Shown: positions 1-64,000 of the stretch, piece after piece | How the letters are laid out: each line of letters starts with the position of its first letter | Numbering within the stretch: position 1 is the stretch's first letter | DNA from: Microvirga roseola | Lineage (GTDB): Bacteria > Pseudomonadota > Alphaproteobacteria > Rhizobiales > Beijerinckiaceae | Assembly (NCBI RefSeq): GCF_020866965.1 | Contig: NZ_JAJATX010000002.1 | Coordinates: 1-64,000, forward strand | Direction: 5' to 3' | DNA: 64,000 nucleotides | The notes under the pieces: model-generated | Databases searched by the model: none | Told to the model about the DNA's origin: nothing | What the model saw: the letters and a program-made list of their open reading frames with translations, nothing else | Position numbers and translations under genes: made by a program

Positions 1-3000
1 TTACCCCAATCCGACCCTCTGCGACATTCTCAAACAGGCACTGAGGTCGATGCGGTTCAGGTCATTGGGATTCGGGTTCCAACCGAAGCCGATAATCCGG
101 TCCGTGCCAAAGCGGCTGCTAAACTCGAAGGTGGTTGGACCTTCGGATCCGTACAGAATGTCGTTCCCTCCACCTCCATTGAGCGTGTCTCTGGAGGAGT
201 AGGAGCCAATGCCATCGAGGACATTGTTCGCGTCGTTCCCCAGAATGTAATTGTTGAGTTCATTGCCAACACCAACCTCGGTGCCTCCGGTCAGGGTTAA
301 GTTCTCGATGCCGTCGTGAAGGAAGAACGTCCGGGTTAGCCCGTTTTGCGGATCGTAGGTGCCAAAATTATATCCCGCACGCAGGGTATCGATCCCCCAC
401 GTTTCGATGATGACCTCGTCCGGACTCTCAATGGTATAGACATCGTTGCCGGCCCCTCCGATCAGGGTGTCCGTTCCCCTCATGCCGTTCAGGATGTTAT
501 CCCCGCTGTTTCCGATGATGCGGTTGTTCGCGTCATTGCCCGTGCCGTCGATATTCCCGATGCCGGTGAGTTCGAGATTCTCGAAGTTTTCGCGCAGAGT
601 ATAGGTGAAGCTCGCCCGGACCGTATCCGTGCCCTGATCGATGTTCTCGGTCAGCCAATCGCTGCTGTCGATGACGTAGACATCATCGCCGAGCCCGCCG
701 CGCAAGTCGTCATTCCCACCCCCGCCGTCGAGGGTGTCGTTGCCGTTCTTCCCTTCCAGGATGTTGCAGCCGGAATTGCCGGTCAGGACGTTGCCGTACC
801 CGTTGTTGTCCGAGGTACCAATGAGGGTCAGGTTCTCGACATGGTCCGGGAGCGTGAAGTTCGCGGCCCCCGACCGGACGAGGTCCGTCCCTTCGTCGGC
901 CATTTCGACCACCACTTCGTCGTCGCGATCAACCGTGTAAGTGTCATCGCCGTCGCCGCCGACAAGGCTATCGCGGCCCGAGTTGCCGAGGGCGACGCTG
1001 CCCCTGAGATAATCGTTGCCGTCGCCACCATAGAGGGTGTCGTTCCCCTGTCCCCCGGCCAGGGTATTGTCGAGGCCGTTGCCTGTGCCCTGGAGCCCCG
1101 ATCCATCCAGTGTCTCAAGGATGAGTTCTTCCACATTCTCCGGAAGCACGTAATCGATCCTGGCGTAAACGCGGTCGCGTCCTGCATTCTCGGCCTCAAT
1201 CACTACATCGTCGCCGTCGCCCCCATGGATGTGGTAGCTGTCGTCGCCAAGGCCGCCGCGCAGGGTGTCGTTGCCTGCACCGCCGACAAGAACATCGTTT
1301 TTGCTGCTGGTCGTGATATCGTTGGCAAGATCGTTGCCATTCGCGATATTGTCCTCGCTGTCATTCTGGATGACGAGATTCTCGATCCGGGCGCCAACGG
1401 TATAGTTTCGAAGCGTTGTCCGGACCGTATCGATGTCCTCGTCGCCGCCCTGCTCGTCGATGATGTCGTCGGCATCCCCGTCGATCACGTAGACACCGTT
1501 GCCGACGCCGCCGACGAGGGAGTCCCGGCCGGTGCCACCGATGAGCGTATCGTCGCCTAAGCCGCCTTCGAGCGTGTCGTCGCCACCTGCGCCCGAGAGG
1601 CTGCTAGCAAGAAACGTGTTCCCGGTGATGCGGTTGTTCTGGGCATTGCCCGTGCCGGCAGTGGCGTCGCGGAGTAACACAAGGTGCTCTACATGGTCGC
1701 CGATCGTATAGTCGATGGTGGCCTGGACCGTATCGTGTCCGGCGTCGGCACTTTCCACAATCACATCGTGTCCGTCAGTATCGCCGATGAGGTAGGTGTC
1801 GTCATCGTTGCCGCCCGCGAGCGTATCGGCCCCTTCCCCGCCGTTGAGCGTGTCGTTGCCTTCTCCTCCCGCGAGGCTGTTCCCGAGGGCGTTCCCGACG
1901 AGCGCGTTGTCGTGGGCATTGCCTGTGCCGACCAAGGCCGCGCCGACGAGCGTCAGGCGCTCAATGTTGTCGCCGAGCACGTGATCAATGGAAGCCTCAA
2001 CGCTGTCACTTCCACCGTCGAAAGTCTCCAGGATCTCGTCGTTCGCATCATCGATGAGGTAGAGGTCGTCGCCCTCGCCTCCCTGGAGGACATCCGCGCC
2101 CTCGCCGCCGTCGAGCGTGTCATTCCCGGCCTCACCCTTGAGGGTATTCGCCCGGGCATTGTCGGCGATGGCGTTGTCGAGGCCGTTGCCGGTGCCTTCG
2201 ACGGCCGCCCCGGTCAGCACCAGATGTTCCAGGCTTGAACCTAGCGTGTAGTCGATCGCGGCGCGCACTGTATCAGTGCCACCACCCTCTGCTTCAACGA
2301 CCTGATCACCGGTCTCATCGACGACATAGACGTCGTTGCCGGAGCCGCCGACGAGGATATCGGCGCCGGCACCGCCATCAAGGGTGTTGTGGCCCGCATT
2401 GCCGGTGATGCGGTTGATCTGGGCATTGCCGGTGCCGGACAGCGCACGGCCGGTCAGCACGAGGTTCTCTACATAAGCACCCAGCACATGGCTGATCGAG
2501 GACCACACAGTATCCGTGCCACTGACCGCTCCCTCGGCCACCACGTCGCCGGCATGGTCGACGAAGTAGACGTCGTTGCCTGAACTGCCCACCATGATGT
2601 CCGCACCGGTCCCGCCGAGAAGCGTATCGTTACCGGCCCCGCCGTAGAGCCGGTCATTACCCGCTTGGCCGTTCAGGTAGTTAGCCCGGCCATTGTCTGT
2701 GATGGTGTTGCCCAGTGTGTTGCCGACCCCGTTGCTGGCGCTGCCTGTGAGAACCAGCTTCTCGACATGCGATCCCAAGGTGTGGTTGACCGAGGCGCGG
2801 ACGGTATCGGTGCCCTGACCGGATTTCTCGGTGATCCGGTCCTTGGCGGTGTCGACAATGTAGGTGTCGTGGCCCTTGCCGCCGATGAGCTTGTCGGCGC
2901 CTTTCTTGCCGTCGAGGGTGTTGTTCTTGCTGTTGCCGGTAATCGTGTTGCTGAGGCTGTTGCCGGTCCCCTTAAGTTTCGAGCGGCCGGTCAGGGTGAG

Positions 3001-3387
3001 CTTCTCGACATGGGAGCCCAGGGTCCAACTGACGGAAGCCTTGATCGTGTCCGTGCCTCCCCTGGAACGCTCGATTACCTTGTCGCGCTTGTTGTCCACG
3101 ACATAGGTGTCGTTGCCGGAGCCGCCCGTCATGCGGTCGCGTCCTTTCCCGGCGTCGAGGAAGTCGCTGCCGCCGAGGCCTGTGAGCGTGTCATTACGGG
3201 AGGTGCCGATAAGGCGGTCCGCCCTGGAGGAGCCGGACAGGGTCAGAGCATTGGTGGCCCCGGCTGCCAGACGGGCAGGGGCGACGATGACGCTCGTATT
3301 CTCCAAGCTTTGCGAGGTGCCGATGGAGTCCTGCTCCAGGGGCGGTTGGGAGGGAAGCACGATGAAACGCGAGCTTGGTCTGGCCAT
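1..3387 (-). CDS. RTX calcium-binding repeat protein, putative type I-secreted adhesin or structural protein
   Basis: A 1128-residue protein built almost entirely from about eleven tandem modules of roughly 90-95 residues. Each module has glycine/aspartate nonapeptides (GGxGxDxxx type, for example GGSGNDTYVVD) followed by a TDTVRASxxxxLGxxVExLxLTG strand unit and a GTGN turn. Such repeats bind calcium as beta-rolls outside the cell. There is no Sec signal peptide, as expected for a type I (ABC/HlyD) substrate whose signal is C-terminal. The last 40 residues begin like the usual C-terminal cap (FGTDRIIGF, then IDLSA) but stop soon after in a basic tail, so the C-terminus looks shorter than usual. 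No enzymatic domain is visible. The stop codon is at bases 1-3 of the window, so nothing downstream can be seen. A PrtD/HlyD exporter is at 50.8-53.9 kb. Confidence 0.9.
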   Translation of the reverse strand: MARPSSRFIVLPSQPPLEQDSIGTSQSLENTSVIVAPARLAAGATNALTLSGSSRADRLIGTSRNDTLTGLGGSDFLDAGKGRDRMTGGSGNDTYVVDNKRDKVIERSRGGTDTIKASVSWTLGSHVEKLTLTGRSKLKGTGNSLSNTITGNSKNNTLDGKKGADKLIGGKGHDTYIVDTAKDRITEKSGQGTDTVRASVNHTLGSHVEKLVLTGSASNGVGNTLGNTITDNGRANYLNGQAGNDRLYGGAGNDTLLGGTGADIMVGSSGNDVYFVDHAGDVVAEGAVSGTDTVWSSISHVLGAYVENLVLTGRALSGTGNAQINRITGNAGHNTLDGGAGADILVGGSGNDVYVVDETGDQVVEAEGGGTDTVRAAIDYTLGSSLEHLVLTGAAVEGTGNGLDNAIADNARANTLKGEAGNDTLDGGEGADVLQGGEGDDLYLIDDANDEILETFDGGSDSVEASIDHVLGDNIERLTLVGAALVGTGNAHDNALVGNALGNSLAGGEGNDTLNGGEGADTLAGGNDDDTYLIGDTDGHDVIVESADAGHDTVQATIDYTIGDHVEHLVLLRDATAGTGNAQNNRITGNTFLASSLSGAGGDDTLEGGLGDDTLIGGTGRDSLVGGVGNGVYVIDGDADDIIDEQGGDEDIDTVRTTLRNYTVGARIENLVIQNDSEDNIANGNDLANDITTSSKNDVLVGGAGNDTLRGGLGDDSYHIHGGDGDDVVIEAENAGRDRVYARIDYVLPENVEELILETLDGSGLQGTGNGLDNTLAGGQGNDTLYGGDGNDYLRGSVALGNSGRDSLVGGDGDDTYTVDRDDEVVVEMADEGTDLVRSGAANFTLPDHVENLTLIGTSDNNGYGNVLTGNSGCNILEGKNGNDTLDGGGGNDDLRGGLGDDVYVIDSSDWLTENIDQGTDTVRASFTYTLRENFENLELTGIGNIDGTGNDANNRIIGNSGDNILNGMRGTDTLIGGAGNDVYTIESPDEVIIETWGIDTLRAGYNFGTYDPQNGLTRTFFLHDGIENLTLTGGTEVGVGNELNNYILGNDANNVLDGIGSYSSRDTLNGGGGNDILYGSEGPTTFEFSSRFGTDRIIGFGWNPNPNDLNRIDLSACLRMSQRVGLG

Positions 3388-3475
3388 GGCACACCCGATC
3401 GGTAGGGAAGCTTGGCCGTTAACCTATATGCATCGATATTAAGTATAAATTCTTATTCGATTTGGCTTGGACAAC

Positions 3476-3505
3476 AAAAAAGGGAGAGCCAAGCTCTCCC
3501 TTTTC
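3476..3505 (-). terminator. Rho-independent terminator of the DUF4167 gene
   Basis: A perfect 8-bp stem (GGGAGAGC/GCTCTCCC) with a 3-nt loop. On the minus strand it is followed by a run of Ts; on the plus strand TTTT also follows. It lies just past the stop of the DUF4167 gene and ahead of the RTX gene, so the two are probably separate transcripts. Confidence 0.85.
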
Positions 3506-3523
3506 CTGTCGCTAACTGCCGTC

Positions 3524-4402
3524 TTACTCTGCGGCCGGGGTCTCGGCGTTCTCCGGAGTGAAACCGGCATCCTCGCCGGCTCCCTCGACCATATCCTTGC
3601 GGGTGCGGCGGCGGCGGCGCGGACGCTCTTCCGCGCTCTCACTGCCGAGATCCGCGGCCGGAGCTGAAACCTGCTCCTCGACGGCCACGGGCGCACGCAC
3701 CGGGTTCGTCAGGAAGGCGGGCAGGCTGCCCGCATCGGAGGCCTCGGCCTCATCGCGGCGGCGGTCACGCTGGAAGCGCTCGCGGCGCTCCGGACGGTCC
3801 CCACGCTCGAAGCGGGCGGGGCGTTCGCCCTCGCTACGGGCCTCGGCAGGCTGGTCGTCGCGCTGGAAATCCTGGCGCGGACCACGATCGCGCTGGAAGC
3901 GCTCGCGACGGTCCTGACGGTCTCCGCGCTCCTGCCGATCCCCACGATCCTGGCGGTCACCCCGGTCCTGGCGCTCGCCACGCTCGAAGCGGGCAGGGCG
4001 CTCACCCTCGCCGCGGCCCTCGTAAGGCTGCGGCTGGGAGCCGGGATCCAGGTCCTCGCCGTTGCCGAAGGCCGGGCGGTCGCCCTGGAAGCCCTCGTCC
4101 TCGCCATCCTCGTCGAAGGGGCGCTGCTGGTAGCCATACTGCTCGCGCAGCTGCTCCTGGGCGGCGGCGATGATGCGGAAATAGTGCTCGGCGTGCTGGA
4201 AATAGTTCTCGGCCGCCACCGGGTCGCCACTGGACAGCGCATCGCGGGCCAGCTGGCTGTATTTCTCGGCGATATGCTGAGCCGTGCCGCGGATCTTCAC
4301 GTCCGGGCCGTTCGACTCGTAGCTCTTCGTCAAGGGATTGGGGCCCTTGCTATTGTTGTTGCGGTTGCGACCGCGCATACGCCTGTTCTGTCCTGGTCTC
4401 AT
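3524..4402 (-). CDS. DUF4167 domain protein with arginine-rich low-complexity tail
   Basis: The 292-residue product has a very basic, Asn/Arg-rich start (MRPGQNRRMRGRNRNNN). A conserved helical block at about residues 25-90 contains GTAQHIAEKYSQLARDA and AENYFQHAEHYFRI, which matches the alphaproteobacterial DUF4167 family. The remainder is a charged low-complexity tail rich in Arg, Asp, Glu and Gln (repeated ERGDRQDR-like units), probably disordered. A nucleic-acid or ribosome-associated role is plausible from composition only; the function is unknown. It lies downstream of prmC on the same strand after a 357-bp gap and ends at a strong terminator, so it probably has its own promoter. Confidence 0.85.
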   Translation of the reverse strand: MRPGQNRRMRGRNRNNNSKGPNPLTKSYESNGPDVKIRGTAQHIAEKYSQLARDALSSGDPVAAENYFQHAEHYFRIIAAAQEQLREQYGYQQRPFDEDGEDEGFQGDRPAFGNGEDLDPGSQPQPYEGRGEGERPARFERGERQDRGDRQDRGDRQERGDRQDRRERFQRDRGPRQDFQRDDQPAEARSEGERPARFERGDRPERRERFQRDRRRDEAEASDAGSLPAFLTNPVRAPVAVEEQVSAPAADLGSESAEERPRRRRRTRKDMVEGAGEDAGFTPENAETPAAE

Positions 4403-4759
4403 CTTTGCTCTACGAGCCTCGCTGGTTCTTCAAGCCCACGCGATATGCAAGCCAAATATTCGCCGAACGGGCTCAGCGCCCACCGTTCGCGTGGCAACCG
4501 TCTGTCGTTAAGCCATAGCTTTCAAAGGCTTGGCTGTCCTTCAGTGTCGGGTTCAGGTGATCGCGCCCGGCTGTTCGAAAGCCCCTGCCTGATGCGCGAT
4601 GGATATCGTTTGGTCTTCCGGCATTCTCCCCCGATGGAAGTCGCCGATTTGTTGAGACCGAGGACGATGTCTGACCCGAATCTAGCGGGTTCCTCCCGGT
4701 CCAACAAGCGATATTTCAGCTTTTCTCCCGCCTTAAGACAGAAACAACTGTCGTTCAGG
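4403..4759. other. Intergenic region between prmC and the DUF4167 gene
   Basis: A 357-bp region with lower GC than its surroundings. It must hold the minus-strand promoter for the DUF4167 gene, but no convincing -35/-10 pair or operator was found. A 101-codon minus-strand frame here overlaps the 3' end of prmC and has no protein-like features, so it is not called. Confidence 0.5.
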
Positions 4760-5617
4760 TCACATGCGCCTGAGGGCGATGCATCGGGGATGACCTGATA
4801 GATCGTGCGCGAGGTCGAGAATTTCAAGGCTCTCGGCTTCCGCCAGCGCCTTCAGCGCCTCCCCCTGGTCATAGCCGATCTCAAGGGCCATGAGCCCGCC
4901 GGAAACAAGGAGCCGCCGGGCTTCCCGGAGCAGGATCCGGTAGGGAGCAAGCCCGTCCGGGCCGCCGTCGAGGGCGAGCAACGGATCGTGCTCCCGCACC
5001 TCCCGGTCGAGGGTCGGGATGACATCGGAGGCGATATAGGGCGGGTTCGAGACGATGAGGTCGAAGGGCCCCCTGACGGCCTCAGCCCAGCGGGAGACAG
5101 CGAAACGGCTCCGCTCGCCGACCCCGTTGGCATGCGCATTCCGGCGCGCCGTGACAAGGGCTCCAAAGGAGAGGTCGATCCCGAGACCCGTCGCCTGCGG
5201 CAGCTCGTGGAGGAGGGCGACCAGGAGGCAGCCGGACCCGGTGCCGAAATCCACGAGCCTCAACGGAGCCTGCCGGTCCGGAAGCAGCTTCAGGGTCGTC
5301 TCAACCACGGTTTCCGTGTCCGGCCGGGGCACCAGGGTCTCGGGCGAGAGGGCGAAGGGCAGGCCCCAGAATTCCCGCTCGCCTATGATCCGGGCCACCG
5401 GCTCATGGGCTAGGCGGCGGCGTACGAAATCGGCCAGGGTTGCGGCCTGACCGGGTGTCAGAGGCTCGTCGGGGCGGATGACGAGATCCGTTGCGGCGAT
5501 ACCGGTCGCAGAAAGCAGTAGCAGCCGCGCATCGAGCGCGGCTGTCTCGAAGCCTGCCTGCGCAAGGGTCTGGCGGAGGTCCCGCAGCGCTTGCGAGTGG
5601 GTCGGAGGTGCGCTCAC
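4760..5617 (-). CDS. prmC: Peptide chain release factor N5-glutamine methyltransferase PrmC
   Basis: PrmC methylates the glutamine of the GGQ motif in RF1 and RF2, using S-adenosylmethionine, in the cytoplasm. The 285-residue protein has the N-terminal helical substrate-binding domain (about 1-85). The Rossmann methyltransferase domain has SAM motif DFGTGSGC at 123-130 and the diagnostic catalytic NPPY at 191-194. The start is a GTG at 5617 whose GTGA overlaps the TGA stop of the FosX-like gene by 4 bp. The gene is thus the last member of the coupled ptsP-prfA-fosX-prmC unit, with its substrate RF1 encoded two genes upstream. Confidence 0.96.
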   Translation of the reverse strand: MSAPPTHSQALRDLRQTLAQAGFETAALDARLLLLSATGIAATDLVIRPDEPLTPGQAATLADFVRRRLAHEPVARIIGEREFWGLPFALSPETLVPRPDTETVVETTLKLLPDRQAPLRLVDFGTGSGCLLVALLHELPQATGLGIDLSFGALVTARRNAHANGVGERSRFAVSRWAEAVRGPFDLIVSNPPYIASDVIPTLDREVREHDPLLALDGGPDGLAPYRILLREARRLLVSGGLMALEIGYDQGEALKALAEAESLEILDLAHDLSGHPRCIALRRM

Positions 5618-6039
5618 TCCTTCACGCCTCGTCCGTATCGCGCCAGCCGCTCCTCCAGCGTGCCGGTATGCAGCTCGAACAGGTGGTTATCCTCGTCGTA
5701 GAAGTAGAGCGAGTGGCCCTCGCCCTCGACCCGGGGGCGGGACTCGCGCAGTTCCAGGCCGAGCCCCTCGATCCGTGCCCGGTACTCGTCGATGGCCGAA
5801 GCGGGGATCTTGAAGGCGATGTGGTTGTAGGTGCGGGTAGGGAGGCTCTCGCCCTCCATCACGGCGATCCAGAGGCCGCCCACGTCAATGAACTTTTCTC
5901 GGGAGAGGGAGAAGGTGTCCTCACCCGAAGAGTAGATCTGCCTCCCGTCGAGCACTTGTTCGACGATAGCGCTCATGCGCTCGAGATCGCGGGTGATAAG
6001 CGTGATATGGCTTAATCCCTCGATCTTGCCTTCGCTCAT
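5614..6039 (-). CDS. FosX-like fosfomycin hydrolase (vicinal oxygen chelate family)
   Basis: A 141-residue glyoxalase/VOC-fold enzyme with two beta-alpha-beta-beta-beta modules. It aligns along its whole length with FosX proteins: GLSHITLI at 8-15, [15 protein letters not shown] at 36-50, YNHIAFKI at 71-78, RPRVEGEG at 101-108 and NHLFELH at 118-124. By alignment the three metal ligands of FosX are His11, His73 and Glu122, and the catalytic base that lets FosX hydrate the fosfomycin epoxide is Glu48; all are present. The ATG overlaps the prfA stop (ATGA) and its stop overlaps the prmC start, so it is translated with the two release-factor genes. Its physiological substrate may not be fosfomycin; other VOC roles are possible. 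Confidence 0.85.
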
Positions 6040-7124
6040 GCCGCCTGGTCCTGATCCGCGAGCTGGGCGGCCTGATGCTCGGTCACGAGGGCGTCGATCA
6101 GCTCGTCGAGAGCATTGCCGGCGATCACCTCTTCGAGCTTGTAGAGGGTCAGGTTGATCCGGTGGTCCGTCACACGACCTTGCGGGAAGTTGTAGGTGCG
6201 GATGCGCTCCGAACGGTCGCCCGAGCCCACCTGCGACTTGCGGTCGGCGGCGCGGGCGGCGTCCTTGGCCGTGCGCTCGGCGTCGTAGAGGCGGGCGCGC
6301 AGGAGCGCGAAGGCCCGGGCGCGATTCTTGTGCTGCGAGCGCTCGTCCTGCACGAAGACCACGGTGCCGGTGGGAAGATGCGTGATGCGGATCGCCGACT
6401 CGGTCTTGTTGACGTGCTGACCGCCCGCGCCCTGGGCCCGCATGGTCTCGATCTTCAGGTCCGCATCGTTGATGACGATGTCCACGTCTTCCGCCTCGGG
6501 CAGCACGGCGACGGTGGCGGCGGAAGTGTGAATGCGCCCCTGGGTCTCCGTATCCGGCACACGCTGGACCCGATGGACGCCGCTCTCGAACTTGAGGCGC
6601 GCGAAGACGCTGCGTCCCTTCACTTCGGCCACCACTTCCTTGTAGCCCCCGGCCGTGCCCTCGCTCTCGGAGACGATCTCGACCTTCCAGCCCTTCAGGT
6701 CCGCATAGCGGGTGTACATGCGAAGCAGATCGCCGGCGAAAAGCGCCGCCTCGTCGCCGCCCGTACCGGCGCGGATTTCGAGGATTGCGCTCTTCTCGTC
6801 CGCCTCGTCCTTGGGCAGCAGCATGATGCGCAAGTTCTGGGCCGCCTTCTCCAGGTCCTCACGGGCCTGGGGCAGCTCGTCCTCTGCGAGCGAGCGCATC
6901 TCGGCATCGGTAGAGGGGTCCTCGATCAGAGCCTTGAGCCCCTCCAGGTTCTCCTCCATGGCGCGATAGGCGCGGATCGCCTCCACCACACCGTCGAGCT
7001 CGGACAGCTCGCGGGAGAGCGCGACGAAGGTCTCCGGATCGGGACCGGCATTGAGGGTCGCCGTGATGATGTCATGGCGAGCGAGAATGGCGTTCAGACG
7101 TTCAGAGGGAGGGGCGAGCGACAT
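6036..7124 (-). CDS. prfA: Peptide chain release factor 1
   Basis: RF1 reads UAA and UAG stop codons and triggers peptide release on the ribosome. The 362-residue product has the catalytic GGQ at 234-236 in [16 protein letters not shown], and the stop-recognition tripeptide region [16 protein letters not shown] near 188-203, where the PxT motif reads Pro-Asp-Thr. The ATG at 7124 is chosen because the protein then starts like other RF1s ([10 protein letters not shown]). It also forms a TGATG coupling with the ptsP stop. A 77-residue upstream extension of the frame lies inside ptsP and is not protein-like. The gene is followed with 4-bp overlaps by the FosX-like gene and then prmC, which modifies its GGQ. 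Confidence 0.97.
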
Positions 7125-9391
7125 CAGACCGGAATACCATGGGTTTCCGCAAAGTGGGCGAGCTTCGGGCGCAGCGTTTCGCCGCCCCCGGCATGATCGA
7201 GCTCGTTGCGCAGGAAGGCGCCGATCTGCCCGACCTCGAGGGCGAGCAGCATCGCCTTGACCGGGCCGATGGAGGCCGGGGACATGGAAAGCGAGCGGAA
7301 GCCGAGGCCGATCAGGGCCATGGCCTCGAGCGGGCGCCCGCCGATCTCGCCGCAAATAGTCACCTCGCAGTTCGTCTTCACCGCCTGTTCCGCCACGAGG
7401 CTCAACGCCCGCAGCATCGGCGCGCTCAGCGGATCGAAGCGGTCCGCCACGCGCCGGTTCTCCCGGTCGACGGCGAAGAGGAACTGCATCAGGTCATTGG
7501 AGCCGATGGAGAGGAAATCGGCGCTCTCGCAGATCTCCTTGAGCTGGAAGAGGAGCGAAGGAACCTCCAGCATCACGCCCAGCTTCAGATCGGAGGGCAG
7601 CCGATGGCCATGGTGGGAGAGATGGTTCTTCTCCCGCTCCACGAACTGCTTGGCGCGCTCGAACTCGTCGCAGGTCGCCACCATCGGGAACATGATTTTC
7701 AGGGGGCGGTCGCCGGCGGCCCTGAGCAATGCGCGGATTTGCGCCCTGAGCAGCCCCGGCCGGTCGAGGCCGATGCGGATGGCGCGCCATCCGAGGGCTG
7801 GGTTCTCCTCCTCGACGGACTGCATGTAGGGGAGGATCTTGTCGCCGCCGATATCGAGGGTGCGGAAGGTCACGGGCCGGTCGCCGGCCTCTGCGAAGAC
7901 AGCGCTGTAGAGCGCCTGCTGCTCGGAGGCGGAAGGCATCCGTTCCGCGATCATGAACTGCAATTCGGTGCGGAAGAGGCCGACGCCGGCAGCTCCCGTT
8001 TCGGCCAGATGCGGCAGATCGACCAGAAGACCCGCATTGAGCTGGAGCGTGATCGGAACCCCGTCCTTGGTGACGGAGGGCACGTCGCGGAGCTTGAGAT
8101 ACTGCTCCTGGCGCTTGGCGCGAAGCCGCGCCTTCTCCGCATAGGCCGCCTCGACGTCGGAACTGGGGCGAATCTGCACCTCGCCGGCCGCGCCGTCGAC
8201 GATAATCGCGTCGCCCGGTTCCGTCAGGGAGGTGGCGTTCGCCACCTCACCGACGGCGGGAATGCCGAGGGCTCGCGCCACGATGGCGATGTGGCTCGTC
8301 GGTCCGCCCTCCTCGAGCACGAGGCCGCGCAGGCGGGAGCGGTCATAGTCCAGGAGAGCCGCAGGGCCCATGGAGCGGGCCACGATGATGGCGTTGTCCG
8401 GCAGGGAGCCGCGCTCGTCCGCCATGTTCCGCCCGACAAGGCGATAGAGCAGGCGATTGGCGAGATCGTCGAGGTCGTGCAGGCGCTCACGCAGATAGGG
8501 ATCGGTCTGGCGCAGCATGCGGGCGCGGTTGTCGGACTGAACGCGCTCCACGGCTGCTTCCGCCGTCAGGCCCGATGTCACCGCCTCGCGCATGCGCCGC
8601 AGCCAGCCTTGATCGTGGGCGAACATGCGGAAGGTCTCCAGGACCTCCCGGTGCTCGCCGTGATGGGCCACATCGCCGCGCTCGATCAGTTCGTCGATGG
8701 AGGCGCGAACCTCGGCGATGGCCGCTTCCAGGCGCTGCAGCTCCGCATCGATGTTCTCGGCGATGAGGTTCTTGACCACCACGCGCGGTTCATGGAGCAC
8801 CACGTGGCCGAGGCCCACGCCATCGGCGAGTGCAATGCCCTTCTGATAGACCGGGCGGCGCAGCGCGATGCCGGTCTCCACCGGCGCCAGGGCCTGCAAT
8901 TCGCCCGTGGCGAGCATCTCGGCCAGGACCATCGACGTGGTCTGGAGCGCCTCGATCTCCTCTTCCGTATAGACCCGGTAGGTGCGGTTCTGGACGACGA
9001 GGACGCCCAGCGTATTGCCGGCCCTGAGCAGCGGCACGCCGAGGAAGGCGTGGTAGATCTCTTCGCCCGTTTCCGGCTTGTAGGAGAAGGCCGGGTGGGT
9101 TTGGGCGTCCGACAGGGCCAGGGGCTCCGCCGTCGAGGCGATCAGGCCCACGAGGCCCTCGCCTGCGCGCATGGTGGTGAGGTGGACGGCTTCCCGGTTC
9201 AGGCCCTCGGTCGCGAACAGCTCCAGCACCCCGTCGCCGCGCATCACGTAGACGGAGCACACCTCCGCCACCATGTTGGCAGCGATGAGGATCACGATCT
9301 TATCGAGGCGGTCCTGCGCTCCGACCGGCTCCGCCATGATCTCGCGGAGGCGGCGCAGCAGAAGGCGCGGACCGCCGGGAGCGCTAGGCAT
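7124..9391 (-). CDS. ptsP: Phosphoenolpyruvate-protein phosphotransferase PtsP (EI-Ntr)
   Basis: Enzyme I of the nitrogen-related phosphotransferase system; it takes phosphate from PEP and passes it to NPr and EIIA-Ntr to regulate carbon, nitrogen and potassium physiology. The 755-residue protein has an N-terminal GAF domain (about 20-165), which separates EI-Ntr from sugar-type EI. A PEP-utiliser swivelling domain carries the phosphorylated histidine at 367 in [15 protein letters not shown], and the C-terminal PEP-binding TIM barrel has [12 protein letters not shown]-like and ICGEIGGRP elements. It lies 87 bp downstream of lysC and shares one base of its stop with the prfA start. Confidence 0.95.
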
Positions 9392-9478
9392 GAGCTTTAC
9401 AGTTCCCGTCCTTCTCGGGCCGACGGGCGAACCGGCGGCGTTACTTCAAGTCTCGCAGCCTCACTGACAGATCGTCAA

Positions 9479-10717
9479 TCAGGCCTTATCAAGGCCGTAT
9501 AGCGAGTGGAGCGTGCGAACTGCAAGCTCCGTATAGGCCGAGTCGATGAGCACTGAGAATTTAATCTCAGAGGTGGTGATCGCGCGAATGTTGATGCCTT
9601 TGTCGGCCAGAGCCTTGAAGGCCTTGGCCGCGACGCCCGCGTGGCTGCGCATGCCGACGCCGATGGCGGAGACCTTCACCACGTCGGTGGCCCCCTGGAG
9701 GTCCTGGAACTGGATCTCGTCCTTGTGGGCGTTGAGCACGGCGCAGGCGCGCTCGTAGTCGGCTGCGGGGACCGTAAAGGTCAGGTCCGTGGTGGCGGCA
9801 TTGTCGGACACGACCTGGATGATCATGTCCACGTTCACGTTGGCCTCGGCCAGGGGCACGAAGATCGACGCGGCGATGCCCGGCTTATCCGCAATGTCAC
9901 GCAGCGTAATCTGAGCCTCGTCGCGGGAATAGGCGATGCCCGTGACAACCTGCTGTTCCATGATGTCTTCCTCGTCGCAGATGAGGGTGCCGAGCTTGGG
10001 ATCGGCTGGATCGTCGAAGCTGGAGCGCACGTAGGTGGGCACCCGGTACATCATGGCGAGCTCGACCGAGCGCACCTGGAGCACCTTGGCGCCCAGCGAG
10101 GCCATTTCCAGCATTTCCTCGTAGGAGACCCTATCCAGTCGCTGCGCCTTGGGCACGATGCGCGGATCGGTGGTATAGACGCCGTCCACGTCCGTGTAGA
10201 TGTCGCAGCGTTCCGCCTGGATGGCGGCGGCGAGCGCCACGGCGCTCGTATCGGAGCCGCCGCGCCCCAGGGTCGTGACGCGCTGGGTGGGCTGGTGGAT
10301 GCCCTGGAAGCCGGAGACGACCGCCACTTCCTTGTTGTCCGTGAAGCCCTTCATGATCCCGGTGCCGTCAATGGCGGCGATTCGCGCCGCACCGTGGGCT
10401 TCCGAGGTCATGATCGGAATCTGCCATCCCTGCCAGGAGCGGGCCTTGAGTCCCATTTCCTGCAGAGCGATGGCGAGAAGGCCCGACGTCACCTGCTCGC
10501 CGGAGGCGACGACCACGTCGTATTCCTTGGAATCGTAGAGGGCGGAGGCCTCCTTGACCCAGCCGACGAGCTCGTTCGTCTTGCCGGCCATGGCGGAGAC
10601 CACCACGGCCACGTCATAGCCGGCCTCGACCTCGCGTTTGACGTGCCGCGCCACATTGCGGATGCGTTCTACCGTGGCGACGGACGTACCGCCGAACTTC
10701 ATGACGAGACGGGGCAT
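9479..10717 (-). CDS. lysC: Aspartate kinase
   Basis: LysC phosphorylates aspartate, the first step to lysine, threonine, methionine and diaminopimelate. The 412-residue length is usual for the short, ACT-regulated bacterial form. It starts with the kinase signature VMKFGGTSVA (5-14), has TTLGRGGSDTSAVALAA in the nucleotide/aspartate site near residue 170, and ends in two ACT domains (about 265-410) that bind feedback amino acids. It is divergent from ubiG and heads the minus-strand run into ptsP. Confidence 0.96.
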   Translation of the reverse strand: MPRLVMKFGGTSVATVERIRNVARHVKREVEAGYDVAVVVSAMAGKTNELVGWVKEASALYDSKEYDVVVASGEQVTSGLLAIALQEMGLKARSWQGWQIPIMTSEAHGAARIAAIDGTGIMKGFTDNKEVAVVSGFQGIHQPTQRVTTLGRGGSDTSAVALAAAIQAERCDIYTDVDGVYTTDPRIVPKAQRLDRVSYEEMLEMASLGAKVLQVRSVELAMMYRVPTYVRSSFDDPADPKLGTLICDEEDIMEQQVVTGIAYSRDEAQITLRDIADKPGIAASIFVPLAEANVNVDMIIQVVSDNAATTDLTFTVPAADYERACAVLNAHKDEIQFQDLQGATDVVKVSAIGVGMRSHAGVAAKAFKALADKGINIRAITTSEIKFSVLIDSAYTELAVRTLHSLYGLDKA

Positions 10718-10848
10718 GGGCGAAGAAGGCCGTTAAGGGTCAGGGAAATTTTTGCCCTTCGCCGTGCGAAAGGCGCGTATACATGACGGTAGGGCCTCGC
10801 GCTGTCAACGCGCGGAAATCATTTCTTCGTCTAAGGAATCAGGAACCC

Positions 10849-11592
10849 ATGACCGACGGCGCATCCACGACCATCGACCCGGCCGAGGTCGCCCGATTCG
10901 AAAAGATCGCGGACACCTGGTGGGACCCGAAGGGCCCCATGAAGGTCCTGCACAAGTTCAATCCCGTTCGCCTCGCCTACATCCGGGACGAGGCCTGCCG
11001 CCGCTTCGGGCGCGACCCGCGCTCGGCCCGCTCCCTCGAAGGCTTGAGCATCCTGGATGTCGGCTGCGGCGGCGGCGTGCTCTCGGAACCGCTGGCCCGG
11101 CTCGGCGCCAGGGTCACGGGGCTGGATCCGGCTCCCACCAACATCTCGGTCGCAAAGCTCCATGCGGAACGGGCGGGCGTGGCCGTCGATTACCGGAACG
11201 AGACGGTCGAGGCCGTGGTCGCACGGGGCGAAACCTTCGACATCGTGCTCGCCATGGAGGTGGTGGAGCATGTGGCCGACGTGCAGGCCTTCGTGAGCAC
11301 CTGTGTCAAGGCCGTGAAGCCGGGCGGAACTCTCGTCATGGCCACCATCAACCGGACCCTGCGCTCCTTCGCCTTCGCCATCGTGGGGGCGGAGTACGTC
11401 CTCGGCTGGCTGCCGAAAGGCACCCATGAATGGGAAAAGTTCATGACGCCGGAGGAGCTGACCTCCGCCATCGAGGCGACAGGGTTCGCCGTCGACAATC
11501 TTGAGGGCGTGGCCTACAACCCCTTGAGGGACGAATGGTCCCTCTCCGAGGACACGGCCGTCAATTACATGCTGCGGGCCTCGCGAGGCTGA
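10849..11592 (+). CDS. ubiG: Ubiquinone biosynthesis O-methyltransferase UbiG
   Basis: UbiG catalyses both O-methylations in ubiquinone synthesis with S-adenosylmethionine. The 247-residue protein starts MTDGAST and has the UbiG-typical FEKIADTWWDPKGPMK stretch near residues 15-30, SAM motif ILDVGCGGGVLSEPLA near 67-82, and VMATINRT near the middle. An in-frame ATG at 10783 would add 22 residues; the 10849 start is preferred because homologues start here and AAGGAATCAGGA precedes it. The gene is divergent from lysC. Its last 28 bp overlap the 3' end of the convergent metallophosphoesterase gene. Confidence 0.95.
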   Translation: MTDGASTTIDPAEVARFEKIADTWWDPKGPMKVLHKFNPVRLAYIRDEACRRFGRDPRSARSLEGLSILDVGCGGGVLSEPLARLGARVTGLDPAPTNISVAKLHAERAGVAVDYRNETVEAVVARGETFDIVLAMEVVEHVADVQAFVSTCVKAVKPGGTLVMATINRTLRSFAFAIVGAEYVLGWLPKGTHEWEKFMTPEELTSAIEATGFAVDNLEGVAYNPLRDEWSLSEDTAVNYMLRASRG

Positions 11593-12092
11593 CGCCGCCG
11601 CTTCGTGCCCAGGATCGTTTCAAGGGTGATGGGCCGGTAATCCCAGGCGTCGACGCCCACATCATATTGCCGCGTCTGGGGCTTCAGCTTGCCGTGGCTG
11701 TGGCCGTGGAGGTCGATCCAGCCGCGGCCCATGTTCTTCCAGGTGCGAAAGGCATAGTGGCACATGACGACGGCATGCCCGTCGACGCTCAGTTCCGCAT
11801 AGGCCTGCACGCTTTCCCAGCCCCTCGCGGCCAGGGTTGCCGGTCCGTCGTTGTTGCCGGTGATCAGGTGCTTGCGGCCGTTGAGCTGTCCCAGAAGCTC
11901 GTCGATGCGCTCCGGGCGAACATGCAGGGCGAAATCGCCCAGGTGCCAGACCTCGTCGTTCGCCGAGACGGTCTCGTTCCAGTTGGCGATCAGCGCCTCG
12001 TCGTGTTCGGGAATGGTGCTGAACGGACGTTTATCGATCCGCAGCACCCTGGCATCGCCGAAATGGGTGTCGCTGGTGAAAAAGACTGCCAT
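11565..12092 (-). CDS. Metallophosphoesterase (calcineurin-like)
   Basis: A 175-residue calcineurin-like phosphoesterase with the dinuclear metal-site motifs in order: TSDTHFGD at 6-13, LGDFALH, GNND near residue 80, CHYAFRTW and DLHGHSHGK. This is the small single-domain form; the substrate cannot be predicted. The ATG at 12092 opens directly on the MAVFFTSDTHFG beta-strand; an upstream in-frame start would add an unlikely 17-residue extension. A GGAAC-N16-CGTT general-stress promoter match lies 34-58 bp upstream on the same strand, and a double-hairpin repeat lies beyond it. The 3' end overlaps ubiG by 28 bp tail to tail. Confidence 0.88.
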   Translation of the reverse strand: MAVFFTSDTHFGDARVLRIDKRPFSTIPEHDEALIANWNETVSANDEVWHLGDFALHVRPERIDELLGQLNGRKHLITGNNDGPATLAARGWESVQAYAELSVDGHAVVMCHYAFRTWKNMGRGWIDLHGHSHGKLKPQTRQYDVGVDAWDYRPITLETILGTKRRRQPREARSM

Positions 12093-12125
12093 GAATAATC
12101 CAACACAGCTTGAAGGCTGCGTCGA

Positions 12126-12150
12126 AACGGGTTCGCCGCGCACCGGTTCC
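12126..12150 (-). promoter_or_regulatory. Candidate sigma-EcfG (general stress) promoter for the metallophosphoesterase
   Basis: On the minus strand GGAAC (12150-12146) is followed after exactly 16 nt by CGTT (12129-12126). This is an exact match to the PhyR/EcfG promoter consensus of alphaproteobacteria. Transcription would start near 12117, about 25 nt before the ATG at 12092. Confidence 0.6.
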
Positions 12151-12154
12151 TGCC

Positions 12155-12276
12155 TAGAGCATCGTGCGGAAAAGTGGACCCGGTTTTCCGCACACCAACG
12201 ATGCTCTCATCATAAGAGAAAGCATCGGATGGGATCCCAAAAGTGCAAATCCACTTTTGGGTCCGATGCTTTAGCG
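12155..12276. repeat. Double-hairpin intergenic repeat, copy 1
   Basis: About 120 bp made of two consecutive inverted repeats. The first has outer arms GAGCATCG (12157-12164) and CGATGCTC (12199-12206) with inner GTGCGGAAAA/TTTTCCGCAC arms. The second has arms AAAGCATCGGA (12219-12229) and TCCGATGCTTT (12262-12272) with inner AAAAGTG/CACTTTT arms. A second copy in inverted orientation is at 26038-26152. The end of this copy forms the TAA stop codon of the Spy-like gene at 12271-12273. Confidence 0.9.
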
Positions 12277-12795
12277 GGCACGATACCCGCGAAGCGCATT
12301 ATAGGTCTCAACCTGCTCTGGAGCGAGAATATTCCTAGTTGAGAGGTGGTATTTGAGGTGGGCGCCCCTTAGCCTCGCTTGGGTTTCGCCGATCCTGGCA
12401 GTGGCTTCATCGAGGGCGCTTTCGGTCACTGTCTTGCTTGCAAAGAGCCGGTCCAGATCCTGCTCCTGCTCGATCAGGCGCAGCCCAATCGCGACTGTTT
12501 CCGCCTTCATCTCGGCATGAAGCCCCTCCATGCGGTTCCTCTGGGCGGCCGAAAGGTCGAGCGCATCGGCATGTTCGATCACATGAAGGGGGCCGGGGTA
12601 GCCGTTCAGCTCGGCCGCAAGCGCAAGGCCCATGCCGCGGCCGTTCCTCAAATCGGCGATCTGCTGTTCTGACAGGGCCTTGATCGAGCGCTGCGAGATT
12701 TCCGCATAAGGAGAGTGACCCCCCGGATGGTGTTGGGCGAGGGCGGTCCCGCCGAGCAATAGAGCGACGAGCGTGACTGGAACGAATGTGCGCAT
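12271..12795 (-). CDS. Spy/CpxP-like periplasmic protein
   Basis: A 174-residue exported protein. Residues 1-20 form a signal peptide (MRTFVPVTLVALLLGGTALA, cut before QHHPGGH), and the mature start is histidine-rich. The rest is helical and charged, with SAAQRNRMEGLHAEMKAE resembling the LTxxQ-type motifs of Spy/CpxP periplasmic chaperones and metal sensors. The ATG at 12795 is preferred over the in-frame GTG at 12810 because AAAGGA sits just ahead of it. The stop codon falls within the terminal bases of the adjacent repeat. It follows a Crp/Fnr-type regulator gene by 62 bp, with an FNR-like dyad in between, suggesting that the regulator controls it. Confidence 0.75.
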   Translation of the reverse strand: MRTFVPVTLVALLLGGTALAQHHPGGHSPYAEISQRSIKALSEQQIADLRNGRGMGLALAAELNGYPGPLHVIEHADALDLSAAQRNRMEGLHAEMKAETVAIGLRLIEQEQDLDRLFASKTVTESALDEATARIGETQARLRGAHLKYHLSTRNILAPEQVETYNALRGYRAR

Positions 12796-12846
12796 GGGAG
12801 ATCCTTTCACCGGAGGCCCCTTTTATGTCCGCCTTTCTCGCGAACG

Positions 12847-12862
12847 TATGATTGCGATCATA
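12847..12862. promoter_or_regulatory. FNR/CRP-like dyad overlapping the regulator stop codon
   Basis: A perfect 16-bp inverted repeat, TATGAT-TGCG-ATCATA, close to the FNR box TTGAT-N4-ATCAA. It covers the stop codon of the Crp/Fnr gene and lies 52 bp before the start of the Spy-like gene, a position from which the regulator could act on that gene. Confidence 0.55.
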
Positions 12863-13439
12863 AACCGCGCGGCTTCAGCAGGCGGATGGTCGAGTGCGTA
12901 CGTTCGATGATGCGCTCTCGTTCCAGTCCGGCCAAGACGCGGTAGATCGCTTCGCGGCTCAGACCCAACTCGAAGGCGAGATCCTGAATCCGGGGCGGGA
13001 GGCGGACCGATCCGTCCGCCTCGGCGCGGGACTCGAGCAGCAACAGGAGCCTGTCGCGGGCCGAGCGCACACTGCGGAGTTCGAGCTGATGGCGCAGGTT
13101 CTGGAGCTGTCGCGCCATTCCGGCGAGAAGGGATGTGGCGCCGGTCGGGTTCTGCCGGACCGCCTCTAGAACCGCTCCCTTGGAGTAGCAGCGCACAAGG
13201 GAGTCTTCGATGGCGATGGCATCGCAATGATAGATGTCCGAGAACAGCGACGCCTCAGCGATGAACTGGCCCGTCCGGGACGTATGAAGGACCACCTTGC
13301 GTCCGTCATAGGTAGACCGTTCCAATCGAATTGCCCCGCTTTCGATCCGAAACATGCCCGCCGTGAGGTCGCCTTGTCGAAAAAGAGCCTCGCCAGAGGC
13401 AAGCGTTCGGGTCTGTGGGGCCACATCCTCCGTGAGCAT
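12858..13439 (-). CDS. Crp/Fnr family transcriptional regulator
   Basis: A 193-residue regulator with an N-terminal cyclic-nucleotide-binding-fold domain (about 12-110), a dimerisation helix (112-140) and a C-terminal winged helix-turn-helix (148-190). The recognition helix is SREAIYRVLAGLE at 161-173. Its Arg-Glu-x-x-x-Arg spacing is that used by CRP and FNR to read TGA-containing half-sites. Only two cysteines are present (72 and 84), so an FNR-type 4Fe-4S sensor is not expected. It starts 8 bp after the DUF1178 stop and is followed by the Spy-like gene. The ligand or signal is unknown. Confidence 0.9.
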   Translation of the reverse strand: MLTEDVAPQTRTLASGEALFRQGDLTAGMFRIESGAIRLERSTYDGRKVVLHTSRTGQFIAEASLFSDIYHCDAIAIEDSLVRCYSKGAVLEAVRQNPTGATSLLAGMARQLQNLRHQLELRSVRSARDRLLLLLESRAEADGSVRLPPRIQDLAFELGLSREAIYRVLAGLERERIIERTHSTIRLLKPRGL

Positions 13440-13447
13440 GGAGGTGA

Positions 13448-13897
13448 CTAATTCCGGTCGTCCGGAATGACCGGCAGGGGAAGCACGTCGATGCCTTCTT
13501 CCAGAAGCGCCCGCGCCTCGGCCAGATCGGCCTCGCCGTAGATCGAGCGCTCCTCCGCCTCGCCGTAATGCATCTTGCGCGCTTCCTCGACGAAGCCCTT
13601 GCCGACGTTCTCGGAGTTCTTCATCACGTGCTCCCGAAGCGCCCTCAGGGCCGCGCGGATTTCCCGCTCCCTGTCGGAGAGAACCACAACGGGTTGGCTC
13701 TCCGGCAGGCGGGCGGGCGCGGAATCCTTGTCCTTGCGAGCGATGGAGGGCGCCATGATCTGCTTCTCGACCTTGGCCGAGTTGCAGTATGGGCAGGTTA
13801 CAAAGCCGCGCTTGCGCTGCGTCTCGAACGCATCGCTCGACGGAAACCAGCTCTCGAACTCGTGGGCCTGCTCGCAGGCCAAAGCGTACTTGATCAT
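13448..13897 (-). CDS. DUF1178 family protein
   Basis: A 149-residue protein. Its first 45 residues match the DUF1178 pattern: MIKYALACEQAHEFESWF, then a CPYC knuckle at about residues 35-38 that could pair with Cys8 to bind zinc, then VEKQIMAPSIAR. The C-terminal half is helical and acidic. The function is unknown. It sits in the order comF-grxC-nitrilase-DUF1178 on one strand with gaps under 45 bp, a set commonly kept together in Hyphomicrobiales. Confidence 0.9.
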   Translation of the reverse strand: MIKYALACEQAHEFESWFPSSDAFETQRKRGFVTCPYCNSAKVEKQIMAPSIARKDKDSAPARLPESQPVVVLSDREREIRAALRALREHVMKNSENVGKGFVEEARKMHYGEAEERSIYGEADLAEARALLEEGIDVLPLPVIPDDRN

Positions 13898-13938
13898 GTC
13901 CTTACGGGGTCAGGGTTCTGCACCTTTTTGCCGGGATT

Positions 13939-14805
13939 TCAAGCCGATGAGGCCTGCCGCAGGGGCTGAGGCGCCGACACGGTCTCGACCTTGAAGGGCC
14001 TTGCATTCTTCAGGGTGGGAATGCGGCTGCGGGCATCGGTCACGAGGGCCGGATCGATCTCGGCCAGAAAAACGCCAGGCTCCGTGCCGCCCTCGGCCAG
14101 GACCCGGCCCCAGGGATCGATGATGACCGAATGGCCGAAGGTCTCGCGCCCGTCCTCATGCAGGCCCCCCTGGGCGGCCGAGATCATGAAGGAACCGGTC
14201 TCGATGGCCCGGGCCCGGTGAAGCACATGCCAATGGGCCTCGCCCGTCTGCTTCGTGAAGGCCGCAGGGGCCGAAAGGAACGAGGCGCCGTTCTCGGCCA
14301 ACGCCCTGAAGAGGGCGGCAAAGCGCACATCGTAGCAGATGGTGATGCCGAGCAGGCCCCACGGCGTCTCGGCGAGGACCGCCCTCTCGCCGCCGGTATA
14401 GCTGGCGGATTCCCGCCAGCTTTCGCCGTTGGGCAGATCGACATCGTAAAGGTGGATCTTATCGTAGGATGTGACGATCTCGCCATCGGCCCCGATCAGG
14501 AAGGCGCGGTTCGCAATCTTGTCCCCGTCCTTCACGGCGATGGAGCCGATCTGGACCACGATGCCGCGTTCGCGCGCCACCTCACGCAGGGAGGCGAGCA
14601 CCGGGTCCTGGCCCTCCGGCCCGACCTTGTCGAACAGTTCGGCTCGCTCCCGGCACACCAGCGAGGTCATCTCCGGCGTCTGGGCGAAATGTGCGCCCTG
14701 GGTCGCAGCCTGGCGAACGAGGGCCACCGCGTCGTCGCGGTTTCTCAGCACGTCGCGCCCGGAGCGCATCTGGATGCAGGCGGCGGTAAAGCGGGTCGGG
14801 GTCAT
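13939..14805 (-). CDS. Carbon-nitrogen hydrolase (Nit1/Nit2-like)
   Basis: A 288-residue nitrilase-superfamily amidase. The catalytic triad is visible: Glu in FAQTPEMTSL near residue 45, Lys in SYDKIHLYDVD near residue 115, and Cys in ITICYDVRFAALFRAL near residue 154. The LPNGESWRESASYTGGE stretch and the short length resemble the Nit branch, whose eukaryotic members repair deaminated glutathione or hydrolyse omega-amides. The position 15 bp upstream of nothing but glutaredoxin on the same strand is consistent with a glutathione-repair role, which is an inference. Confidence 0.88.
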   Translation of the reverse strand: MTPTRFTAACIQMRSGRDVLRNRDDAVALVRQAATQGAHFAQTPEMTSLVCRERAELFDKVGPEGQDPVLASLREVARERGIVVQIGSIAVKDGDKIANRAFLIGADGEIVTSYDKIHLYDVDLPNGESWRESASYTGGERAVLAETPWGLLGITICYDVRFAALFRALAENGASFLSAPAAFTKQTGEAHWHVLHRARAIETGSFMISAAQGGLHEDGRETFGHSVIIDPWGRVLAEGGTEPGVFLAEIDPALVTDARSRIPTLKNARPFKVETVSAPQPLRQASSA

Positions 14806-14820
14806 GGGGATCTATCTCCG

Positions 14821-15078
14821 TCAGGCCTGCAATAAGGGCTCAAGCTGGCCCCTGTCATCAAGGGCGTAAAGGTCGTCGCAGCCGCCTACATGCTTCTCGC
14901 CGATGAAGATCTGCGGCACGGAGGTGCGCCCATTGGCCTTCTGGATCATCTCGGCGCGGGCTTCGGGCTTGGCCTCGATGTCGATCTCGATGAAGGCCGC
15001 GCCTTTCTCGTCGAGCAGCTTCTTGGCAGCGGAGCAATAGGGGCACCAGCTTTTCGTATAAATCGTGATGGGCGGCAT
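14821..15078 (-). CDS. grxC: Glutaredoxin 3
   Basis: An 85-residue dithiol glutaredoxin with the active site CPYC at 12-15 in YTKSWCPYCSAAK, the cis-proline TSVPQIFIG at about 53-61, and the GGCDDL glutathione-binding loop at 65-70. Length and motifs match GrxC, which reduces protein and mixed disulfides with glutathione in the cytoplasm. It lies between comF (36 bp upstream) and the nitrilase gene (15 bp downstream), probably in one operon. Confidence 0.96.
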   Translation of the reverse strand: MPPITIYTKSWCPYCSAAKKLLDEKGAAFIEIDIEAKPEARAEMIQKANGRTSVPQIFIGEKHVGGCDDLYALDDRGQLEPLLQA

Positions 15079-15114
15079 CGGGTCATCTCCTGAGAGACCA
15101 GGATATAGGAAGCT

Positions 15115-15897
15115 TTACGCCTCTGTCACAACTCTCGCGAAGGCGAGAACGTCGACCGAAGCCGCACCGCCTCTCAAAAGGGCCCGCGACGCCGCATTCG
15201 CCGTCGATCCGGTGGTCAGCACGTCGTCGATGAGGAGAACGCGCCTGCCCGCAAGCCGCGCCTTGGCGTCCTGGGGCACCCGGAAGGCGCCCTGCAGGTT
15301 CTCCTGCCGCTGAGCCTTGGTGAGGCCGACCTGGCGGCGGGTGGACTTCACGCGGGCGAGGAGGAAGGGATCGCAGGGAATCCCGCTTTCCAGCGAGACG
15401 ACCTGGCTCAAGGCCATGGCCTGATTGAACCTGCGTCGCCAGAGCCGCCAGCGGTGGAGGGGCACGGGGACGATCACGTCGGCCTCCCGGAGGAGCTCCG
15501 TTCCGGCACGGGTCATCATGGTCCCCATGGCCCGGGCGAGCTCCAACCGGTCGGCGTATTTGAGCCGGTGGACCAGGAGGCTCGCCGTCCCGTCGTATTC
15601 GGCGACCGCCCGGGCGCGGCCGAAGACCGGCTGCTCGGCAATGGCCTGCGGCGAGAGGAGAGGGGCGCCGGTATCATAGGCCAGGGGCGTTCCCAGCCTC
15701 TCACAGAAGGGCCGCTCGATGAAGCGGATGCCGGACCAGCAGGCGGCGCAAAGCCCATGCGGCTCGCCGGTCGCGGCCTGGCAGGCGATGCAGGAGGGCG
15801 GATAGACGATTCCGAGCGCCCAGCGGCCTGCCTCCCGCACTCCTCGAAGGAGGCGGGCGCTCAGACTCGTCGGCAAGGCCTCGACGGGATCGCTCAT
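15115..15897 (-). CDS. ComF family phosphoribosyltransferase-like protein
   Basis: A 260-residue ComF-type protein. An N-terminal zinc-ribbon-like cluster (CIACQAATGEPHGLCAAC at about 37-54) is followed by a phosphoribosyltransferase fold with the PRPP-loop motif RVLLIDDVLTTGSTANAASR near residue 220. Homologues act in DNA uptake (ComF) or resemble GntX; the biochemical role is unsettled. It is the first gene of the comF-grxC-nitrilase-DUF1178 run and is divergent from the methyltransferase gene starting at 16001. Confidence 0.9.
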   Translation of the reverse strand: MSDPVEALPTSLSARLLRGVREAGRWALGIVYPPSCIACQAATGEPHGLCAACWSGIRFIERPFCERLGTPLAYDTGAPLLSPQAIAEQPVFGRARAVAEYDGTASLLVHRLKYADRLELARAMGTMMTRAGTELLREADVIVPVPLHRWRLWRRRFNQAMALSQVVSLESGIPCDPFLLARVKSTRRQVGLTKAQRQENLQGAFRVPQDAKARLAGRRVLLIDDVLTTGSTANAASRALLRGGAASVDVLAFARVVTEA

Positions 15898-16000
15898 GGA
15901 GCCAAGCTTAACGGATCGGCGATCTCCTGTGCATCTCTCCGGCCGGAGGGGCAGATTGGCCCTTGGTTTGGTGCGCGGCTCACGCCATATCGAGCGCCTG

Positions 16001-16894
16001 ATGAATACGCCCCTCGTCTTCGACCGCTCCCTCCTTCGCCGCCGCCTGTCCCGGGCGCTCAGCCAGGGCTATGCCGACTTTCTCCTCACCCGTGTGGTGG
16101 AGGATCTGGAGGAGCGCCTCTCCACGGTGGTGCGGTCCTTTCCGCTGGCACTCGATGTCGGAACGCCCACCGCCGCCGCCGTCGAGGCCCTGCGCCGGAG
16201 CGGGCGAGCCGAGGAGGTGGTCCGCCTGTCGCCGGTTCCGGAGCCGGGGAACATCATGGGCGATGAGGAGCGCCTGCCTTTCGCGGGCGGGCAATTCGAC
16301 CTCGCGATCTCCGTTCTCGCGCTCCAGGGGGTGAACGACCTTCCCGGCGCGCTCGTCCAGATCCGCCGCGCCCTGAAGCCCGACGGGCTGTTCATCGCGG
16401 CTCTGCTCGGCGGTGCGACCCTCACCGAGCTGCGCCAGTCCTTCACCCAGGCCGAGGCGGAGCTTGAGGGCGGGGTGAGCCCGCGTGTCGCGCCCTTCGC
16501 GGACCTGCGCGACATCGGCGGCCTGCTCCAGCGGGCGGGCTTCGCCCTGCCGGTGACGGATTCGGAGGCCTTGAGGGTGCGCTACGCCACGCCCTTTGCC
16601 CTGATGCAGGACCTGCGCCGGATGGGCCTGACCAATGCCCTCAACGACCGCCGCAAAGCCCCCTTGAGACGCGCGACGCTGATGCGGGCAGCCGAAATCT
16701 ATGCCGAGCGCTTCGCCGATCCGGACGGGCGCATCCCGGCGACCTTCGAGATCGTCTGGCTCTCCGGCTGGACCCCCCATGAAAGCCAGCAGAAGCCCCT
16801 GCGCCCTGGTTCGGCCAAGATGCGCCTGGCGGATGCGCTTGGCGTGAAGGAAGGGGAGACGCCGCCCAGTCCCGAGGACGGCCAATCTTCCTGA
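16001..16894 (+). CDS. NDUFAF5/BioC-like SAM-dependent methyltransferase-fold protein
   Basis: A 297-residue class I methyltransferase-fold protein. It starts with LVFDRSLLRRRLSRAL (5-20), the FDRxLxRxR segment typical of NDUFAF5, a mitochondrial complex I assembly factor that hydroxylates an arginine. Further elements are ALDVGTPTAAA near 50, FDLAISVLALQGVNDLPGAL near 100, and LKPDGLFIAALLGG. The glycine-rich SAM motif is not canonical. The ATG at 16001 is chosen because the homologous region starts there; an in-frame ATG at 15896 would add 35 residues with no similarity and abut the divergent comF start. A role in complex I maturation is inferred from family membership only. Confidence 0.8.
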   Translation: MNTPLVFDRSLLRRRLSRALSQGYADFLLTRVVEDLEERLSTVVRSFPLALDVGTPTAAAVEALRRSGRAEEVVRLSPVPEPGNIMGDEERLPFAGGQFDLAISVLALQGVNDLPGALVQIRRALKPDGLFIAALLGGATLTELRQSFTQAEAELEGGVSPRVAPFADLRDIGGLLQRAGFALPVTDSEALRVRYATPFALMQDLRRMGLTNALNDRRKAPLRRATLMRAAEIYAERFADPDGRIPATFEIVWLSGWTPHESQQKPLRPGSAKMRLADALGVKEGETPPSPEDGQSS

Positions 16895-16958
16895 ATTCCT
16901 CTTGGGCCGGACGCCGCCTGCTCTATCTCCTCGGTGAGATCTCTGGAGGCGACGTCAC

Positions 16959-17324
16959 ATGAAAGAGCCGGGCTCCGATCACCCGATCACCATCACCCAG
17001 AACCCGCACCGCATCCGGGTCATGCTCGGCGGCTTCATCGTTGCGGAGACGACTGAGGCCCTGACGCTTCAGGAGGCCTCGCTGCCGCCCGTGCAGTACA
17101 TTCCCCGCAAGGATGTGCGCATGGACCTCCTCGATCCGACGGATCACCGGACCCATTGTCCCTACAAGGGGGACGCCTCCTACTTCACCGTCAACGGAGG
17201 TGGGCTCGTCCGGGAGAATGCGGCCTGGAGCTATGAGCGGCCCTATCCGGCCATGGCGCGGATCGCGGAGTACCTGGCCTTCTACCCCGAGAGGGTCGAC
17301 GCCATCGAAGAGTTCACGGACTGA
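16959..17324 (+). CDS. DUF427 domain protein
   Basis: A 121-residue single-domain protein matching DUF427: VMLGGFIVAETTEAL near 21-35, VQYIPRKDVRMDLL near 45-58, THCPYKGDASYFTV near 64-77 and an aromatic C-terminal PERVDAIEEF. A GGAG ribosome site lies ahead of the ATG. The function is unknown. It ends 3 bp from the stop of the convergent transporter gene. Confidence 0.9.
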   Translation: MKEPGSDHPITITQNPHRIRVMLGGFIVAETTEALTLQEASLPPVQYIPRKDVRMDLLDPTDHRTHCPYKGDASYFTVNGGGLVRENAAWSYERPYPAMARIAEYLAFYPERVDAIEEFTD

Positions 17325-17327
17325 CTC

Positions 17328-18251
17328 TCAGCCCCGCCGGAGCCTTCCCGTAAACGAGACCAGCGCCACGCCGGCCAGCACCACCGCGCCGCCGAGGATC
17401 TCGCGGCCGCCGATGTGCTCGCCCAGGAAGAGCACCGCCAGGAGGGTCGCCCAGATCGGCGCGAGATAGCCGACCATGGAGGCCCGCGTCGGGCCCGCCC
17501 GGCGGATCAGATGCATGAAGAGCAGGATCGGCAGGGCGGTGGACATCACGCCGAGGGCGAGCAGCGGCGCGATGTTCTCGGGCACCGGCGCGAAGGCCGA
17601 GGGGCCGGCGAGCGTCAGGGCGAGGATGGTCGCAGGAATCCCCGAGCAGATCTGCTGGCCGAGCGCCAGCCGCGCCGGGTCCGCTTGCTTGATCGTGCGG
17701 ACATAGAGATTGGCCGAGGCGTAGCTGCAGGCGACCGCCACCATGGCGATCATGCCTGTGGTGCTGATCTCGCTGTCAGGGAAGGCAGCGGGCCCGATGA
17801 GGATGGCCATGCCGGTCAGGCCGACGAGCACGCCGAGAAAGCGCCGCGGGATCAGCCGCTCGTCCGCGAACAGGAGATGCGCCGTGACCGCGACGATGAG
17901 CGGGGACGAGGCCTGGATCATGGCGGCGGGAGCGGTGGCGATCTGGGTCAGCGCATAGGCGAGCAGCACGTTGGGAAGCCAGCCGTTGAACGCCCCCAGG
18001 AAAAGCCAGTGCCGCCACTCGCCGCCCTGCGGAAGGATGCTGCCGCGCTGGAGCAGGAACCAGGCGGCGAGGCTGGCCGCGCCGATCAGACCGCGCATGG
18101 CGGCGAGAACGAAAGGGCTCAGGTTCCCGGATAGCTTGATGAGCGGAAACGCGCTCGCCCAGAGGAACGAGCAGATGAGAAGGCTGGAAAGTACGAAGCC
18201 TGGGGTGGGAGCCCGCGGGGAGGCTGCGGCCCCTGTCGTCGCAGCTGTCAT
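17328..18251 (-). CDS. EamA/DMT family transporter
   Basis: A 307-residue inner-membrane protein with about ten hydrophobic segments in two EamA repeats (roughly 15-150 and 165-300), typical of drug/metabolite exporters. Landmarks are SFLWASAFPLIKL in the first helix and a conserved MSTALPILLFMHLIRR stretch. The start at 18251 places the first helix about 15 residues in; the longer frame to 18350 would run inside mutT. It starts 8 bp after the mutT stop, so the two are cotranscribed. The substrate is not predictable. Confidence 0.88.
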   Translation of the reverse strand: MTAATTGAAASPRAPTPGFVLSSLLICSFLWASAFPLIKLSGNLSPFVLAAMRGLIGAASLAAWFLLQRGSILPQGGEWRHWLFLGAFNGWLPNVLLAYALTQIATAPAAMIQASSPLIVAVTAHLLFADERLIPRRFLGVLVGLTGMAILIGPAAFPDSEISTTGMIAMVAVACSYASANLYVRTIKQADPARLALGQQICSGIPATILALTLAGPSAFAPVPENIAPLLALGVMSTALPILLFMHLIRRAGPTRASMVGYLAPIWATLLAVLFLGEHIGGREILGGAVVLAGVALVSFTGRLRRG

Positions 18252-18259
18252 GATCGGAT

Positions 18260-18673
18260 TCAGGGGCCGAGGAGATCGACGAGGAAGGGGATCAGCGGCT
18301 CGTCGGCAGGCGGCATCGGATAGGCGCGCAGTTCCTGCGGTTTCACCCATGTCAGGGCCTGCCCCTCGAGAGACTGCACGAAACCCTCCCAGCGGCGGCA
18401 GACATAAAGCGGCATGAGCAGATGGAAGCTCTCATAGGCGTGGCTCGCGAAGGTCAGGGGAGCGAGGCAGGGTTCCTTGACCGTAATGCCGAGCTCCTCG
18501 CGCAATTCGCGGATCAGCGTCTCCTCCGGCCTCTCGCCGGGCTCGGCCTTGCCGCCCGGAAACTCCCACAGGCCCGCCAGCTGCTTTCCTTCCGGGCGCT
18601 GGGCCAGGAGAATGCGGTTGTCGGGATCGACCAGGGCCACGGCGACAACGAGAGTGAGCTTGAGAGGGGGCAA
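18260..18673 (-). CDS. mutT: MutT-type Nudix hydrolase (8-oxo-dGTP diphosphatase)
   Basis: A 137-residue Nudix protein with a full Nudix box, GGKAEPGERPEETLIRELRE followed by ELGI (about 40-63). It also has RPEGKQLAGLWEFPGGK, the strand typical of MutT, which removes 8-oxo-dGTP from the nucleotide pool. The start is a TTG at 18673 that gives MPPLKLTLVVAVALVD; no in-frame ATG lies upstream. The next gene downstream is the EamA transporter, 8 bp away. Confidence 0.9.
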   Translation of the reverse strand: MPPLKLTLVVAVALVDPDNRILLAQRPEGKQLAGLWEFPGGKAEPGERPEETLIRELREELGITVKEPCLAPLTFASHAYESFHLLMPLYVCRRWEGFVQSLEGQALTWVKPQELRAYPMPPADEPLIPFLVDLLGP

Positions 18674-18907
18674 GGGGCTAAATCCATGAATGGGCGTCGG
18701 TTCTGACGCGAAGCCCTATAGATGCCTTTGGACCCGGCGCGAAGCCATTGGTTCGACCTTCCCCGTCAAGCAGCCTTCGGAAGGCGGAACGGACACTCGT
18801 GCCATGGCGCACATGGCGGAGCGCCGGGAGGTTGCAGGAGCTACAACTTACGTTAGCTTCAGCGGCGCAACTATGTTTCGAGTCGTGTAATCCTGCAGGA
18901 GCGTATC

Positions 18908-19285
18908 ATGAGAATCAACAAGCTGATGGTTCTGGCCGGTGCCGCCGGCCTGTCATTGACCGCATTCGGGGCCCAGGCCAGTGACTGCAACGTCGCTCCC
19001 ATGAACTTCAACTCGCATGTGGCGAATATCGACGGCGTGATGACCGTGAAGGCAGGCAAGGGCTGCGGCTTCGGCCTCGATGGCATCCAGGGAGCGATTA
19101 CCGAGGCGGTCATCGTCCAAAAGCCGAAGGCCGGGGTGGTGGGCGTTCGCGGCCTCATGCCCTACTACATTGCCAGGCCAGGCTATCGCGGGCCGGACGA
19201 GTTCACCTATGCCATCATCGGTACCGACCAGTATGGCGGCCCGATGCGGGTGACCACGAAGATGAAGGTGACCGTCGTTCCCTGA
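18908..19285 (+). CDS. Small secreted Ig-like domain protein
   Basis: A 125-residue exported protein. Residues 1-24 form a signal peptide (MRINKLMVLAGAAGLSLTAF, cut after AQA). The mature part is beta-rich, with two cysteines (about 27 and 52) that could form a disulfide, and a PGYRGPDEFTYAIIGTDQYG element like bacterial Ig or cadherin-like folds. A good ribosome site (CAGGAG) lies 7 nt before the ATG. It converges on argJ with a 12-bp gap. The role is unknown. Confidence 0.75.
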   Translation: MRINKLMVLAGAAGLSLTAFGAQASDCNVAPMNFNSHVANIDGVMTVKAGKGCGFGLDGIQGAITEAVIVQKPKAGVVGVRGLMPYYIARPGYRGPDEFTYAIIGTDQYGGPMRVTTKMKVTVVP

Positions 19286-19297
19286 CCCGTCTTCGGA

Positions 19298-20539
19298 TCA
19301 GCTCCGGTAATCCCCATTGATCTCGACATAGGCCTTGGTGAGATCGCAGGTCCAGGCCGTGGCCTCGCCGCGCCCCAGTCCCAGATCTACGCGGACGGTG
19401 ATCTCGTCGCCCTTCATGTAGGCCGAGGTTTTGGACTCATCGTAGTCGGGGTCCCGCGCGCCCTTCACCGCGACGCGGATGTCGCCGAACCAGATGGCGA
19501 GCTTGTCGCGCTCGGCCGGCTCGCCGGCCTTGCCGACAGCCATGACCACGCGGCCCCAGTTGGCGTCCTCGCCGGCAATCGCCGTCTTCACTAGCGGCGA
19601 ATTGGCGATCGCCATGGCGATGCGCTTGGCGGAGGTGGCGCCCGTGGCGCCGGTCACCCTCACGGTCACGAACTTGCGCGCGCCCTCGCCGTCGCGGGCG
19701 ACCTGCTGGGCGAGGTCGCAGAGCAGGTTTTCAAGCGCGGCGCGGAATTCCTTCAGGCGGCGGTCGCTCGGCAGCGAGATCGCCGGCGCGCCGCGGCTCG
19801 CCGCCGCGCCCGTCGCGAAGAAGAGAAGCGTGTCTGAGGTGGAGGTGTCGCTGTCCACCGTCACGCAGTTGAAGCTCTTGTCGGCGCCCTTCTTCAGCAG
19901 GGTCTGAAGCACGGGGGCGGCAATCGGCGCGTCCGTGAAGATGAAGGAGAGCATGGTCGCCATGTCGGGGGCGATCATGCCTGCGCCCTTGGCGATGCCG
20001 TTGATCGTCACCTCGACCCCGCCGATGGTGGCGGTGCGGGTCGCCACCTTCGGGAAGGTGTCGGTGGTCATGATGGCCTTGGCCGCATCGAGCCAGGCGG
20101 TGGACTTTGCTTTCTTCTCGCAGGACTGGAGAACGCCTTCGAACTTCGTGGCATCGAGCGGCTCCCCGATGACGCCGGTCGAGGCGATGAACACCTGCGA
20201 GGCGCGGCAGCCCGCCGCCTCCGCGGCGAGGTCCGCGGTCAGCTTCACGGCCTCGGCGCCCTTCTTGCCGGTGAAGGCATTGGCGTTGCCCGAATTTACC
20301 ACCAGAGCCCGAGCCGCGCCCTTTGCGAGATTCTTGCGGCACCAGTCGACCGGGGCCGAAGGGCATTTTGAGCGTGTGAAGACGCCCGCCACAGTCGTGT
20401 CCTTCGCCAGCGCCACATAGAGAACGTCTGTGCGGTTCTTATAGCGGATGCCCGCCTCCGCCGTCGCGATCCTCACGCCTTCGATGGCGGGAAGCGCCGG
20501 ATAGGACTTGGGCGCGAGCGGGGACACGGTCTTGGACAT
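19298..20539 (-). CDS. argJ: Bifunctional glutamate N-acetyltransferase/amino-acid acetyltransferase ArgJ
   Basis: ArgJ transfers the acetyl group from N-acetylornithine to glutamate in arginine synthesis; bifunctional forms also use acetyl-CoA. The 413-residue precursor has the self-cleavage site in [14 protein letters not shown], which leaves Thr195 as the nucleophile at the start of the beta chain. Also present are [13 protein letters not shown] at about 82-94 and [12 protein letters not shown], which contributes to substrate binding. The ATG at 20539 is divergent from the small hydrophilic protein gene at 20701. Confidence 0.96.
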
Positions 20540-20646
20540 GCGGATACTCGAAAGAGCGGGTGAAGATGCCGTTGGGAACCGCGACCTGCGGTTCTTTAAG
20601 GCTTCTTGTCAAGGGGAAGCTTTGCTGGAGGCCGGCTCCGACAGGC

Positions 20647-20672
20647 GGAACGAGGGTCCGTCCCGTACCGTT
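20647..20672 (+). promoter_or_regulatory. Candidate sigma-EcfG (general stress) promoter for the 70-aa protein
   Basis: GGAAC (20647-20651) and CGTT (20669-20672) are separated by 17 nt, an exact match to the alphaproteobacterial general-stress promoter. The expected transcription start near 20680 is followed by AAGGAGG at about 20689-20695 and the ATG at 20701. Confidence 0.65.
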
Positions 20673-20700
20673 GACCCCTCAAGCAACCAAGGAGGCGAAT

Positions 20701-20913
20701 ATGACGGGCAAGCATCCCAAGTCCAAACCGGAAGAGCGTCCGCGCAGCGATCTCAACGTCGATCCGGGTATCGGTCGCTCCAAGGGTTCCTACATGACAG
20801 GCGAGGACCCGCGCGATCTCGATGGCGGATCGACCTTCCAGGGCGACGTGAAGAACGAGACCACCCGCGAGGGCGGTGTCGATCCGAAGAAGGTCGGCCG
20901 GACGAACAAGTGA
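20701..20913 (+). CDS. Small hydrophilic protein, probable stress protein
   Basis: A 70-residue, very hydrophilic protein rich in Gly, Asp, Lys, Arg and Pro, with no hydrophobic core (MTGKHPKSKPEERPRSDL, then DPGIGRSKGSYMTGEDP). This composition is common in intrinsically disordered desiccation or osmotic-stress proteins. No known domain was recognised. A strong AAGGAGG ribosome site lies 5 nt before the ATG, and an exact GGAAC-N17-CGTT promoter match is 29-54 bp upstream. A longer upstream frame is rejected because it would run through the promoter and ribosome site. Confidence 0.8.
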   Translation: MTGKHPKSKPEERPRSDLNVDPGIGRSKGSYMTGEDPRDLDGGSTFQGDVKNETTREGGVDPKKVGRTNK

Positions 20914-20990
20914 CGCTGAACGTCTCCCTTCTCCTAGCGGGGAGGGAAAGGAGCGGCGCGACTTGCTGGCACTGCCGCACAGCGTCAAAA

Positions 20991-21020
20991 GAAAAAGGGC
21001 GGCCCGGAGGCCGCCCTTCT
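20991..21020 (-). terminator. Rho-independent terminator of the parvulin gene
   Basis: An 8-bp stem GGGCGGCC/GGCCGCCC (20997-21004 and 21009-21016) with a 4-nt loop, followed on the minus strand by TTTTTCTTTT. It lies 22 bp past the parvulin stop. Confidence 0.9.
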
Positions 21021-21042
21021 CATTCTTCGAACCTGAAAAAGC

Positions 21043-21942
21043 TTACTGCTGCTTCGGCTGCTCAACCAGATTGCCCTTGTCGTCGAGACGCTCGATCTTG
21101 GCGTCCTTGCGCAGGCTCATAATGAGGTCCTGCTGCGCCTTGCGGCCGAGATAGGTTTCCACCTGGTCCTTCGTCTCCTCGAAGGTCGGAACGGGCTTGG
21201 TGCGCTTCTCTTCGACCTTGATCACGTGCCAGCCGAACTGGGACTTCACCGGATCGGAGACCTGGCCGGGCTCCATCTTGAAGGCGGCTTCTGCGAAGGC
21301 CTCGACCATGCGGTCCTTGGTGAAGAAGCCGAGATCGCCGCCATCCGTCTTGGAGCCGGGATCCTTGGAGAGCTCGGCGGCCACCTTGGCGAAGTCCTCG
21401 CCGCCCTTCACGCGCGCTGCGGCCTTCTTGGCCTCCTCCTCGGTCTCGACGAGGATGTGGCGGGCGCGGACCTCCTGCTCGGGGGTGATGCTCTTCACCG
21501 TCTCCTCGTAGAGCTGGCGGGCGGCCTCAGGCGTTACGGCCTTCTGAGCCTGCTGCTCCAGGTATTCGTCGAGCAGGGTCTTGTCCCGGTTATAGGCCAG
21601 CTTGCGGGCGAAGTCGGCGCTGTCCTGCACCTTGGCCTTCTCGGCCGCCTGGGCGCCGAGCTTCAGGTCGACCAGGTAGCCGATCAGCAGGTCGCGCTTC
21701 TGGGCCTCGGGCACGTTGGGCAGCTGCAGGGCGGGATCGGCGGCCGCAACGTCGAGGTCCCCTTCCGTAATCTCGATCCCGTTCACCCGGGCGACAACCT
21801 TGCTGGGATCGACCGCGGAGGTGGATTCCGGAGCGGCAGGGGTGGTCGAAGGCGTGGTCTGAGCGAAGACGGCGCCTGCGGCGAGGGGGAGGGCGACGCC
21901 CAGGGCGAGAAGGCTCTTACGGACGGGTGACGATAGGACCAT
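21043..21942 (-). CDS. Periplasmic peptidylprolyl isomerase (parvulin/SurA-like)
   Basis: A 299-residue exported foldase. The signal peptide is about residues 1-27 (SLLALGVALPLAAGAVFAQ), followed by a low-complexity Ser/Thr/Pro linker and an N-terminal chaperone region. The parvulin domain (about 150-250) has VRARHILVETEEEAKKAAA, GGDLGFFTKDRMV and FGWHVIKVEEKR, all standard PpiC/rotamase motifs. It would catalyse proline isomerisation and help outer-membrane protein folding. It is divergent from secA with a 250-bp gap, a pairing that suits protein export, and ends at a strong terminator. Confidence 0.93.
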   Translation of the reverse strand: MVLSSPVRKSLLALGVALPLAAGAVFAQTTPSTTPAAPESTSAVDPSKVVARVNGIEITEGDLDVAAADPALQLPNVPEAQKRDLLIGYLVDLKLGAQAAEKAKVQDSADFARKLAYNRDKTLLDEYLEQQAQKAVTPEAARQLYEETVKSITPEQEVRARHILVETEEEAKKAAARVKGGEDFAKVAAELSKDPGSKTDGGDLGFFTKDRMVEAFAEAAFKMEPGQVSDPVKSQFGWHVIKVEEKRTKPVPTFEETKDQVETYLGRKAQQDLIMSLRKDAKIERLDDKGNLVEQPKQQ

Positions 21943-22020
21943 GTGAATTCCTCAGTGAGCGTGAGCGCGCTCACGCATGGAAGCGATCACATGGCCCGAC
22001 CTGTTTACGTTTGCAAGAGA

Positions 22021-22036
22021 TGGCATATTTATGCCA
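22021..22036. promoter_or_regulatory. Perfect dyad between the parvulin gene and secA
   Basis: TGGCATA-TT-TATGCCA, a 16-bp perfect inverted repeat in the 250-bp divergent region. It could be an operator for either gene; no regulator is assigned. Confidence 0.35.
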
Positions 22037-22192
22037 CAGCATCCCCCGCCTGCGGGGCCTTCCCAGGGACCAAGCCTGTGGAGGGCGGCTGCGCCACTCG
22101 GGCACAGCCTTTAAGATGCGCTCGGGCATAATTAGGTCTATAAGGCGGCGCACGCCGCTTTCTCCTGCATTCTGGAATTCTGAAGGCTTTCG

Positions 22193-25006
<2,814 letters not shown>

Positions 25007-25031
25007 GGCGGCAAGCGCCCGCACTAACGAA

Positions 25032-25057
25032 AAGCCCGGCTCGCGCCGGGCTTTTTT
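25032..25057 (+). terminator. Rho-independent terminator of secA
   Basis: The stem AAGCCCGGC/GCCGGGCTT with loop TCGC is followed by a run of six Ts on the plus strand. The minus strand ends in TTTTC, so it may also end the convergent L,D-transpeptidase transcript. Confidence 0.9.
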
Positions 25058-25088
25058 GCTTCAGGGCAGATAGCAGCCGTGGCTTGCT

Positions 25089-25886
25089 TCACCAGGCGGC
25101 AATCGGCTCGCACCGGTCCGTGGCCGACGGCGTGAAGGCGTAGCGTCCGTTGCACACATAGGCCTTGGGCGGCTGCTTTGTCCGCTCGAAGAAGTCGTAG
25201 CCTTCCTTGAGGTTCGACCAGTAGGACGCCCAACGGTGCCCGTCCTTCTCGGCCAGGACCTTGTCCGTCATGCGAAACGGGAAGGCATGGACGCGGACCT
25301 CCGACTGTCCTGCCTGGAGCGCAGCCTCGACAACCGTGTAGATGTCGCCGATGACCCTGTCGGTCATGGCGTAGCATCCGATGGAGACGCAGTCTCCATG
25401 GACCATCAGGAAGGACCCGCTCCGCCCGAAGGTGCGGTCATAGGCGTTCGGAAAGCCAAGATTGAAGGCGCGGAAATAGTTGCTGTTCGGGTTCAGCTGC
25501 TTGAGTCCGACGGCATAGAAGCCCTCGGGACTCTGCCCGTCGCCTTCCGCGAGCTTCGGGCCGATCTCGCCCGACCACGTGCAGATCGGGTAGGTCTCGA
25601 AAAGCTCGAAGCGGTCCCCGCGAAGAAGCCAGAGCTCGAGCTCGCTCTCCTGCTTGAAGATCCTGATGAAGGCGGGGCTGCCCAGGCGGAACCCCTTCTC
25701 GGCCAACAGGTCCGAGACAGGCTTGGAGGAGCCGAGGCGAACCTGGGCTCCCCATTCCGGATTGAGGAATTCGACGATTCTGACGGCCCTGTCGGAGGCG
25801 CTCTGCAGGATCTGCGGGTTCAGCGCGAGAAAGCCGATGCCGACCAGGGCCATGAGCCCCAAGGTGATCGCAATGAGTCGGCGCAT
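25089..25886 (-). CDS. YafK-type L,D-transpeptidase family protein (membrane-anchored)
   Basis: A 265-residue protein with an N-terminal hydrophobic segment (about 4-22) that may be a signal anchor, then a YkuD/L,D-transpeptidase domain of the YafK (DpaA-like) branch. The catalytic motif is MVHGDCVSIGCYAMTD, with His163 and nucleophile Cys171. Enzymes of this fold cross-link peptidoglycan through diaminopimelate, attach or release lipoproteins, or, for YafK, cut Lpp from peptidoglycan. A paralogue lies immediately upstream at 26159-27430, separated by a terminator and the double-hairpin repeat, so they are probably separate transcripts. Confidence 0.88.
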   Translation of the reverse strand: MRRLIAITLGLMALVGIGFLALNPQILQSASDRAVRIVEFLNPEWGAQVRLGSSKPVSDLLAEKGFRLGSPAFIRIFKQESELELWLLRGDRFELFETYPICTWSGEIGPKLAEGDGQSPEGFYAVGLKQLNPNSNYFRAFNLGFPNAYDRTFGRSGSFLMVHGDCVSIGCYAMTDRVIGDIYTVVEAALQAGQSEVRVHAFPFRMTDKVLAEKDGHRWASYWSNLKEGYDFFERTKQPPKAYVCNGRYAFTPSATDRCEPIAAW

Positions 25887-25997
25887 GGGACAAGGGTCTC
25901 CTAACAGGGTTCAAGATTGCCGGAAAGCGCCGATTCGGGTCGCGGGCACGGCAATCGCGCCGGTAGGATACGCCTCGATCAGGAAACAAATGCTCAA

Positions 25998-26025
25998 CAA
26001 AAAACCCGCCATTTGGCGAGTTTCT
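25998..26025 (-). terminator. Rho-independent terminator downstream of the L,D-transpeptidase lipoprotein gene
   Basis: On the minus strand CTCGCC-AAAT-GGCGGG is followed by TTTTTTG. It lies beyond the double-hairpin repeat, so the repeat would be in the 3' untranslated part of the 26159-27430 transcript. Confidence 0.75.
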
Positions 26026-26037
26026 CACGTCAGGTCG

Positions 26038-26152
26038 CTAAAGCATCGGACCCAAAAGTGGACTCGCACTTTTGGGATCCCATCCGATGCTTTCTCTTGG
26101 GATGAGAGCATCGTGCGGAAAACCGGACCCACTTTTCCGCACGATGCTCTAG
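26038..26152. repeat. Double-hairpin intergenic repeat, copy 2 (inverted)
   Basis: The same two-hairpin unit as at 12155-12276 but in the opposite orientation. AAAGCATCGGA (26040-26050) pairs with TCCGATGCTTT (26083-26093), then GAGCATCG (26106-26113) pairs with CGATGCTC (26142-26149). Both copies are flanked by a TAGCGGG-like sequence on the side of the neighbouring minus-strand gene's 3' end. Confidence 0.9.
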
Positions 26153-26158
26153 CGGGGT

Positions 26159-27430
26159 TCAGTTCGCCGAGACCATCTTCACGCCGGAGCCGGCCTGCGC
26201 TCGCTTCTGGGGAATGGCGCTGCGCTGGGGCGGGAGCGGAACGGGAGCGAGCTGAACGGCTTCCGGCGCGGGCTGGACCGCCGGGGACGAGCTGCGGAAC
26301 AGGTCGCCGACGCTGCTGAACATCCGCTTGTAGAAGGGCGTCTCCTGCTGGGCGGGAGCGGCCTCTTCCACCGGGGCGGCGGCCGGAGCCTGGGCAACGG
26401 GCTGTGCCTCGGGAGTTGGCGCCGCTGGAACCTCCTGCAGCGAAGCGAAGGCGAGCGCGGTGGACGGCGCTTCCGGCCTCGGCCGGCCGCTGTCATCGAG
26501 GGCGATCTGCTGCGGGCCGGACGCAATGCCCTCGGTGCGGCTCACATAGCCGAGCCTCTTGTCGCTGACGCCGGTGACGTTGGCGAGCGCCGTGCGGAAG
26601 GAATCGTGAGTGTCGCCGTCATGATAGACGAGCTTGATCGGCTTCACGCCCTTGGCGACCAGTTCGGCAACCTGCTGCTCGTCCTGGCGCTGCTTCTGCG
26701 CGACGGCGGTTGCAGTGGTCTCGTCGATATTGAACTGGTAGCGCCTATTGACCACGGCCACGCTCAGCTCTTCCTTCGTGACCTCGAAGGTATCAGCGCC
26801 TTCCTTCAGGTTCTTCCAGAAGGCGATGTTCGGATCCAGGCGATGCTTGGCCAGGTTCTCGGCGGTCATCCGGAAGGGATAGGACTGGAACTGGAAGCCG
26901 CGCTGGCCTGCGGAGAGCGCCTCGCGGGCGATGGCGTAGATCTCTGCGACGTTCTGGTCCGTCATCGCGAAGCAGCCGCGAGAGGAGCACGAGCCGTGGA
27001 CCATGATGTCGCCGCCCGTACGGCCGAAGGACCGGTCATAGGCGTTCGGATAGCCGGTGTCGAAGGACAGGTAGTAGGAGGAGTTCGGGTTCATCTGGGC
27101 CGGACTGACCGTGTAGAAGCCCTCCGGCACCTGGCGGTCGCCCTCGCGCTGCTTGGGCCCGAGCTGGCCCGACCAGCGGCAGATCGGATAGGTCTTGAGG
27201 AGCGCGTACTTGCCGTTGGCGCCGCGCTTCCAGACTTCCAGCTCCGATTCCTTCTTGTAGGCCCGGACCAGGATGGGATCGTCCTTGGACATGCCCTTGG
27301 CCGACATCAGCGCCATGGTGGCGGCCGGGATCGGCTGAAGGTGGCGTGTGGAGCCTTGGGCCAGACGGTCGTTCTGGCAGGCGGCCAGCGCGAGCGCCAG
27401 GCTCGCGGCCAATGCGATACGCTTCATCAT
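26159..27430 (-). CDS. YafK-type L,D-transpeptidase family lipoprotein
   Basis: A 423-residue predicted lipoprotein. The lipobox LALAAC places the lipidated Cys at 18. The L,D-transpeptidase domain (about 45-250) has IMVHGSCSSRGCFAMTD with His145 and nucleophile Cys153, and shares YPICxWSG, EGFYxV, NPNSxY and YDRxFGR blocks with the paralogue at 25089-25886. The last 100 residues are Ala/Pro-rich and probably disordered, which could span the periplasm towards peptidoglycan. The start may be either of two adjacent ATGs. The double-hairpin repeat begins 6 bp beyond the stop. Confidence 0.88.
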   Translation of the reverse strand: MMKRIALAASLALALAACQNDRLAQGSTRHLQPIPAATMALMSAKGMSKDDPILVRAYKKESELEVWKRGANGKYALLKTYPICRWSGQLGPKQREGDRQVPEGFYTVSPAQMNPNSSYYLSFDTGYPNAYDRSFGRTGGDIMVHGSCSSRGCFAMTDQNVAEIYAIAREALSAGQRGFQFQSYPFRMTAENLAKHRLDPNIAFWKNLKEGADTFEVTKEELSVAVVNRRYQFNIDETTATAVAQKQRQDEQQVAELVAKGVKPIKLVYHDGDTHDSFRTALANVTGVSDKRLGYVSRTEGIASGPQQIALDDSGRPRPEAPSTALAFASLQEVPAAPTPEAQPVAQAPAAAPVEEAAPAQQETPFYKRMFSSVGDLFRSSSPAVQPAPEAVQLAPVPLPPQRSAIPQKRAQAGSGVKMVSAN

Positions 27431-27699
27431 GGGGACCCCGCAGTTTTTGATCTGCCCGGCCTCATGCCGAGCAGTTCCCCTATATGCTTAAATCGTTAGC
27501 CTTAAGCGCCCCTTACCGCAAGCGGGCGCGTAATAGAGTCATAGTTAATTGGAGGTAAAAAGTCCGTCCATTGTGGCGAAATGAGGTTCCATCCAGCGGA
27601 TCACCAGACCCGACCCGCTCTTAGGCCGCTGAAGACGGGCTTGCTCGCCTCCCCGCGTAGGGGAGGGAGGCATATCGGCAGTCCGCACGAGGGGGGCGC

Positions 27700-28653
27700 T
27701 TAAAGCTTCCGCCCGATGGCGAGGAACTTGTCCGCCCGGTGGTCGCGCAGTTCCGCGGGGCCCATATTGCCGAGATCGTGGAGGGCTTCCTCGATGACGT
27801 TTCCGGCGGCCTGGATCGTGGCCTGCGGGTCCCGGTGCGCGCCGCCCACGGGCTCGGTCACGATGCCGTCGATGATGCCGAGCCGCAGGAGGTCCTGGGC
27901 GGTGATCTTCATGTTCGTGGCGGCGTCCTGGGCGCGGGCCGCGTCGCGCCAGAGGATTGAAGCCGCGCCTTCCGGCGAGATCACGCTGTAGATTGCGTGC
28001 TCCAGCATCAGAACCTTGTTGGCGGTGGCGATGGCGATCGCGCCGCCGGAGCCGCCCTCGCCGATGACCACGGAGACGTTCGGGACGCCGAGTCCCAGCT
28101 GCGTCTCTGTCGAGCGGGCGATGGCCTCCGCCTGCCCGCGCTCCTCCGCCTCGATGCCGGGATAGGCGCCGGCGGTGTCCACGAAGGAGATGACCGGCAG
28201 GCCGAAGCGGTCGGCCATTTCCATCAGGCGCACGGCCTTGCGGTAGCCCTCGGGGCGGGCCATGCCGAAATTGTGCCGGATGCGGGTTTCGGTGTTGTGG
28301 CCCTTCTCCTGGCCCAGCACGCAGACGGGCTGGCCGCGGAAGCGGCCGAAGCCGCCGACGATGGCCTCGTCCTCCGCAAACTTGCGGTCGCCGGCCAGCG
28401 GCGTGAATTCGGTGATCAGCCCGGCGCAGTAATCGACGAAATGGGGGCGCTGCGGATGACGCGCGACCAGGGTCTTCTGCCAGGGCGTGAGCCTGCCGTA
28501 GAGATCCTTCAGGGCGTCGGCCGCCTTGGCCTCGAGCCGGGAGATGTCGTCCGCGATGGAGACCGCGTCCCGGTTCTCACCGAGCGCCCGGAGCTCCTCG
28601 ACCTTGGCTTCCAGTTCGGCGACAGGCTTTTCGAAATCGAGATAACTGCGCAT
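27700..28653 (-). CDS. accA: Acetyl-CoA carboxylase carboxyltransferase subunit alpha
   Basis: AccA, with AccD, transfers CO2 from carboxybiotin to acetyl-CoA to make malonyl-CoA for fatty acid synthesis. The 317-residue length is normal. Landmarks are [20 protein letters not shown] at the start, [20 protein letters not shown] near 110, [20 protein letters not shown] near 155 and [20 protein letters not shown] near 218, which forms the CoA-binding crotonase-like site. A short G/C-rich hairpin at about 27650-27675 just past the stop may act in termination. Confidence 0.97.
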
Positions 28654-28778
28654 CAGACTCTATGGAAAATGATAACCGGCGCTGGCTCTTGCAGGCCTGG
28701 CCGGAGCGGGCGGACACTGGCGTTTCAGGGGGCTCAAGTCAAGCTGAGCCCCGCCTTGATCCCCAAAACCCGGCGAAA

Positions 28779-29522
28779 TCAAGGACATTCCGCCACGCAG
28801 GAGGCGGGAGCAGGAATAAAAACGGGAACCGTGCGGTTGGCGCGCCGGACCACGCGCACCGCACCGGGGCGATAGAGCTGCTTCGTCGCCTCGACGATGT
28901 GAAGTCCCGCGCCGGGCATGGAGAGGCCCGAGCCGATCCGCTCCCAGATCTGGCCGGTCTGGAGCAGAAGGCGGTTGCGCAGGGGCGGCATGTAGAGGGT
29001 CTCGGCCCAGCCCTCCGGCGAGAACCAGGTCTGGCGCATCAGGCTCTTGAGCTGGGAGCGGCTGTAGGGCTGGCCGTAGCCGAAGGGGGTCGTGTCCATG
29101 CGCGCCCACAACCCGCGCCGGTTGGGAACCACCATGATGATGCGTCCGCCCGGAGTCAGGATGCGCCAGATCTCGTGCAGGAGATCGCTCGGGCTCTCCA
29201 CCGTCTCCAGGGCATGCACCACCAGGACCCGGTCGATGGAGGCGTCGGGCAGGGGCATCATCAGCGGGTCGACGAGAGCGGCCGCCGAAGCTCCGGTGCT
29301 CGGCCAGTTCACGACGCCCTGGCTCGCCGGCATGAAGGCGATGGTGCGCTCGCATTCCTCCCGCACCGCCGCGAGATAGGGGGGCGCATAGCCGAGGCCG
29401 AGCACGCGCAGGCCGTGCAGGTGGCCCCAGAAGCTGTCGATGGCCCGCCCCACATAGCGGCAGGTCACGCCGCCCAAGGGGCTGGCGTAGAAGCTGCGCA
29501 GATCGGTGATGTCTATACTCAT
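28779..29522 (-). CDS. SAM-dependent methyltransferase
   Basis: A 247-residue class I methyltransferase. Motif I is LRVLGLGYAPPYLAA near residue 38-52, the acidic turn and core are VDPLMMPLPDASIDRVLVVH near 85-105, and GGRIIMVVPNRRGLWARMDT follows near 125. The ATG at 29522 is chosen because the conserved DLRSFYASPLGGV N-terminus follows it; the open frame upstream overlaps the divergent gloB gene. It is divergent from gloB by 117 bp, a pairing common in Hyphomicrobiales. The methyl acceptor is unknown. Confidence 0.85.
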   Translation of the reverse strand: MSIDITDLRSFYASPLGGVTCRYVGRAIDSFWGHLHGLRVLGLGYAPPYLAAVREECERTIAFMPASQGVVNWPSTGASAAALVDPLMMPLPDASIDRVLVVHALETVESPSDLLHEIWRILTPGGRIIMVVPNRRGLWARMDTTPFGYGQPYSRSQLKSLMRQTWFSPEGWAETLYMPPLRNRLLLQTGQIWERIGSGLSMPGAGLHIVEATKQLYRPGAVRVVRRANRTVPVFIPAPASCVAECP

Positions 29523-29639
29523 GCCCTGTCCGCTCGTGCCTGGCCGCCCCTTTCCCGAGAGCCGCTGCAAGTCAAGATCTGGTTTCCCGGCCGAACTGTC
29601 CCATGATAGCTCATGACGCATCAAGTAAAGGGGCCCGCC

Positions 29640-30407
29640 ATGTCCGCGCAAATCCACGTCTTTCGTTGTCTTGACGACAATATCGGTGCCCTGATCCAGG
29701 ATCCCAATACGGGGGCCTGCGCGGCCATCGACGCGCCGGAGGAGGGGCCGATCCTTGCGGCGCTCGCGGAAACCGGCTGGCAATTGTCCGACATCATCGT
29801 GACGCACCGCCATGCCGATCACGTGCAGGCGATCGAGCCCCTGAAGCGCCGCACCGGCTGCCGGGTGGTCGCGCCCGTGAAGGCCCGCGATGCGGTGCCT
29901 CTCGCCGACGCCTTCGTTCGCGAGGGCGATACGGTGATGGTCGGTGACCTCCAGGGGCATGTGTGGGAGACGCCAGGCCATTGCGCAGACCACATCTCAT
30001 ACTGGTTCGCCGCCGATCGCGCTCTGTTTGCGGGCGACACGCTCTTCACTCTCGGCTGCGGGCGCATGTTCGAGGGGACCTATGCCGGGTTCTGGGCCTC
30101 GCTCCAGCGTCTGGCGGCTCTTCCCGACGAGGCGCGGGTCTATTGCGGCCACGACTACACGCTCTCGAACGCCCGCTTCGCGCTCGCCGCCGATCCGGAC
30201 AACGAAGCCCTCAAGGCGCGGGCGGCGGAAGCCGAACGGGCGAAGGCCGAGGGCCGCTTCCTGGTGCCGAGCACCATCGGCCAGGAAAAGGCCACCAATC
30301 CGTTCCTGCGCGCAGGCGAGCCGGCGCTCGCGAAATCCGTGCAGAAGGAGGGGGCGAGCCCTGTCGAGGTGTTTCAGGCCTTGCGCGAATGGAAGAACAG
30401 GTTCTGA
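29640..30407 (+). CDS. gloB: Hydroxyacylglutathione hydrolase (glyoxalase II)
   Basis: GloB hydrolyses S-lactoylglutathione to lactate and glutathione, ending methylglyoxal detoxification. The 255-residue metallo-beta-lactamase-fold protein has the binuclear site THRHADH (His56, His58, Asp60, His61), PGHCADHISYW, GDTLFTLGCGRMFEG and YCGHDYTLSNARFA, followed by the C-terminal glutathione-binding helices. The start ATG at 29640 follows AAAGGGG; an upstream ATG at 29613 is less likely. Confidence 0.95.
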   Translation: MSAQIHVFRCLDDNIGALIQDPNTGACAAIDAPEEGPILAALAETGWQLSDIIVTHRHADHVQAIEPLKRRTGCRVVAPVKARDAVPLADAFVREGDTVMVGDLQGHVWETPGHCADHISYWFAADRALFAGDTLFTLGCGRMFEGTYAGFWASLQRLAALPDEARVYCGHDYTLSNARFALAADPDNEALKARAAEAERAKAEGRFLVPSTIGQEKATNPFLRAGEPALAKSVQKEGASPVEVFQALREWKNRF

Positions 30408-30441
30408 TGAGGCGAGAGCACACCAGGAGCGTTTGAGCCTC

Positions 30442-31209
30442 ATGAGCGATCAGAGCCTCGTCATCGGATTGGAAAGCCGGCTCCTGAACGCCTGGCCGTC
30501 CTTCGACTACCAGGCCTATGACGGCTGGATCCTGCGGCTCGCCAACGGCTATTCCAAGCGCGCCAACTCCGCCACGCCCCTCATGCCTGGCGCGGCCCTC
30601 GACGACGATCTCCTCGACACCATGATCGCGCGTTTCGTGGAGGCCAATGTGCGCCCCACCTTTCGCCTCAACGGGCTGCAGGCGGCGGATGCGGATCAGC
30701 GCCTGGCCGAGCGCGGCTTCCAGGAGATCGAGGCCACCTGTGTGATGGTGGTTCCCGTCAGGGAGGGCGACTGCGCCGTCGATCCCGAGGTGCGCCTCCA
30801 GGCCGAGGTCACCAAGCGCTGGGTGCGGGAGGCCGCGGAATCCTATGGCGGCGATAAGGCCGACGATTCGACCCTGATGCAGATCGTCTCCCGCATCCGC
30901 CAGAAGGCGGCCTTTGCGACCCTCGATCTCGACGAAAAGCCGGTCGCCTGGGGACTTGGCGTGGTGGAGCGGGGCTATGTGGGCCTTTACGACATCGTCG
31001 TTTCGCCGGAGTTGCGCGGCATCGGTCTAGGGCGGCGCGTGGTCTCGAGCCTCATGGCCTGGGGCTACCAGGAGGGTGCCCATACGGCCTATCTCCAGGT
31101 CCGCGAGGAGAACGAGGTCGCCCGCTCCCTCTATCGGTCCCTCGGCTTCGGGGACGCCTATCGCTACACGCACCGGGTCATGCCGCCGCCGCCGCCCGCT
31201 TCGGCGTAA
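30442..31209 (+). CDS. GNAT family N-acetyltransferase
   Basis: A 255-residue acetyltransferase. An N-terminal domain (about 1-115) begins LESRLLNAWPSFDYQAYDGW; the GNAT fold follows, with acetyl-CoA-binding VVSPELRGIGLGRRVVSSL near 190 and YLQVREENEVARSLYRSLGF near 218. The substrate is unknown. It starts 34 bp after gloB, probably in the same transcript. Its 3' end overlaps the convergent EamA transporter gene by 32 bp, in the poly-Pro/Ala C-terminal codons. Confidence 0.88.
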   Translation: MSDQSLVIGLESRLLNAWPSFDYQAYDGWILRLANGYSKRANSATPLMPGAALDDDLLDTMIARFVEANVRPTFRLNGLQAADADQRLAERGFQEIEATCVMVVPVREGDCAVDPEVRLQAEVTKRWVREAAESYGGDKADDSTLMQIVSRIRQKAAFATLDLDEKPVAWGLGVVERGYVGLYDIVVSPELRGIGLGRRVVSSLMAWGYQEGAHTAYLQVREENEVARSLYRSLGFGDAYRYTHRVMPPPPPASA

Positions 31210-32068
31210 GCGTCGCGACGAGGGCGCCGAGGACGATCAGGCCGCAGGAGGCGGCGAGCGTCAGCGACGGCTCCGCATAACCGGCAAGGACGAGAAGCAG
31301 CGTCGAGAGCACGGGAGCCGCATAGGAGGCGACGCCGAGCAGGCGGATGTCGCCCCGCTTCATGCCGATGTCCCAGACATAGAAGGATCCGCCCACCGGG
31401 CCGAGACCGAGCGCCACGAGCGCGAGCCACTGCATGGAGGTCTCGGGCCAGACGGTCGTCTCGAACATCAGGTGGCAGACGAGGCTCAGGAAGGCCGCCA
31501 TTAGGCAGAAACCGGCCACCGCGTCGGTCGGCACCTGGCCGAAGCGGCGGGACAGAACCGAGTAGCTGGCCCAGAAGAAGGCGGCGACGACCGCGCAGAG
31601 ATAGCCGGGAATGTCTTCCGCCCGCGCATCGAGGGATCCGCGCCCGGCGATGAGCACGACGACTCCCGCAAATCCGAGCAGCGCTCCGACAATGTGGGCC
31701 CGCCGGAGATGCTCGCCCGGCAGGAGCGAGGAGAACAGGACGATCAGGAGCGGCCAGAGATAGTTCAGCAGGCCCGCCTCCGCCGGCGGAGCCCAGCGCA
31801 AGGCGGCGAAATAGAGGGCGTGATAGCCGAAGAGGCCGCTCAGGCCGAGAGCCCAGACGATGGGTTTCTGACGCAGGGCCCTGATCCCCTGGGGCCGCAC
31901 GATCCAGCTCGCCATTCCGAGAAGCCCGCCGATCAGGAAGGTCATCGCCACGAGCTGAAACGGGGGGATCCGCCCCGTCGCCACTGTCAGCAGGGCCAGG
32001 AGGGACCAGAGAAGAATGGCTGTGAAGCCGATCAGGGTGGCGGTGCGAGTCGTCATGATGACCGCCAT
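31178..32068 (-). CDS. EamA/DMT family transporter (YddG-like)
   Basis: A 296-residue inner-membrane protein with ten predicted helices in two EamA repeats. TLIGFTAILLWSLLALLT, FGYHALYFAALRWAPPAEAG and LNYLWPLLIVLFSSLL resemble the YddG branch, which exports aromatic amino acids and related compounds. Start candidates are ATGs at 32068 and 32056. The first sits just after the phaB terminator hairpin, whose stem contains GAGGG that could serve as ribosome site. It is downstream of phaB on the same strand and overlaps the acetyltransferase gene tail to tail. Confidence 0.85.
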   Translation of the reverse strand: MAVIMTTRTATLIGFTAILLWSLLALLTVATGRIPPFQLVAMTFLIGGLLGMASWIVRPQGIRALRQKPIVWALGLSGLFGYHALYFAALRWAPPAEAGLLNYLWPLLIVLFSSLLPGEHLRRAHIVGALLGFAGVVVLIAGRGSLDARAEDIPGYLCAVVAAFFWASYSVLSRRFGQVPTDAVAGFCLMAAFLSLVCHLMFETTVWPETSMQWLALVALGLGPVGGSFYVWDIGMKRGDIRLLGVASYAAPVLSTLLLVLAGYAEPSLTLAASCGLIVLGALVATLTPKRAAAAA

Positions 32069-32069
32069 A

Positions 32070-32098
32070 AACGAAAGCCCTCCCGCTGAGGAGGGCCC
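32070..32098 (-). terminator. Terminator hairpin downstream of phaB
   Basis: The stem GCCCTCC (32077-32083) pairs with GGAGGGC (32090-32096) around a 6-nt loop; on the minus strand TTTCGTTT follows. The transporter start codon lies immediately after, so read-through would be required for cotranscription. Confidence 0.75.
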
Positions 32099-32129
32099 TT
32101 GGAGCTTTATTGCGACACGCCGGGCGGCG

Positions 32130-32855
32130 TCAGGCCATGTATTGCCCGCCGTTGAGGGACAGGGTCGAGCCGGTGATGAAGCCCGCATCGTCGCCGGCGA
32201 GGAAGAGCACCCCACGGGCGATCTCCCCCGCCTCCCCGAGGCGGCCGACCGGGATGAGGGGAAGGATCTTGGATTTGAGAACCTCTTCCGGCACCGCCTT
32301 CACCATCTCGGTGGCGATGTAGCCGGGTGCGATCACGTTGACGGTGATCCCCTTGTTGGCGTTCTCCAAAGCGAGCGCCTTGGCGAAACCGACGACGCCA
32401 GCCTTGGCGGCCGAGTAGTTCGCCTGTCCCATCTGACCCTTCTGGCCGTTGATGGAGGAGATGATGATGATGCGTCCGAAGCCGCGCTCACGCATGCCCT
32501 CGATCACGGGCCGCGTACAGGTGAACATGGAATCGAGATTGGTGCGCATGACGGCCGACCACTGGTCGAAGGTCATCTTGTGGAACATGCCGTCGCGGGT
32601 GATGCCCGCATTGTTGACCAAGATGTCGACGGGGCCGTGCTCGGCCTCGATGCTCCTGATCCCCGCCTCGCAGGCGGCGGCGTCCGATACGTCGAACTTG
32701 TAGACCGGGATGTCCGTCTCGGATTTGAACTTGTTGGCGGCCTCGTCATTGCCGCCGTAATTGGCCGCAACTGTATAGCCTTTTTCCTTGAGGGCCATCG
32801 AGATCGCGGCGCCGATGCCGCGAGTGCCGCCGGTGACCAATGCAACGCGCGCCAT
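32130..32855 (-). CDS. phaB: Acetoacetyl-CoA reductase PhaB
   Basis: PhaB reduces acetoacetyl-CoA to (R)-3-hydroxybutyryl-CoA with NADPH for polyhydroxybutyrate synthesis. The 241-residue short-chain dehydrogenase has the nucleotide motif VTGGTRGIGAAIS at 7-19, NNAGITRDGMFHKM near 87, and the active-site YSAAKAG (Tyr-x-x-x-Lys) near 150. The ATG at 32855 follows a strong AAGGAG. Together with phaA upstream it supplies the PHA monomer. An inverted repeat at 32915-32933 could bind a regulator. Confidence 0.96.
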   Translation of the reverse strand: MARVALVTGGTRGIGAAISMALKEKGYTVAANYGGNDEAANKFKSETDIPVYKFDVSDAAACEAGIRSIEAEHGPVDILVNNAGITRDGMFHKMTFDQWSAVMRTNLDSMFTCTRPVIEGMRERGFGRIIIISSINGQKGQMGQANYSAAKAGVVGFAKALALENANKGITVNVIAPGYIATEMVKAVPEEVLKSKILPLIPVGRLGEAGEIARGVLFLAGDDAGFITGSTLSLNGGQYMA

Positions 32856-32914
32856 GTCTGTCTCCTTCCCGAGCCGTTCCCATGCGGATCTCTGTCGGAT
32901 CCATTCCATCCCGA

Positions 32915-32933
32915 GGCAGCAAATCACGCTGCC
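32915..32933. promoter_or_regulatory. Inverted repeat upstream of phaB, candidate PhaR site
   Basis: GGCAGC-AAATCAC-GCTGCC lies 60 bp ahead of the phaB start. PhaR repressors are known to bind TGC-containing dyads, and phaR is encoded 1.6 kb away. The match to a published site is loose, so the assignment is tentative. Confidence 0.35.
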
Positions 32934-33011
32934 TAAGGCATAGTTTAGTATATGTGGCGAAGCGGAAAAGAATGAAGCTCCGTAATTTCCCGGAGAACTT
33001 TCGTCCTAAAG

Positions 33012-33052
33012 AAGAAGGGCCGCGCTCCTCGACGAAAGCGCGGCCCGTTCTG
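33012..33052 (-). terminator. Rho-independent terminator of phaA
   Basis: A 10-bp stem GGGCCGCGCT (33017-33026) pairs with AGCGCGGCCC (33037-33046). The minus-strand tail is TTCTTCTTT. It implies that phaA and phaB are at least partly separate transcripts. Confidence 0.8.
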
Positions 33053-33100
33053 TTATCCTATTGGGAGCGAGGCGGCCTGCGCCCCGCTCTCGAGAACGCC

Positions 33101-34279
33101 TCAGCGCTCCACGCACATGGCGACGCCCATGCCGCCGCCGATGCAGAGAGTGGCGAGGCCCTTCCTCGCATTGCGGCGGCCCATCTCGTGAAGCAGGGTC
33201 ACGAAGACACGCGCTCCCGACGCGCCGATGGGATGGCCGATGGCGATGGCGCCGCCGTTGACGTTCACGATGGACGGATCCCAGCCCATGTCCTTGTTGA
33301 CCGCGAGCGCCTGCGCCGCGAAGGCCTCGTTCGCCTCGACGAGGTCGAGATCGGAAGCCTTCCAGCCGGCCTTCTCCAGCGCCTTGCGCGAGGCCGGGAT
33401 CGGGCCCGTGCCCATGATCGCCGGATCGACGCCGGCGGTGGCCCAGGAGACGATCCGGGCGAGCGGGGTGAGCCCGCGCCTTTCGGCCTCGGCCTCGGTC
33501 ATCAGCACGACGGCCGCCGCGCCATCATTGATGCCGGAGGCGTTGCCTGCGGTTACCGTGCCCTCCTTCGAGAAGGCGGGCTTGAGCTTCGCGAGAGCCT
33601 CGACGGTCGTGCCGGCGCGGATGTACTCGTCCTGGTCCACCGCGATGTCGCCCTTGCGGGTGGAGATCGTCACCGGCGTGATCTCGTCCTTGAACCGGCC
33701 TTCCTTCTGGGCGGCCTCGGCCTTGTTCTGCGAGGCGGTGGCGAACTGGTCCTGCTCCTCGCGGGTGAGCTGCCAGCGCTGGGCCACGTTCTCGGCGGTG
33801 TTGCCCATGTGGTAGCCGTTGAAGGCGTCCATCAGGCCGTCCTTCAGCATGGTGTCCGCGAGCTTGAAGTCGCCCATCTTGGTGCCAGAGCGCATATGCG
33901 CCGCGTGCGGGGCGAGCGACATGGATTCCTGTCCGCCCGCCACGATGATGCTGGCGTCGCCGTTGGCGATCTGCTGCAGGCCGATGGCGACGGTGCGCAG
34001 GCCCGAGCCGCAGAGCTGGTTGAGGCCCCAGGCGGTCTTCTCCTGCGGCACGCCCGCGGCCATGGCCGCCTGGCGGGCCGGGTTCTGGCCCTGGCCGGCG
34101 GTAAGGATCTGGCCGAGGATGACCTCGTCCACTTCCGCTCCGTCGACCTTCGCGCGCTCGAGCGCCGCCTTGATGGCGACCGCGCCGAGCTCATGCGCGG
34201 GGGTATTGGCGAAGGCGCCGTTGAACGAACCGACGGGGGTGCGTGCAGCGCCGACGATGACGATGCTGTCTCGGGCCAT
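33101..34279 (-). CDS. phaA: Acetyl-CoA acetyltransferase (beta-ketothiolase) PhaA
   Basis: PhaA condenses two acetyl-CoA into acetoacetyl-CoA, the first step of PHB synthesis. The 392-residue thiolase has the acyl-accepting Cys90 in [12 protein letters not shown], the [19 protein letters not shown] histidine motif near 340-358, and the second cysteine in [12 protein letters not shown] near 376-387. The N-terminus [19 protein letters not shown] is typical. It precedes phaB on the same strand. Confidence 0.97.
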
Positions 34280-34410
34280 TCCGATCTCCTGTGCTGGCCT
34301 GCCTATGCGCGAGGCAAAGTGCTGATGATCCGATCAAAGCGCGCAGCGGGTCGAAGTCAAGCACACTATGGTCGAGGGACCGTGAAATCCCGCCTGCGCT
34401 TTTAAGGCTT

Positions 34411-34484
34411 TGACCAAATCCGGGAACCCACTAATCTGGGCGCGGCTCAAGCCCGGAAGCGGGCCCGGGCCAGCGCTTTGGTCA
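34411..34484. promoter_or_regulatory. phaR upstream region with widely spaced inverted repeat
   Basis: TGACCAAA (34411-34418) recurs as the inverse TTTGGTCA (34477-34484), 22 bp before the phaR start. The two half-sites could allow autoregulation by looping, as PhaR proteins repress their own genes in other species. No direct evidence exists here. Confidence 0.3.
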
Positions 34485-34505
34485 CTAGTACTGCATCGGG
34501 ATCCC

Positions 34506-35081
34506 ATGGCGACGGACAAGCAGCCGACGGTCATCAAGAAATACGCCAACCGCCGCCTCTATCACACCGGCACCTCGACCTACGTGACGCTGGAGGACCT
34601 GGCGGAGATGGTCCGCGGCGGCGAGGATTTCGTCGTCTACGACGCGAAGTCGGGCGAGGACATCACCCGCACGGTCCTGACCCAGATCATCTTCGAGCAG
34701 GAGAGCAAGGAGGGGCAGAACCTCCTTCCCGTCACCGTGCTGCGCCAGCTCATCCGCTTCTATGGCGACAGCATGCAGGCGCTGGTGCCGAGCTACCTCG
34801 AATTCTCCATGAACAACCTGTCCCGGGAACAGCAGAAGCTGCGGGACCAGATGGCCCAGGCCTTCGGCCCCGGAGCCTTCCAGGCCATGGAGGACCAGAT
34901 CCGCAAGAACATGGGTCTCTTCACGGAAGCCATGCGCATGTTCTCGCCCTTCCCCCCGCAGCGGCCCGGAGGTCCAGTCGAGACCAGGGCCGAGGCGGAG
35001 GAGACCTCCGACGAACTCGACGCCCTGAAGCGCCAGATGGCCGACATGCAGGCAAAGCTCGAGAAGCTTTCAGGCAAGTAG
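34506..35081 (+). CDS. phaR: Polyhydroxyalkanoate synthesis repressor PhaR
   Basis: PhaR senses PHA granules and represses phasin genes and its own gene. The 191-residue protein has the PHB/PHA accumulation-regulator DNA-binding domain at the N-terminus (VIKKYANRRLYHTGTSTYVT near 9-28, then LEDLAEMVRGGEDFVV) followed by PHB-binding helices with LPVTVLRQLIRFYGDSMQ near 80. The C-terminal part ends in a heptad-like helix (LDALKRQMADMQAKLEKL). The ATG at 34506 gives the usual MATDKQPTVIKKYANRRLY start. It is divergent from phaA and followed by its own terminator. Confidence 0.95.
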   Translation: MATDKQPTVIKKYANRRLYHTGTSTYVTLEDLAEMVRGGEDFVVYDAKSGEDITRTVLTQIIFEQESKEGQNLLPVTVLRQLIRFYGDSMQALVPSYLEFSMNNLSREQQKLRDQMAQAFGPGAFQAMEDQIRKNMGLFTEAMRMFSPFPPQRPGGPVETRAEAEETSDELDALKRQMADMQAKLEKLSGK

Positions 35082-35095
35082 GCGCAGGGCTTCAG

Positions 35096-35120
35096 GCGGG
35101 CGGCTTCACGCCCGCTTTTT
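35096..35120 (+). terminator. Rho-independent terminator of phaR
   Basis: A 7-bp stem GCGGGCG/CGCCCGC with a 6-nt loop is followed by TTTTT. It overlaps the last codons of the convergent EAL-protein gene. Confidence 0.85.
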
Positions 35121-36752
35121 CCGTTGTCCGAGGCTGTCGGCCTGTCGGATCGCCTCAAGCTCCCCGAACAGGTTTCCATCTAGATAATCCACGCCCCAGG
35201 ATTCCAGCAGGCGGGCGGTTCCCTCGTCGTCCACCCATTCCGCGGCGGTGGGGATACCGAGGTGCTGCGCCCTGTCGATCAGGGTGCGCAGGTAAAGGCG
35301 GTCGTCGGTCGAGCGCCCGAGGGGCTGGATGAAGACGCCGTCGAGGCGGACGAGATCGACCGGCAGGTCCTGAATCTGCGACAGCGCCACATGGCCGGCC
35401 CCGAAGCCGGAGACGGAAAGGCCGATCCCGAGGGCCTTCATGGCATCCAGCCGGCCCCTGACGGCAGGTATATCCGCAAGCGCGCTCTCGTCGATCTCGA
35501 TCATGAACCGCGAGGCGATCCCCGGTCGCGCGCCGAGATGGGCGGCCAGCACCGCCAGCCACTCGGGATCCTGCAGGGCAGCCGCGGAGAGGGGCAGGGC
35601 GAGGCGCTCCTGGCCATGGCGGGCGAGGCGATCCGCCGCCAGTTCCAGCAGGCGGGATTCCAAGAGAAGGGCAAGCCCGTCCACATCCCGGCGAGGCGGG
35701 AGCGGGACCGTGCGCCCGTCGGAAAGGGCGAGACCGGCGCAGGCCCGGGTCATGGCGCTGGCGCGCGTGCGGGAGTCCACCACCGGGCGACAGGACAGGC
35801 TCAGGCTGCGGCTGTTGAGGGCGGCAAGCCAGTCGAAGGGATCGCGCTTCGCGCTCGGCTTCGACGGGGCGTGGCGGAGATCGTGGACCCTGGTGGTCTC
35901 GCCGCGTTCGATGCCGAGACTCAGCGCCTCCTCGGCAAAGCGCAGCAGCTTCACGGCCTTGAAGGTGTGATCCGGCGCGCAGGCGGCGGCGAGATGCAGG
36001 GAGGAGGCCGCCGGATGGCCTCTGAGCAGGTCCGCCAACCGCCTCATGGCGCTGGCCGCCTCGATGGCCGGGCAGCCGACCAGGGCGAGGGCGAAGCAGT
36101 TGGGACCAAGGGCCGCGAAATGGTCTTGCCGGCGCATCATCGGGCGGAGCCTGTGGCCGATCTCCGCCACCGTGACCTCGTCCTCGTCCTGGAAACACCC
36201 GACGATCAGGGTGCAGGTCTGGGAGAGGCGCAGGGCCTCGTTGATGGAGGCCTGAATGGAGCGGAGCAGCTCCGAGCGCGACACGATGGCGGCAGGCAGG
36301 AGATCGGGCGTGCTGGCCTGGATGTCCGCGCGCAACTGGCCGCGTACGAAAGCGGGCCGCCCACGGCCATCCGGCAGCCAGCGGCCGCAATCCAGCACCA
36401 TGACGACCCGGTCCGGTCCGAAGCGCAGGGCATGGCGGGTATCATAGGTTCCGCTCGGGCTGGCGCCTTCCGCGATCGCTTCATGGCGGGAGGACCCGCT
36501 GCCGGGCTCGACCAAGCGGGCGAAGGCCGCGCCCGTCTGGGGCAGGTCGTCGTCCGAATCCAGACCCAGCGCGGATGCCGCGTGAGGTCCCCAGGACAGC
36601 GTGTCGGAGGCGAGATCCCAGGCATAGACGGTGCCGGAGGAAGAGGCCCGGCCGGAAGGGAGGGAAGGCTGACGGCGCCTGCGCGACGTCCGGGATGCGC
36701 CCGAAAAGATCCCAGCCCGCCCCTGACGCTTCGACCCCATCTGACCCAACAC
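35106..36752 (-). CDS. Degenerate PAS-GGDEF-EAL protein, probably inactive phosphodiesterase domain
   Basis: A 548-residue cytoplasmic protein. A basic tail (1-35) precedes a PAS-like region (about 40-130), a GGDEF-like fold (about 145-290) with no GGDEF signature, and an EAL-like domain (about 305-535). Expected catalytic residues of the EAL domain are missing. The EAL tripeptide position after the CRPVVD strand carries no Glu-Ala-Leu, and the DDFGTG metal loop reads SGFGAG. The fold strands MIEIDESAL, LPVDLVRLDGVFIQ and SWGVDYLDGNLFG are kept. It is therefore more likely a binding or scaffold protein than a c-di-GMP hydrolase. It converges on phaR with a 24-bp gap. Confidence 0.8.
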   Translation of the reverse strand: MLGQMGSKRQGRAGIFSGASRTSRRRRQPSLPSGRASSSGTVYAWDLASDTLSWGPHAASALGLDSDDDLPQTGAAFARLVEPGSGSSRHEAIAEGASPSGTYDTRHALRFGPDRVVMVLDCGRWLPDGRGRPAFVRGQLRADIQASTPDLLPAAIVSRSELLRSIQASINEALRLSQTCTLIVGCFQDEDEVTVAEIGHRLRPMMRRQDHFAALGPNCFALALVGCPAIEAASAMRRLADLLRGHPAASSLHLAAACAPDHTFKAVKLLRFAEEALSLGIERGETTRVHDLRHAPSKPSAKRDPFDWLAALNSRSLSLSCRPVVDSRTRASAMTRACAGLALSDGRTVPLPPRRDVDGLALLLESRLLELAADRLARHGQERLALPLSAAALQDPEWLAVLAAHLGARPGIASRFMIEIDESALADIPAVRGRLDAMKALGIGLSVSGFGAGHVALSQIQDLPVDLVRLDGVFIQPLGRSTDDRLYLRTLIDRAQHLGIPTAAEWVDDEGTARLLESWGVDYLDGNLFGELEAIRQADSLGQRKKRA

Positions 36753-36879
36753 CCCGACGCAGAGGGGCTGGAGGACGGCGAAACGGCTCGCGGCCCGGTC
36801 GACAACCCCTTTGATGCAAGGGAGCAGGATCGGCGCAAAGCCTTAAGAAATCTTGAAAGCTTCAGGCGTCAGGGCACAA

Positions 36880-36907
36880 AAAAACCGGCGCATGGAGCGC
36901 CGGTTCC
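36880..36907 (-). terminator. Rho-independent terminator of rpmF
   Basis: An 8-bp stem ACCGGCGC/GCGCCGGT with a 5-nt loop (36884-36904) is followed on the minus strand by TTTTTTTG. It lies 25 bp past the rpmF stop. Confidence 0.92.
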
Positions 36908-36931
36908 TGATTGTCGCATGAAGCGTGGATC

Positions 36932-37117
36932 TTACGCTTCCGACTTCACCTTGAGGACCTGACGGCCACGGTACATGCCGGTCTTCAGGTCGATGTGGTG
37001 AGGGCGGCGCAGCTCGCCGGAATCCTTGTCCTCGACGTAGGTCGGGGCCTTCAGGGCATCGGCGGAGCGACGCATGCCGCGCCGCGACGGCGACGTTTTT
37101 CTCTTTGGAACGGCCAT
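36932..37117 (-). CDS. rpmF: 50S ribosomal protein L32
   Basis: A 61-residue basic protein with the L32 start [20 protein letters not shown] and the [17 protein letters not shown]-terminal strand. It lacks the zinc cysteines found in some L32 proteins, as in other Hyphomicrobiales. It lies downstream of mtgA on the same strand after a 124-bp gap and ends in a strong terminator. Confidence 0.97.
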
Positions 37118-37241
37118 TTATCTCGTCTCCGGTCAATAGCGGAGCGCCCGCTTAACCGGGGAACGCTCACATCTCAGTCTTGATGAGGTTGCGCCTCATA
37201 CAAGGTATTCGGGGAAATATCTAGCCCCTTTGAGCGCGCGG

Positions 37242-38030
37242 TCAGGGTTTCAGGCAGGCGCTGTAGGGGGCGGCGCCCGCCATGCGCGCCACGAGTTGTC
37301 CCGCCAGGGCGCCATGCCGGCCCGAGGGGCGGGCCGGGTTACGCGCGAGGGGATTGGGCAGCGCCTTGGCCAGAAGGGCAGCCTCCCGGCGGCTCAGGCT
37401 CTGGGCCGGTTTCCTGAAGTACTTCTGCGCGGCGGCCTCGGCCCCGAAAACTCCTTCGCCCCATTCGGCGATGTTGAGATAGACCTCCATCATCTGCCGC
37501 TTCGACCAGATCAGGTCGAGATAGAGGGCGACCGGGATCTCCAGGCCCTTCCGGACATAGGATCGATTCGGCCAGAGAAAGAGGTTCTTGGCCACCTGCA
37601 TGGGGATGGTCGAGGCGCCCCGGGAGGGACCGTCCTCGTCGGCGGCCTCCACCACCTGCCAAAGGGCATTCCAGTCGACGCCGTGATGCTCGCAGAAGAG
37701 GCTGTCCTCGGATGTCATCACCGCCAGCGGCAGATGGGGCGAGATCTCGTCGAGGCTCACAAAATCGCGAGCCATAGGCTGCAGGGTCATCCAGCGGCCG
37801 AGCATGAGCGTCGAGACCGGGGGCACGACCCAGTACAAAAGGCCTAGCCAAAAGACCGCCGCAACCCATAAGAGGATGAGACCGAGGCCGATCCGGACGG
37901 TGCGTCGAAACAGGCGGGCGGCCGATATCGGCTCCCGCGACCGACCCGACCGCAGCGTCCATCCCGGCCCGGAACGTTCACCATTTTCCTCGGACGGGAT
38001 CGCAGATCCCTCCGAATCCGGGCTCGTCAT
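37242..38030 (-). CDS. mtgA: Monofunctional biosynthetic peptidoglycan transglycosylase
   Basis: MtgA polymerises lipid II into glycan strands. The 262-residue protein has a cytoplasmic N-terminus, one membrane anchor (LGLILLWVAAVFWLGLLYWV at about 46-65) and a GT51 domain. The GT51 motifs are SEDSLFCEHHGVDW with the catalytic Glu, RGASTIPMQVAKNLFLW, RKGLEIPVALYLDLIWSKRQ and EVYLNIAEWGEGVFGAEAA. The ATG at 38030 shares the palindrome CATG with the divergent ispA start. A longer frame upstream would lie wholly inside ispA. Confidence 0.93.
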   Translation of the reverse strand: MTSPDSEGSAIPSEENGERSGPGWTLRSGRSREPISAARLFRRTVRIGLGLILLWVAAVFWLGLLYWVVPPVSTLMLGRWMTLQPMARDFVSLDEISPHLPLAVMTSEDSLFCEHHGVDWNALWQVVEAADEDGPSRGASTIPMQVAKNLFLWPNRSYVRKGLEIPVALYLDLIWSKRQMMEVYLNIAEWGEGVFGAEAAAQKYFRKPAQSLSRREAALLAKALPNPLARNPARPSGRHGALAGQLVARMAGAAPYSACLKP

Positions 38031-38955
38031 GACGCCATCCACCAGCACTTTCACGGCGCGGCTCAACGAGGCCGCCGGGGTTGTCGAAGCAAGTCTCGAG
38101 GCCTTGCTATCAGACAAAGCGGAGCAGGGCGAGATCGCCCGGCCCGCCCGCCTCATGGCGGCCATGCGACATGGGGCCTTGGGGGGCGGCAAGCGCCTGC
38201 GGCCCTTCCTCGCCATCGAGACGGCCCGCCTCTTCGGAAAGACGGGGGAGGGACCCCTGCGCGCGGGCTGCGCCGTCGAGCTCCTGCACTGCTATTCCCT
38301 CGTCCATGACGACCTGCCCTCCATGGACGACGACGACCTGCGCCGGGGCCGGCCCACGGTCCACAAGGCCTATGACGAGGCCACCGCGATCCTCGTGGGC
38401 GACGCCCTGCAGACGCTGGCCTTCGAGGTCCTGGCCGATCCCGAGACCGATTCCGACCCCGCCATCCGCTCCGATCTCGTGCTCGGCCTCGCCCGCGCCT
38501 CGGGACTCGGGGGCATGGTCGGCGGCCAGATGCTCGATCTCGCCGCCGAAGGCCGCTACGGGGCGGCGGATCTCGGGGAGGCCGATGTCAGGCTCCTCCA
38601 GATGATGAAGACGGGCGCGATCCTCACCTTTTCGGTAGAAGCGGGCGCAATCCTCGGCCGGGCCGACGCGGCGACGCGCCGGCGCCTCGTGGAATACGGG
38701 CGGGCGCTGGGCGCGGCCTTTCAGGTGGCGGACGACATCCTCGACCGGGAATCCTCCGCGGAGGCGCTGGGCAAGCGCACGGGCAAGGACCTCGAGAAGG
38801 GCAAAGCGACCCTCGTGGACCTTCTCGGGCTCGACGGCGCGCGGCGCGAATGCCGCCATCTCGTAGAGAAGGCCGAGGCCGCCCTGGACGGCTTCGGCCC
38901 GCCGGCGGATACACTGCGCGAGGCGGTGCGCTTCGTCGTGGAGCGGCAGGTCTAG
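38029..38955 (+). CDS. ispA: Polyprenyl (farnesyl/geranyl) diphosphate synthase
   Basis: A 308-residue short-chain isoprenyl diphosphate synthase that condenses isopentenyl diphosphate with allylic diphosphates. The first aspartate-rich motif is DDLPSMDDDDLRRGRPT near 96-112, the second is QVADDILDRE near 235, and GGGKRLRPFLAIETARLFG near 50-68 binds IPP. The spacing of the first motif is that of bacterial farnesyl diphosphate synthases. The start codon lies in a CATG shared with mtgA and the TAG stop in a CTAG shared with the convergent acetyltransferase gene. No canonical ribosome site precedes the ATG. Confidence 0.92.
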   Translation: MTPSTSTFTARLNEAAGVVEASLEALLSDKAEQGEIARPARLMAAMRHGALGGGKRLRPFLAIETARLFGKTGEGPLRAGCAVELLHCYSLVHDDLPSMDDDDLRRGRPTVHKAYDEATAILVGDALQTLAFEVLADPETDSDPAIRSDLVLGLARASGLGGMVGGQMLDLAAEGRYGAADLGEADVRLLQMMKTGAILTFSVEAGAILGRADAATRRRLVEYGRALGAAFQVADDILDRESSAEALGKRTGKDLEKGKATLVDLLGLDGARRECRHLVEKAEAALDGFGPPADTLREAVRFVVERQV

Positions 38956-39497
38956 AGCGTCGGAACCCAGAAGCGGAGCTTCGTGCGCCCCGGAAGGCGG
39001 TCGTGGGGGAACGTACCCGCTGCGACGCCGCCATTGGCGAGAATCACCTTCTGCGAGGCCAGGTTGTCGTCATCGCAGGTAATCAGGACGCGCGAAAAGC
39101 CCTCGTCGCGGGCGAAGGGCAGGATCTGGCGCAGCGCCTCGGTCGCGTAGCCGCGCCGCTGCTTCCAGGGCACGATGGTGTAGCCGATATGCCCGTGGAC
39201 CTTGGGCGGCATCTCCTCCGTGCCGCGCTGGAAGCGGAAGCCGATCCGGCCGCAGAATTCCCCATCGCTGATCCAGAAATCGTGCGCCGGCAGGCGCGGA
39301 ACCTCGGTACCATCGGCAAGGCGAAGGGTCGGGCTGCTGTAGAGATCGTACAGGAAGCGCTCAGGGTCCTGCCTGAGCTGCCGCAGCTGCTCCTGGCTGA
39401 CATCCTGCGTCGTGTCAGGCGACCAGCCCTGGGCGAGGGCATGTTCGTAAGCCGGCAGCCACTCGAGGCTCGGGCGGATAAGGACAATCTCGGTCAT
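38952..39497 (-). CDS. GNAT family N-acetyltransferase (RimJ/RimL type)
   Basis: A 181-residue acetyltransferase of the RimJ/RimL group. It has IGYTIVPWKQRRGYATEALR (acetyl-CoA-binding Q/RxxGxA/G turn) near 111-130, GRIGFRFQRG, and VLITCDDDNLASQKVILANG near 141-160. The ATG at 39497 gives MTEIVLIRPSLEWLPAYEHA, a typical start. The substrate is unknown. Its TAG stop overlaps the ispA stop in the palindrome CTAG. Confidence 0.88.
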   Translation of the reverse strand: MTEIVLIRPSLEWLPAYEHALAQGWSPDTTQDVSQEQLRQLRQDPERFLYDLYSSPTLRLADGTEVPRLPAHDFWISDGEFCGRIGFRFQRGTEEMPPKVHGHIGYTIVPWKQRRGYATEALRQILPFARDEGFSRVLITCDDDNLASQKVILANGGVAAGTFPHDRLPGRTKLRFWVPTL

Positions 39498-39540
39498 GGA
39501 GACCTGAGACTGACACCGGCTCACGCGAAGGGCAACAACC

Positions 39541-41472
39541 TCACACAGTGACCTGCGTGCCGACCTCCACCACGCGCCCGGTGGGGATCTGGAAGAAGTC
39601 CGTGGCGTCGCTCGCGGATTTTGCAAGGCTGATGAACAGCTTGTCCTGCCAGAGCGGCATGCCGGACTGTGTTGCCGGACGGATGGACCGGCGCGAGAGG
39701 AAGAACGACGTCGACATGATGTCGAACTTGAAGCCCTGCTTGCGCAGGATCGCGAGCCCGCGCGGAATGTTGGGCGTCTCCATGTAGCCGTAGCTCACCT
39801 GGATGCGCCAGAACGAATCGCCCACATGCTCGATTTGCACCCGGTCCTCGTCGTCGATCCGGGGCACGTCCACGCTGTTGACGGTGAGGATCACGTTCTT
39901 CTCGTGCAGCACCTTGTTGTGCTTGAGATTGTGGAGCAGGGCGGCCGGCGCGGTGTCCGGGTCGCTGGTGAGGAACACGGCGGTGCCCTTGACCTGATGA
40001 GGCGGGCTCTTCTCCAGCATCTTCACCAGTTCGAGGAAGGGCACGTCGATCTTGCGGGTCTTCTCGAACAGGATGTTCGTGCCCTTCACCCAGGTCCACA
40101 TGAGCGTGATCAGCGCGGAGGCCAGCAGGACCGGCACGTAGCCGCCCGTGAACAGCTTCAGGAGGTTGGCGCCGAAGAACACGAGGTCGATGGCGAGGAA
40201 CGGCAGCATCGTCGCGAGCGCCAGGCCGAGGCCCCAGCGCCAGCCCCGCCAGATCACGATGATGGCGAGGATGGCATCCACCGACATGGCGCCGAAGACG
40301 GACACGCCGTAGGCGTGGGACAGGTTGCTCGACGAGCCGAAGATGAGGACGAGCACGATCACGCCGAAGAGCAGCAGCATATTCACCTTCGGCAGGTAGA
40401 TCTGCCCCTGGTGCGCTTCCGAGGTGAAGCGGATCTCCATGCGCGGCAGGAGACCGAGCTGGATGGCCTGGCGCGTGAGCGAGAAGGCTCCGGTAATGAC
40501 CGCCTGGCTCGCGATGATGGTGGCGAGCGTCGCGAGGCCGATCATCGGCAGCAGCGCCCATTCCGGCACGAGACGGAAAAGCGGCGACTCGGCGGCTTCC
40601 GGATGGGCGAGGACGAGTGCGCCCTGGCCGAAATAGTTGATGGTGAGCGCCGGAAAGACGAGGTAGAGCCAGGCTCTCCGGATGGGCTTGGCGCCGAAAT
40701 GGCCCAGGTCAGCATAGACCGCCTCGGCGCCCGTGACCGCAAGAGCCACCGCGCCGAGAACCGCGAGCGAGACGCTCGGGTGATCGACGAAGAACATGAT
40801 GCCGTGGAGCGGATTGATCGCCAGGAGAACCGAGACGTCGTCCAGGATGTGAAGCGCCCCGGTCACGGCCAGGGTTGCGAACCAGACGAGCATGATCGGC
40901 CCGAACAGGGCGGCCACCTTTCCCGTCCCGCGGGACTGGGCGAGGAAGAGAGCCGTCAGGATCGCCAGGGTCAGGGGCACCACATAGGGCTCGAGGGCCG
41001 GCGTCACGAGGTTGAGGCCCTCTACGGCCGACAGCACCGAGATGGCGGGCGTGAGAACCGCGTCGCCGTAGAAGAGACCCGCGCCGACGATGCCGAGGAG
41101 CAGCACGACGCCGCGCTTGTGCCGCGCGGTGCGCTGAGCCAGGGCCACGAGGGTCAGGGTTCCGCCCTCTCCCTTGTTGTCCGCGCGCAGCAGGACGAAG
41201 ACGTATTTGCACGTCACCACCAGCACGAGTGCCCACAGGATCAGGGACAGGGTGCCCAGGATGATGTCGCGGGTGACGGGACCGCCTGCCGCGGCCGCGG
41301 CGACCGATTCCTTGAAGGCATAGAGGGGGCTCGTGCCGATATCGCCGAAAACGACCCCGACGGCGCCGACGACCAGGGTCGTGAGGCTCGCCTTGCCATG
41401 GGCTTCGGGAAGAGAAGCTTCCGGAGCCGGTGAATCGGCGTGCCCTGGGACGGCGGTGTTCTGATCTGCCAT
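39541..41472 (-). CDS. kup: Low-affinity potassium transporter Kup
   Basis: A 643-residue Kup/HAK/KT potassium-proton symporter of the inner membrane. The start [10 protein letters not shown] leads to the conserved [20 protein letters not shown] near 36-55, with about twelve helices to roughly residue 440. A soluble C-terminal domain (about 460-643) ends in [13 protein letters not shown]. The start at 41472 is preferred over a longer frame because family members begin shortly before the first helix. Many alphaproteobacteria carry several kup copies. Confidence 0.95.
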
Positions 41473-41638
41473 GTGTATTTCTTTGCGGAAATGCCCGCGG
41501 ACGGCCCTGAATCGGTGACTTGGCAACGTGACGAAGGGCGCCCCCCTTCCAGAGAGGACGCAACGGCCGTCGATGCCGGCGCGGCGGGCTTCTAACACAT
41601 CGCGCCTGAGCTTAAAACGGAATTCGAGCGAGTGTTCC

Positions 41639-41681
41639 GCGGATCGTCTTCACTCCCCCTGAGGGGCGAAGGACGATCCGC
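41639..41681. repeat. Long inverted repeat between ispG and kup
   Basis: Perfect 10-bp outer arms GCGGATCGTC (41639-41648) and GACGATCCGC (41672-41681) enclose CCCC/GGGG inner arms. It lies 63 bp past the ispG stop in a 271-bp gap with no other feature. There is no T-run, so it is either a structural 3' end or a repetitive palindrome. Confidence 0.7.
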
Positions 41682-41743
41682 AAGTCCCTGCTCACCGCGA
41701 TATCGATGAAAAGCCGGCTTCCACAAACCTCAACGGCTTCGGC

Positions 41744-43030
41744 CTATTCGGCGGCGTCCCGTCCGGCTTGGCCATAGTTCTTCTCGATATAGTCGAGCAC
41801 GATCTTCTGGAAGTCCTGGGCGAGGGTGGGGCCGCGCAGGGTCATGGCCTTCTTTCCGTCGATGAAGACGGGAGCGGCCGGCTGCTCGCCCGTGCCGGGA
41901 AGCGAGATGCCGATATTGGCGTGCTTTGACTCGCCGGGCCCATTCACGATGCAGCCCATCACCGCCACGTTCAGGTTCTCGACGCCGGGATGGGTGCGCC
42001 GCCACTCGGGCATGGAGGAGGAAATCCAGTTCTGGATGTCCCGCGCCAGCTCCTGGAAGACGGAGGAGGTCGTGCGCCCGCAGCCCGGGCAGGCGGCCAC
42101 CAGAGGCACGAAGGTGCGGAAGCCCATGGTCTGGAGCAGTTCCTGCGCCGTCTTGACCTCGATGGTCCGGTCGCCCCCCGGTTCCGGGGTCAGGGAGAAG
42201 CGGATCGTGTCTCCGATGCCCTGCTGGAGCAGGATGCCGATGGCGGCGGAGGAGGCGACGATGCCCTTCGTGCCCATGCCGGCCTCGGTGAGGCCGAGAT
42301 GGATGGCGTACTCGGAGCGGCGGGCGAGTTCCTGATAGACCGCGATCAGGTCCTGGACGGCGGAGACCTTGGCCGAGAGGATGATCCGGTCCTTAGGGAG
42401 ACCGATCTCCTCGGCCCGGGCTGCCGACAGGAGCGCCGACTGGACCATGGCCTCGCGGGTGACCCAGCGCATGTCGCGCGGGTTGGCCGAGGCCGCGTTC
42501 TCATTCATGAGATGGGTCAGCAGTTCCTGATCGAGGGAGCCCCAATTCGCGCCGATGCGCACAGCCTTGCCGTGCTTGATCGCCAATTCGACGATTGCCG
42601 CGAACTGCCGGTCCTTCTTTTCCTTGAAGCCCACATTGCCGGGATTGATCCGGTACTTGTCGAGGGCCTCAGCGCAGGCCGGATGATCGGCAAGAAGCTG
42701 GTGGCCGATATAGTGGAAATCGCCCACCAGCGGCACGGTCACGCTCAGGCGGTCGAGACGCTCGCGGATCTTCGGCACGGCCGCCGCCGCTTCGTCCCGG
42801 TCGACCGTGATGCGGACGATCTCGGAACCTGCGCGGGCCAGCGCCGCCACCTGGGCGACGGTCGCGTCCACATCCGCCGTGTCCGTGTTGGTCATGGACT
42901 GGACCACGACCGGCGCACCGCCGCCGACCATGACGGAGCCGACGCGCACGCCCACCGTGCGGTGGCGCGGAGCCGGTCCTGCCAGGCTCTCGGGAGCGGC
43001 GTCGATGTCGGAGGAGGTGAGAAGAGACAT
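41744..43030 (-). CDS. ispG: (E)-4-hydroxy-3-methylbut-2-enyl-diphosphate synthase IspG
   Basis: IspG (GcpE) performs the penultimate step of the MEP isoprenoid pathway using a 4Fe-4S cluster. The 428-residue protein has the N-terminal TIM barrel ([20 protein letters not shown] near 28-47, then [15 protein letters not shown]). The cluster ligands are in [10 protein letters not shown] near residue 300 and [13 protein letters not shown] near 350. The ATG at 43030 follows no strong ribosome site, but the longer frame upstream is not conserved. Confidence 0.96.
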
Positions 43031-43122
43031 GCTGCGATCCAGGGCGGCGCGGGATGGGCCGCCGCCGTTTAGCTGATGCGAAAACCCCTCTCCGTCAAGC
43101 TCGGCCGGAGGAGAGGCGGCGA

Positions 43123-43773
43123 TCAATCCTGCTTGAACCGCCAGACGCTGCTCTTTTTGATCTCCGCGTCCTCGAGGCTGCGTGTGACGGGCACCTCGTA
43201 GGCGGCAAGACGCTCGAGACGGTCTTGAGGCAGGTAGCTGCGCCCCGGATCGCCGATGAGCACGGTTGCGCCCCTGCGGCTCAAGGCGAAGAGCCAGTCC
43301 GTGACCTTTTCCGCCAGGTCCCGCTCGTAGCAGATATCGCCCGCCAGAACCGTGTCCCAGCCCTGATCCTGTCCGACGAGGTCCGCCTGGACGGGGGTGA
43401 TGGTGACGTCGTTCGCCTCGGCGTTGAGGGCCATGGCGGCAATCGCGAAGGAATCGATGTCGCAGGCCATGACCTCGGCGGCGCCGGCCTTCATGGCCGC
43501 AATGGCCACGAGCCCGGAGCCGGAGGCAAAATCCAAGACGCGGCGGCCGCGCACCGTTTCGGGATTGTCGAGGATATAGCGGGCGAGGGCCTGCCCGCCG
43601 GCCCAGGCGAAGGCCCAGAAGGGCGGGGGAAGGCCGATTGCGCCGAGCTCCTCCTCTGTCTTCTGCCAGAGATCAGTCGCCTCGTCCGCCACATGCAGGG
43701 AAATTTCCGGCGCGTGGGGCACCGGGCGAAGGCGCGTCTCGGCGCGGATGAAGGCGTTCGCGTCGTCGATCAT
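43123..43773 (-). CDS. ETFB lysine methyltransferase-like protein (METTL20 family)
   Basis: A 216-residue class I methyltransferase. It has [20 protein letters not shown] near 49-68, [17 protein letters not shown] near 76-92, [18 protein letters not shown] near 103-120, [15 protein letters not shown] and [12 protein letters not shown]. This pattern matches the METTL20 group, which methylates lysines on the electron-transfer flavoprotein beta subunit in mitochondria and in some alphaproteobacteria. The automatic label ribosomal L11 methyltransferase is possible but less specific. It starts in a 4-bp ATGA overlap with the glycosyltransferase stop, so the two are cotranslated. Confidence 0.78.
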
Positions 43774-44921
43774 GATGTCAGGATGGAGATATAGAGGCTT
43801 TTCAGCCTGTCCATCACGTCCCGCTCTGTAAACCCGTCGAGGACGCGGGCGCGGACCGCCTCGCCCATTCGGACGACCAGATCCGGATTGCTGGCGAGGG
43901 CAACGAGCGCCTCCGCCAAGCCCGAGGAATCATTGGGGGCAACGATGCGGCCCTCGATCCCGTCCCGCACCAGGGTCCGGCAGCCGGGAACGTCCGTGGT
44001 CAGGATGGCCCGGCCGCAGGCGGCAGCCTCCAGAAGCGTCCGGGGCAGGCCCTCGCCGCCGCGGGAGGGCAGGCAGGCCAGGTGGTGGTCGCGCCAGACC
44101 CCCGCGATGTCCCTTGTCGCGCCGTGCCAGGCGATGCCGAGCTCCGCATTCCAGGCCATCAGGGTCTCTTCAGGGATCGCCTTGGGATTGGAGGGATCGG
44201 GAGCGCCGTAGAGGGACAGCTCCACATCCGCTCCCTTCGCCCGTGCCGCACGCACGGCCTCCACCGCGAGGTCGACGCCCTTCGACCAGAGCATGCGGGC
44301 GACGACGGCCACCTTCAGCGGCGGCTGCGGGGGCAGGGGCTCCGGACGAAGGGCCTCGGGATTGACGCCTGCGCCGCCCACGATGGCGACATGAGGGGCC
44401 GCCGGGTCGAGGCCCAGGAGCCCGGGATCGTCCGTATTCTCGAAGAGGTAGCGGGTCCGTTTCGTTTCCAGCCCACGGACGAGCAGACGCACGGCCCGGC
44501 GCGCGAAACGCCCGGCAAGGTCCGTCCTGGCCCCGAGAAACCCCGAGCCGGTGAGCGCATAGACCCGGTTCGGGATGCCCGCCATGCCGGCGGCGAAGCC
44601 GCCGACCAGAATGCTGCGTAGCGCGATGCAGTGGACGAGATCCGCCTTCTCGGCCTTGAGGATCGAAGCGAGCTGCCCGGAGGCATAGCCCGCCGCCATG
44701 GGGTTCAGGCTGCGCCGCTCGGCCTGGAGCGGGATCACCTTCGCGCCCGTCGCCTCGATGGCCTCCCGGCGGGAGCGCACGCGGGTCACGACCGAAACGG
44801 AAAGGCCCAGCTCCCGCGCGGCCCGGGCCATGGGAAGGAAATGCGAGGCGAAGAACCAGTCTTCGGTGACGACGAAGACGAGCTTGCGGCCTTGGAGATC
44901 GGGAAGGGGCGAGGAGGACAC
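43770..44921 (-). CDS. Family 4 glycosyltransferase
   Basis: A GT-B glycosyltransferase of about 383 residues. The acceptor domain starts GRKLVFVVTEDWFFASHFLP, and the donor domain contains KVAVVARMLWSKGVDLAVEA and the E-x7-E region PSRGGEGLPRTLLEAAACGR, which binds the nucleotide sugar. The acceptor is unknown; surface polysaccharide is likely. The start is uncertain. An open frame continues to a TTG at 45047, but that would cross an EcfG-type promoter and the start of the divergent SemiSWEET gene. A GTG at 44921 just ahead of the first beta-strand is therefore proposed. Confidence 0.82.
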   Translation of the reverse strand: MSSSPLPDLQGRKLVFVVTEDWFFASHFLPMARAARELGLSVSVVTRVRSRREAIEATGAKVIPLQAERRSLNPMAAGYASGQLASILKAEKADLVHCIALRSILVGGFAAGMAGIPNRVYALTGSGFLGARTDLAGRFARRAVRLLVRGLETKRTRYLFENTDDPGLLGLDPAAPHVAIVGGAGVNPEALRPEPLPPQPPLKVAVVARMLWSKGVDLAVEAVRAARAKGADVELSLYGAPDPSNPKAIPEETLMAWNAELGIAWHGATRDIAGVWRDHHLACLPSRGGEGLPRTLLEAAACGRAILTTDVPGCRTLVRDGIEGRIVAPNDSSGLAEALVALASNPDLVVRMGEAVRARVLDGFTERDVMDRLKSLYISILTS

Positions 44922-44971
44922 GGGCAATCCGGCTTGAGATCCAGCCCTTCTAGCCGCCGCAGGAGCCTGAG

Positions 44972-44996
44972 GGAACTCCCCAAGTCCGATTCCGTT
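44972..44996 (+). promoter_or_regulatory. Candidate sigma-EcfG (general stress) promoter for SemiSWEET-topoisomerase IB
   Basis: GGAAC (44972-44976) and CGTT (44993-44996) are separated by 16 nt, an exact consensus match. Transcription would start near 45004, giving a leader of about 22 nt that contains the GGGAGACGAG ribosome site of the SemiSWEET gene. Confidence 0.65.
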
Positions 44997-45025
44997 GCCG
45001 TCTGCCGAGCGAACGGGAGACGAGA

Positions 45026-45343
45026 ATGAATCAGTGGGCGCCGACAATCCTGGCCACGGTGGCGGGTCTGCTCTCCACGTCGAGTTTCGCTCCTCAGGTG
45101 CTGAAGGCCTGGCGTGAGCGCGATACGACGGCGATCTCCAAGCGCATGTACATGGTCACCGTCACGGCCTTCACCCTCTGGTCGATCTACGGCTTCATGA
45201 TCGGCAGCTGGCCTCTCATCGTCTTCAACCTGCTCAGCCTTGGCATGAGCGGTACGATCCTTGCCATCAAGATCCGCAACGAGCGCCTCGGGATCGATGC
45301 TCCTGTTTCGCGCAGGGAACCGGAGATGGCGCAGTCCAGTTGA
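45026..45343 (+). CDS. SemiSWEET family sugar transporter
   Basis: A 105-residue membrane protein with three helices and the MtN3/PQ-loop pattern of bacterial SemiSWEETs: LSTSSFAPQVLKAWRERDT near 16-34, ISKRMYMVTVTAFTLWSIYG near 37-56, and LIVFNLLSLGMSGTILAIKI. SemiSWEETs work as dimers that passively move sugars such as sucrose or glucose. A GGAG ribosome site precedes the ATG by 7 nt. Its TGA stop overlaps the topoisomerase start by one base (TGATG), so both proteins are made from one stress-type transcript. Confidence 0.9.
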   Translation: MNQWAPTILATVAGLLSTSSFAPQVLKAWRERDTTAISKRMYMVTVTAFTLWSIYGFMIGSWPLIVFNLLSLGMSGTILAIKIRNERLGIDAPVSRREPEMAQSS

Positions 45344-46527
45344 TGTCTCAGGCTTTTCCCAGGCGAGTGATGCTGCTGGATCCGAATTCCTCTCCCGAAA
45401 ACGTCGTCGATCCGCGCGATGCCGCCGAGACGGCCGGTCTGACTTACGTATCGGACGAGGAGCCGGGCATCCGGCGCAAGAAAGCCGGCAAAGGTTTCAC
45501 CTATCTGCGCCCCGACGGAAAGAAGGTCGAGGACGAGGCCACGCTGGAGCGCATCAGGAAACTCGCCATTCCTCCGGCCTATACGGATGTGTGGATCTGC
45601 CCCAAGGCCAGCGGTCATATCCAGGCCATCGGACGCGACGCCAAGGGGCGCAAGCAGTACCGCTACCATCAGGCTTTCCGAGAGGTTCGCGAGAGCACCA
45701 AGTACGAGCACATGCTCGAGTTCGCGAAGGGCCTGCCCGCGATCCGCAAGACCATCGACGAGCACATGAGCCAGCGCGGCCTGCCGCGTGAGAAGGTGCT
45801 GGCGACGGTGGTGCATCTGCTCGAGAACACGCTCATCCGCGTCGGCAATTCGGATTACGCCAAGCAGAACAAGAGCTACGGCCTCACGACCTTGCGCGAT
45901 CCGCATGTGAAGGTGGATGGCTCGGAGTTGAAATTCCAGTTCAAGGGCAAGAGCGGTAAGACGTGGCGCCTGTCGGTCAAGGACCGACGCATCGCCAAGA
46001 TCGTGAAGGCCTGCCAGGACCTGCCCGGTCAGGATCTCTTCCAATACCTCGACGAGAACGGCGAGCAGCAATCCGTCACCTCGGCGGATGTGAACGCTTA
46101 TCTCAAGGACATCACCGGGCGCGAGATCACCGCCAAGGATTTCCGCACCTGGGCGGGAACGGTGCTCGCCGCCATGGCGCTGTCCGAGTTCGAGGAGTTC
46201 GACAGCGAGGCCAAGGCCAAGAAGAACATCCGCGCGGCCATCGAGACCGTCTCCGCCCGCCTCGGCAACACGCCCACGGTCTGCCGCAAATGCTATGTCC
46301 ATCCGGAGGTCTTCACCTGCTATCTCGACAAGGCGCTGATGCTCGAAATCAAGGACGAGGCCGAGACGGAGCTGCGCGAGGAGCTTGCCTCCCTCAGGCC
46401 CGAGGAGGCCGCGGTCCTGACGCTCCTGCAGGAGCGTCTCTCGGAGGAAGTCGAGAAGGTCCGGAAGGAGGCCGGAAAGACGCGCCGCGCCTCTGCCGGC
46501 AAGGACCAAGCCGAGGCGCGCACCTGA
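45343..46527 (+). CDS. DNA topoisomerase IB (eukaryotic/poxvirus type)
   Basis: A 394-residue type IB topoisomerase that relaxes supercoils by a 3'-phosphotyrosyl intermediate. Poxvirus-like landmarks are IPPAYTDVWICPKASGHIQA near 76-95, the catalytic Arg/Lys region KGRKQYRYHQAFREVRESTK near 101-120, KFQFKGKSGKTWRLSV near 197-212, KDFRTWAGT near 265-273, and the nucleophile Tyr318 in CRKCYVHPEVF. The C-terminal 70 residues are charged and helical. The start is the ATG at 45343, overlapping the SemiSWEET stop by one base; an in-frame TTG just before it is not needed. Confidence 0.93.
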   Translation: MSQAFPRRVMLLDPNSSPENVVDPRDAAETAGLTYVSDEEPGIRRKKAGKGFTYLRPDGKKVEDEATLERIRKLAIPPAYTDVWICPKASGHIQAIGRDAKGRKQYRYHQAFREVRESTKYEHMLEFAKGLPAIRKTIDEHMSQRGLPREKVLATVVHLLENTLIRVGNSDYAKQNKSYGLTTLRDPHVKVDGSELKFQFKGKSGKTWRLSVKDRRIAKIVKACQDLPGQDLFQYLDENGEQQSVTSADVNAYLKDITGREITAKDFRTWAGTVLAAMALSEFEEFDSEAKAKKNIRAAIETVSARLGNTPTVCRKCYVHPEVFTCYLDKALMLEIKDEAETELREELASLRPEEAAVLTLLQERLSEEVEKVRKEAGKTRRASAGKDQAEART

Positions 46528-46533
46528 CGGGTA

Positions 46534-46559
46534 CGAACATTTTGCGCGATTCCGACGTT
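46534..46559 (+). promoter_or_regulatory. Weak sigma-EcfG-like promoter before the MBL-fold hydrolase
   Basis: CGAAC (46534-46538) and CGTT (46556-46559) are 17 nt apart; one mismatch from GGAAC. The distance to the ATG at 46595 suits a promoter, but the mismatch at the first base lowers confidence. Confidence 0.25.
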
Positions 46560-46594
46560 GGAGCCGGGCCAGTCTCTTTACATCGAGGACACGC

Positions 46595-47440
46595 ATGCGC
46601 ATCCATCATCTCAACTGCGGCTGCATGTGCCCCATCGGGGGCAGGCTATGGGATGGCGTCAGCCGCGGTCCGACGGCGCAGCTGGTATGCCACTGCCTCC
46701 TCGTGGAGACGGACCATAGCGGCCTCGTCCTCGTCGATACAGGCTTCGGCTCGCGGGATGTGGAGGAGCCGTATGAGCGGTTGGGCCCGCTCTTCGTCCG
46801 GATGAACCGCATCCAGCTCGAGCACCGCTACACGGCGCTGGAGCAGGTGAAACGTCAGGGGTTCTCCCCGCGCGACGTGCGCCATATTGTCCTCACCCAT
46901 CTCGATTTCGATCATGCGGGCGGGTTGGAGGACTTCCCGGAAGCGACGGTTCATGTGCTTCGCGCGGAGGCCGAGGAGGCCGAGGTGCGGCAGGGCTTCA
47001 TCCATCGCCGCCGCTACCGCCCCGAGCAATGGGATGGCGTTCGCGACTGGCGCTTCTACGATCCGGACGGAGAGAGCTGGTTCGGCTTCGGCTCCGTGCG
47101 CGACCTCGACGGATTGCCGCCCGAGCTTCTGATGATCCCGCTTCCCGGACACACGATGGGGCATGCCGGCATAGCCATCGACACGCCCGAGGGGTGGCTG
47201 CTCAATGCCGGGGACGCCTATTTTCACCGGCACGAGATGGATGAGGAGCCCTCCTGCACGCCCGGTCTTGCCGCCTATCAGCGGATGATGGAGGAGAACC
47301 GGCCGATGCGGCTCCGCAATCAGGAAAGGCTGCGCATGCTGGCGAATGACGACCGCAGCAATGTCCGCATCTTCTGCAGCCACGATCCCGTCGAGCTGGA
47401 GGCTCTGTCGCGCCTCAGCACCGGATGGCGGCTTGTCTGA
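46595..47440 (+). CDS. MBL-fold metallo-hydrolase (lactonase-like)
   Basis: A 281-residue metallo-beta-lactamase-fold protein. It has VLVDTGFGSRDVEEP near 47-60, the metal motif THLDFDHAGG near 102-111, PLPGHTMGHAGIAI near 185-198, LLNAGDAYFHRHEM and IFCSHDPVELEAL. The arrangement resembles AHL lactonases and related hydrolases. The metal motif reads HxDxDH where lactonases have HxHxDH, so one ligand differs. The MRIHHLNCGCMCPIGG start is typical of a widespread uncharacterised subfamily. The substrate is not known. Confidence 0.85.
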   Translation: MRIHHLNCGCMCPIGGRLWDGVSRGPTAQLVCHCLLVETDHSGLVLVDTGFGSRDVEEPYERLGPLFVRMNRIQLEHRYTALEQVKRQGFSPRDVRHIVLTHLDFDHAGGLEDFPEATVHVLRAEAEEAEVRQGFIHRRRYRPEQWDGVRDWRFYDPDGESWFGFGSVRDLDGLPPELLMIPLPGHTMGHAGIAIDTPEGWLLNAGDAYFHRHEMDEEPSCTPGLAAYQRMMEENRPMRLRNQERLRMLANDDRSNVRIFCSHDPVELEALSRLSTGWRLV

Positions 47441-47457
47441 AGGGAATCTATTCCCTT
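47440..47457. promoter_or_regulatory. Perfect inverted repeat between the hydrolase gene and cioA
   Basis: AAGGGAAT-CT-ATTCCCTT, an 18-bp perfect dyad directly after the hydrolase stop and about 88 bp before the cydA/cioA start. It could be an operator of the oxidase operon or a short transcript end; there is no T-run. Confidence 0.4.
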
Positions 47458-47544
47458 AGCGCAAAGCTGCCGTGACCGTGCCCCACTGGTCCGCCCCCTT
47501 GTCCCGCCCTAAAAGCAGAGGGGACCATCGAAGGGGAAGCGGAA

Positions 47545-48981
47545 ATGGAATTCGACGCCCTGATGCTCTCGCGCGTCCAGTTTGCGTTCACGGTTGCCTT
47601 CCACATCATCTTTCCGGCTTTCACCATCGGCCTCGCAAGCTGGCTCGCAGCGCTGGAATTCAACTGGCTGCGCACCGGTAACCCGCTCTACCGCAACCTC
47701 TTCCGCTTCTGGGTGAAGATATTCGCGGTCTCCTTCGGTCTCGGCGTGGTTTCCGGCATCGTCATGAGCTACCAGTTCGGCACCAACTGGTCGCGATACT
47801 CCGAGTTCACGGGCAACGTGCTGGGTCCTGTCATCGCCTACGAGGTGATCACGGCCTTCTTTCTCGAGGCGGCCTTCCTCGGCATCATGCTCTTCGGCTG
47901 GGAGAAGGTGGGCGACCGGCTGCATTTCTTCGCCACCTGCATGGTGGCGCTGGGCACCCTCATCTCCGCGTTCTGGATCCTCTCCGCCAATTCCTGGATG
48001 CAGACGCCTGCAGGCTACGCCATCGAGAACGGCAAGGCGGTGCCGGTCGACTGGTTCCAGATCATCTTCAACCCGTCCTTCCTCTACCGCTATGCCCACA
48101 TGGTGATGGGCTGCTATCTCACGACGGCCTTCGCCGTGGCGGGAATGTCCGCGTGGATGCTGCTGCGTCATCCGCACGATGCGCCGGAATCCAAGCTTCT
48201 TGCCTCGCGGCGCTCCATGTCCATGGCGCTCTGGTTCGCCACCATCTTCGTGCCGATCCAGATCGTGATCGGCGATCTGCACGGCCTCGGCGTGCTGGAA
48301 TACCAGCCCACGAAGCTCGCCGCCATCGAGGGCAACTGGGAGACGCAAGCCAACATGCCGCTTCGTCTCTTCGCCATCCCCGACGAGGAGGCGGAGATGA
48401 ACCATTACGAGATTGCGATCCCGAAGATCGGCAGCTGGATCCTGACCCATGCCTATGACGGCGTCGTGCCGGGCCTGAAGGATGTGCCGCGCGAGGATCG
48501 CCCGCCGGTCTGGCCGGTCTTCTTCTCCTTCCGTGTCATGGTCGCCATCGGCTTTGCAATGCTCTTCATCGGCCTGTGGAGCGTTTACCTGCGCTGGAAA
48601 GGCACGCTCTTCACCAACAGGAAGTTTCTCTACGCCGCGATGCTGATGACCCCGTCGGGCTTCGGCGCGGTGCTCTTCGGCTGGTTCACCGCCGAGATCG
48701 GCCGTCAGCCCTGGGTGGTCTATGGCCTCCTGCGCACGGCAGACGCGGTCTCGCCCGTCTCCGCCGGCGCGGTCACCGCCTCGCTCCTCATCTTCGTTGT
48801 CGTCTACGCCTTCGTCTTCGGCTTCGGGTCCTACTACCTCGCGAAGCTCCTGCGTCGCGGACCGGATCCCGTCGAAGAGATCCGCGGCGACGATCCCGGC
48901 AAGAAGCCGAAGCGTCCGTTCTCGGTGCCGGACGAGGCGCTGGAAGGTGCGCCCGGCGACAAAGCTCTCCCGGCGCGATAG
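47545..48981 (+). CDS. cydA: Cytochrome bd-type quinol oxidase subunit I (CioA-like)
   Basis: A 478-residue integral membrane subunit that carries the haems and oxidises quinol with oxygen. It starts [20 protein letters not shown] with the conserved haem-ligand histidine in the first helix. It has [10 protein letters not shown] near 150, a short quinol loop, and [19 protein letters not shown] near 385, the bd-family signature. The short Q-loop and overall length fit the cyanide-insensitive (CIO) branch. An AGGGG-type ribosome site lies ahead of the ATG. cydB follows 11 bp downstream. Confidence 0.95.
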
Positions 48982-48992
48982 GAGGCGGCACC

Positions 48993-50042
48993 ATGTTCGG
49001 TTACGGAATGGAACTCGAAGGTCTCGCCTTCTGGCTACCGGTGATCTGGGCCGCGCTCATTGCGGTCGCGGTCGCGATGTACGTCATCGTGGACGGCTTC
49101 GACCTCGGCGTCGGCATCCTCTTCAAGGCTGCGCACAACGAGAACTGGCGCGACCGCATGATGTTCTCGGTGGCTCCGGTCTGGGACGGCAACGAGACCT
49201 GGCTCATCCTCGGCGGCGGCGGCCTCTTCGCCGTCTTTCATATCGCCTATGCCGTGCTCATGCCGGCGCTCTACGTGCCGATCATCCTGATGCTGATTGC
49301 GCTCATCTTCCGGGGTGTCGCCTTCGAGTTCCGCTTCAAGTCGGGCCGCTCGAAGTTCCTGTGGGACAATTCCTTCTTCTTCGGTTCGCTGCTCGCCACC
49401 TTCTTCCAGGGCATGGTGCTGGGCGCCTTCGTCCAGGGCTTCGCCAATGACGGACGCCAGTTCACGGGCGGCACCTGGGATTTCCTGACGCTCTTCAGCG
49501 TGGTGACCGGCATCGGACTGATCTGCGGCTACGGGCTTCTCGGCGCGACCTGGTGTGTGATGAAGACCACGGGCGAACTGGAGATCTGGGCGCGGCGCAT
49601 GGCCATCCGCTTCCTGATCGCGACGATCATCGCCATGGGGGTCGTGTCGCTCTGGGTGCCATTCCTCGGGCGGGAGATCGAGGACCGCTGGTTCTCCTGG
49701 CCCAACATCGCCTTCCTCGCGCCGATTCCGCTGATCACGGCGTTCACGGCCTACCGGCTCTACCGCAACCTGGAGGCCGGGACGCATTACAGGCCGTTCT
49801 TCAAGGCGATCGCCCTGTTCCTGCTTGGCTATCTCGGCCTCGGCATCAGCCTCTTTCCTTACCTCGTGCCGCCGAACCTCACGATCTGGGACACGGCCAA
49901 CACCGTGACCTCCCAGCTCTTCGCCCTGGTCGGCTTTTCCATCGTGATGCCGCTCACCTTCGTCTATACGGCCTACGCCTATTACGTCTTCCGCGGAAAG
50001 GTGGCCGAGGAGATCAAGGGCGGGGGTTACGGATACCACTGA
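48993..50042 (+). CDS. cydB: Cytochrome bd-type quinol oxidase subunit II (CioB-like)
   Basis: A 349-residue membrane subunit pairing with CydA. It has VIVDGFDLGVGILF near 31-44, FSVAPVWDGNETWLILGGGG near 58-77, IFRGVAFEFRFKS near 105-117 and an eighth/ninth-helix region LGISLFPYLVPPNLTIWD. AGGAGG lies ahead of the ATG at 48993; a longer open frame starting inside cydA is not real. The stop overlaps the next small gene by one base. Confidence 0.95.
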   Translation: MFGYGMELEGLAFWLPVIWAALIAVAVAMYVIVDGFDLGVGILFKAAHNENWRDRMMFSVAPVWDGNETWLILGGGGLFAVFHIAYAVLMPALYVPIILMLIALIFRGVAFEFRFKSGRSKFLWDNSFFFGSLLATFFQGMVLGAFVQGFANDGRQFTGGTWDFLTLFSVVTGIGLICGYGLLGATWCVMKTTGELEIWARRMAIRFLIATIIAMGVVSLWVPFLGREIEDRWFSWPNIAFLAPIPLITAFTAYRLYRNLEAGTHYRPFFKAIALFLLGYLGLGISLFPYLVPPNLTIWDTANTVTSQLFALVGFSIVMPLTFVYTAYAYYVFRGKVAEEIKGGGYGYH

Positions 50043-50173
50043 TGAATGCAGGGCCGAGTCACACTCCGGAGAAGCGCTCCAAGCGGCTCCTCTGGTTCGT
50101 CTTCATCTACGTCGCGAGCCTCGCCGTCTTCGCGGCCCTCGTCTACGGCTTGCGCGGCCTTATTCCCCGCTGA
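50042..50173 (+). CDS. DUF2474 small membrane protein, probable oxidase accessory peptide
   Basis: A 43-residue peptide with a charged N-terminus (PEKRSKRLLW) and one transmembrane helix (FVFIYVASLAVFAALVYGL). It matches the DUF2474 pattern of tiny proteins encoded right after cydB/cioB. Its position parallels CydX/CydY, which stabilise cytochrome bd in other bacteria; an accessory-subunit role is inferred. The start overlaps the cydB stop as TGATG. Confidence 0.85.
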   Translation: MNAGPSHTPEKRSKRLLWFVFIYVASLAVFAALVYGLRGLIPR

Positions 50174-50769
50174 CGGGGGAGCTATATCGGATCGGCGGCA
50201 TGCCCGGAGGGGGTAAGCCCGACGATTCCGATCCCGCGTCAAAGACCTCAAGAGGGCGGCTCGCCTGGCCCCGGACCTGCCTTGGCGCCGGCCGGGGAGC
50301 CTGCCGCCCGGATGGTCCCGGGCTGCCGCCGGGGCGCTCCTGTGCGGAGCCGCACCTGCTGGAGATTGCCCTCCAAGCTTCACGATGTGGCCGCATTGCT
50401 TCGGCAAAGGCGTTAACTACAGCGCCTTATCAAAGGGTTACGTTTGTGTTATAGAGTTTCGAGTGTGGCCCCTCCGAACGGGGGGTGACACTTATGTCCT
50501 AAAATTCCTCACGGGTTTTAGTTGACATTGTTGCGTGAAATAGGGTTACAAGAACATGGCGTAACGTAAGGCGCCGGACGATGGGGGCTCCCGCAATCAT
50601 GTGGGTCAGAAGGATTAGCGCCGTTTCCCGGCGGTCCAGACGTGCTTTCCTCAGTCTTAAGCCTGCCTTCGCAGCCGTCGCGAGACGGCGAACGCCGTGC
50701 TAGGATCTTAGTTCTACGCGACGTCACGGCAGAACTCGACGGTACGGCACCGGCTAGACCGGCCCGCTT
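50174..50769. other. Long intergenic leader region before the type I secretion operon
   Basis: A 596-bp gap without a supported gene. From about 50450 the DNA becomes AT-richer. It holds short hairpins (CCCC/GGGG near 50468-50484; CTAAAA/TTTTAG near 50500-50521) and a TTGACA promoter at 50522. If transcription starts at that promoter, the leader of the secretion operon is about 210 nt long and G/C-rich. A possible 84-codon frame at 50200-50454 has no protein-like features. Confidence 0.55.
50522..50550 (+). promoter_or_regulatory. Candidate housekeeping-type promoter of the secretion operon
   Basis: TTGACA (50522-50527), a perfect -35 element, is followed after 17 nt by GTTACA, a weak -10. 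The flanking AT-rich DNA and inverted repeats suggest regulation, but no known operator was recognised. Confidence 0.5.
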
Positions 50770-52554
50770 ATGGAAGAAGACATGAAACAGGCATCCAGAA
50801 GACCCAAGGAAGACGGCGCGGAAGTCTTCGAGGCCCTCAAGGAAAGCAGCCCCGCCTTCATCGGCGTCGCGGCTTTCTCGGCCGTCGTAAACCTCCTGGC
50901 CCTGACCGGCTCGATCTACATGCTCCAGCTCTACGACCGGGTTCTGTCGAGCCAGAGCGTTCCCACCCTGATCGGTCTCTCCCTGATCGTGCTGGCGGCC
51001 TATTTCCTCCAGGGCGGCCTGGATACCATCCGCGGCAAGATGCTGGCGCGCATCGGCGCGCGCTTCGACGAGCTGCTTTCCCGGCGCATCTTCGACCTCG
51101 TGGCGGCCATGCCCCTCAAGGGCGCCAAGCAGGCCGAAAGCCTGCAGCCGATCCGCGATCTCGATACGATCCGCAGCTTCCTGTCGAGCCTGGGTCCCAC
51201 GGCCCTGTTCGACATGCCCTTCATGCCGATCTTCTTCATCGGCTGCTTCATCATTCATCCCTGGCTCGGCTGGATGTCGGTGGTCGGCGGCCTCGTCATC
51301 GTCGCCCTGACCCTCTACACGGACGCCAAGAGCAAGGGCCCCTCCTACGAGCTGACGAAGAGCGCGGCCGAGCGCCACGCCATGGCCGAGACCAGCCGCC
51401 GCAACGCCGAGGTGGTGCGCGCGCTCGGCATGGTCGAGTTCCTCGGCAAGCGGTATGAGGAAGTCCACGTCAAGCATGTGGACGACGGACTGCGCGCCAG
51501 CGAATCGACCTCCGGCATCAGCGCCTTCGCCAAGGTCTTCCGCATGATCCTCCAGTCGGGCATCCTGGGCCTCGCCGCCTATCTCGTGATCCTCGGCGAA
51601 GTGTCGGGCGGCTCGATGATCGCGGCGTCGATCATGATGTCCCGCGCCCTCGCGCCCATCGAGATCGCGGTCGCTCACTGGAAGGGCTTCACGGCCTCCC
51701 GCCAGGCCTATCGCCGCCTGAAGCACATCCTGTCGATCATCCCGGCGCAGGAAAACCGGATGCCCCTGCCGGCCCCCAAGGCCACCCTCATGGCCGAGGA
51801 GATCTATGTCGGTGCTCCCGGAACCCAGTCTCCGATCGTGGGCGGCGCGTCCTTCGAGCTGCGCTCGGGCCAGGGCCTGGGCCTGATCGGCCCGAGCGCC
51901 TCCGGCAAGTCGACCCTCGCCCGCGCCCTCGTCGGCGTCTGGTCGACCCTGCGCGGCGACATCCGCCTCGACGGCGCCTCCCTCGACCAGTGGGATTCCG
52001 ATGCGCTCGGCCGCCATATCGGCTACCTGCCGCAGGATGTGGAGCTGTTCGACGGCACCGTTGCCGAGAACATCGCCCGCTTCCAGCCCGATGCTTCGCC
52101 GGAAGCCATCATCTCCGCCGCCAAGACGGCCGGCGCCCATGACCTGATCCTGGGCCTGCCCGACGGCTACAACACCCGGATCGGCGAGGGCGGAACGGCC
52201 CTGTCGGGCGGCCAGCGCCAGCGCGTCGCGCTCGCCCGCGCCCTCTATGGCGATCCCTTCCTCGTCGTTCTCGACGAGCCGAATGCCAGCCTCGACGGCG
52301 CGGGCGACGAGGCGCTCAACGAGGCGATCCTCTCCGTGCGCCGGCGCGGGGGCATCGTGGTCGTCATCACCCATCGCCCGGCCGCCCTCGGCAACGTCGA
52401 TACCGTCGCCATCATGGAAGAAGGGCGGATCAAGGCCATGGGCCCGCGGGACGAGGTCCTGCAGGCCGTCATGAAACGCAATGCAACGCCGGCGCCTGTC
52501 CGCCCGGCAGCACAGGGCGGGGCCCAGGCCGCTTCCCTGCGAGAGGTTGGTTAA
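50770..52554 (+). CDS. Type I secretion ABC transporter ATPase/permease (PrtD/PrsD family)
   Basis: A 594-residue fused ABC exporter subunit. Six helices form the membrane domain (about 30-320; LTGSIYMLQLYDRVLSSQS is the PrtD signature near the first helix). The ATPase domain has Walker A GPSASGKST near 376-384, ABC signature LSGGQRQRVALARAL near 480 and Walker B VVLDEPNASLDG. It lacks the N-terminal peptidase-like domain of HlyB, as PrtD-type exporters of RTX proteins do. The start may be the ATG at 50782, which has GGAAGA ahead of it. The stop abuts the HlyD start. Confidence 0.93.
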   Translation: MEEDMKQASRRPKEDGAEVFEALKESSPAFIGVAAFSAVVNLLALTGSIYMLQLYDRVLSSQSVPTLIGLSLIVLAAYFLQGGLDTIRGKMLARIGARFDELLSRRIFDLVAAMPLKGAKQAESLQPIRDLDTIRSFLSSLGPTALFDMPFMPIFFIGCFIIHPWLGWMSVVGGLVIVALTLYTDAKSKGPSYELTKSAAERHAMAETSRRNAEVVRALGMVEFLGKRYEEVHVKHVDDGLRASESTSGISAFAKVFRMILQSGILGLAAYLVILGEVSGGSMIAASIMMSRALAPIEIAVAHWKGFTASRQAYRRLKHILSIIPAQENRMPLPAPKATLMAEEIYVGAPGTQSPIVGGASFELRSGQGLGLIGPSASGKSTLARALVGVWSTLRGDIRLDGASLDQWDSDALGRHIGYLPQDVELFDGTVAENIARFQPDASPEAIISAAKTAGAHDLILGLPDGYNTRIGEGGTALSGGQRQRVALARALYGDPFLVVLDEPNASLDGAGDEALNEAILSVRRRGGIVVVITHRPAALGNVDTVAIMEEGRIKAMGPRDEVLQAVMKRNATPAPVRPAAQGGAQAASLREVG

Positions 52555-53880
52555 ATGATTTCCGTCGCAAGCAAACCAGCCAAGAAGTCCGTGCACCAGG
52601 AAGTGCTGCGCAAGTCGGCCATTGCCGGATGCTCGATGATCGCCCTGTTCTTCGGCACCATCGGCCTTTGGGCCGCCACGGCGACCCTGTCCGGCGCCGT
52701 GGTCGCCGGCGGCCAGTTCGTGATCGACACCAGCACCAAGAAGGTGCAGCACGCCAATGGCGGCATCGTCGGCGAGCTCAAGGTGCGTGACGGCGACTTC
52801 GTCAAGGAAGGCGACCTCCTGATCCGCCTGGACGAGACGCTGACCCGCGCCAACCTCCTGGTCGTGTCCAAGCAGCTCGACGAGTATCTGGCGCGCCAGT
52901 CCCGTCTCGAGGCGGAGCGCGACGGGGCGGACGAGGTCAAGATGCCGGCGGAATTCGCCGATCGCCTCGACGAGCCCGCCATCCAGAAGATCATGGGATC
53001 CGAGCGCACGCTCTTCGAGGCCCGCCGCGCATCCCGCGAGGCGCAGAAGGACCAGCTCAAGAAGCGGATCGCCCAGTCCCAGGACGAGATCACCGGCCTC
53101 AAGGCCCAGCAGGAGGCGAAGGCTCGCGAGGCCGACCTGATCAAGGAGGAGCTGAAGGGCGTCCGCGAGCTCTACGAGAAGAACCTCGTTCAGCTCTCCC
53201 GCCTCAATGCGCTCGAGCGTGACGCCGCCAGCATCGAGGGCCAGCGCGGCCAGCTGATCGCGGCGGTCGCCCAGGCGGAGAGCCGGATCGCCGAGACCTC
53301 GTTCCAGATCATCCAGGTCGACGAGCAGATGCGTGCGGAGGCCCTGCAGGAGCTGCGCGAGATCCAAGGCAAGATCGCCGAATACACCGAGCGCAAGGTG
53401 GCTGCTGAAGACCAGCTGAAGCGCATCGACATCCGCTCGCCCAGCTCCGGCTATGTCCACCAGCTGGCGGTTCATACGGTCGGCGGCGTCATATCGCCTG
53501 CCGAGCCCGTGATGTTCATCGTGCCGAGCAACGAAGAGCTCGACCTCGAGGCCCGCGTCCTCCCGAACGACATCGATCAGGTGAAGATTGGGCAGGAGGC
53601 GCACGTTCGCGTTCACGCCTCGCATGCGCGCTCGATCCCCGAGCTGAAGGGCAGCGTGTCCCGGATCTCGGCGGATATCTCACGGGACCAGCAGACCGGC
53701 ACGCCCTTCTACACGATCCGCGTTTCGCTCCCGAAGAAGGAGATCGAGAAGCTCGGCAAGCTCAAGCTGATCGCCGGCATGCAGGCGGAGGTCTTCGTGC
53801 AGGTGAACGAGCGCACGCCGTTCGAATATCTCATCAAGCCGCTCGAGGAGCAGGTCGCCCGCGCCTTCCGCGAGCACTGA
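52555..53880 (+). CDS. HlyD family type I secretion periplasmic adaptor
   Basis: A 441-residue membrane-fusion protein that links the ABC exporter to an outer-membrane TolC channel. It has one N-terminal membrane helix (about 26-46), a lipoyl half-motif GGIVGELKVRDGDFVKEGD near 65-83, a long coiled coil (about 90-280) with alternating charge, the second lipoyl half SGYVHQLAVHTVGGVISPAE near 300, and the HlyD C-terminal beta domain with TGTPFYTIRVSLPKKEI. The ATG directly follows the transporter stop. No TolC gene is in the window. Confidence 0.93.
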   Translation: MISVASKPAKKSVHQEVLRKSAIAGCSMIALFFGTIGLWAATATLSGAVVAGGQFVIDTSTKKVQHANGGIVGELKVRDGDFVKEGDLLIRLDETLTRANLLVVSKQLDEYLARQSRLEAERDGADEVKMPAEFADRLDEPAIQKIMGSERTLFEARRASREAQKDQLKKRIAQSQDEITGLKAQQEAKAREADLIKEELKGVRELYEKNLVQLSRLNALERDAASIEGQRGQLIAAVAQAESRIAETSFQIIQVDEQMRAEALQELREIQGKIAEYTERKVAAEDQLKRIDIRSPSSGYVHQLAVHTVGGVISPAEPVMFIVPSNEELDLEARVLPNDIDQVKIGQEAHVRVHASHARSIPELKGSVSRISADISRDQQTGTPFYTIRVSLPKKEIEKLGKLKLIAGMQAEVFVQVNERTPFEYLIKPLEEQVARAFREH

Positions 53881-53907
53881 GCGCGCCTGGAAATCAGGGC
53901 TAACGGG

Positions 53908-53943
53908 ATCCGCGGCAGCCTCGTGCAGCCGCGGATTTTCCTT
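53908..53943 (+). terminator. Rho-independent terminator of the secretion operon
   Basis: A 9-bp stem ATCCGCGGC/GCCGCGGAT with an 11-nt loop is followed by TTTTCCTTTTC. It lies 28 bp past the HlyD stop and separates the operon from otsA. Confidence 0.85.
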
Positions 53944-54125
53944 TTCGGGGCCCCTCTAGAGCCCCCTCAGAGCATCTCAAGTCTGGAAAGTCTGCCATAA
54001 CAGGCCCATAAAGGGTCCGGGTGCCGCTCTCCTGAAGCACCCGCCAGAGGCGAAACTTCGATGCTCTTCCGGAGTTGAAGCTTAGCCGTTCGGCATAATC
54101 TTTGAACCCGTAGGGAACCAGACTT

Positions 54126-56360
54126 TTGAGGATTATATTCCGCTTCGGCGGCATCGCATTGATCGTGGCGGCCATTGTCATCCTGGCCGTCCTACCCTTT
54201 GCGACGTCCTTCGTGGAGCAGTGGTCGCGCCGGGATGTCGAGCTGCGCTCGCGCCTCGTCTTCAATTCCGTCCGCGACCAGGTCAGCACTCTGCTCGCCC
54301 GCAACGACGCCGGGCAGATCGCGAGCCTCTTCGAGCGGATTGCCTCCGACGAGCGGGTGCTCGCAATCGGCTATTGCGACGGCCAGCGGCTGCTCTACCC
54401 GTCGAGCAACATGCCTCCCTCCTTCTCCTGCGAGCAGGCGGCCCGCTCCGAAACCGAGAGTTTCTCCATCATCACCACCCCTGAGAACCGCAACGTTCTC
54501 GTCAGTTCATTTCCGCTCAATGTCGGCGGCCGGTCCGGGCACCTCGTGGTCCTGCACGACCTGAGCTACGCCGACCAGCGCGGCTGGCAGGCCCGCAACT
54601 ACCTGTTCCTTGCGCTGGCCGGTGTCGCCTTCGGAGCGGCGGCGCTGGCCGCCATGATCGCCGCCATCATCATGCGGCGCTGGCTCGCCTCGATCCGTCA
54701 GGCCATCGAGAGCGCCCGCGCCGGAACCGCCAACCCCCACACGGACGAGAACCTGATTCCCATCGGGCAGGAGGTCCGCGAGGTGCTGCAGGAGCTCGAA
54801 GCCTCGCGGCGGACCATCGACGCGGCCCACACGGACTGGAGTCCGGAGACCCTGCGCGCGGCCCTGCTGAACGAGTTATCCGGGTCTGAGGTCATCGTGG
54901 TCTCCAACCGCGAGCCCTACATCCATAACCGGACGGAGAATGGCATCTCCCTGCAGATCCCGGCGAGCGGCCTCGTGGCGGCGCTGGAGCCCGTCACCCG
55001 GGCCTGCGGCGGCACATGGGTGGCCCACGGCAGCGGCTCGGCGGACCGCGACGTGGTCGACGCCCATGACCGCGTGCCCGTCCCCCCGAGCAACCCGTCC
55101 TACACGCTGCGCCGCGTCTGGCTGACCGACGAGGAGCAGGACGGCTACTATTACGGGGCAGCCAACGAGGGGCTCTGGCCCTTGTGCCACATCGCCTTCG
55201 TGCGCCCGGTCTTCCGCGAGGCGGACTGGCGCATGTATCGCGCGGTCAACGAGAAATTCGCCGAGGCCGTCGTGGCGGAAGCCAAGCGCGAGGACCCGAT
55301 CATCCTCGTGCAGGACTACCATTTCGCGCTTCTCCCGCGCATGATCCGCAACCGGCTTCCCCGTGCGACCATCGTCACGTTCTGGCACATTCCCTGGCCG
55401 AACGAGGAGACCTTCGGCATCTGCCCGTGGCGCGAAGAGATCATCGACGGGCTGCTCGGCTCGTCGATCCTGGGTTTCCACACCCCGGCCCACTGCAACT
55501 ACTTCTTCGACGCCGTCGACGCATATATGGAAAGCCGCATCGACCGGGAGCGGGATTCCGTCACATATGGCGGTGAGGAAACCCTGATCCGTCCCTACCC
55601 GATCTCCATCGAGTGGCCGCCGACTGCGCTCGAAGGGCAAAAGCCCGTTCCCGAGTGCCGCCGCGCCGTGCGTGAGCGCCTGGGCCTGCCGCAGGACGTG
55701 CACATCGGCGTCGGGATCGAGCGGTTCGACTATACCAAGGGCATCCTCGACCGGATGCTCGCCATCGATGCGCTGCTCACCGAACATCCCGAATGGAAGG
55801 GGCGCTTCGTCTTCATCCAGGTGGCGGCTCCGACCCGCAGCAAGCTGACGAACTACCGCCTCCTCCAGGAGGAGGCCGAGAACCTCGCCCGCGATATCAA
55901 TACCCGGCACGGCAGCGAGGATTACGAGCCCATCAAGCTGCTGATCCGCCACCACGAGCCCGACCAGGTCTTCGAGCTCTTCCGCGCTGCGGATCTGTGC
56001 ATCGTGTCGAGCCTGCACGACGGCATGAACCTCGTCGCCAAGGAGTTCGTGGCGGCCCGCGACGACGAGGAGGGCGTTCTCATCCTCTCCGCTTTCGCAG
56101 GGGCCTCCCGCGAATTGTCCGAGGCGCTGATCGTCAATCCCTACGATGCCCACGCCATGGGCGAGGCGATCCATCGCGCATTGCTCATGCCTCAGGGCGA
56201 GCAGCTCGAGCGGATGCGCCTCATGCGCGACCAGGTCAAGGAGCGTAACGTCTATCGCTGGGCGGGCCAGATGCTGCTCGCAGCATCCCGCCTGCGCAAA
56301 CGGCAACGGATCCGGCGTCTGATTGCGGAAGGCCGGAGGCAGGCGACGACCAATGCGTAA
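54126..56360 (+). CDS. otsA: Trehalose-6-phosphate synthase (GT20) fused to an N-terminal membrane sensor-like module
   Basis: A 744-residue protein. Helix 1 (about 8-28), an extracytoplasmic segment (about 29-155, with three cysteines), helix 2 (about 158-183) and a HAMP-like linker (about 184-235) precede a full GT20 synthase domain (about 254-735). GT20 landmarks are [63 protein letters not shown] and [22 protein letters not shown]20 makes trehalose 6-phosphate from UDP-glucose and glucose 6-phosphate; the [11 protein letters not shown] loop differs from E. coli OtsA, so donor or acceptor may vary. The start is a TTG preceded by GTAGGGAA. It overlaps otsB by 8 bp. Confidence 0.88.
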
Positions 56361-57132
56361 GACTTCCACACAACGCATTCCCGCATCCAATGCTGGCGGG
56401 GATTACGCGCTTTTCCTCGATTTCGACGGGACGCTCGTCGACATCGTCGAGCGTCCCGATGCGGTCGCCGTGGATCCGGCGCTGCCGGGCATTCTGCTGC
56501 GCCTGCAGGAACGCCTCGGCGGCGCGCTCGCGGTCATCAGCGGACGCCCCATCGCCTTCCTCGATCCGAAGCTCGCGCCGTACCAGTTCGATATTGCGGG
56601 CCTGCACGGGCTCGAGCACCGTATCGCCGGCAGGCATTACGAGTGCGATCCGGAGGACCACCCGCAGCTTCGCGCGATGGTCGAGAGGCTCGGCGACATC
56701 GTGGCGCCGAAGCCGGGTCTGATCGTCGAGGACAAGGGCTGCTCCGTCGCTCTCCATTGGCGGCAGGCGCCCCAGGAGAAGGAGTTCGCGCTCGCCACCG
56801 CCCATGCGGCGGCCGAGGCGCTAGGGAGCGATTACCGGCTCCAGCACGGCAAGGCCGTGGCCGAGATCCTTCCCGCCGCGGCGGGGAAGGGCAAGGTCAT
56901 CGAGCGCTTCCTCCAGGAATCCCCCTACAAGGGGCGGCGGCCGATTTTCGTCGGCGACGACCTGACCGACGAGAACGGCTTCAAGACCGTCAACGCCCAT
57001 GACGGGCTTTCCGTCCGCATCGGATCCGGCGAGACCATTGCCAAGGTACGACTGGAATCTCCCGCGGATTTAAGGCATGCCCTGTCCACGTGGGCCTCGG
57101 AGGGCTCGCTTCCTTTCGACGTGGATGAGTGA
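56353..57132 (+). CDS. otsB: Trehalose-6-phosphate phosphatase
   Basis: A 259-residue HAD-superfamily phosphatase that releases trehalose from its 6-phosphate. The nucleophile motif is LFLDFDGTLVDI near 18-29, motif II VISGRP lies near 63, and the metal motif VGDDLTDENGF is near 213-223. The ATG at 56353 gives MRKTSTQR and overlaps the otsA stop as ATGCGTAA; an upstream start would extend further into otsA. The next gene, a GH15 enzyme, begins 3 bp after the stop. Confidence 0.93.
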   Translation: MRKTSTQRIPASNAGGDYALFLDFDGTLVDIVERPDAVAVDPALPGILLRLQERLGGALAVISGRPIAFLDPKLAPYQFDIAGLHGLEHRIAGRHYECDPEDHPQLRAMVERLGDIVAPKPGLIVEDKGCSVALHWRQAPQEKEFALATAHAAAEALGSDYRLQHGKAVAEILPAAAGKGKVIERFLQESPYKGRRPIFVGDDLTDENGFKTVNAHDGLSVRIGSGETIAKVRLESPADLRHALSTWASEGSLPFDVDE

Positions 57133-57135
57133 TCG

Positions 57136-58944
57136 ATGAGTTCGTTGGATCTTGCCGTCATCGGCAACTGCATGATCGCGGCCCTGGTGGACCGCCGTGC
57201 GCAGATCGTCTGGAACTGCTTTCCCCGTTTCGACGGCGATCCCGTCTTCTCCGCGCTTCTCGACTGCCCGGAGGGGCGCTCGGATACGGAGCAGCGCGGC
57301 GTCTTCGCCATCGATATGATCGGCATGGTGTCCTGCGAGCAGCGTTATCTCGAGAATACGGCGGTGCTCGTCTCGCGGATGACGGATTCCTCCGGCAATA
57401 TCGTCGAGGTCACCGATTTCGCACCCCGCTTCAAGCATTTCGACCGGATCTTCCGCCCTCCGATGCTCGTGCGCCGGGTCCATCCCGTGAAGGGGCGGCC
57501 CCGTATCCGGGTGCGACTCAGGCCCCATTTCGAATGGGGCGAGACCCAGCCGAGCCGGACCCGCGGCAGCAATCACCTGCGCTTCTTAGGGCCTCACCAT
57601 TCCCTTCGGCTCACCACCGATGCGCCGATGTCCTACGTGCAGGAGGAGCGGGACTTCGTGGTCGACCGGCCCATGTCCTTCTTCTTCGGCGAGGACGAGC
57701 CGCTGCGCTCGGAGGTCGATTCGACCGCCCGCCAACTCCTCGACAGCACTCTGGATTTCTGGCGCGACTGGGTGCGCTCCCTGTCCGTCCCGTTCGACTG
57801 GCAGGAGGCGGTGATCCGCGCCGCCATCACCCTCAAGCTGTGCAACTTCGAGGAGACCGGCGCGATCGTTGCCGCGCTGACCACATCTGTGCCGGAAGCG
57901 CCGCATACGCAGCGCAACTGGGATTACCGCTATTGCTGGCTGCGCGACGCCTATTTCGTCATTCAGGCGCTGAACCGGCTCGGCACGACGAAGACGATGG
58001 AGGAATACCTCAACTTCATCACCAATCTGGTCGACGACATGGACAACAATCCCGGCCAGAAGGACATGCCGCCGCTCTTCAGCATCACACGCTCGCCTGA
58101 CCTGGAGGAGCGGGAGGCGACCGCTCTTGCCGGCTATCGCGGGATGGGTCCCGTGCGCGTCGGCAACGCGGCCTACACGCAGATCCAGAACGACGCCTAT
58201 GGGAGCATCGTTCTCGCGTCGATCCACGCCTTTCTCGACCGCCGCCTGATCCGCACCGGCAACGCCGCCCTGTTCGAGCATCTGGAGAAGATGGGACAGC
58301 GCGCCGTCGAAGTCTTCGATCAGCCCGATGCGGGGCCGTGGGAGCTGCGCACCAAGGCGTCCGTGCACACCTTTCCGAGCGTGATGTGCTGGGCAGCCTG
58401 CGACCGCCTCGTCAAGATTGCCCAGGCGCTGGGGCACGAGGATCGCGCCGTGTACTGGCGCGAACAGGCGGATCGCATGCACAGGATCATCGACGAGCGC
58501 GCCTACAATCCAAAGAAGGGCACCTTCGTCTCGTCCTTCGACGGCGAGCATCTCGACGCGACGCTGCTCCTCCTGTCCGAACTCGATTTCGTCAAACCCG
58601 ACGATCCGCGCTTCATCGCCACGGTGGACGCCATCGGCAAGACCCTGCGCCGGGGCGACCTTCTCCTGCGCTACGACGTGGAGGACGATTTCGGGCGCAT
58701 GCACACGGCCTTCATGATCTGCGGCTTCTGGTACGTGGACGCCCTCAACGCCATCGGGCGCAAGGAGGAGGCCATCGAACTGTTCGAGCACATCCTGAGC
58801 CTGCGCAACTCCTTCGGCCTGTTTTCGGAGGATGCCGACTATACGACCGGCGAGCTTTGGGGCAACTTCCCGCAAACCTACTCCATGGTCGGTCTCATCA
58901 ATTCCGCGGTGCGGCTGAGCCGGAGCTGGGAAGAGGCATTCTGA
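57136..58944 (+). CDS. Glycoside hydrolase family 15 (glucoamylase/trehalase-like)
   Basis: A 602-residue cytoplasmic GH15 enzyme. The N-terminal beta domain (about 1-250) starts LDLAVIGNCMIAALVDRRAQ. The (alpha/alpha)6 catalytic barrel (about 260-600) has RNWDYRYCWLRDAYFVIQAL near 258-277, WELRTKASVHTFPSVMCWAA, with an acidic active-site candidate, and GLFSEDADYTTGELWGNFPQ near 566-585 that contains the second catalytic Glu. GH15 hydrolyses alpha-glucosides to glucose, and some members cleave trehalose. Position between otsB and glucokinase suggests trehalose or related oligosaccharide turnover. Confidence 0.9.
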   Translation: MSSLDLAVIGNCMIAALVDRRAQIVWNCFPRFDGDPVFSALLDCPEGRSDTEQRGVFAIDMIGMVSCEQRYLENTAVLVSRMTDSSGNIVEVTDFAPRFKHFDRIFRPPMLVRRVHPVKGRPRIRVRLRPHFEWGETQPSRTRGSNHLRFLGPHHSLRLTTDAPMSYVQEERDFVVDRPMSFFFGEDEPLRSEVDSTARQLLDSTLDFWRDWVRSLSVPFDWQEAVIRAAITLKLCNFEETGAIVAALTTSVPEAPHTQRNWDYRYCWLRDAYFVIQALNRLGTTKTMEEYLNFITNLVDDMDNNPGQKDMPPLFSITRSPDLEEREATALAGYRGMGPVRVGNAAYTQIQNDAYGSIVLASIHAFLDRRLIRTGNAALFEHLEKMGQRAVEVFDQPDAGPWELRTKASVHTFPSVMCWAACDRLVKIAQALGHEDRAVYWREQADRMHRIIDERAYNPKKGTFVSSFDGEHLDATLLLLSELDFVKPDDPRFIATVDAIGKTLRRGDLLLRYDVEDDFGRMHTAFMICGFWYVDALNAIGRKEEAIELFEHILSLRNSFGLFSEDADYTTGELWGNFPQTYSMVGLINSAVRLSRSWEEAF

Positions 58945-58985
58945 TCCCCTCGTCCCGTGGAGGAGGCAGAAAGGACGGTTATCCG

Positions 58986-59981
58986 ATGTTTGCGTTTCCT
59001 GTCCTGCTTGGCGACATCGGCGGCACCAATGCCCGTTTCGCCGTTCTGCCTGCGCCGGGAGAGCCGCTGCAGCTGCTGCCGCGCATGCGCACGGCCCAGA
59101 CGCCCGACCCCGTCGAGGCGATCCGGAACGCCTTGGGCTCCTATGACGGGGAGGCCCCCCGCTCCGCGATGATCGCCGTGGCGACCCGGGTCGATGGGCC
59201 TGTGATCCGCCTCACCAACGCCCAGTGGGTGATCGACGCCGAGGCCATCGGCCGGGCTTTCGGCCTCGAGCGGGTCGCGCTCGTGAACGACTACACTCCC
59301 GTCGCCGCGGCCACGGCGGTGCTGGACATGGCTCGCGGAGACCTCGCCCCCATCGGGGACCTCATGCCGGCCGGACCCGGAACCCGCGTCGTGCTGGGGC
59401 CCGGCACCGGACTCGGCGCGGGCGCTCTGGTTCCCGTGGAGGATCGTCTCGCGATCCTGGCCACGGAAGCGGGCCATATGGAGTTCGGGCCGACGACCGA
59501 CGAGGAGGCTGCCCTCTGGCCGCATCTGGAGCGGGTCGGCGGGCGGGTCTCGGCCGAGGTCCTCCTGTCCGGTCCAGGGCTGTTTCGCATCGGGAGGGCC
59601 CTTGCCGCCTGCCGCCGGGTGAACTGCCCGTTCACCGCCCCCAACGACGTGCTCGAGGCGAGGCGCGGCGGCGACGAACTGGCGGCTGCGACCCTCGATC
59701 TCTTCGCCCGCTGGCTTGGTCGCTTCGCGGGCGACCTGGCGCTCACCTTCGAGGCTTCCGGCGGCGTCTTCATCGCGGGCGGCATCGCGCCCCGCATGGT
59801 CGACGTGCTCCAGGCGGGCGGCTTCCGCGAGGTCTTCGACCACAAGGCTCCCCATGAGAAATGGGCGCGGAAGGTCCCCGTCTTCGTCATCATCAACCCG
59901 GAACCCGCCCTGGAGGGGCTGGCGGCGCTGGTGACGGATCCGGGACGATTCGTCTTCAAGTCCCAGGGCTGGCAGGCGTAA
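58986..59981 (+). CDS. glk: Glucokinase
   Basis: A 331-residue glucokinase of the bacterial Glk family that makes glucose 6-phosphate with ATP. The phosphate-1 loop is LLGDIGGTNARFAVL near 7-21. NDYTPVAAAT, LGPGTGLGAGAL near 139-150, EAGHMEFGP with the catalytic-region Glu, and FEASGGVFIAGGIAPRM near 260 follow. The ATG at 58986 is chosen because the ATP-binding strand starts right after it; a longer frame upstream lies inside the GH15 gene. It would use the glucose released by the GH15 enzyme. Confidence 0.94.
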   Translation: MFAFPVLLGDIGGTNARFAVLPAPGEPLQLLPRMRTAQTPDPVEAIRNALGSYDGEAPRSAMIAVATRVDGPVIRLTNAQWVIDAEAIGRAFGLERVALVNDYTPVAAATAVLDMARGDLAPIGDLMPAGPGTRVVLGPGTGLGAGALVPVEDRLAILATEAGHMEFGPTTDEEAALWPHLERVGGRVSAEVLLSGPGLFRIGRALAACRRVNCPFTAPNDVLEARRGGDELAAATLDLFARWLGRFAGDLALTFEASGGVFIAGGIAPRMVDVLQAGGFREVFDHKAPHEKWARKVPVFVIINPEPALEGLAALVTDPGRFVFKSQGWQA

Positions 59982-60052
59982 AGCTGTTCAAGGAGCCGGG
60001 GCGCTGCTAATCCGGCTTGTCGCCCCGCATCGAGGGCTCTTGTCCGGTTGTC

Positions 60053-61168
60053 ATGAGATCAGAACAGATTCCCCTTTCGCCGCTTGCTCCGGGAGTAGGC
60101 CTGTCGCTGCTGGTCCAGCGCTTCGGTCAGCCGCGAGCCCGTCCCCAGGTCTATGTCCAGGCCTCGCTCCATGCCGACGAGATCCCCGGCATGATCACGG
60201 CCCATCATCTGCGCGAGCGCCTGTCGAGGCTCGAGGCGGAGGGCAGGATCAAGGGCGAGATCGTCCTCGTGCCCTCCGCCAATCCCATCGGCCTCGCCCA
60301 GAAGGTGCTGGGAGATCACATCGGCCGCTTCAACCTCGCGGACGGCGTCAATTTCAACCGGGGCTATCCCGACCTGACGCCGAAGGCGGCCGAGCGCATC
60401 GAGGGCAGGCTGACGGGCGAGGGCGAGGCGAATGTCCGCCTGATCCGGGAGGCCCTGCAGGCCGAGCTCGAGGCCTGGGAGACCTCCAATCCCGCCGAGG
60501 TCATGAAGAAGGCGCTGCTCCGGCTGGCGCTGGACGCAGACATCGTGCTCGATCTCCACTGCGACTCGGAAGCGGTGGCGCATCTCTATACCCACACCCG
60601 CTCGGCGGACGAGTTCGCGCCCCTCTCGGCGCTGCTGGGCGCTCACGCCTATCTCCTGGCCGATGTCTCCGGCGACGAACCGTTCGACGAGGCCTGCAGC
60701 CGTCCCTGGGCGGAGCTGGCCGACCGCTTTCCGGACAAGCCCATCCCCTTCGGCTGCCACTCCACCACCCTCGAGTTCCGGGGCGAGCGGGATGTAAGCC
60801 ATGAACTGGCGCAGGCCGATGCGGCAGCTCTGGTCGACTATATGATCCTGCGCGGCGTTGTTGCGGGGGATGCGCCCACGGTGCCCAAGGCGCTCTGTCA
60901 GCCCACCGAACTCGCGGCTTCCGAGCCGGTCACGTCTCCCGCTTCCGGGATCGTGGTGTTCAGGGCCGATGTGGGGGCCCGGGTGAGGGCGGGTGACCCG
61001 ATCGCCGATGTCGTCGACCCGCATACGGGCGCCACGGTTCAGGCCAAGGCCCCTTGCGACGGCGTCATGTTCGCCCGGCTCTCGCAGCGTTTCGCGATTG
61101 AGGGGCAGCGTCTTGCCAAGGTGGCCGGGTTCACGGCCAGGCTGACGGGCAAGCTCCTGAGCGCTTGA
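60053..61168 (+). CDS. Succinylglutamate desuccinylase/aspartoacylase family protein
   Basis: A 371-residue zinc carboxypeptidase-fold amidohydrolase. The zinc ligands are in SLHADEIPGM (His40, Glu43) and in DLHCDSEAVAHLY near 165-177. The NPIGLAQKVL and FNRGYPDL segments line the active site. The C-terminal 80 residues form a lipoyl-like beta domain (SGIVVFRADVGARVRAGDPI), common in this branch. The natural substrate is an N-acyl amino acid of unknown kind. The ATG at 60053 is preferred to an in-frame TTG at 60017. Confidence 0.88.
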   Translation: MRSEQIPLSPLAPGVGLSLLVQRFGQPRARPQVYVQASLHADEIPGMITAHHLRERLSRLEAEGRIKGEIVLVPSANPIGLAQKVLGDHIGRFNLADGVNFNRGYPDLTPKAAERIEGRLTGEGEANVRLIREALQAELEAWETSNPAEVMKKALLRLALDADIVLDLHCDSEAVAHLYTHTRSADEFAPLSALLGAHAYLLADVSGDEPFDEACSRPWAELADRFPDKPIPFGCHSTTLEFRGERDVSHELAQADAAALVDYMILRGVVAGDAPTVPKALCQPTELAASEPVTSPASGIVVFRADVGARVRAGDPIADVVDPHTGATVQAKAPCDGVMFARLSQRFAIEGQRLAKVAGFTARLTGKLLSA

Positions 61169-61189
61169 GGATCAGGCAAAAAGACAAAA

Positions 61190-61217
61190 AGAAAGGCCGC
61201 CTTGAGGGCGGCCTTTC
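61190..61217 (-). terminator. Strand-specific terminator for the minus-strand peptide gene
   Basis: A 10-bp stem AAAGGCCGCC (61192-61201) pairs with GGCGGCCTTT (61207-61216). On the minus strand it is followed by CTTTTTGTCTTTTT, a strong U-tract. On the plus strand only TTTCC follows, so it works best for transcripts from the minus strand, although no conventional gene lies on that strand here. Confidence 0.85.
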
Positions 61218-61261
61218 CATTGTCGGGTCCACGGCCCCTGAGGAGCCGGCCATTTCGTGCG

Positions 61262-61336
61262 TTACGCACCAATCTCGGCAGAGGCCAAGATCCAGGTCAC
61301 GGCAACCGGGGACCGTAGGGTATGACAATGAGACAC
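61262..61336 (-). CDS. 24-residue peptide gene with an extended Shine-Dalgarno sequence
   Basis: The frame starts with GTG at 61336 and encodes 24 residues (MSHCHTLRSPVAVTWILA, then SAEIGA) ending in TAA. Directly upstream, at 61352-61337, lies GAAAGGAGGTGATCCA. With the following G it is complementary to the 3' tail of 16S rRNA over 16-17 nt, and GGAGG is 7 nt from the GTG. A strong terminator for this strand lies 45 bp past the stop. Frame, ribosome site and terminator together suggest a real small gene. The peptide has one Cys, two His and a short hydrophobic segment; its function is unknown. It is divergent from prfC. Confidence 0.6.
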   Translation of the reverse strand: MSHCHTLRSPVAVTWILASAEIGA

Positions 61337-61352
61337 TGGATCACCTCCTTTC
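61337..61352 (-). promoter_or_regulatory. Extended Shine-Dalgarno sequence of the 24-residue peptide
   Basis: The minus strand reads GAAAGGAGGTGATCCA. The plus strand is therefore identical to the end of 16S rRNA, CTGGATCACCTCCTTTC. Ordinary ribosome sites in this window match only 4-7 nt. Confidence 0.75.
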
Positions 61353-61368
61353 GTTGTTGACGGGAAAC

Positions 61369-61380
61369 CCCCATATGGGG
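61369..61380. repeat. Palindrome CCCCATATGGGG between the peptide gene and prfC
   Basis: A 12-bp perfect palindrome 17 nt upstream of the extended Shine-Dalgarno sequence on the minus strand. It might be a promoter-proximal operator or a hairpin in the peptide-gene leader. Confidence 0.4.
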
Positions 61381-61456
61381 TGAGAAGAGGCCAACGAAAG
61401 GGCGGGGCGCTGCGGCGTTCTGTCCTCCACCTCGTTTCCAGAGCGCACCGAGAACC

Positions 61457-63040
<1,584 letters not shown>

Positions 63041-63066
63041 GCCGCCTCACGGCGCCTCTCCCGCAG

Positions 63067-63111
63067 CCTCATCCTGAGAAGCCGCTGCAAGCGGCGTCTC
63101 GAAGGATGAGG
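63067..63111. repeat. REP-like palindrome between prfC and the histidine kinase gene
   Basis: A 45-bp imperfect inverted repeat: CCTCATCCTGAGAAGCCGCT is answered by AGCGGCGTCTCGAAGGATGA and a final GG around a short CGCAA-type centre. This sequence type is a widespread intergenic palindrome in Hyphomicrobiales genomes. It sits between two convergent genes, where it could end both transcripts. Confidence 0.75.
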
Positions 63112-63154
63112 CGGGCTCCCATGCGATGCGGTCGAGTTGCAGATCGATCTTCGC

Positions 63155-64000
63155 TCAGGCTGCGAGCTGGGTTAGCGGCAGGCGGATGCGAACCTGAAGG
63201 CCCTCGCGCCGCCAATCGTGAGCAATCTCGCCGCCGAGCTGGCCCGTGACGCTCTTGCGGGCGAGCTGAGAGCCGAAGCCCTCCGATTCCGGTTCGCCGT
63301 CGATGGGCGGGCCGTTCTCTTCCTGCCAGAGCAGCATCAGCACCGGACCCTGGATGGTCCAGCCGATGTGCAGGCGGCCGCCGGTGACGGAGAGCGCTCC
63401 ATATTTCGAGGCGTTCGTCGCCAGTTCGTGCAGCACCAGTGTCAGGCCGGTTGCAGCCCTCGCGCCGATCCGGACGGGCTCGCCTTCGACAATCATCTGA
63501 GACGGCACATCCTGGTCGATGTGCGGCGCGAGGATGGCCCTGACGATTTCCTCCACGGATGTCTCGCCCTCCGCCGGCAGCGCGCCGGTGATGGCCGGGC
63601 GGATCAGTTCGTGCGCGCGAGCGAGGGCGTCCAGGCGTCCGCGCAAGGTGGAGGCCATCTGCTTCGGCGTTTCCGCCGTCCGTGCGGTCAGGGCCACCAT
63701 GCCGCTCGCCATGGCGAAGAGGTTCTTGACCCGATGGTTGAGCTCGCGCACCAGAAGCTGGCGCGCCTCCTCGCCTCTGTAGCGGTCTGTGATGTCGAGA
63801 ATCGTCCCGAGCAGCCGCACCGGCTTCAGTTCGCCGTCCACAATCTCGTAGAGCATGCGGCCACGGCTGACGATCCAGCGGAGCTCTCCGTCGGGGCGGA
63901 CGATCCGGTGCTCGAGATTGAGCTGCCCGCCCGATTTCGGGTCCGTCATCGAGGAGACGGCGGCGACCACGAGGTCGCGGTCTTCCGGGTGGATGGACGA
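63155..64000 (-). CDS. HWE/HisKA_2-type sensor histidine kinase, N-terminus beyond the window
   Basis: The C-terminal 281 residues of a sensor kinase; the frame is open through the right edge, so the 5' end is missing. Visible are the end of a PAS domain (HPEDRDLV, then HRIVRPDGELRWIVSRGRML and VRLLGTILDITDRYR) and the phosphoacceptor ELNHRVKNLFAMASGMVALT with its His. The HWE/HisKA_2 ATPase part has LTLVLHELATNASKYGALS and a degenerate G-box. Kinases of this class often signal to single-domain regulators or to PhyR in the general stress response. The cognate regulator is not in the window. Confidence 0.9.
   Translation of the reverse strand, partial: SSIHPEDRDLVVAAVSSMTDPKSGGQLNLEHRIVRPDGELRWIVSRGRMLYEIVDGELKPVRLLGTILDITDRYRGEEARQLLVRELNHRVKNLFAMASGMVALTARTAETPKQMASTLRGRLDALARAHELIRPAITGALPAEGETSVEEIVRAILAPHIDQDVPSQMIVEGEPVRIGARAATGLTLVLHELATNASKYGALSVTGGRLHIGWTIQGPVLMLLWQEENGPPIDGEPESEGFGSQLARKSVTGQLGGEIAHDWRREGLQVRIRLPLTQLAA

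Follow-up and report, generated by a model that had tools for sequence, protein, structure and literature searches.

A small RNA locus of Microvirga roseola with an extended 16S rRNA complement and a short frame conserved in its limits across Alphaproteobacteria

Why would a bacterial genome carry, in front of a reading frame of only 24 codons, a perfect 17-nt complement of the 3' end of its own 16S rRNA? The question is raised by a locus on the minus strand of a 64,000-nucleotide stretch of the Microvirga roseola genome, referred to below as the window. The original prediction, made from the letters of this stretch, had described an extreme Shine-Dalgarno (SD) sequence at ideal distance from a GTG start, followed by a terminator and preceded by a palindrome. 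It had offered three readings of the locus, namely a leader peptide, a highly translated micro-protein and an RNA that titrates ribosomes.

The locus forms a compact unit on the minus strand (about 61180-61362), composed of a CAAC-bearing 5' tail, the 17-nt SD element, the GTG frame, a structured region and a terminator (Table 1). The SD element, the 24-codon frame and the 7-nt spacing between the GGAGG core and the GTG are all there as predicted, and so is the minus-strand terminator with its U tract. CAAC immediately 5' of the SD element is frequent across the family loci listed, part of which had been pre-selected by a named-contig scan whose pattern required CAAC and RTG. The palindrome CCCCATATGGGG also exists, and its value as a functional hint did not hold: it is found in two loci of the same genus (L058 and L176) and missing from a third (L049), for which reason a conserved operator was rejected. 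Possibly it belongs to the promoter region. A simple sigma-70 scan returned no promoter upstream of the RNA, and an alignment of upstream stretches gave weak signals.

Table 1. Features of the locus, in coordinates of the window
Feature	Position	Strand	Basis or remark
Palindrome CCCCATATGGGG	61369..61380	.	upstream of the RNA
Transcript span, putative	~61182-61362	-	both ends inferred
Full-length match to RF01867 (CC2171)	61193..61359	-	cmscan, 80.1 bits against a gathering threshold of 75
CAACAAC in the 5' tail	61353..61359	-	sequence
Extended Shine-Dalgarno element GAAAGGAGGTGATCCAG	61336..61352	-	perfect complement of the 16S 3' end
24-codon frame, GTG start (61334-61336), TAA stop (61262-61264)	61262..61336	-	encodes MSHCHTLRSPVAVTWILASAEIGA
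5' arm of the long-range stem, CATTGTC, codons 3-5	61324..61330	-	Rfam structure, RNAalifold group consensus, swap test
CTGGATCTTGGCCTCTG in the frame, possible internal copy of the 16S tail (suggestive)	61279..61295	-	group mean z -0.66, not significant
3' arm of the long-range stem, GACAATG, directly before the terminator	61218..61224	-	Rfam structure, RNAalifold consensus, swap test
Intrinsic terminator, 12-pair stem 61190-61218 and U-rich tail	61180..61218	-	sequence

The match to the ribosomal RNA is exact. On the plus strand, CTGGATCACCTCCTTTC (61336-61352) reproduces the genome's own 16S 3' end, which in antisense reads agaaaggaggtgatccagccgc (L207). The string GGATCACCTCCTTT has two copies in the 5.08-Mb draft assembly, that 16S gene and this locus, and the 15-mer TGGATCACCTCCTTT finds this site as its single exact match within the 64-kb window. 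In a duplex scan of both strands of the window against the 16S tail, with scoring restricted to 17-nt windows containing GG, the element ranked first among 97,821 with -31.0 kcal/mol, the next distinct site reaching -25.0 kcal/mol. A chance origin of the 17-base match, held to be very unlikely from the start, was rejected on the strength of the single 15-mer match, the two assembly copies and the top duplex energy. The runner-up of the scan is CCGAGGAGGTGGTCCGC, at 16207-16229 on the plus strand (-25.0 kcal/mol).

The complement is maintained in relatives. A pattern free of the SD element (CAAC, 16-30 bases of any kind, TGTCTCATTGTC) was searched in the 119 genomes of the window's family and gave 41 distinct places in 40 of them, and the SD element was present in all 41. 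Across these places all seven changes at positions 1-13 of AAAGGAGGTGATCC are A to G, by which a G-U pair with the 16S rRNA is kept; at position 14, C is changed four times to T with pairing kept, twice to A and once to G. On this comparison of genomes, the 16S complement is conserved beyond need. Because the match stops one base short of the CTTTCT that closes the conserved tail, leaving TAAGGATGG beyond it unmatched, the pairing target looks like mature 16S rRNA rather than its precursor.

The extent of this conservation also bears on a very unlikely reading, that of a base-pairing regulator or sponge, in which the SD element would bind sRNAs with CCUCC loops, or the freed site before the terminator would bind target mRNAs. 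Anti-Shine-Dalgarno sRNAs are described in Caulobacter (SisA-D, in the accessible part of PMC12559287) and in Sinorhizobium (in the accessible part of PMC3927594), but conservation extends over the complete 16S tail, with both GATCCAG and the GAAA that leads it, and exceeds what a CCUCC loop needs.

The locus belongs to a family that already has a name. A cmscan of the window returned, as its sole match at the gathering threshold, RF01867 ('caulobacter sRNA CC2171'), aligned over model positions 1-159 of 159, and both arms of the consensus stem CAUUGUC/GACAAUG align without marked mismatches. The full-length match, the 5' element and the long-range stem of the consensus are thus shared with RF01867; what differs is that Rfam types the family as an sRNA gene, in whose description a conserved reading frame is absent. 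At E 0.001 or better, RF01867 was found in 70 of the 119 genomes of the window's family, 30 of them above the cut-off. It matched 85 of 385 genomes of the class, 14 above the cut-off, and all seven probe loci of other types below it (24.3-72.7 bits, E up to 0.33; 28.3-37.6 bits for those with 14- and 18-residue frames), weak matches that in both scans may rest largely on the 16S-like element. At the gathering threshold, none of the 13 loci of one set, mostly of MSSE type, was matched.

A second set of known RNAs resembles the locus from the side of translation. Hahn and colleagues reportedly described, in RNA Biol in 2017, rreB of Bradyrhizobiaceae and rreR of the Rhodobacter/Roseobacter lineage as small mRNAs with an extended Shine-Dalgarno sequence. 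Like the locus, they are reported to be small RNAs with a terminator, a very short frame, a GTG start and 17 nt complementary to the 16S 3' end. The rre type is said to be recognised by a 16S complement of at least 16 nt (17 nt here), a frame at SD distance (7 nt and 24 codons here), a small monocistronic transcript (here a terminator is present and the promoter scan was negative), 30S association, a transcript stability that depends on the start codon, and the same peptide (14 aa in rreB, 18 aa in rreR), in place of which the locus has 24 residues of an MSHC type. Peptide and sequence past the first codons being wholly distinct, the locus is, as judged from its layout and peptide, a sister lineage of the rre type and not rreB or rreR itself. 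The 14-residue Bradyrhizobium and 18-residue Rhodobacterales types met in this study are, by length and lineage, presumably rreB and rreR. A literature search, with most subscription papers outside its reach, found no paper joining RF01867 to rreB or rreR. As far as the accessible accounts go, rnTrpL/peTrpL of Sinorhizobium meliloti is comparable, being a small regulatory alphaproteobacterial RNA in which a short frame is translated; it differs in being leaderless and in arising from attenuation of a downstream gene, whereas the locus has an extended SD and no conserved downstream gene.

Pattern searches delimit the spread of such RNAs. Of 199 genomes of the order, 95 contain the pattern RAAGGAGGTGRTCNNRTG, three of them twice, and four contain a reversed control pattern. 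A stricter pattern was found in 54 of 398 genomes of the phylum, that is in 54 of 135 of the same class and in none of the 263 others. At least 118 stretches on named contigs, which measure spread and not frequency, all bore alphaproteobacterial labels except one labelled 'Proteobacteria bacterium' and one metagenome-assembled genome (MAG) with a Candidatus Kuenenia label; they include Rhizobiales, Caulobacterales, Rhodobacterales, Sphingomonadales, Rhodospirillaceae and Acetobacteraceae. The contig that bears the name Candidatus Kuenenia stuttgartiensis (CALQFM020000040.1, L197) is identical with L015, a contig of 36,432 bases whose genome is placed in the window's class, which points to a mislabelled MAG. 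Among the named records compared, the nearest, Microvirga arabica (L176), has the same peptide, a near-identical upstream region and homologues of both neighbours.

After removal of exact duplicates, 210 loci were grouped by peptide motif: MSHC (20-27 codons, once 31), MSSE/MSSD (20-26), MSRxxLERGVGT (18), MSHGSA (18, once 20), MSxxKRCHLAGIAR (14, once 17) and a mixed rest of 41. Some of the loci (L160 with 59 codons, L180 with 36) may be chance matches, and another (L096) is cut by the locus end. Removal of near-identical members, applied within the five groups only, left 194 loci. Sphingomonad loci include both MSHC and MSHGSA types. One genome has two such RNAs, L021 (G012:C1:805104-805255) and a second at G012:C1:2921849-2922077, the 5' motif of which resembles the sphingomonad MSHGSA type.

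Seven matches were also obtained from IMG/VR. Five contain the Bradyrhizobium-type frame (L229, L230, L231, L234, L235), one an MSHC-like frame of 33 codons (L233), and one of seven codons looks like a chance match (L232). A viral gene was considered and rejected, as these matches look like host sequence at prophage edges. On two of the viral contigs (L234 and L235) the Bradyrhizobium-type RNA lies about 300 nt downstream of a gene judged by eye to be integrase-like, at the end of the prophage contig. Near L136 and L184 a tRNA gene stands a few hundred bases from the RNA and is a likely integration site.

Conservation in relatives is where the frame and the peptide part ways. A scan for the start codon with GAAAGGAGGTGATCCAGTGTC, two mismatches allowed, in 289 genomes of the class gave 54 places in 53 of them, and a start codon is kept in all 54 (23 GTG, 27 ATG, 4 TTG), the pattern itself including GTG. 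In 189 of the 194 loci the frame meets its first stop within codons 13-27, against a mean of 52.6 and a maximum of 72 loci when the letters 3' of codon 5 are shuffled, and in the two alternative frames a stop falls there in 19-20% of the same loci. In three types of nearly fixed length the stop codon alternates between TAA, TAG and TGA at fixed positions.

These results weigh on the reading of the locus as a purely non-coding RNA, which would pair with the 16S tail and block or titrate 30S subunits, the frame being incidental. It would account for the conservation of the entire 16S complement and for the RNA-level conservation and structure. Rfam treats such RNAs as untranslated, as does, for Caulobacter ncRNAs generally, the accessible part of PMC4117421, where ribosome profiling is stated to find most ncRNAs from intergenic regions not translated. 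This general statement would count against a translated frame if the CC2171 RNA is one of those meant. An incidental frame sits badly, in turn, with a start that varies only among ATG, GTG and TTG, with a stop that varies among TAA, TAG and TGA at fixed positions, and with a frame length held far beyond the shuffles and the two other frames, and we regard the purely non-coding reading as unlikely.

The original prediction had looked to conservation of the frame in related genomes: start, stop and length are indeed conserved far beyond the genus, but the peptide sequence is not. From same-length pairs at 2-35% divergence, pN/pS was 0.99 (0.88-1.17) in the MSHC group, to which the window belongs, and 0.87 (0.77-0.96) in the Rhodobacterales group, slightly but significantly below 1. 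The three remaining types gave 1.36 (0.95-1.99), 1.20 (0.99-1.58) and 1.77 (1.03-4.09). The same procedure on segments of four neighbouring genes gave medians of 0.11, 0.31, 0.29 and 0.18, with no segment above 0.59. Purifying selection on the peptide was thus undetected in the five frame types (0.87-1.77 against control medians of 0.11-0.31), with the proviso that synonymous sites are held by RNA structure as well, an effect that could hide weak selection on the peptide. Codon choice is all but fixed across families, with Ser as TCT in 70 of 70, His as CAT in 70 of 70, Cys as TGT in 66 of 70 and Thr as ACC in 35 of 35. Within the sequences compared, selection acts on the letters of the RNA and on start and stop, and none is detected on the peptide.

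The micro-protein option, an ordinary small mRNA whose strong SD would give a high output of a functional 24-residue product, fared poorly on this evidence and is rather improbable. It can draw on the conserved start, stop and frame length and, among the loci listed, on residues that recur within each lineage, such as MSHC and TW. Against it stand the pN/pS values near 1 in five groups, far from those of the controls, the frozen codons used by the recurrent residues, and the unrelated peptides carried by lineages with the same RNA layout. A Pfam search with the 24-residue peptide gave no match up to E 1. Furthermore, the accessible part of PMC7217052 lists as unstructured a 14-residue peptide of Bradyrhizobium japonicum and an 18-residue peptide of Dinoroseobacter shibae, which we infer to be the rreB and rreR products and which would speak against a functional micro-protein. 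That the frame is kept while the peptide changes suggests that translation itself, rather than the peptide, is what matters.

The genomic surroundings bear on the remaining option of the three. The plus-strand neighbour is prfC, as had been pointed out, and it diverges about 95 nt upstream of the RNA. The link to translation that this adjacency had suggested is not conserved: prfC was detected in five of 202 loci, three in the window's genus or near it (L001, L058, L176) and two in a different genus belonging to the same family (L037, L045). Neighbouring genes were taken from a crude call of ORFs of at least 80 aa, and the loci differed in length, some being truncated where a contig stopped. 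On this basis the downstream gene lies on the opposite strand in 104 loci and on the same strand in 78, and was not found in 20; the largest neighbour family common to the loci comprises 13 of the 202. The reading of the locus as a leader peptide or attenuator acting on a nearby gene, prfC for instance, could appeal to the order of a short frame followed by a terminator and to the nearness of the divergent gene. Since a terminator closes the unit, neither the neighbours nor the downstream strand is conserved, and no conserved co-directional downstream gene was found across the 202 loci, it is improbable that the RNA acts as a leader or has a particular connection with RF3, and the leader reading, already contradicted by these counts, is almost certainly wrong. 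The convergent neighbour (60017-61168, plus strand) encodes a protein whose catalytic domain is of the AstE/AspA type (E 1.5e-14) and whose C-terminus gives a weak HlyD_3-like match, below the cut-off.

Folding adds a structural layer to the conserved frame. The RNA of the window is more stable than 200 of 200 dinucleotide shuffles (z -4.55). The stem joining CATTGTC in codons 3-5 to GACAATG is part of the Rfam structure and of the RNAalifold consensus of MSHC-type RNAs, built from 45 of 78 loci; it is missing from the best predicted fold of the window RNA and present in those of two relatives (L049 and L058). A terminator was located in 139 of the 210 loci, and the 127 distinct ones entered a swap test, in which pairing energy averaged -10.8 kcal/mol with the own partner, -9.46 with partners of the same type and -6.05 with those of other types. 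The own partner beats the other-type mean in 116 of 127 loci, by which codons 3-6 co-vary with the site before the terminator; the Bradyrhizobium type gave no signal (own better in three of six).

In the consensus fold of the Bradyrhizobium type, the SD core is predicted to pair with TCACCTC within the frame, and in that of the Rhodobacterales type with a site that contains CTCC and precedes the terminator; both sites are predicted copies of the 16S tail inside the RNA. For the window's group, the candidate internal copy (61295-61279) found no support in energy (mean z -0.66, 9% of loci with p<0.05), and in the MSHGSA group 0% of loci were significant by energy.

Taken at its most specific, the locus is on balance probably a member of a set of self-contained small alphaproteobacterial transcripts, of the RF01867 or rre type, for which translation is the output and the peptide a by-product. 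It is most likely a ribosome-responsive RNA. Free 30S subunits would have an exceptional affinity for the 5' tail, and a ribosome traversing the short frame would open the long-range stem that joins the frame start to the terminator region; in some lineages its passage would also open an internal copy of the 16S tail able to mask the SD element. The shape, lifetime or accessibility of the RNA would then vary with the number of free ribosomes available. The act of translation would be the output, in the manner of a gauge of ribosome availability or a titrator of 30S subunits, and the benefit to the cell may lie in gauging, in buffering, or in control exerted by the freed 3' part. Among the three options first proposed, an RNA that engages ribosomes fits best, and a sensing or titrating role is something that we only infer.

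Hahn and colleagues are said to have found that rreB associates with 30S subunits, that its translation is weak and hindered by the extended SD, and that the transcript becomes stabler once its start codon is replaced by a stop. Such findings would fit a ribosome-responsive RNA better than a high-yield micro-protein.

A wider reading is put forward tentatively, as possible rather than probable. Many Alphaproteobacteria may keep one or two such RNAs that bind the free 30S tail more tightly than any other mRNA-like ligand, and the 'non-coding' family RF01867, rreB, rreR and at least three further lineages may form one class-wide ribosome-sensing system, in which translating a neutral frame of fixed length would switch RNA structure or lifetime and thereby report or buffer ribosome availability.

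What this analysis adds is a link between RF01867 and the rre type, a view of how widely such RNAs occur in the class, and evidence that the frame is kept for translation rather than for its peptide. The case also carries a warning, in that a 'non-coding' annotation can conceal conserved frames and a conserved frame need not imply a functional peptide. If the reading is true, an Rfam sRNA family and a little-followed report on small mRNAs would be parts of one RNA system found in several orders of Alphaproteobacteria. Nature would thereby supply a clear example of a frame maintained because it is translated, whatever it encodes, and the system would open a direct way into the question of how bacteria might sense or buffer free 30S subunits.
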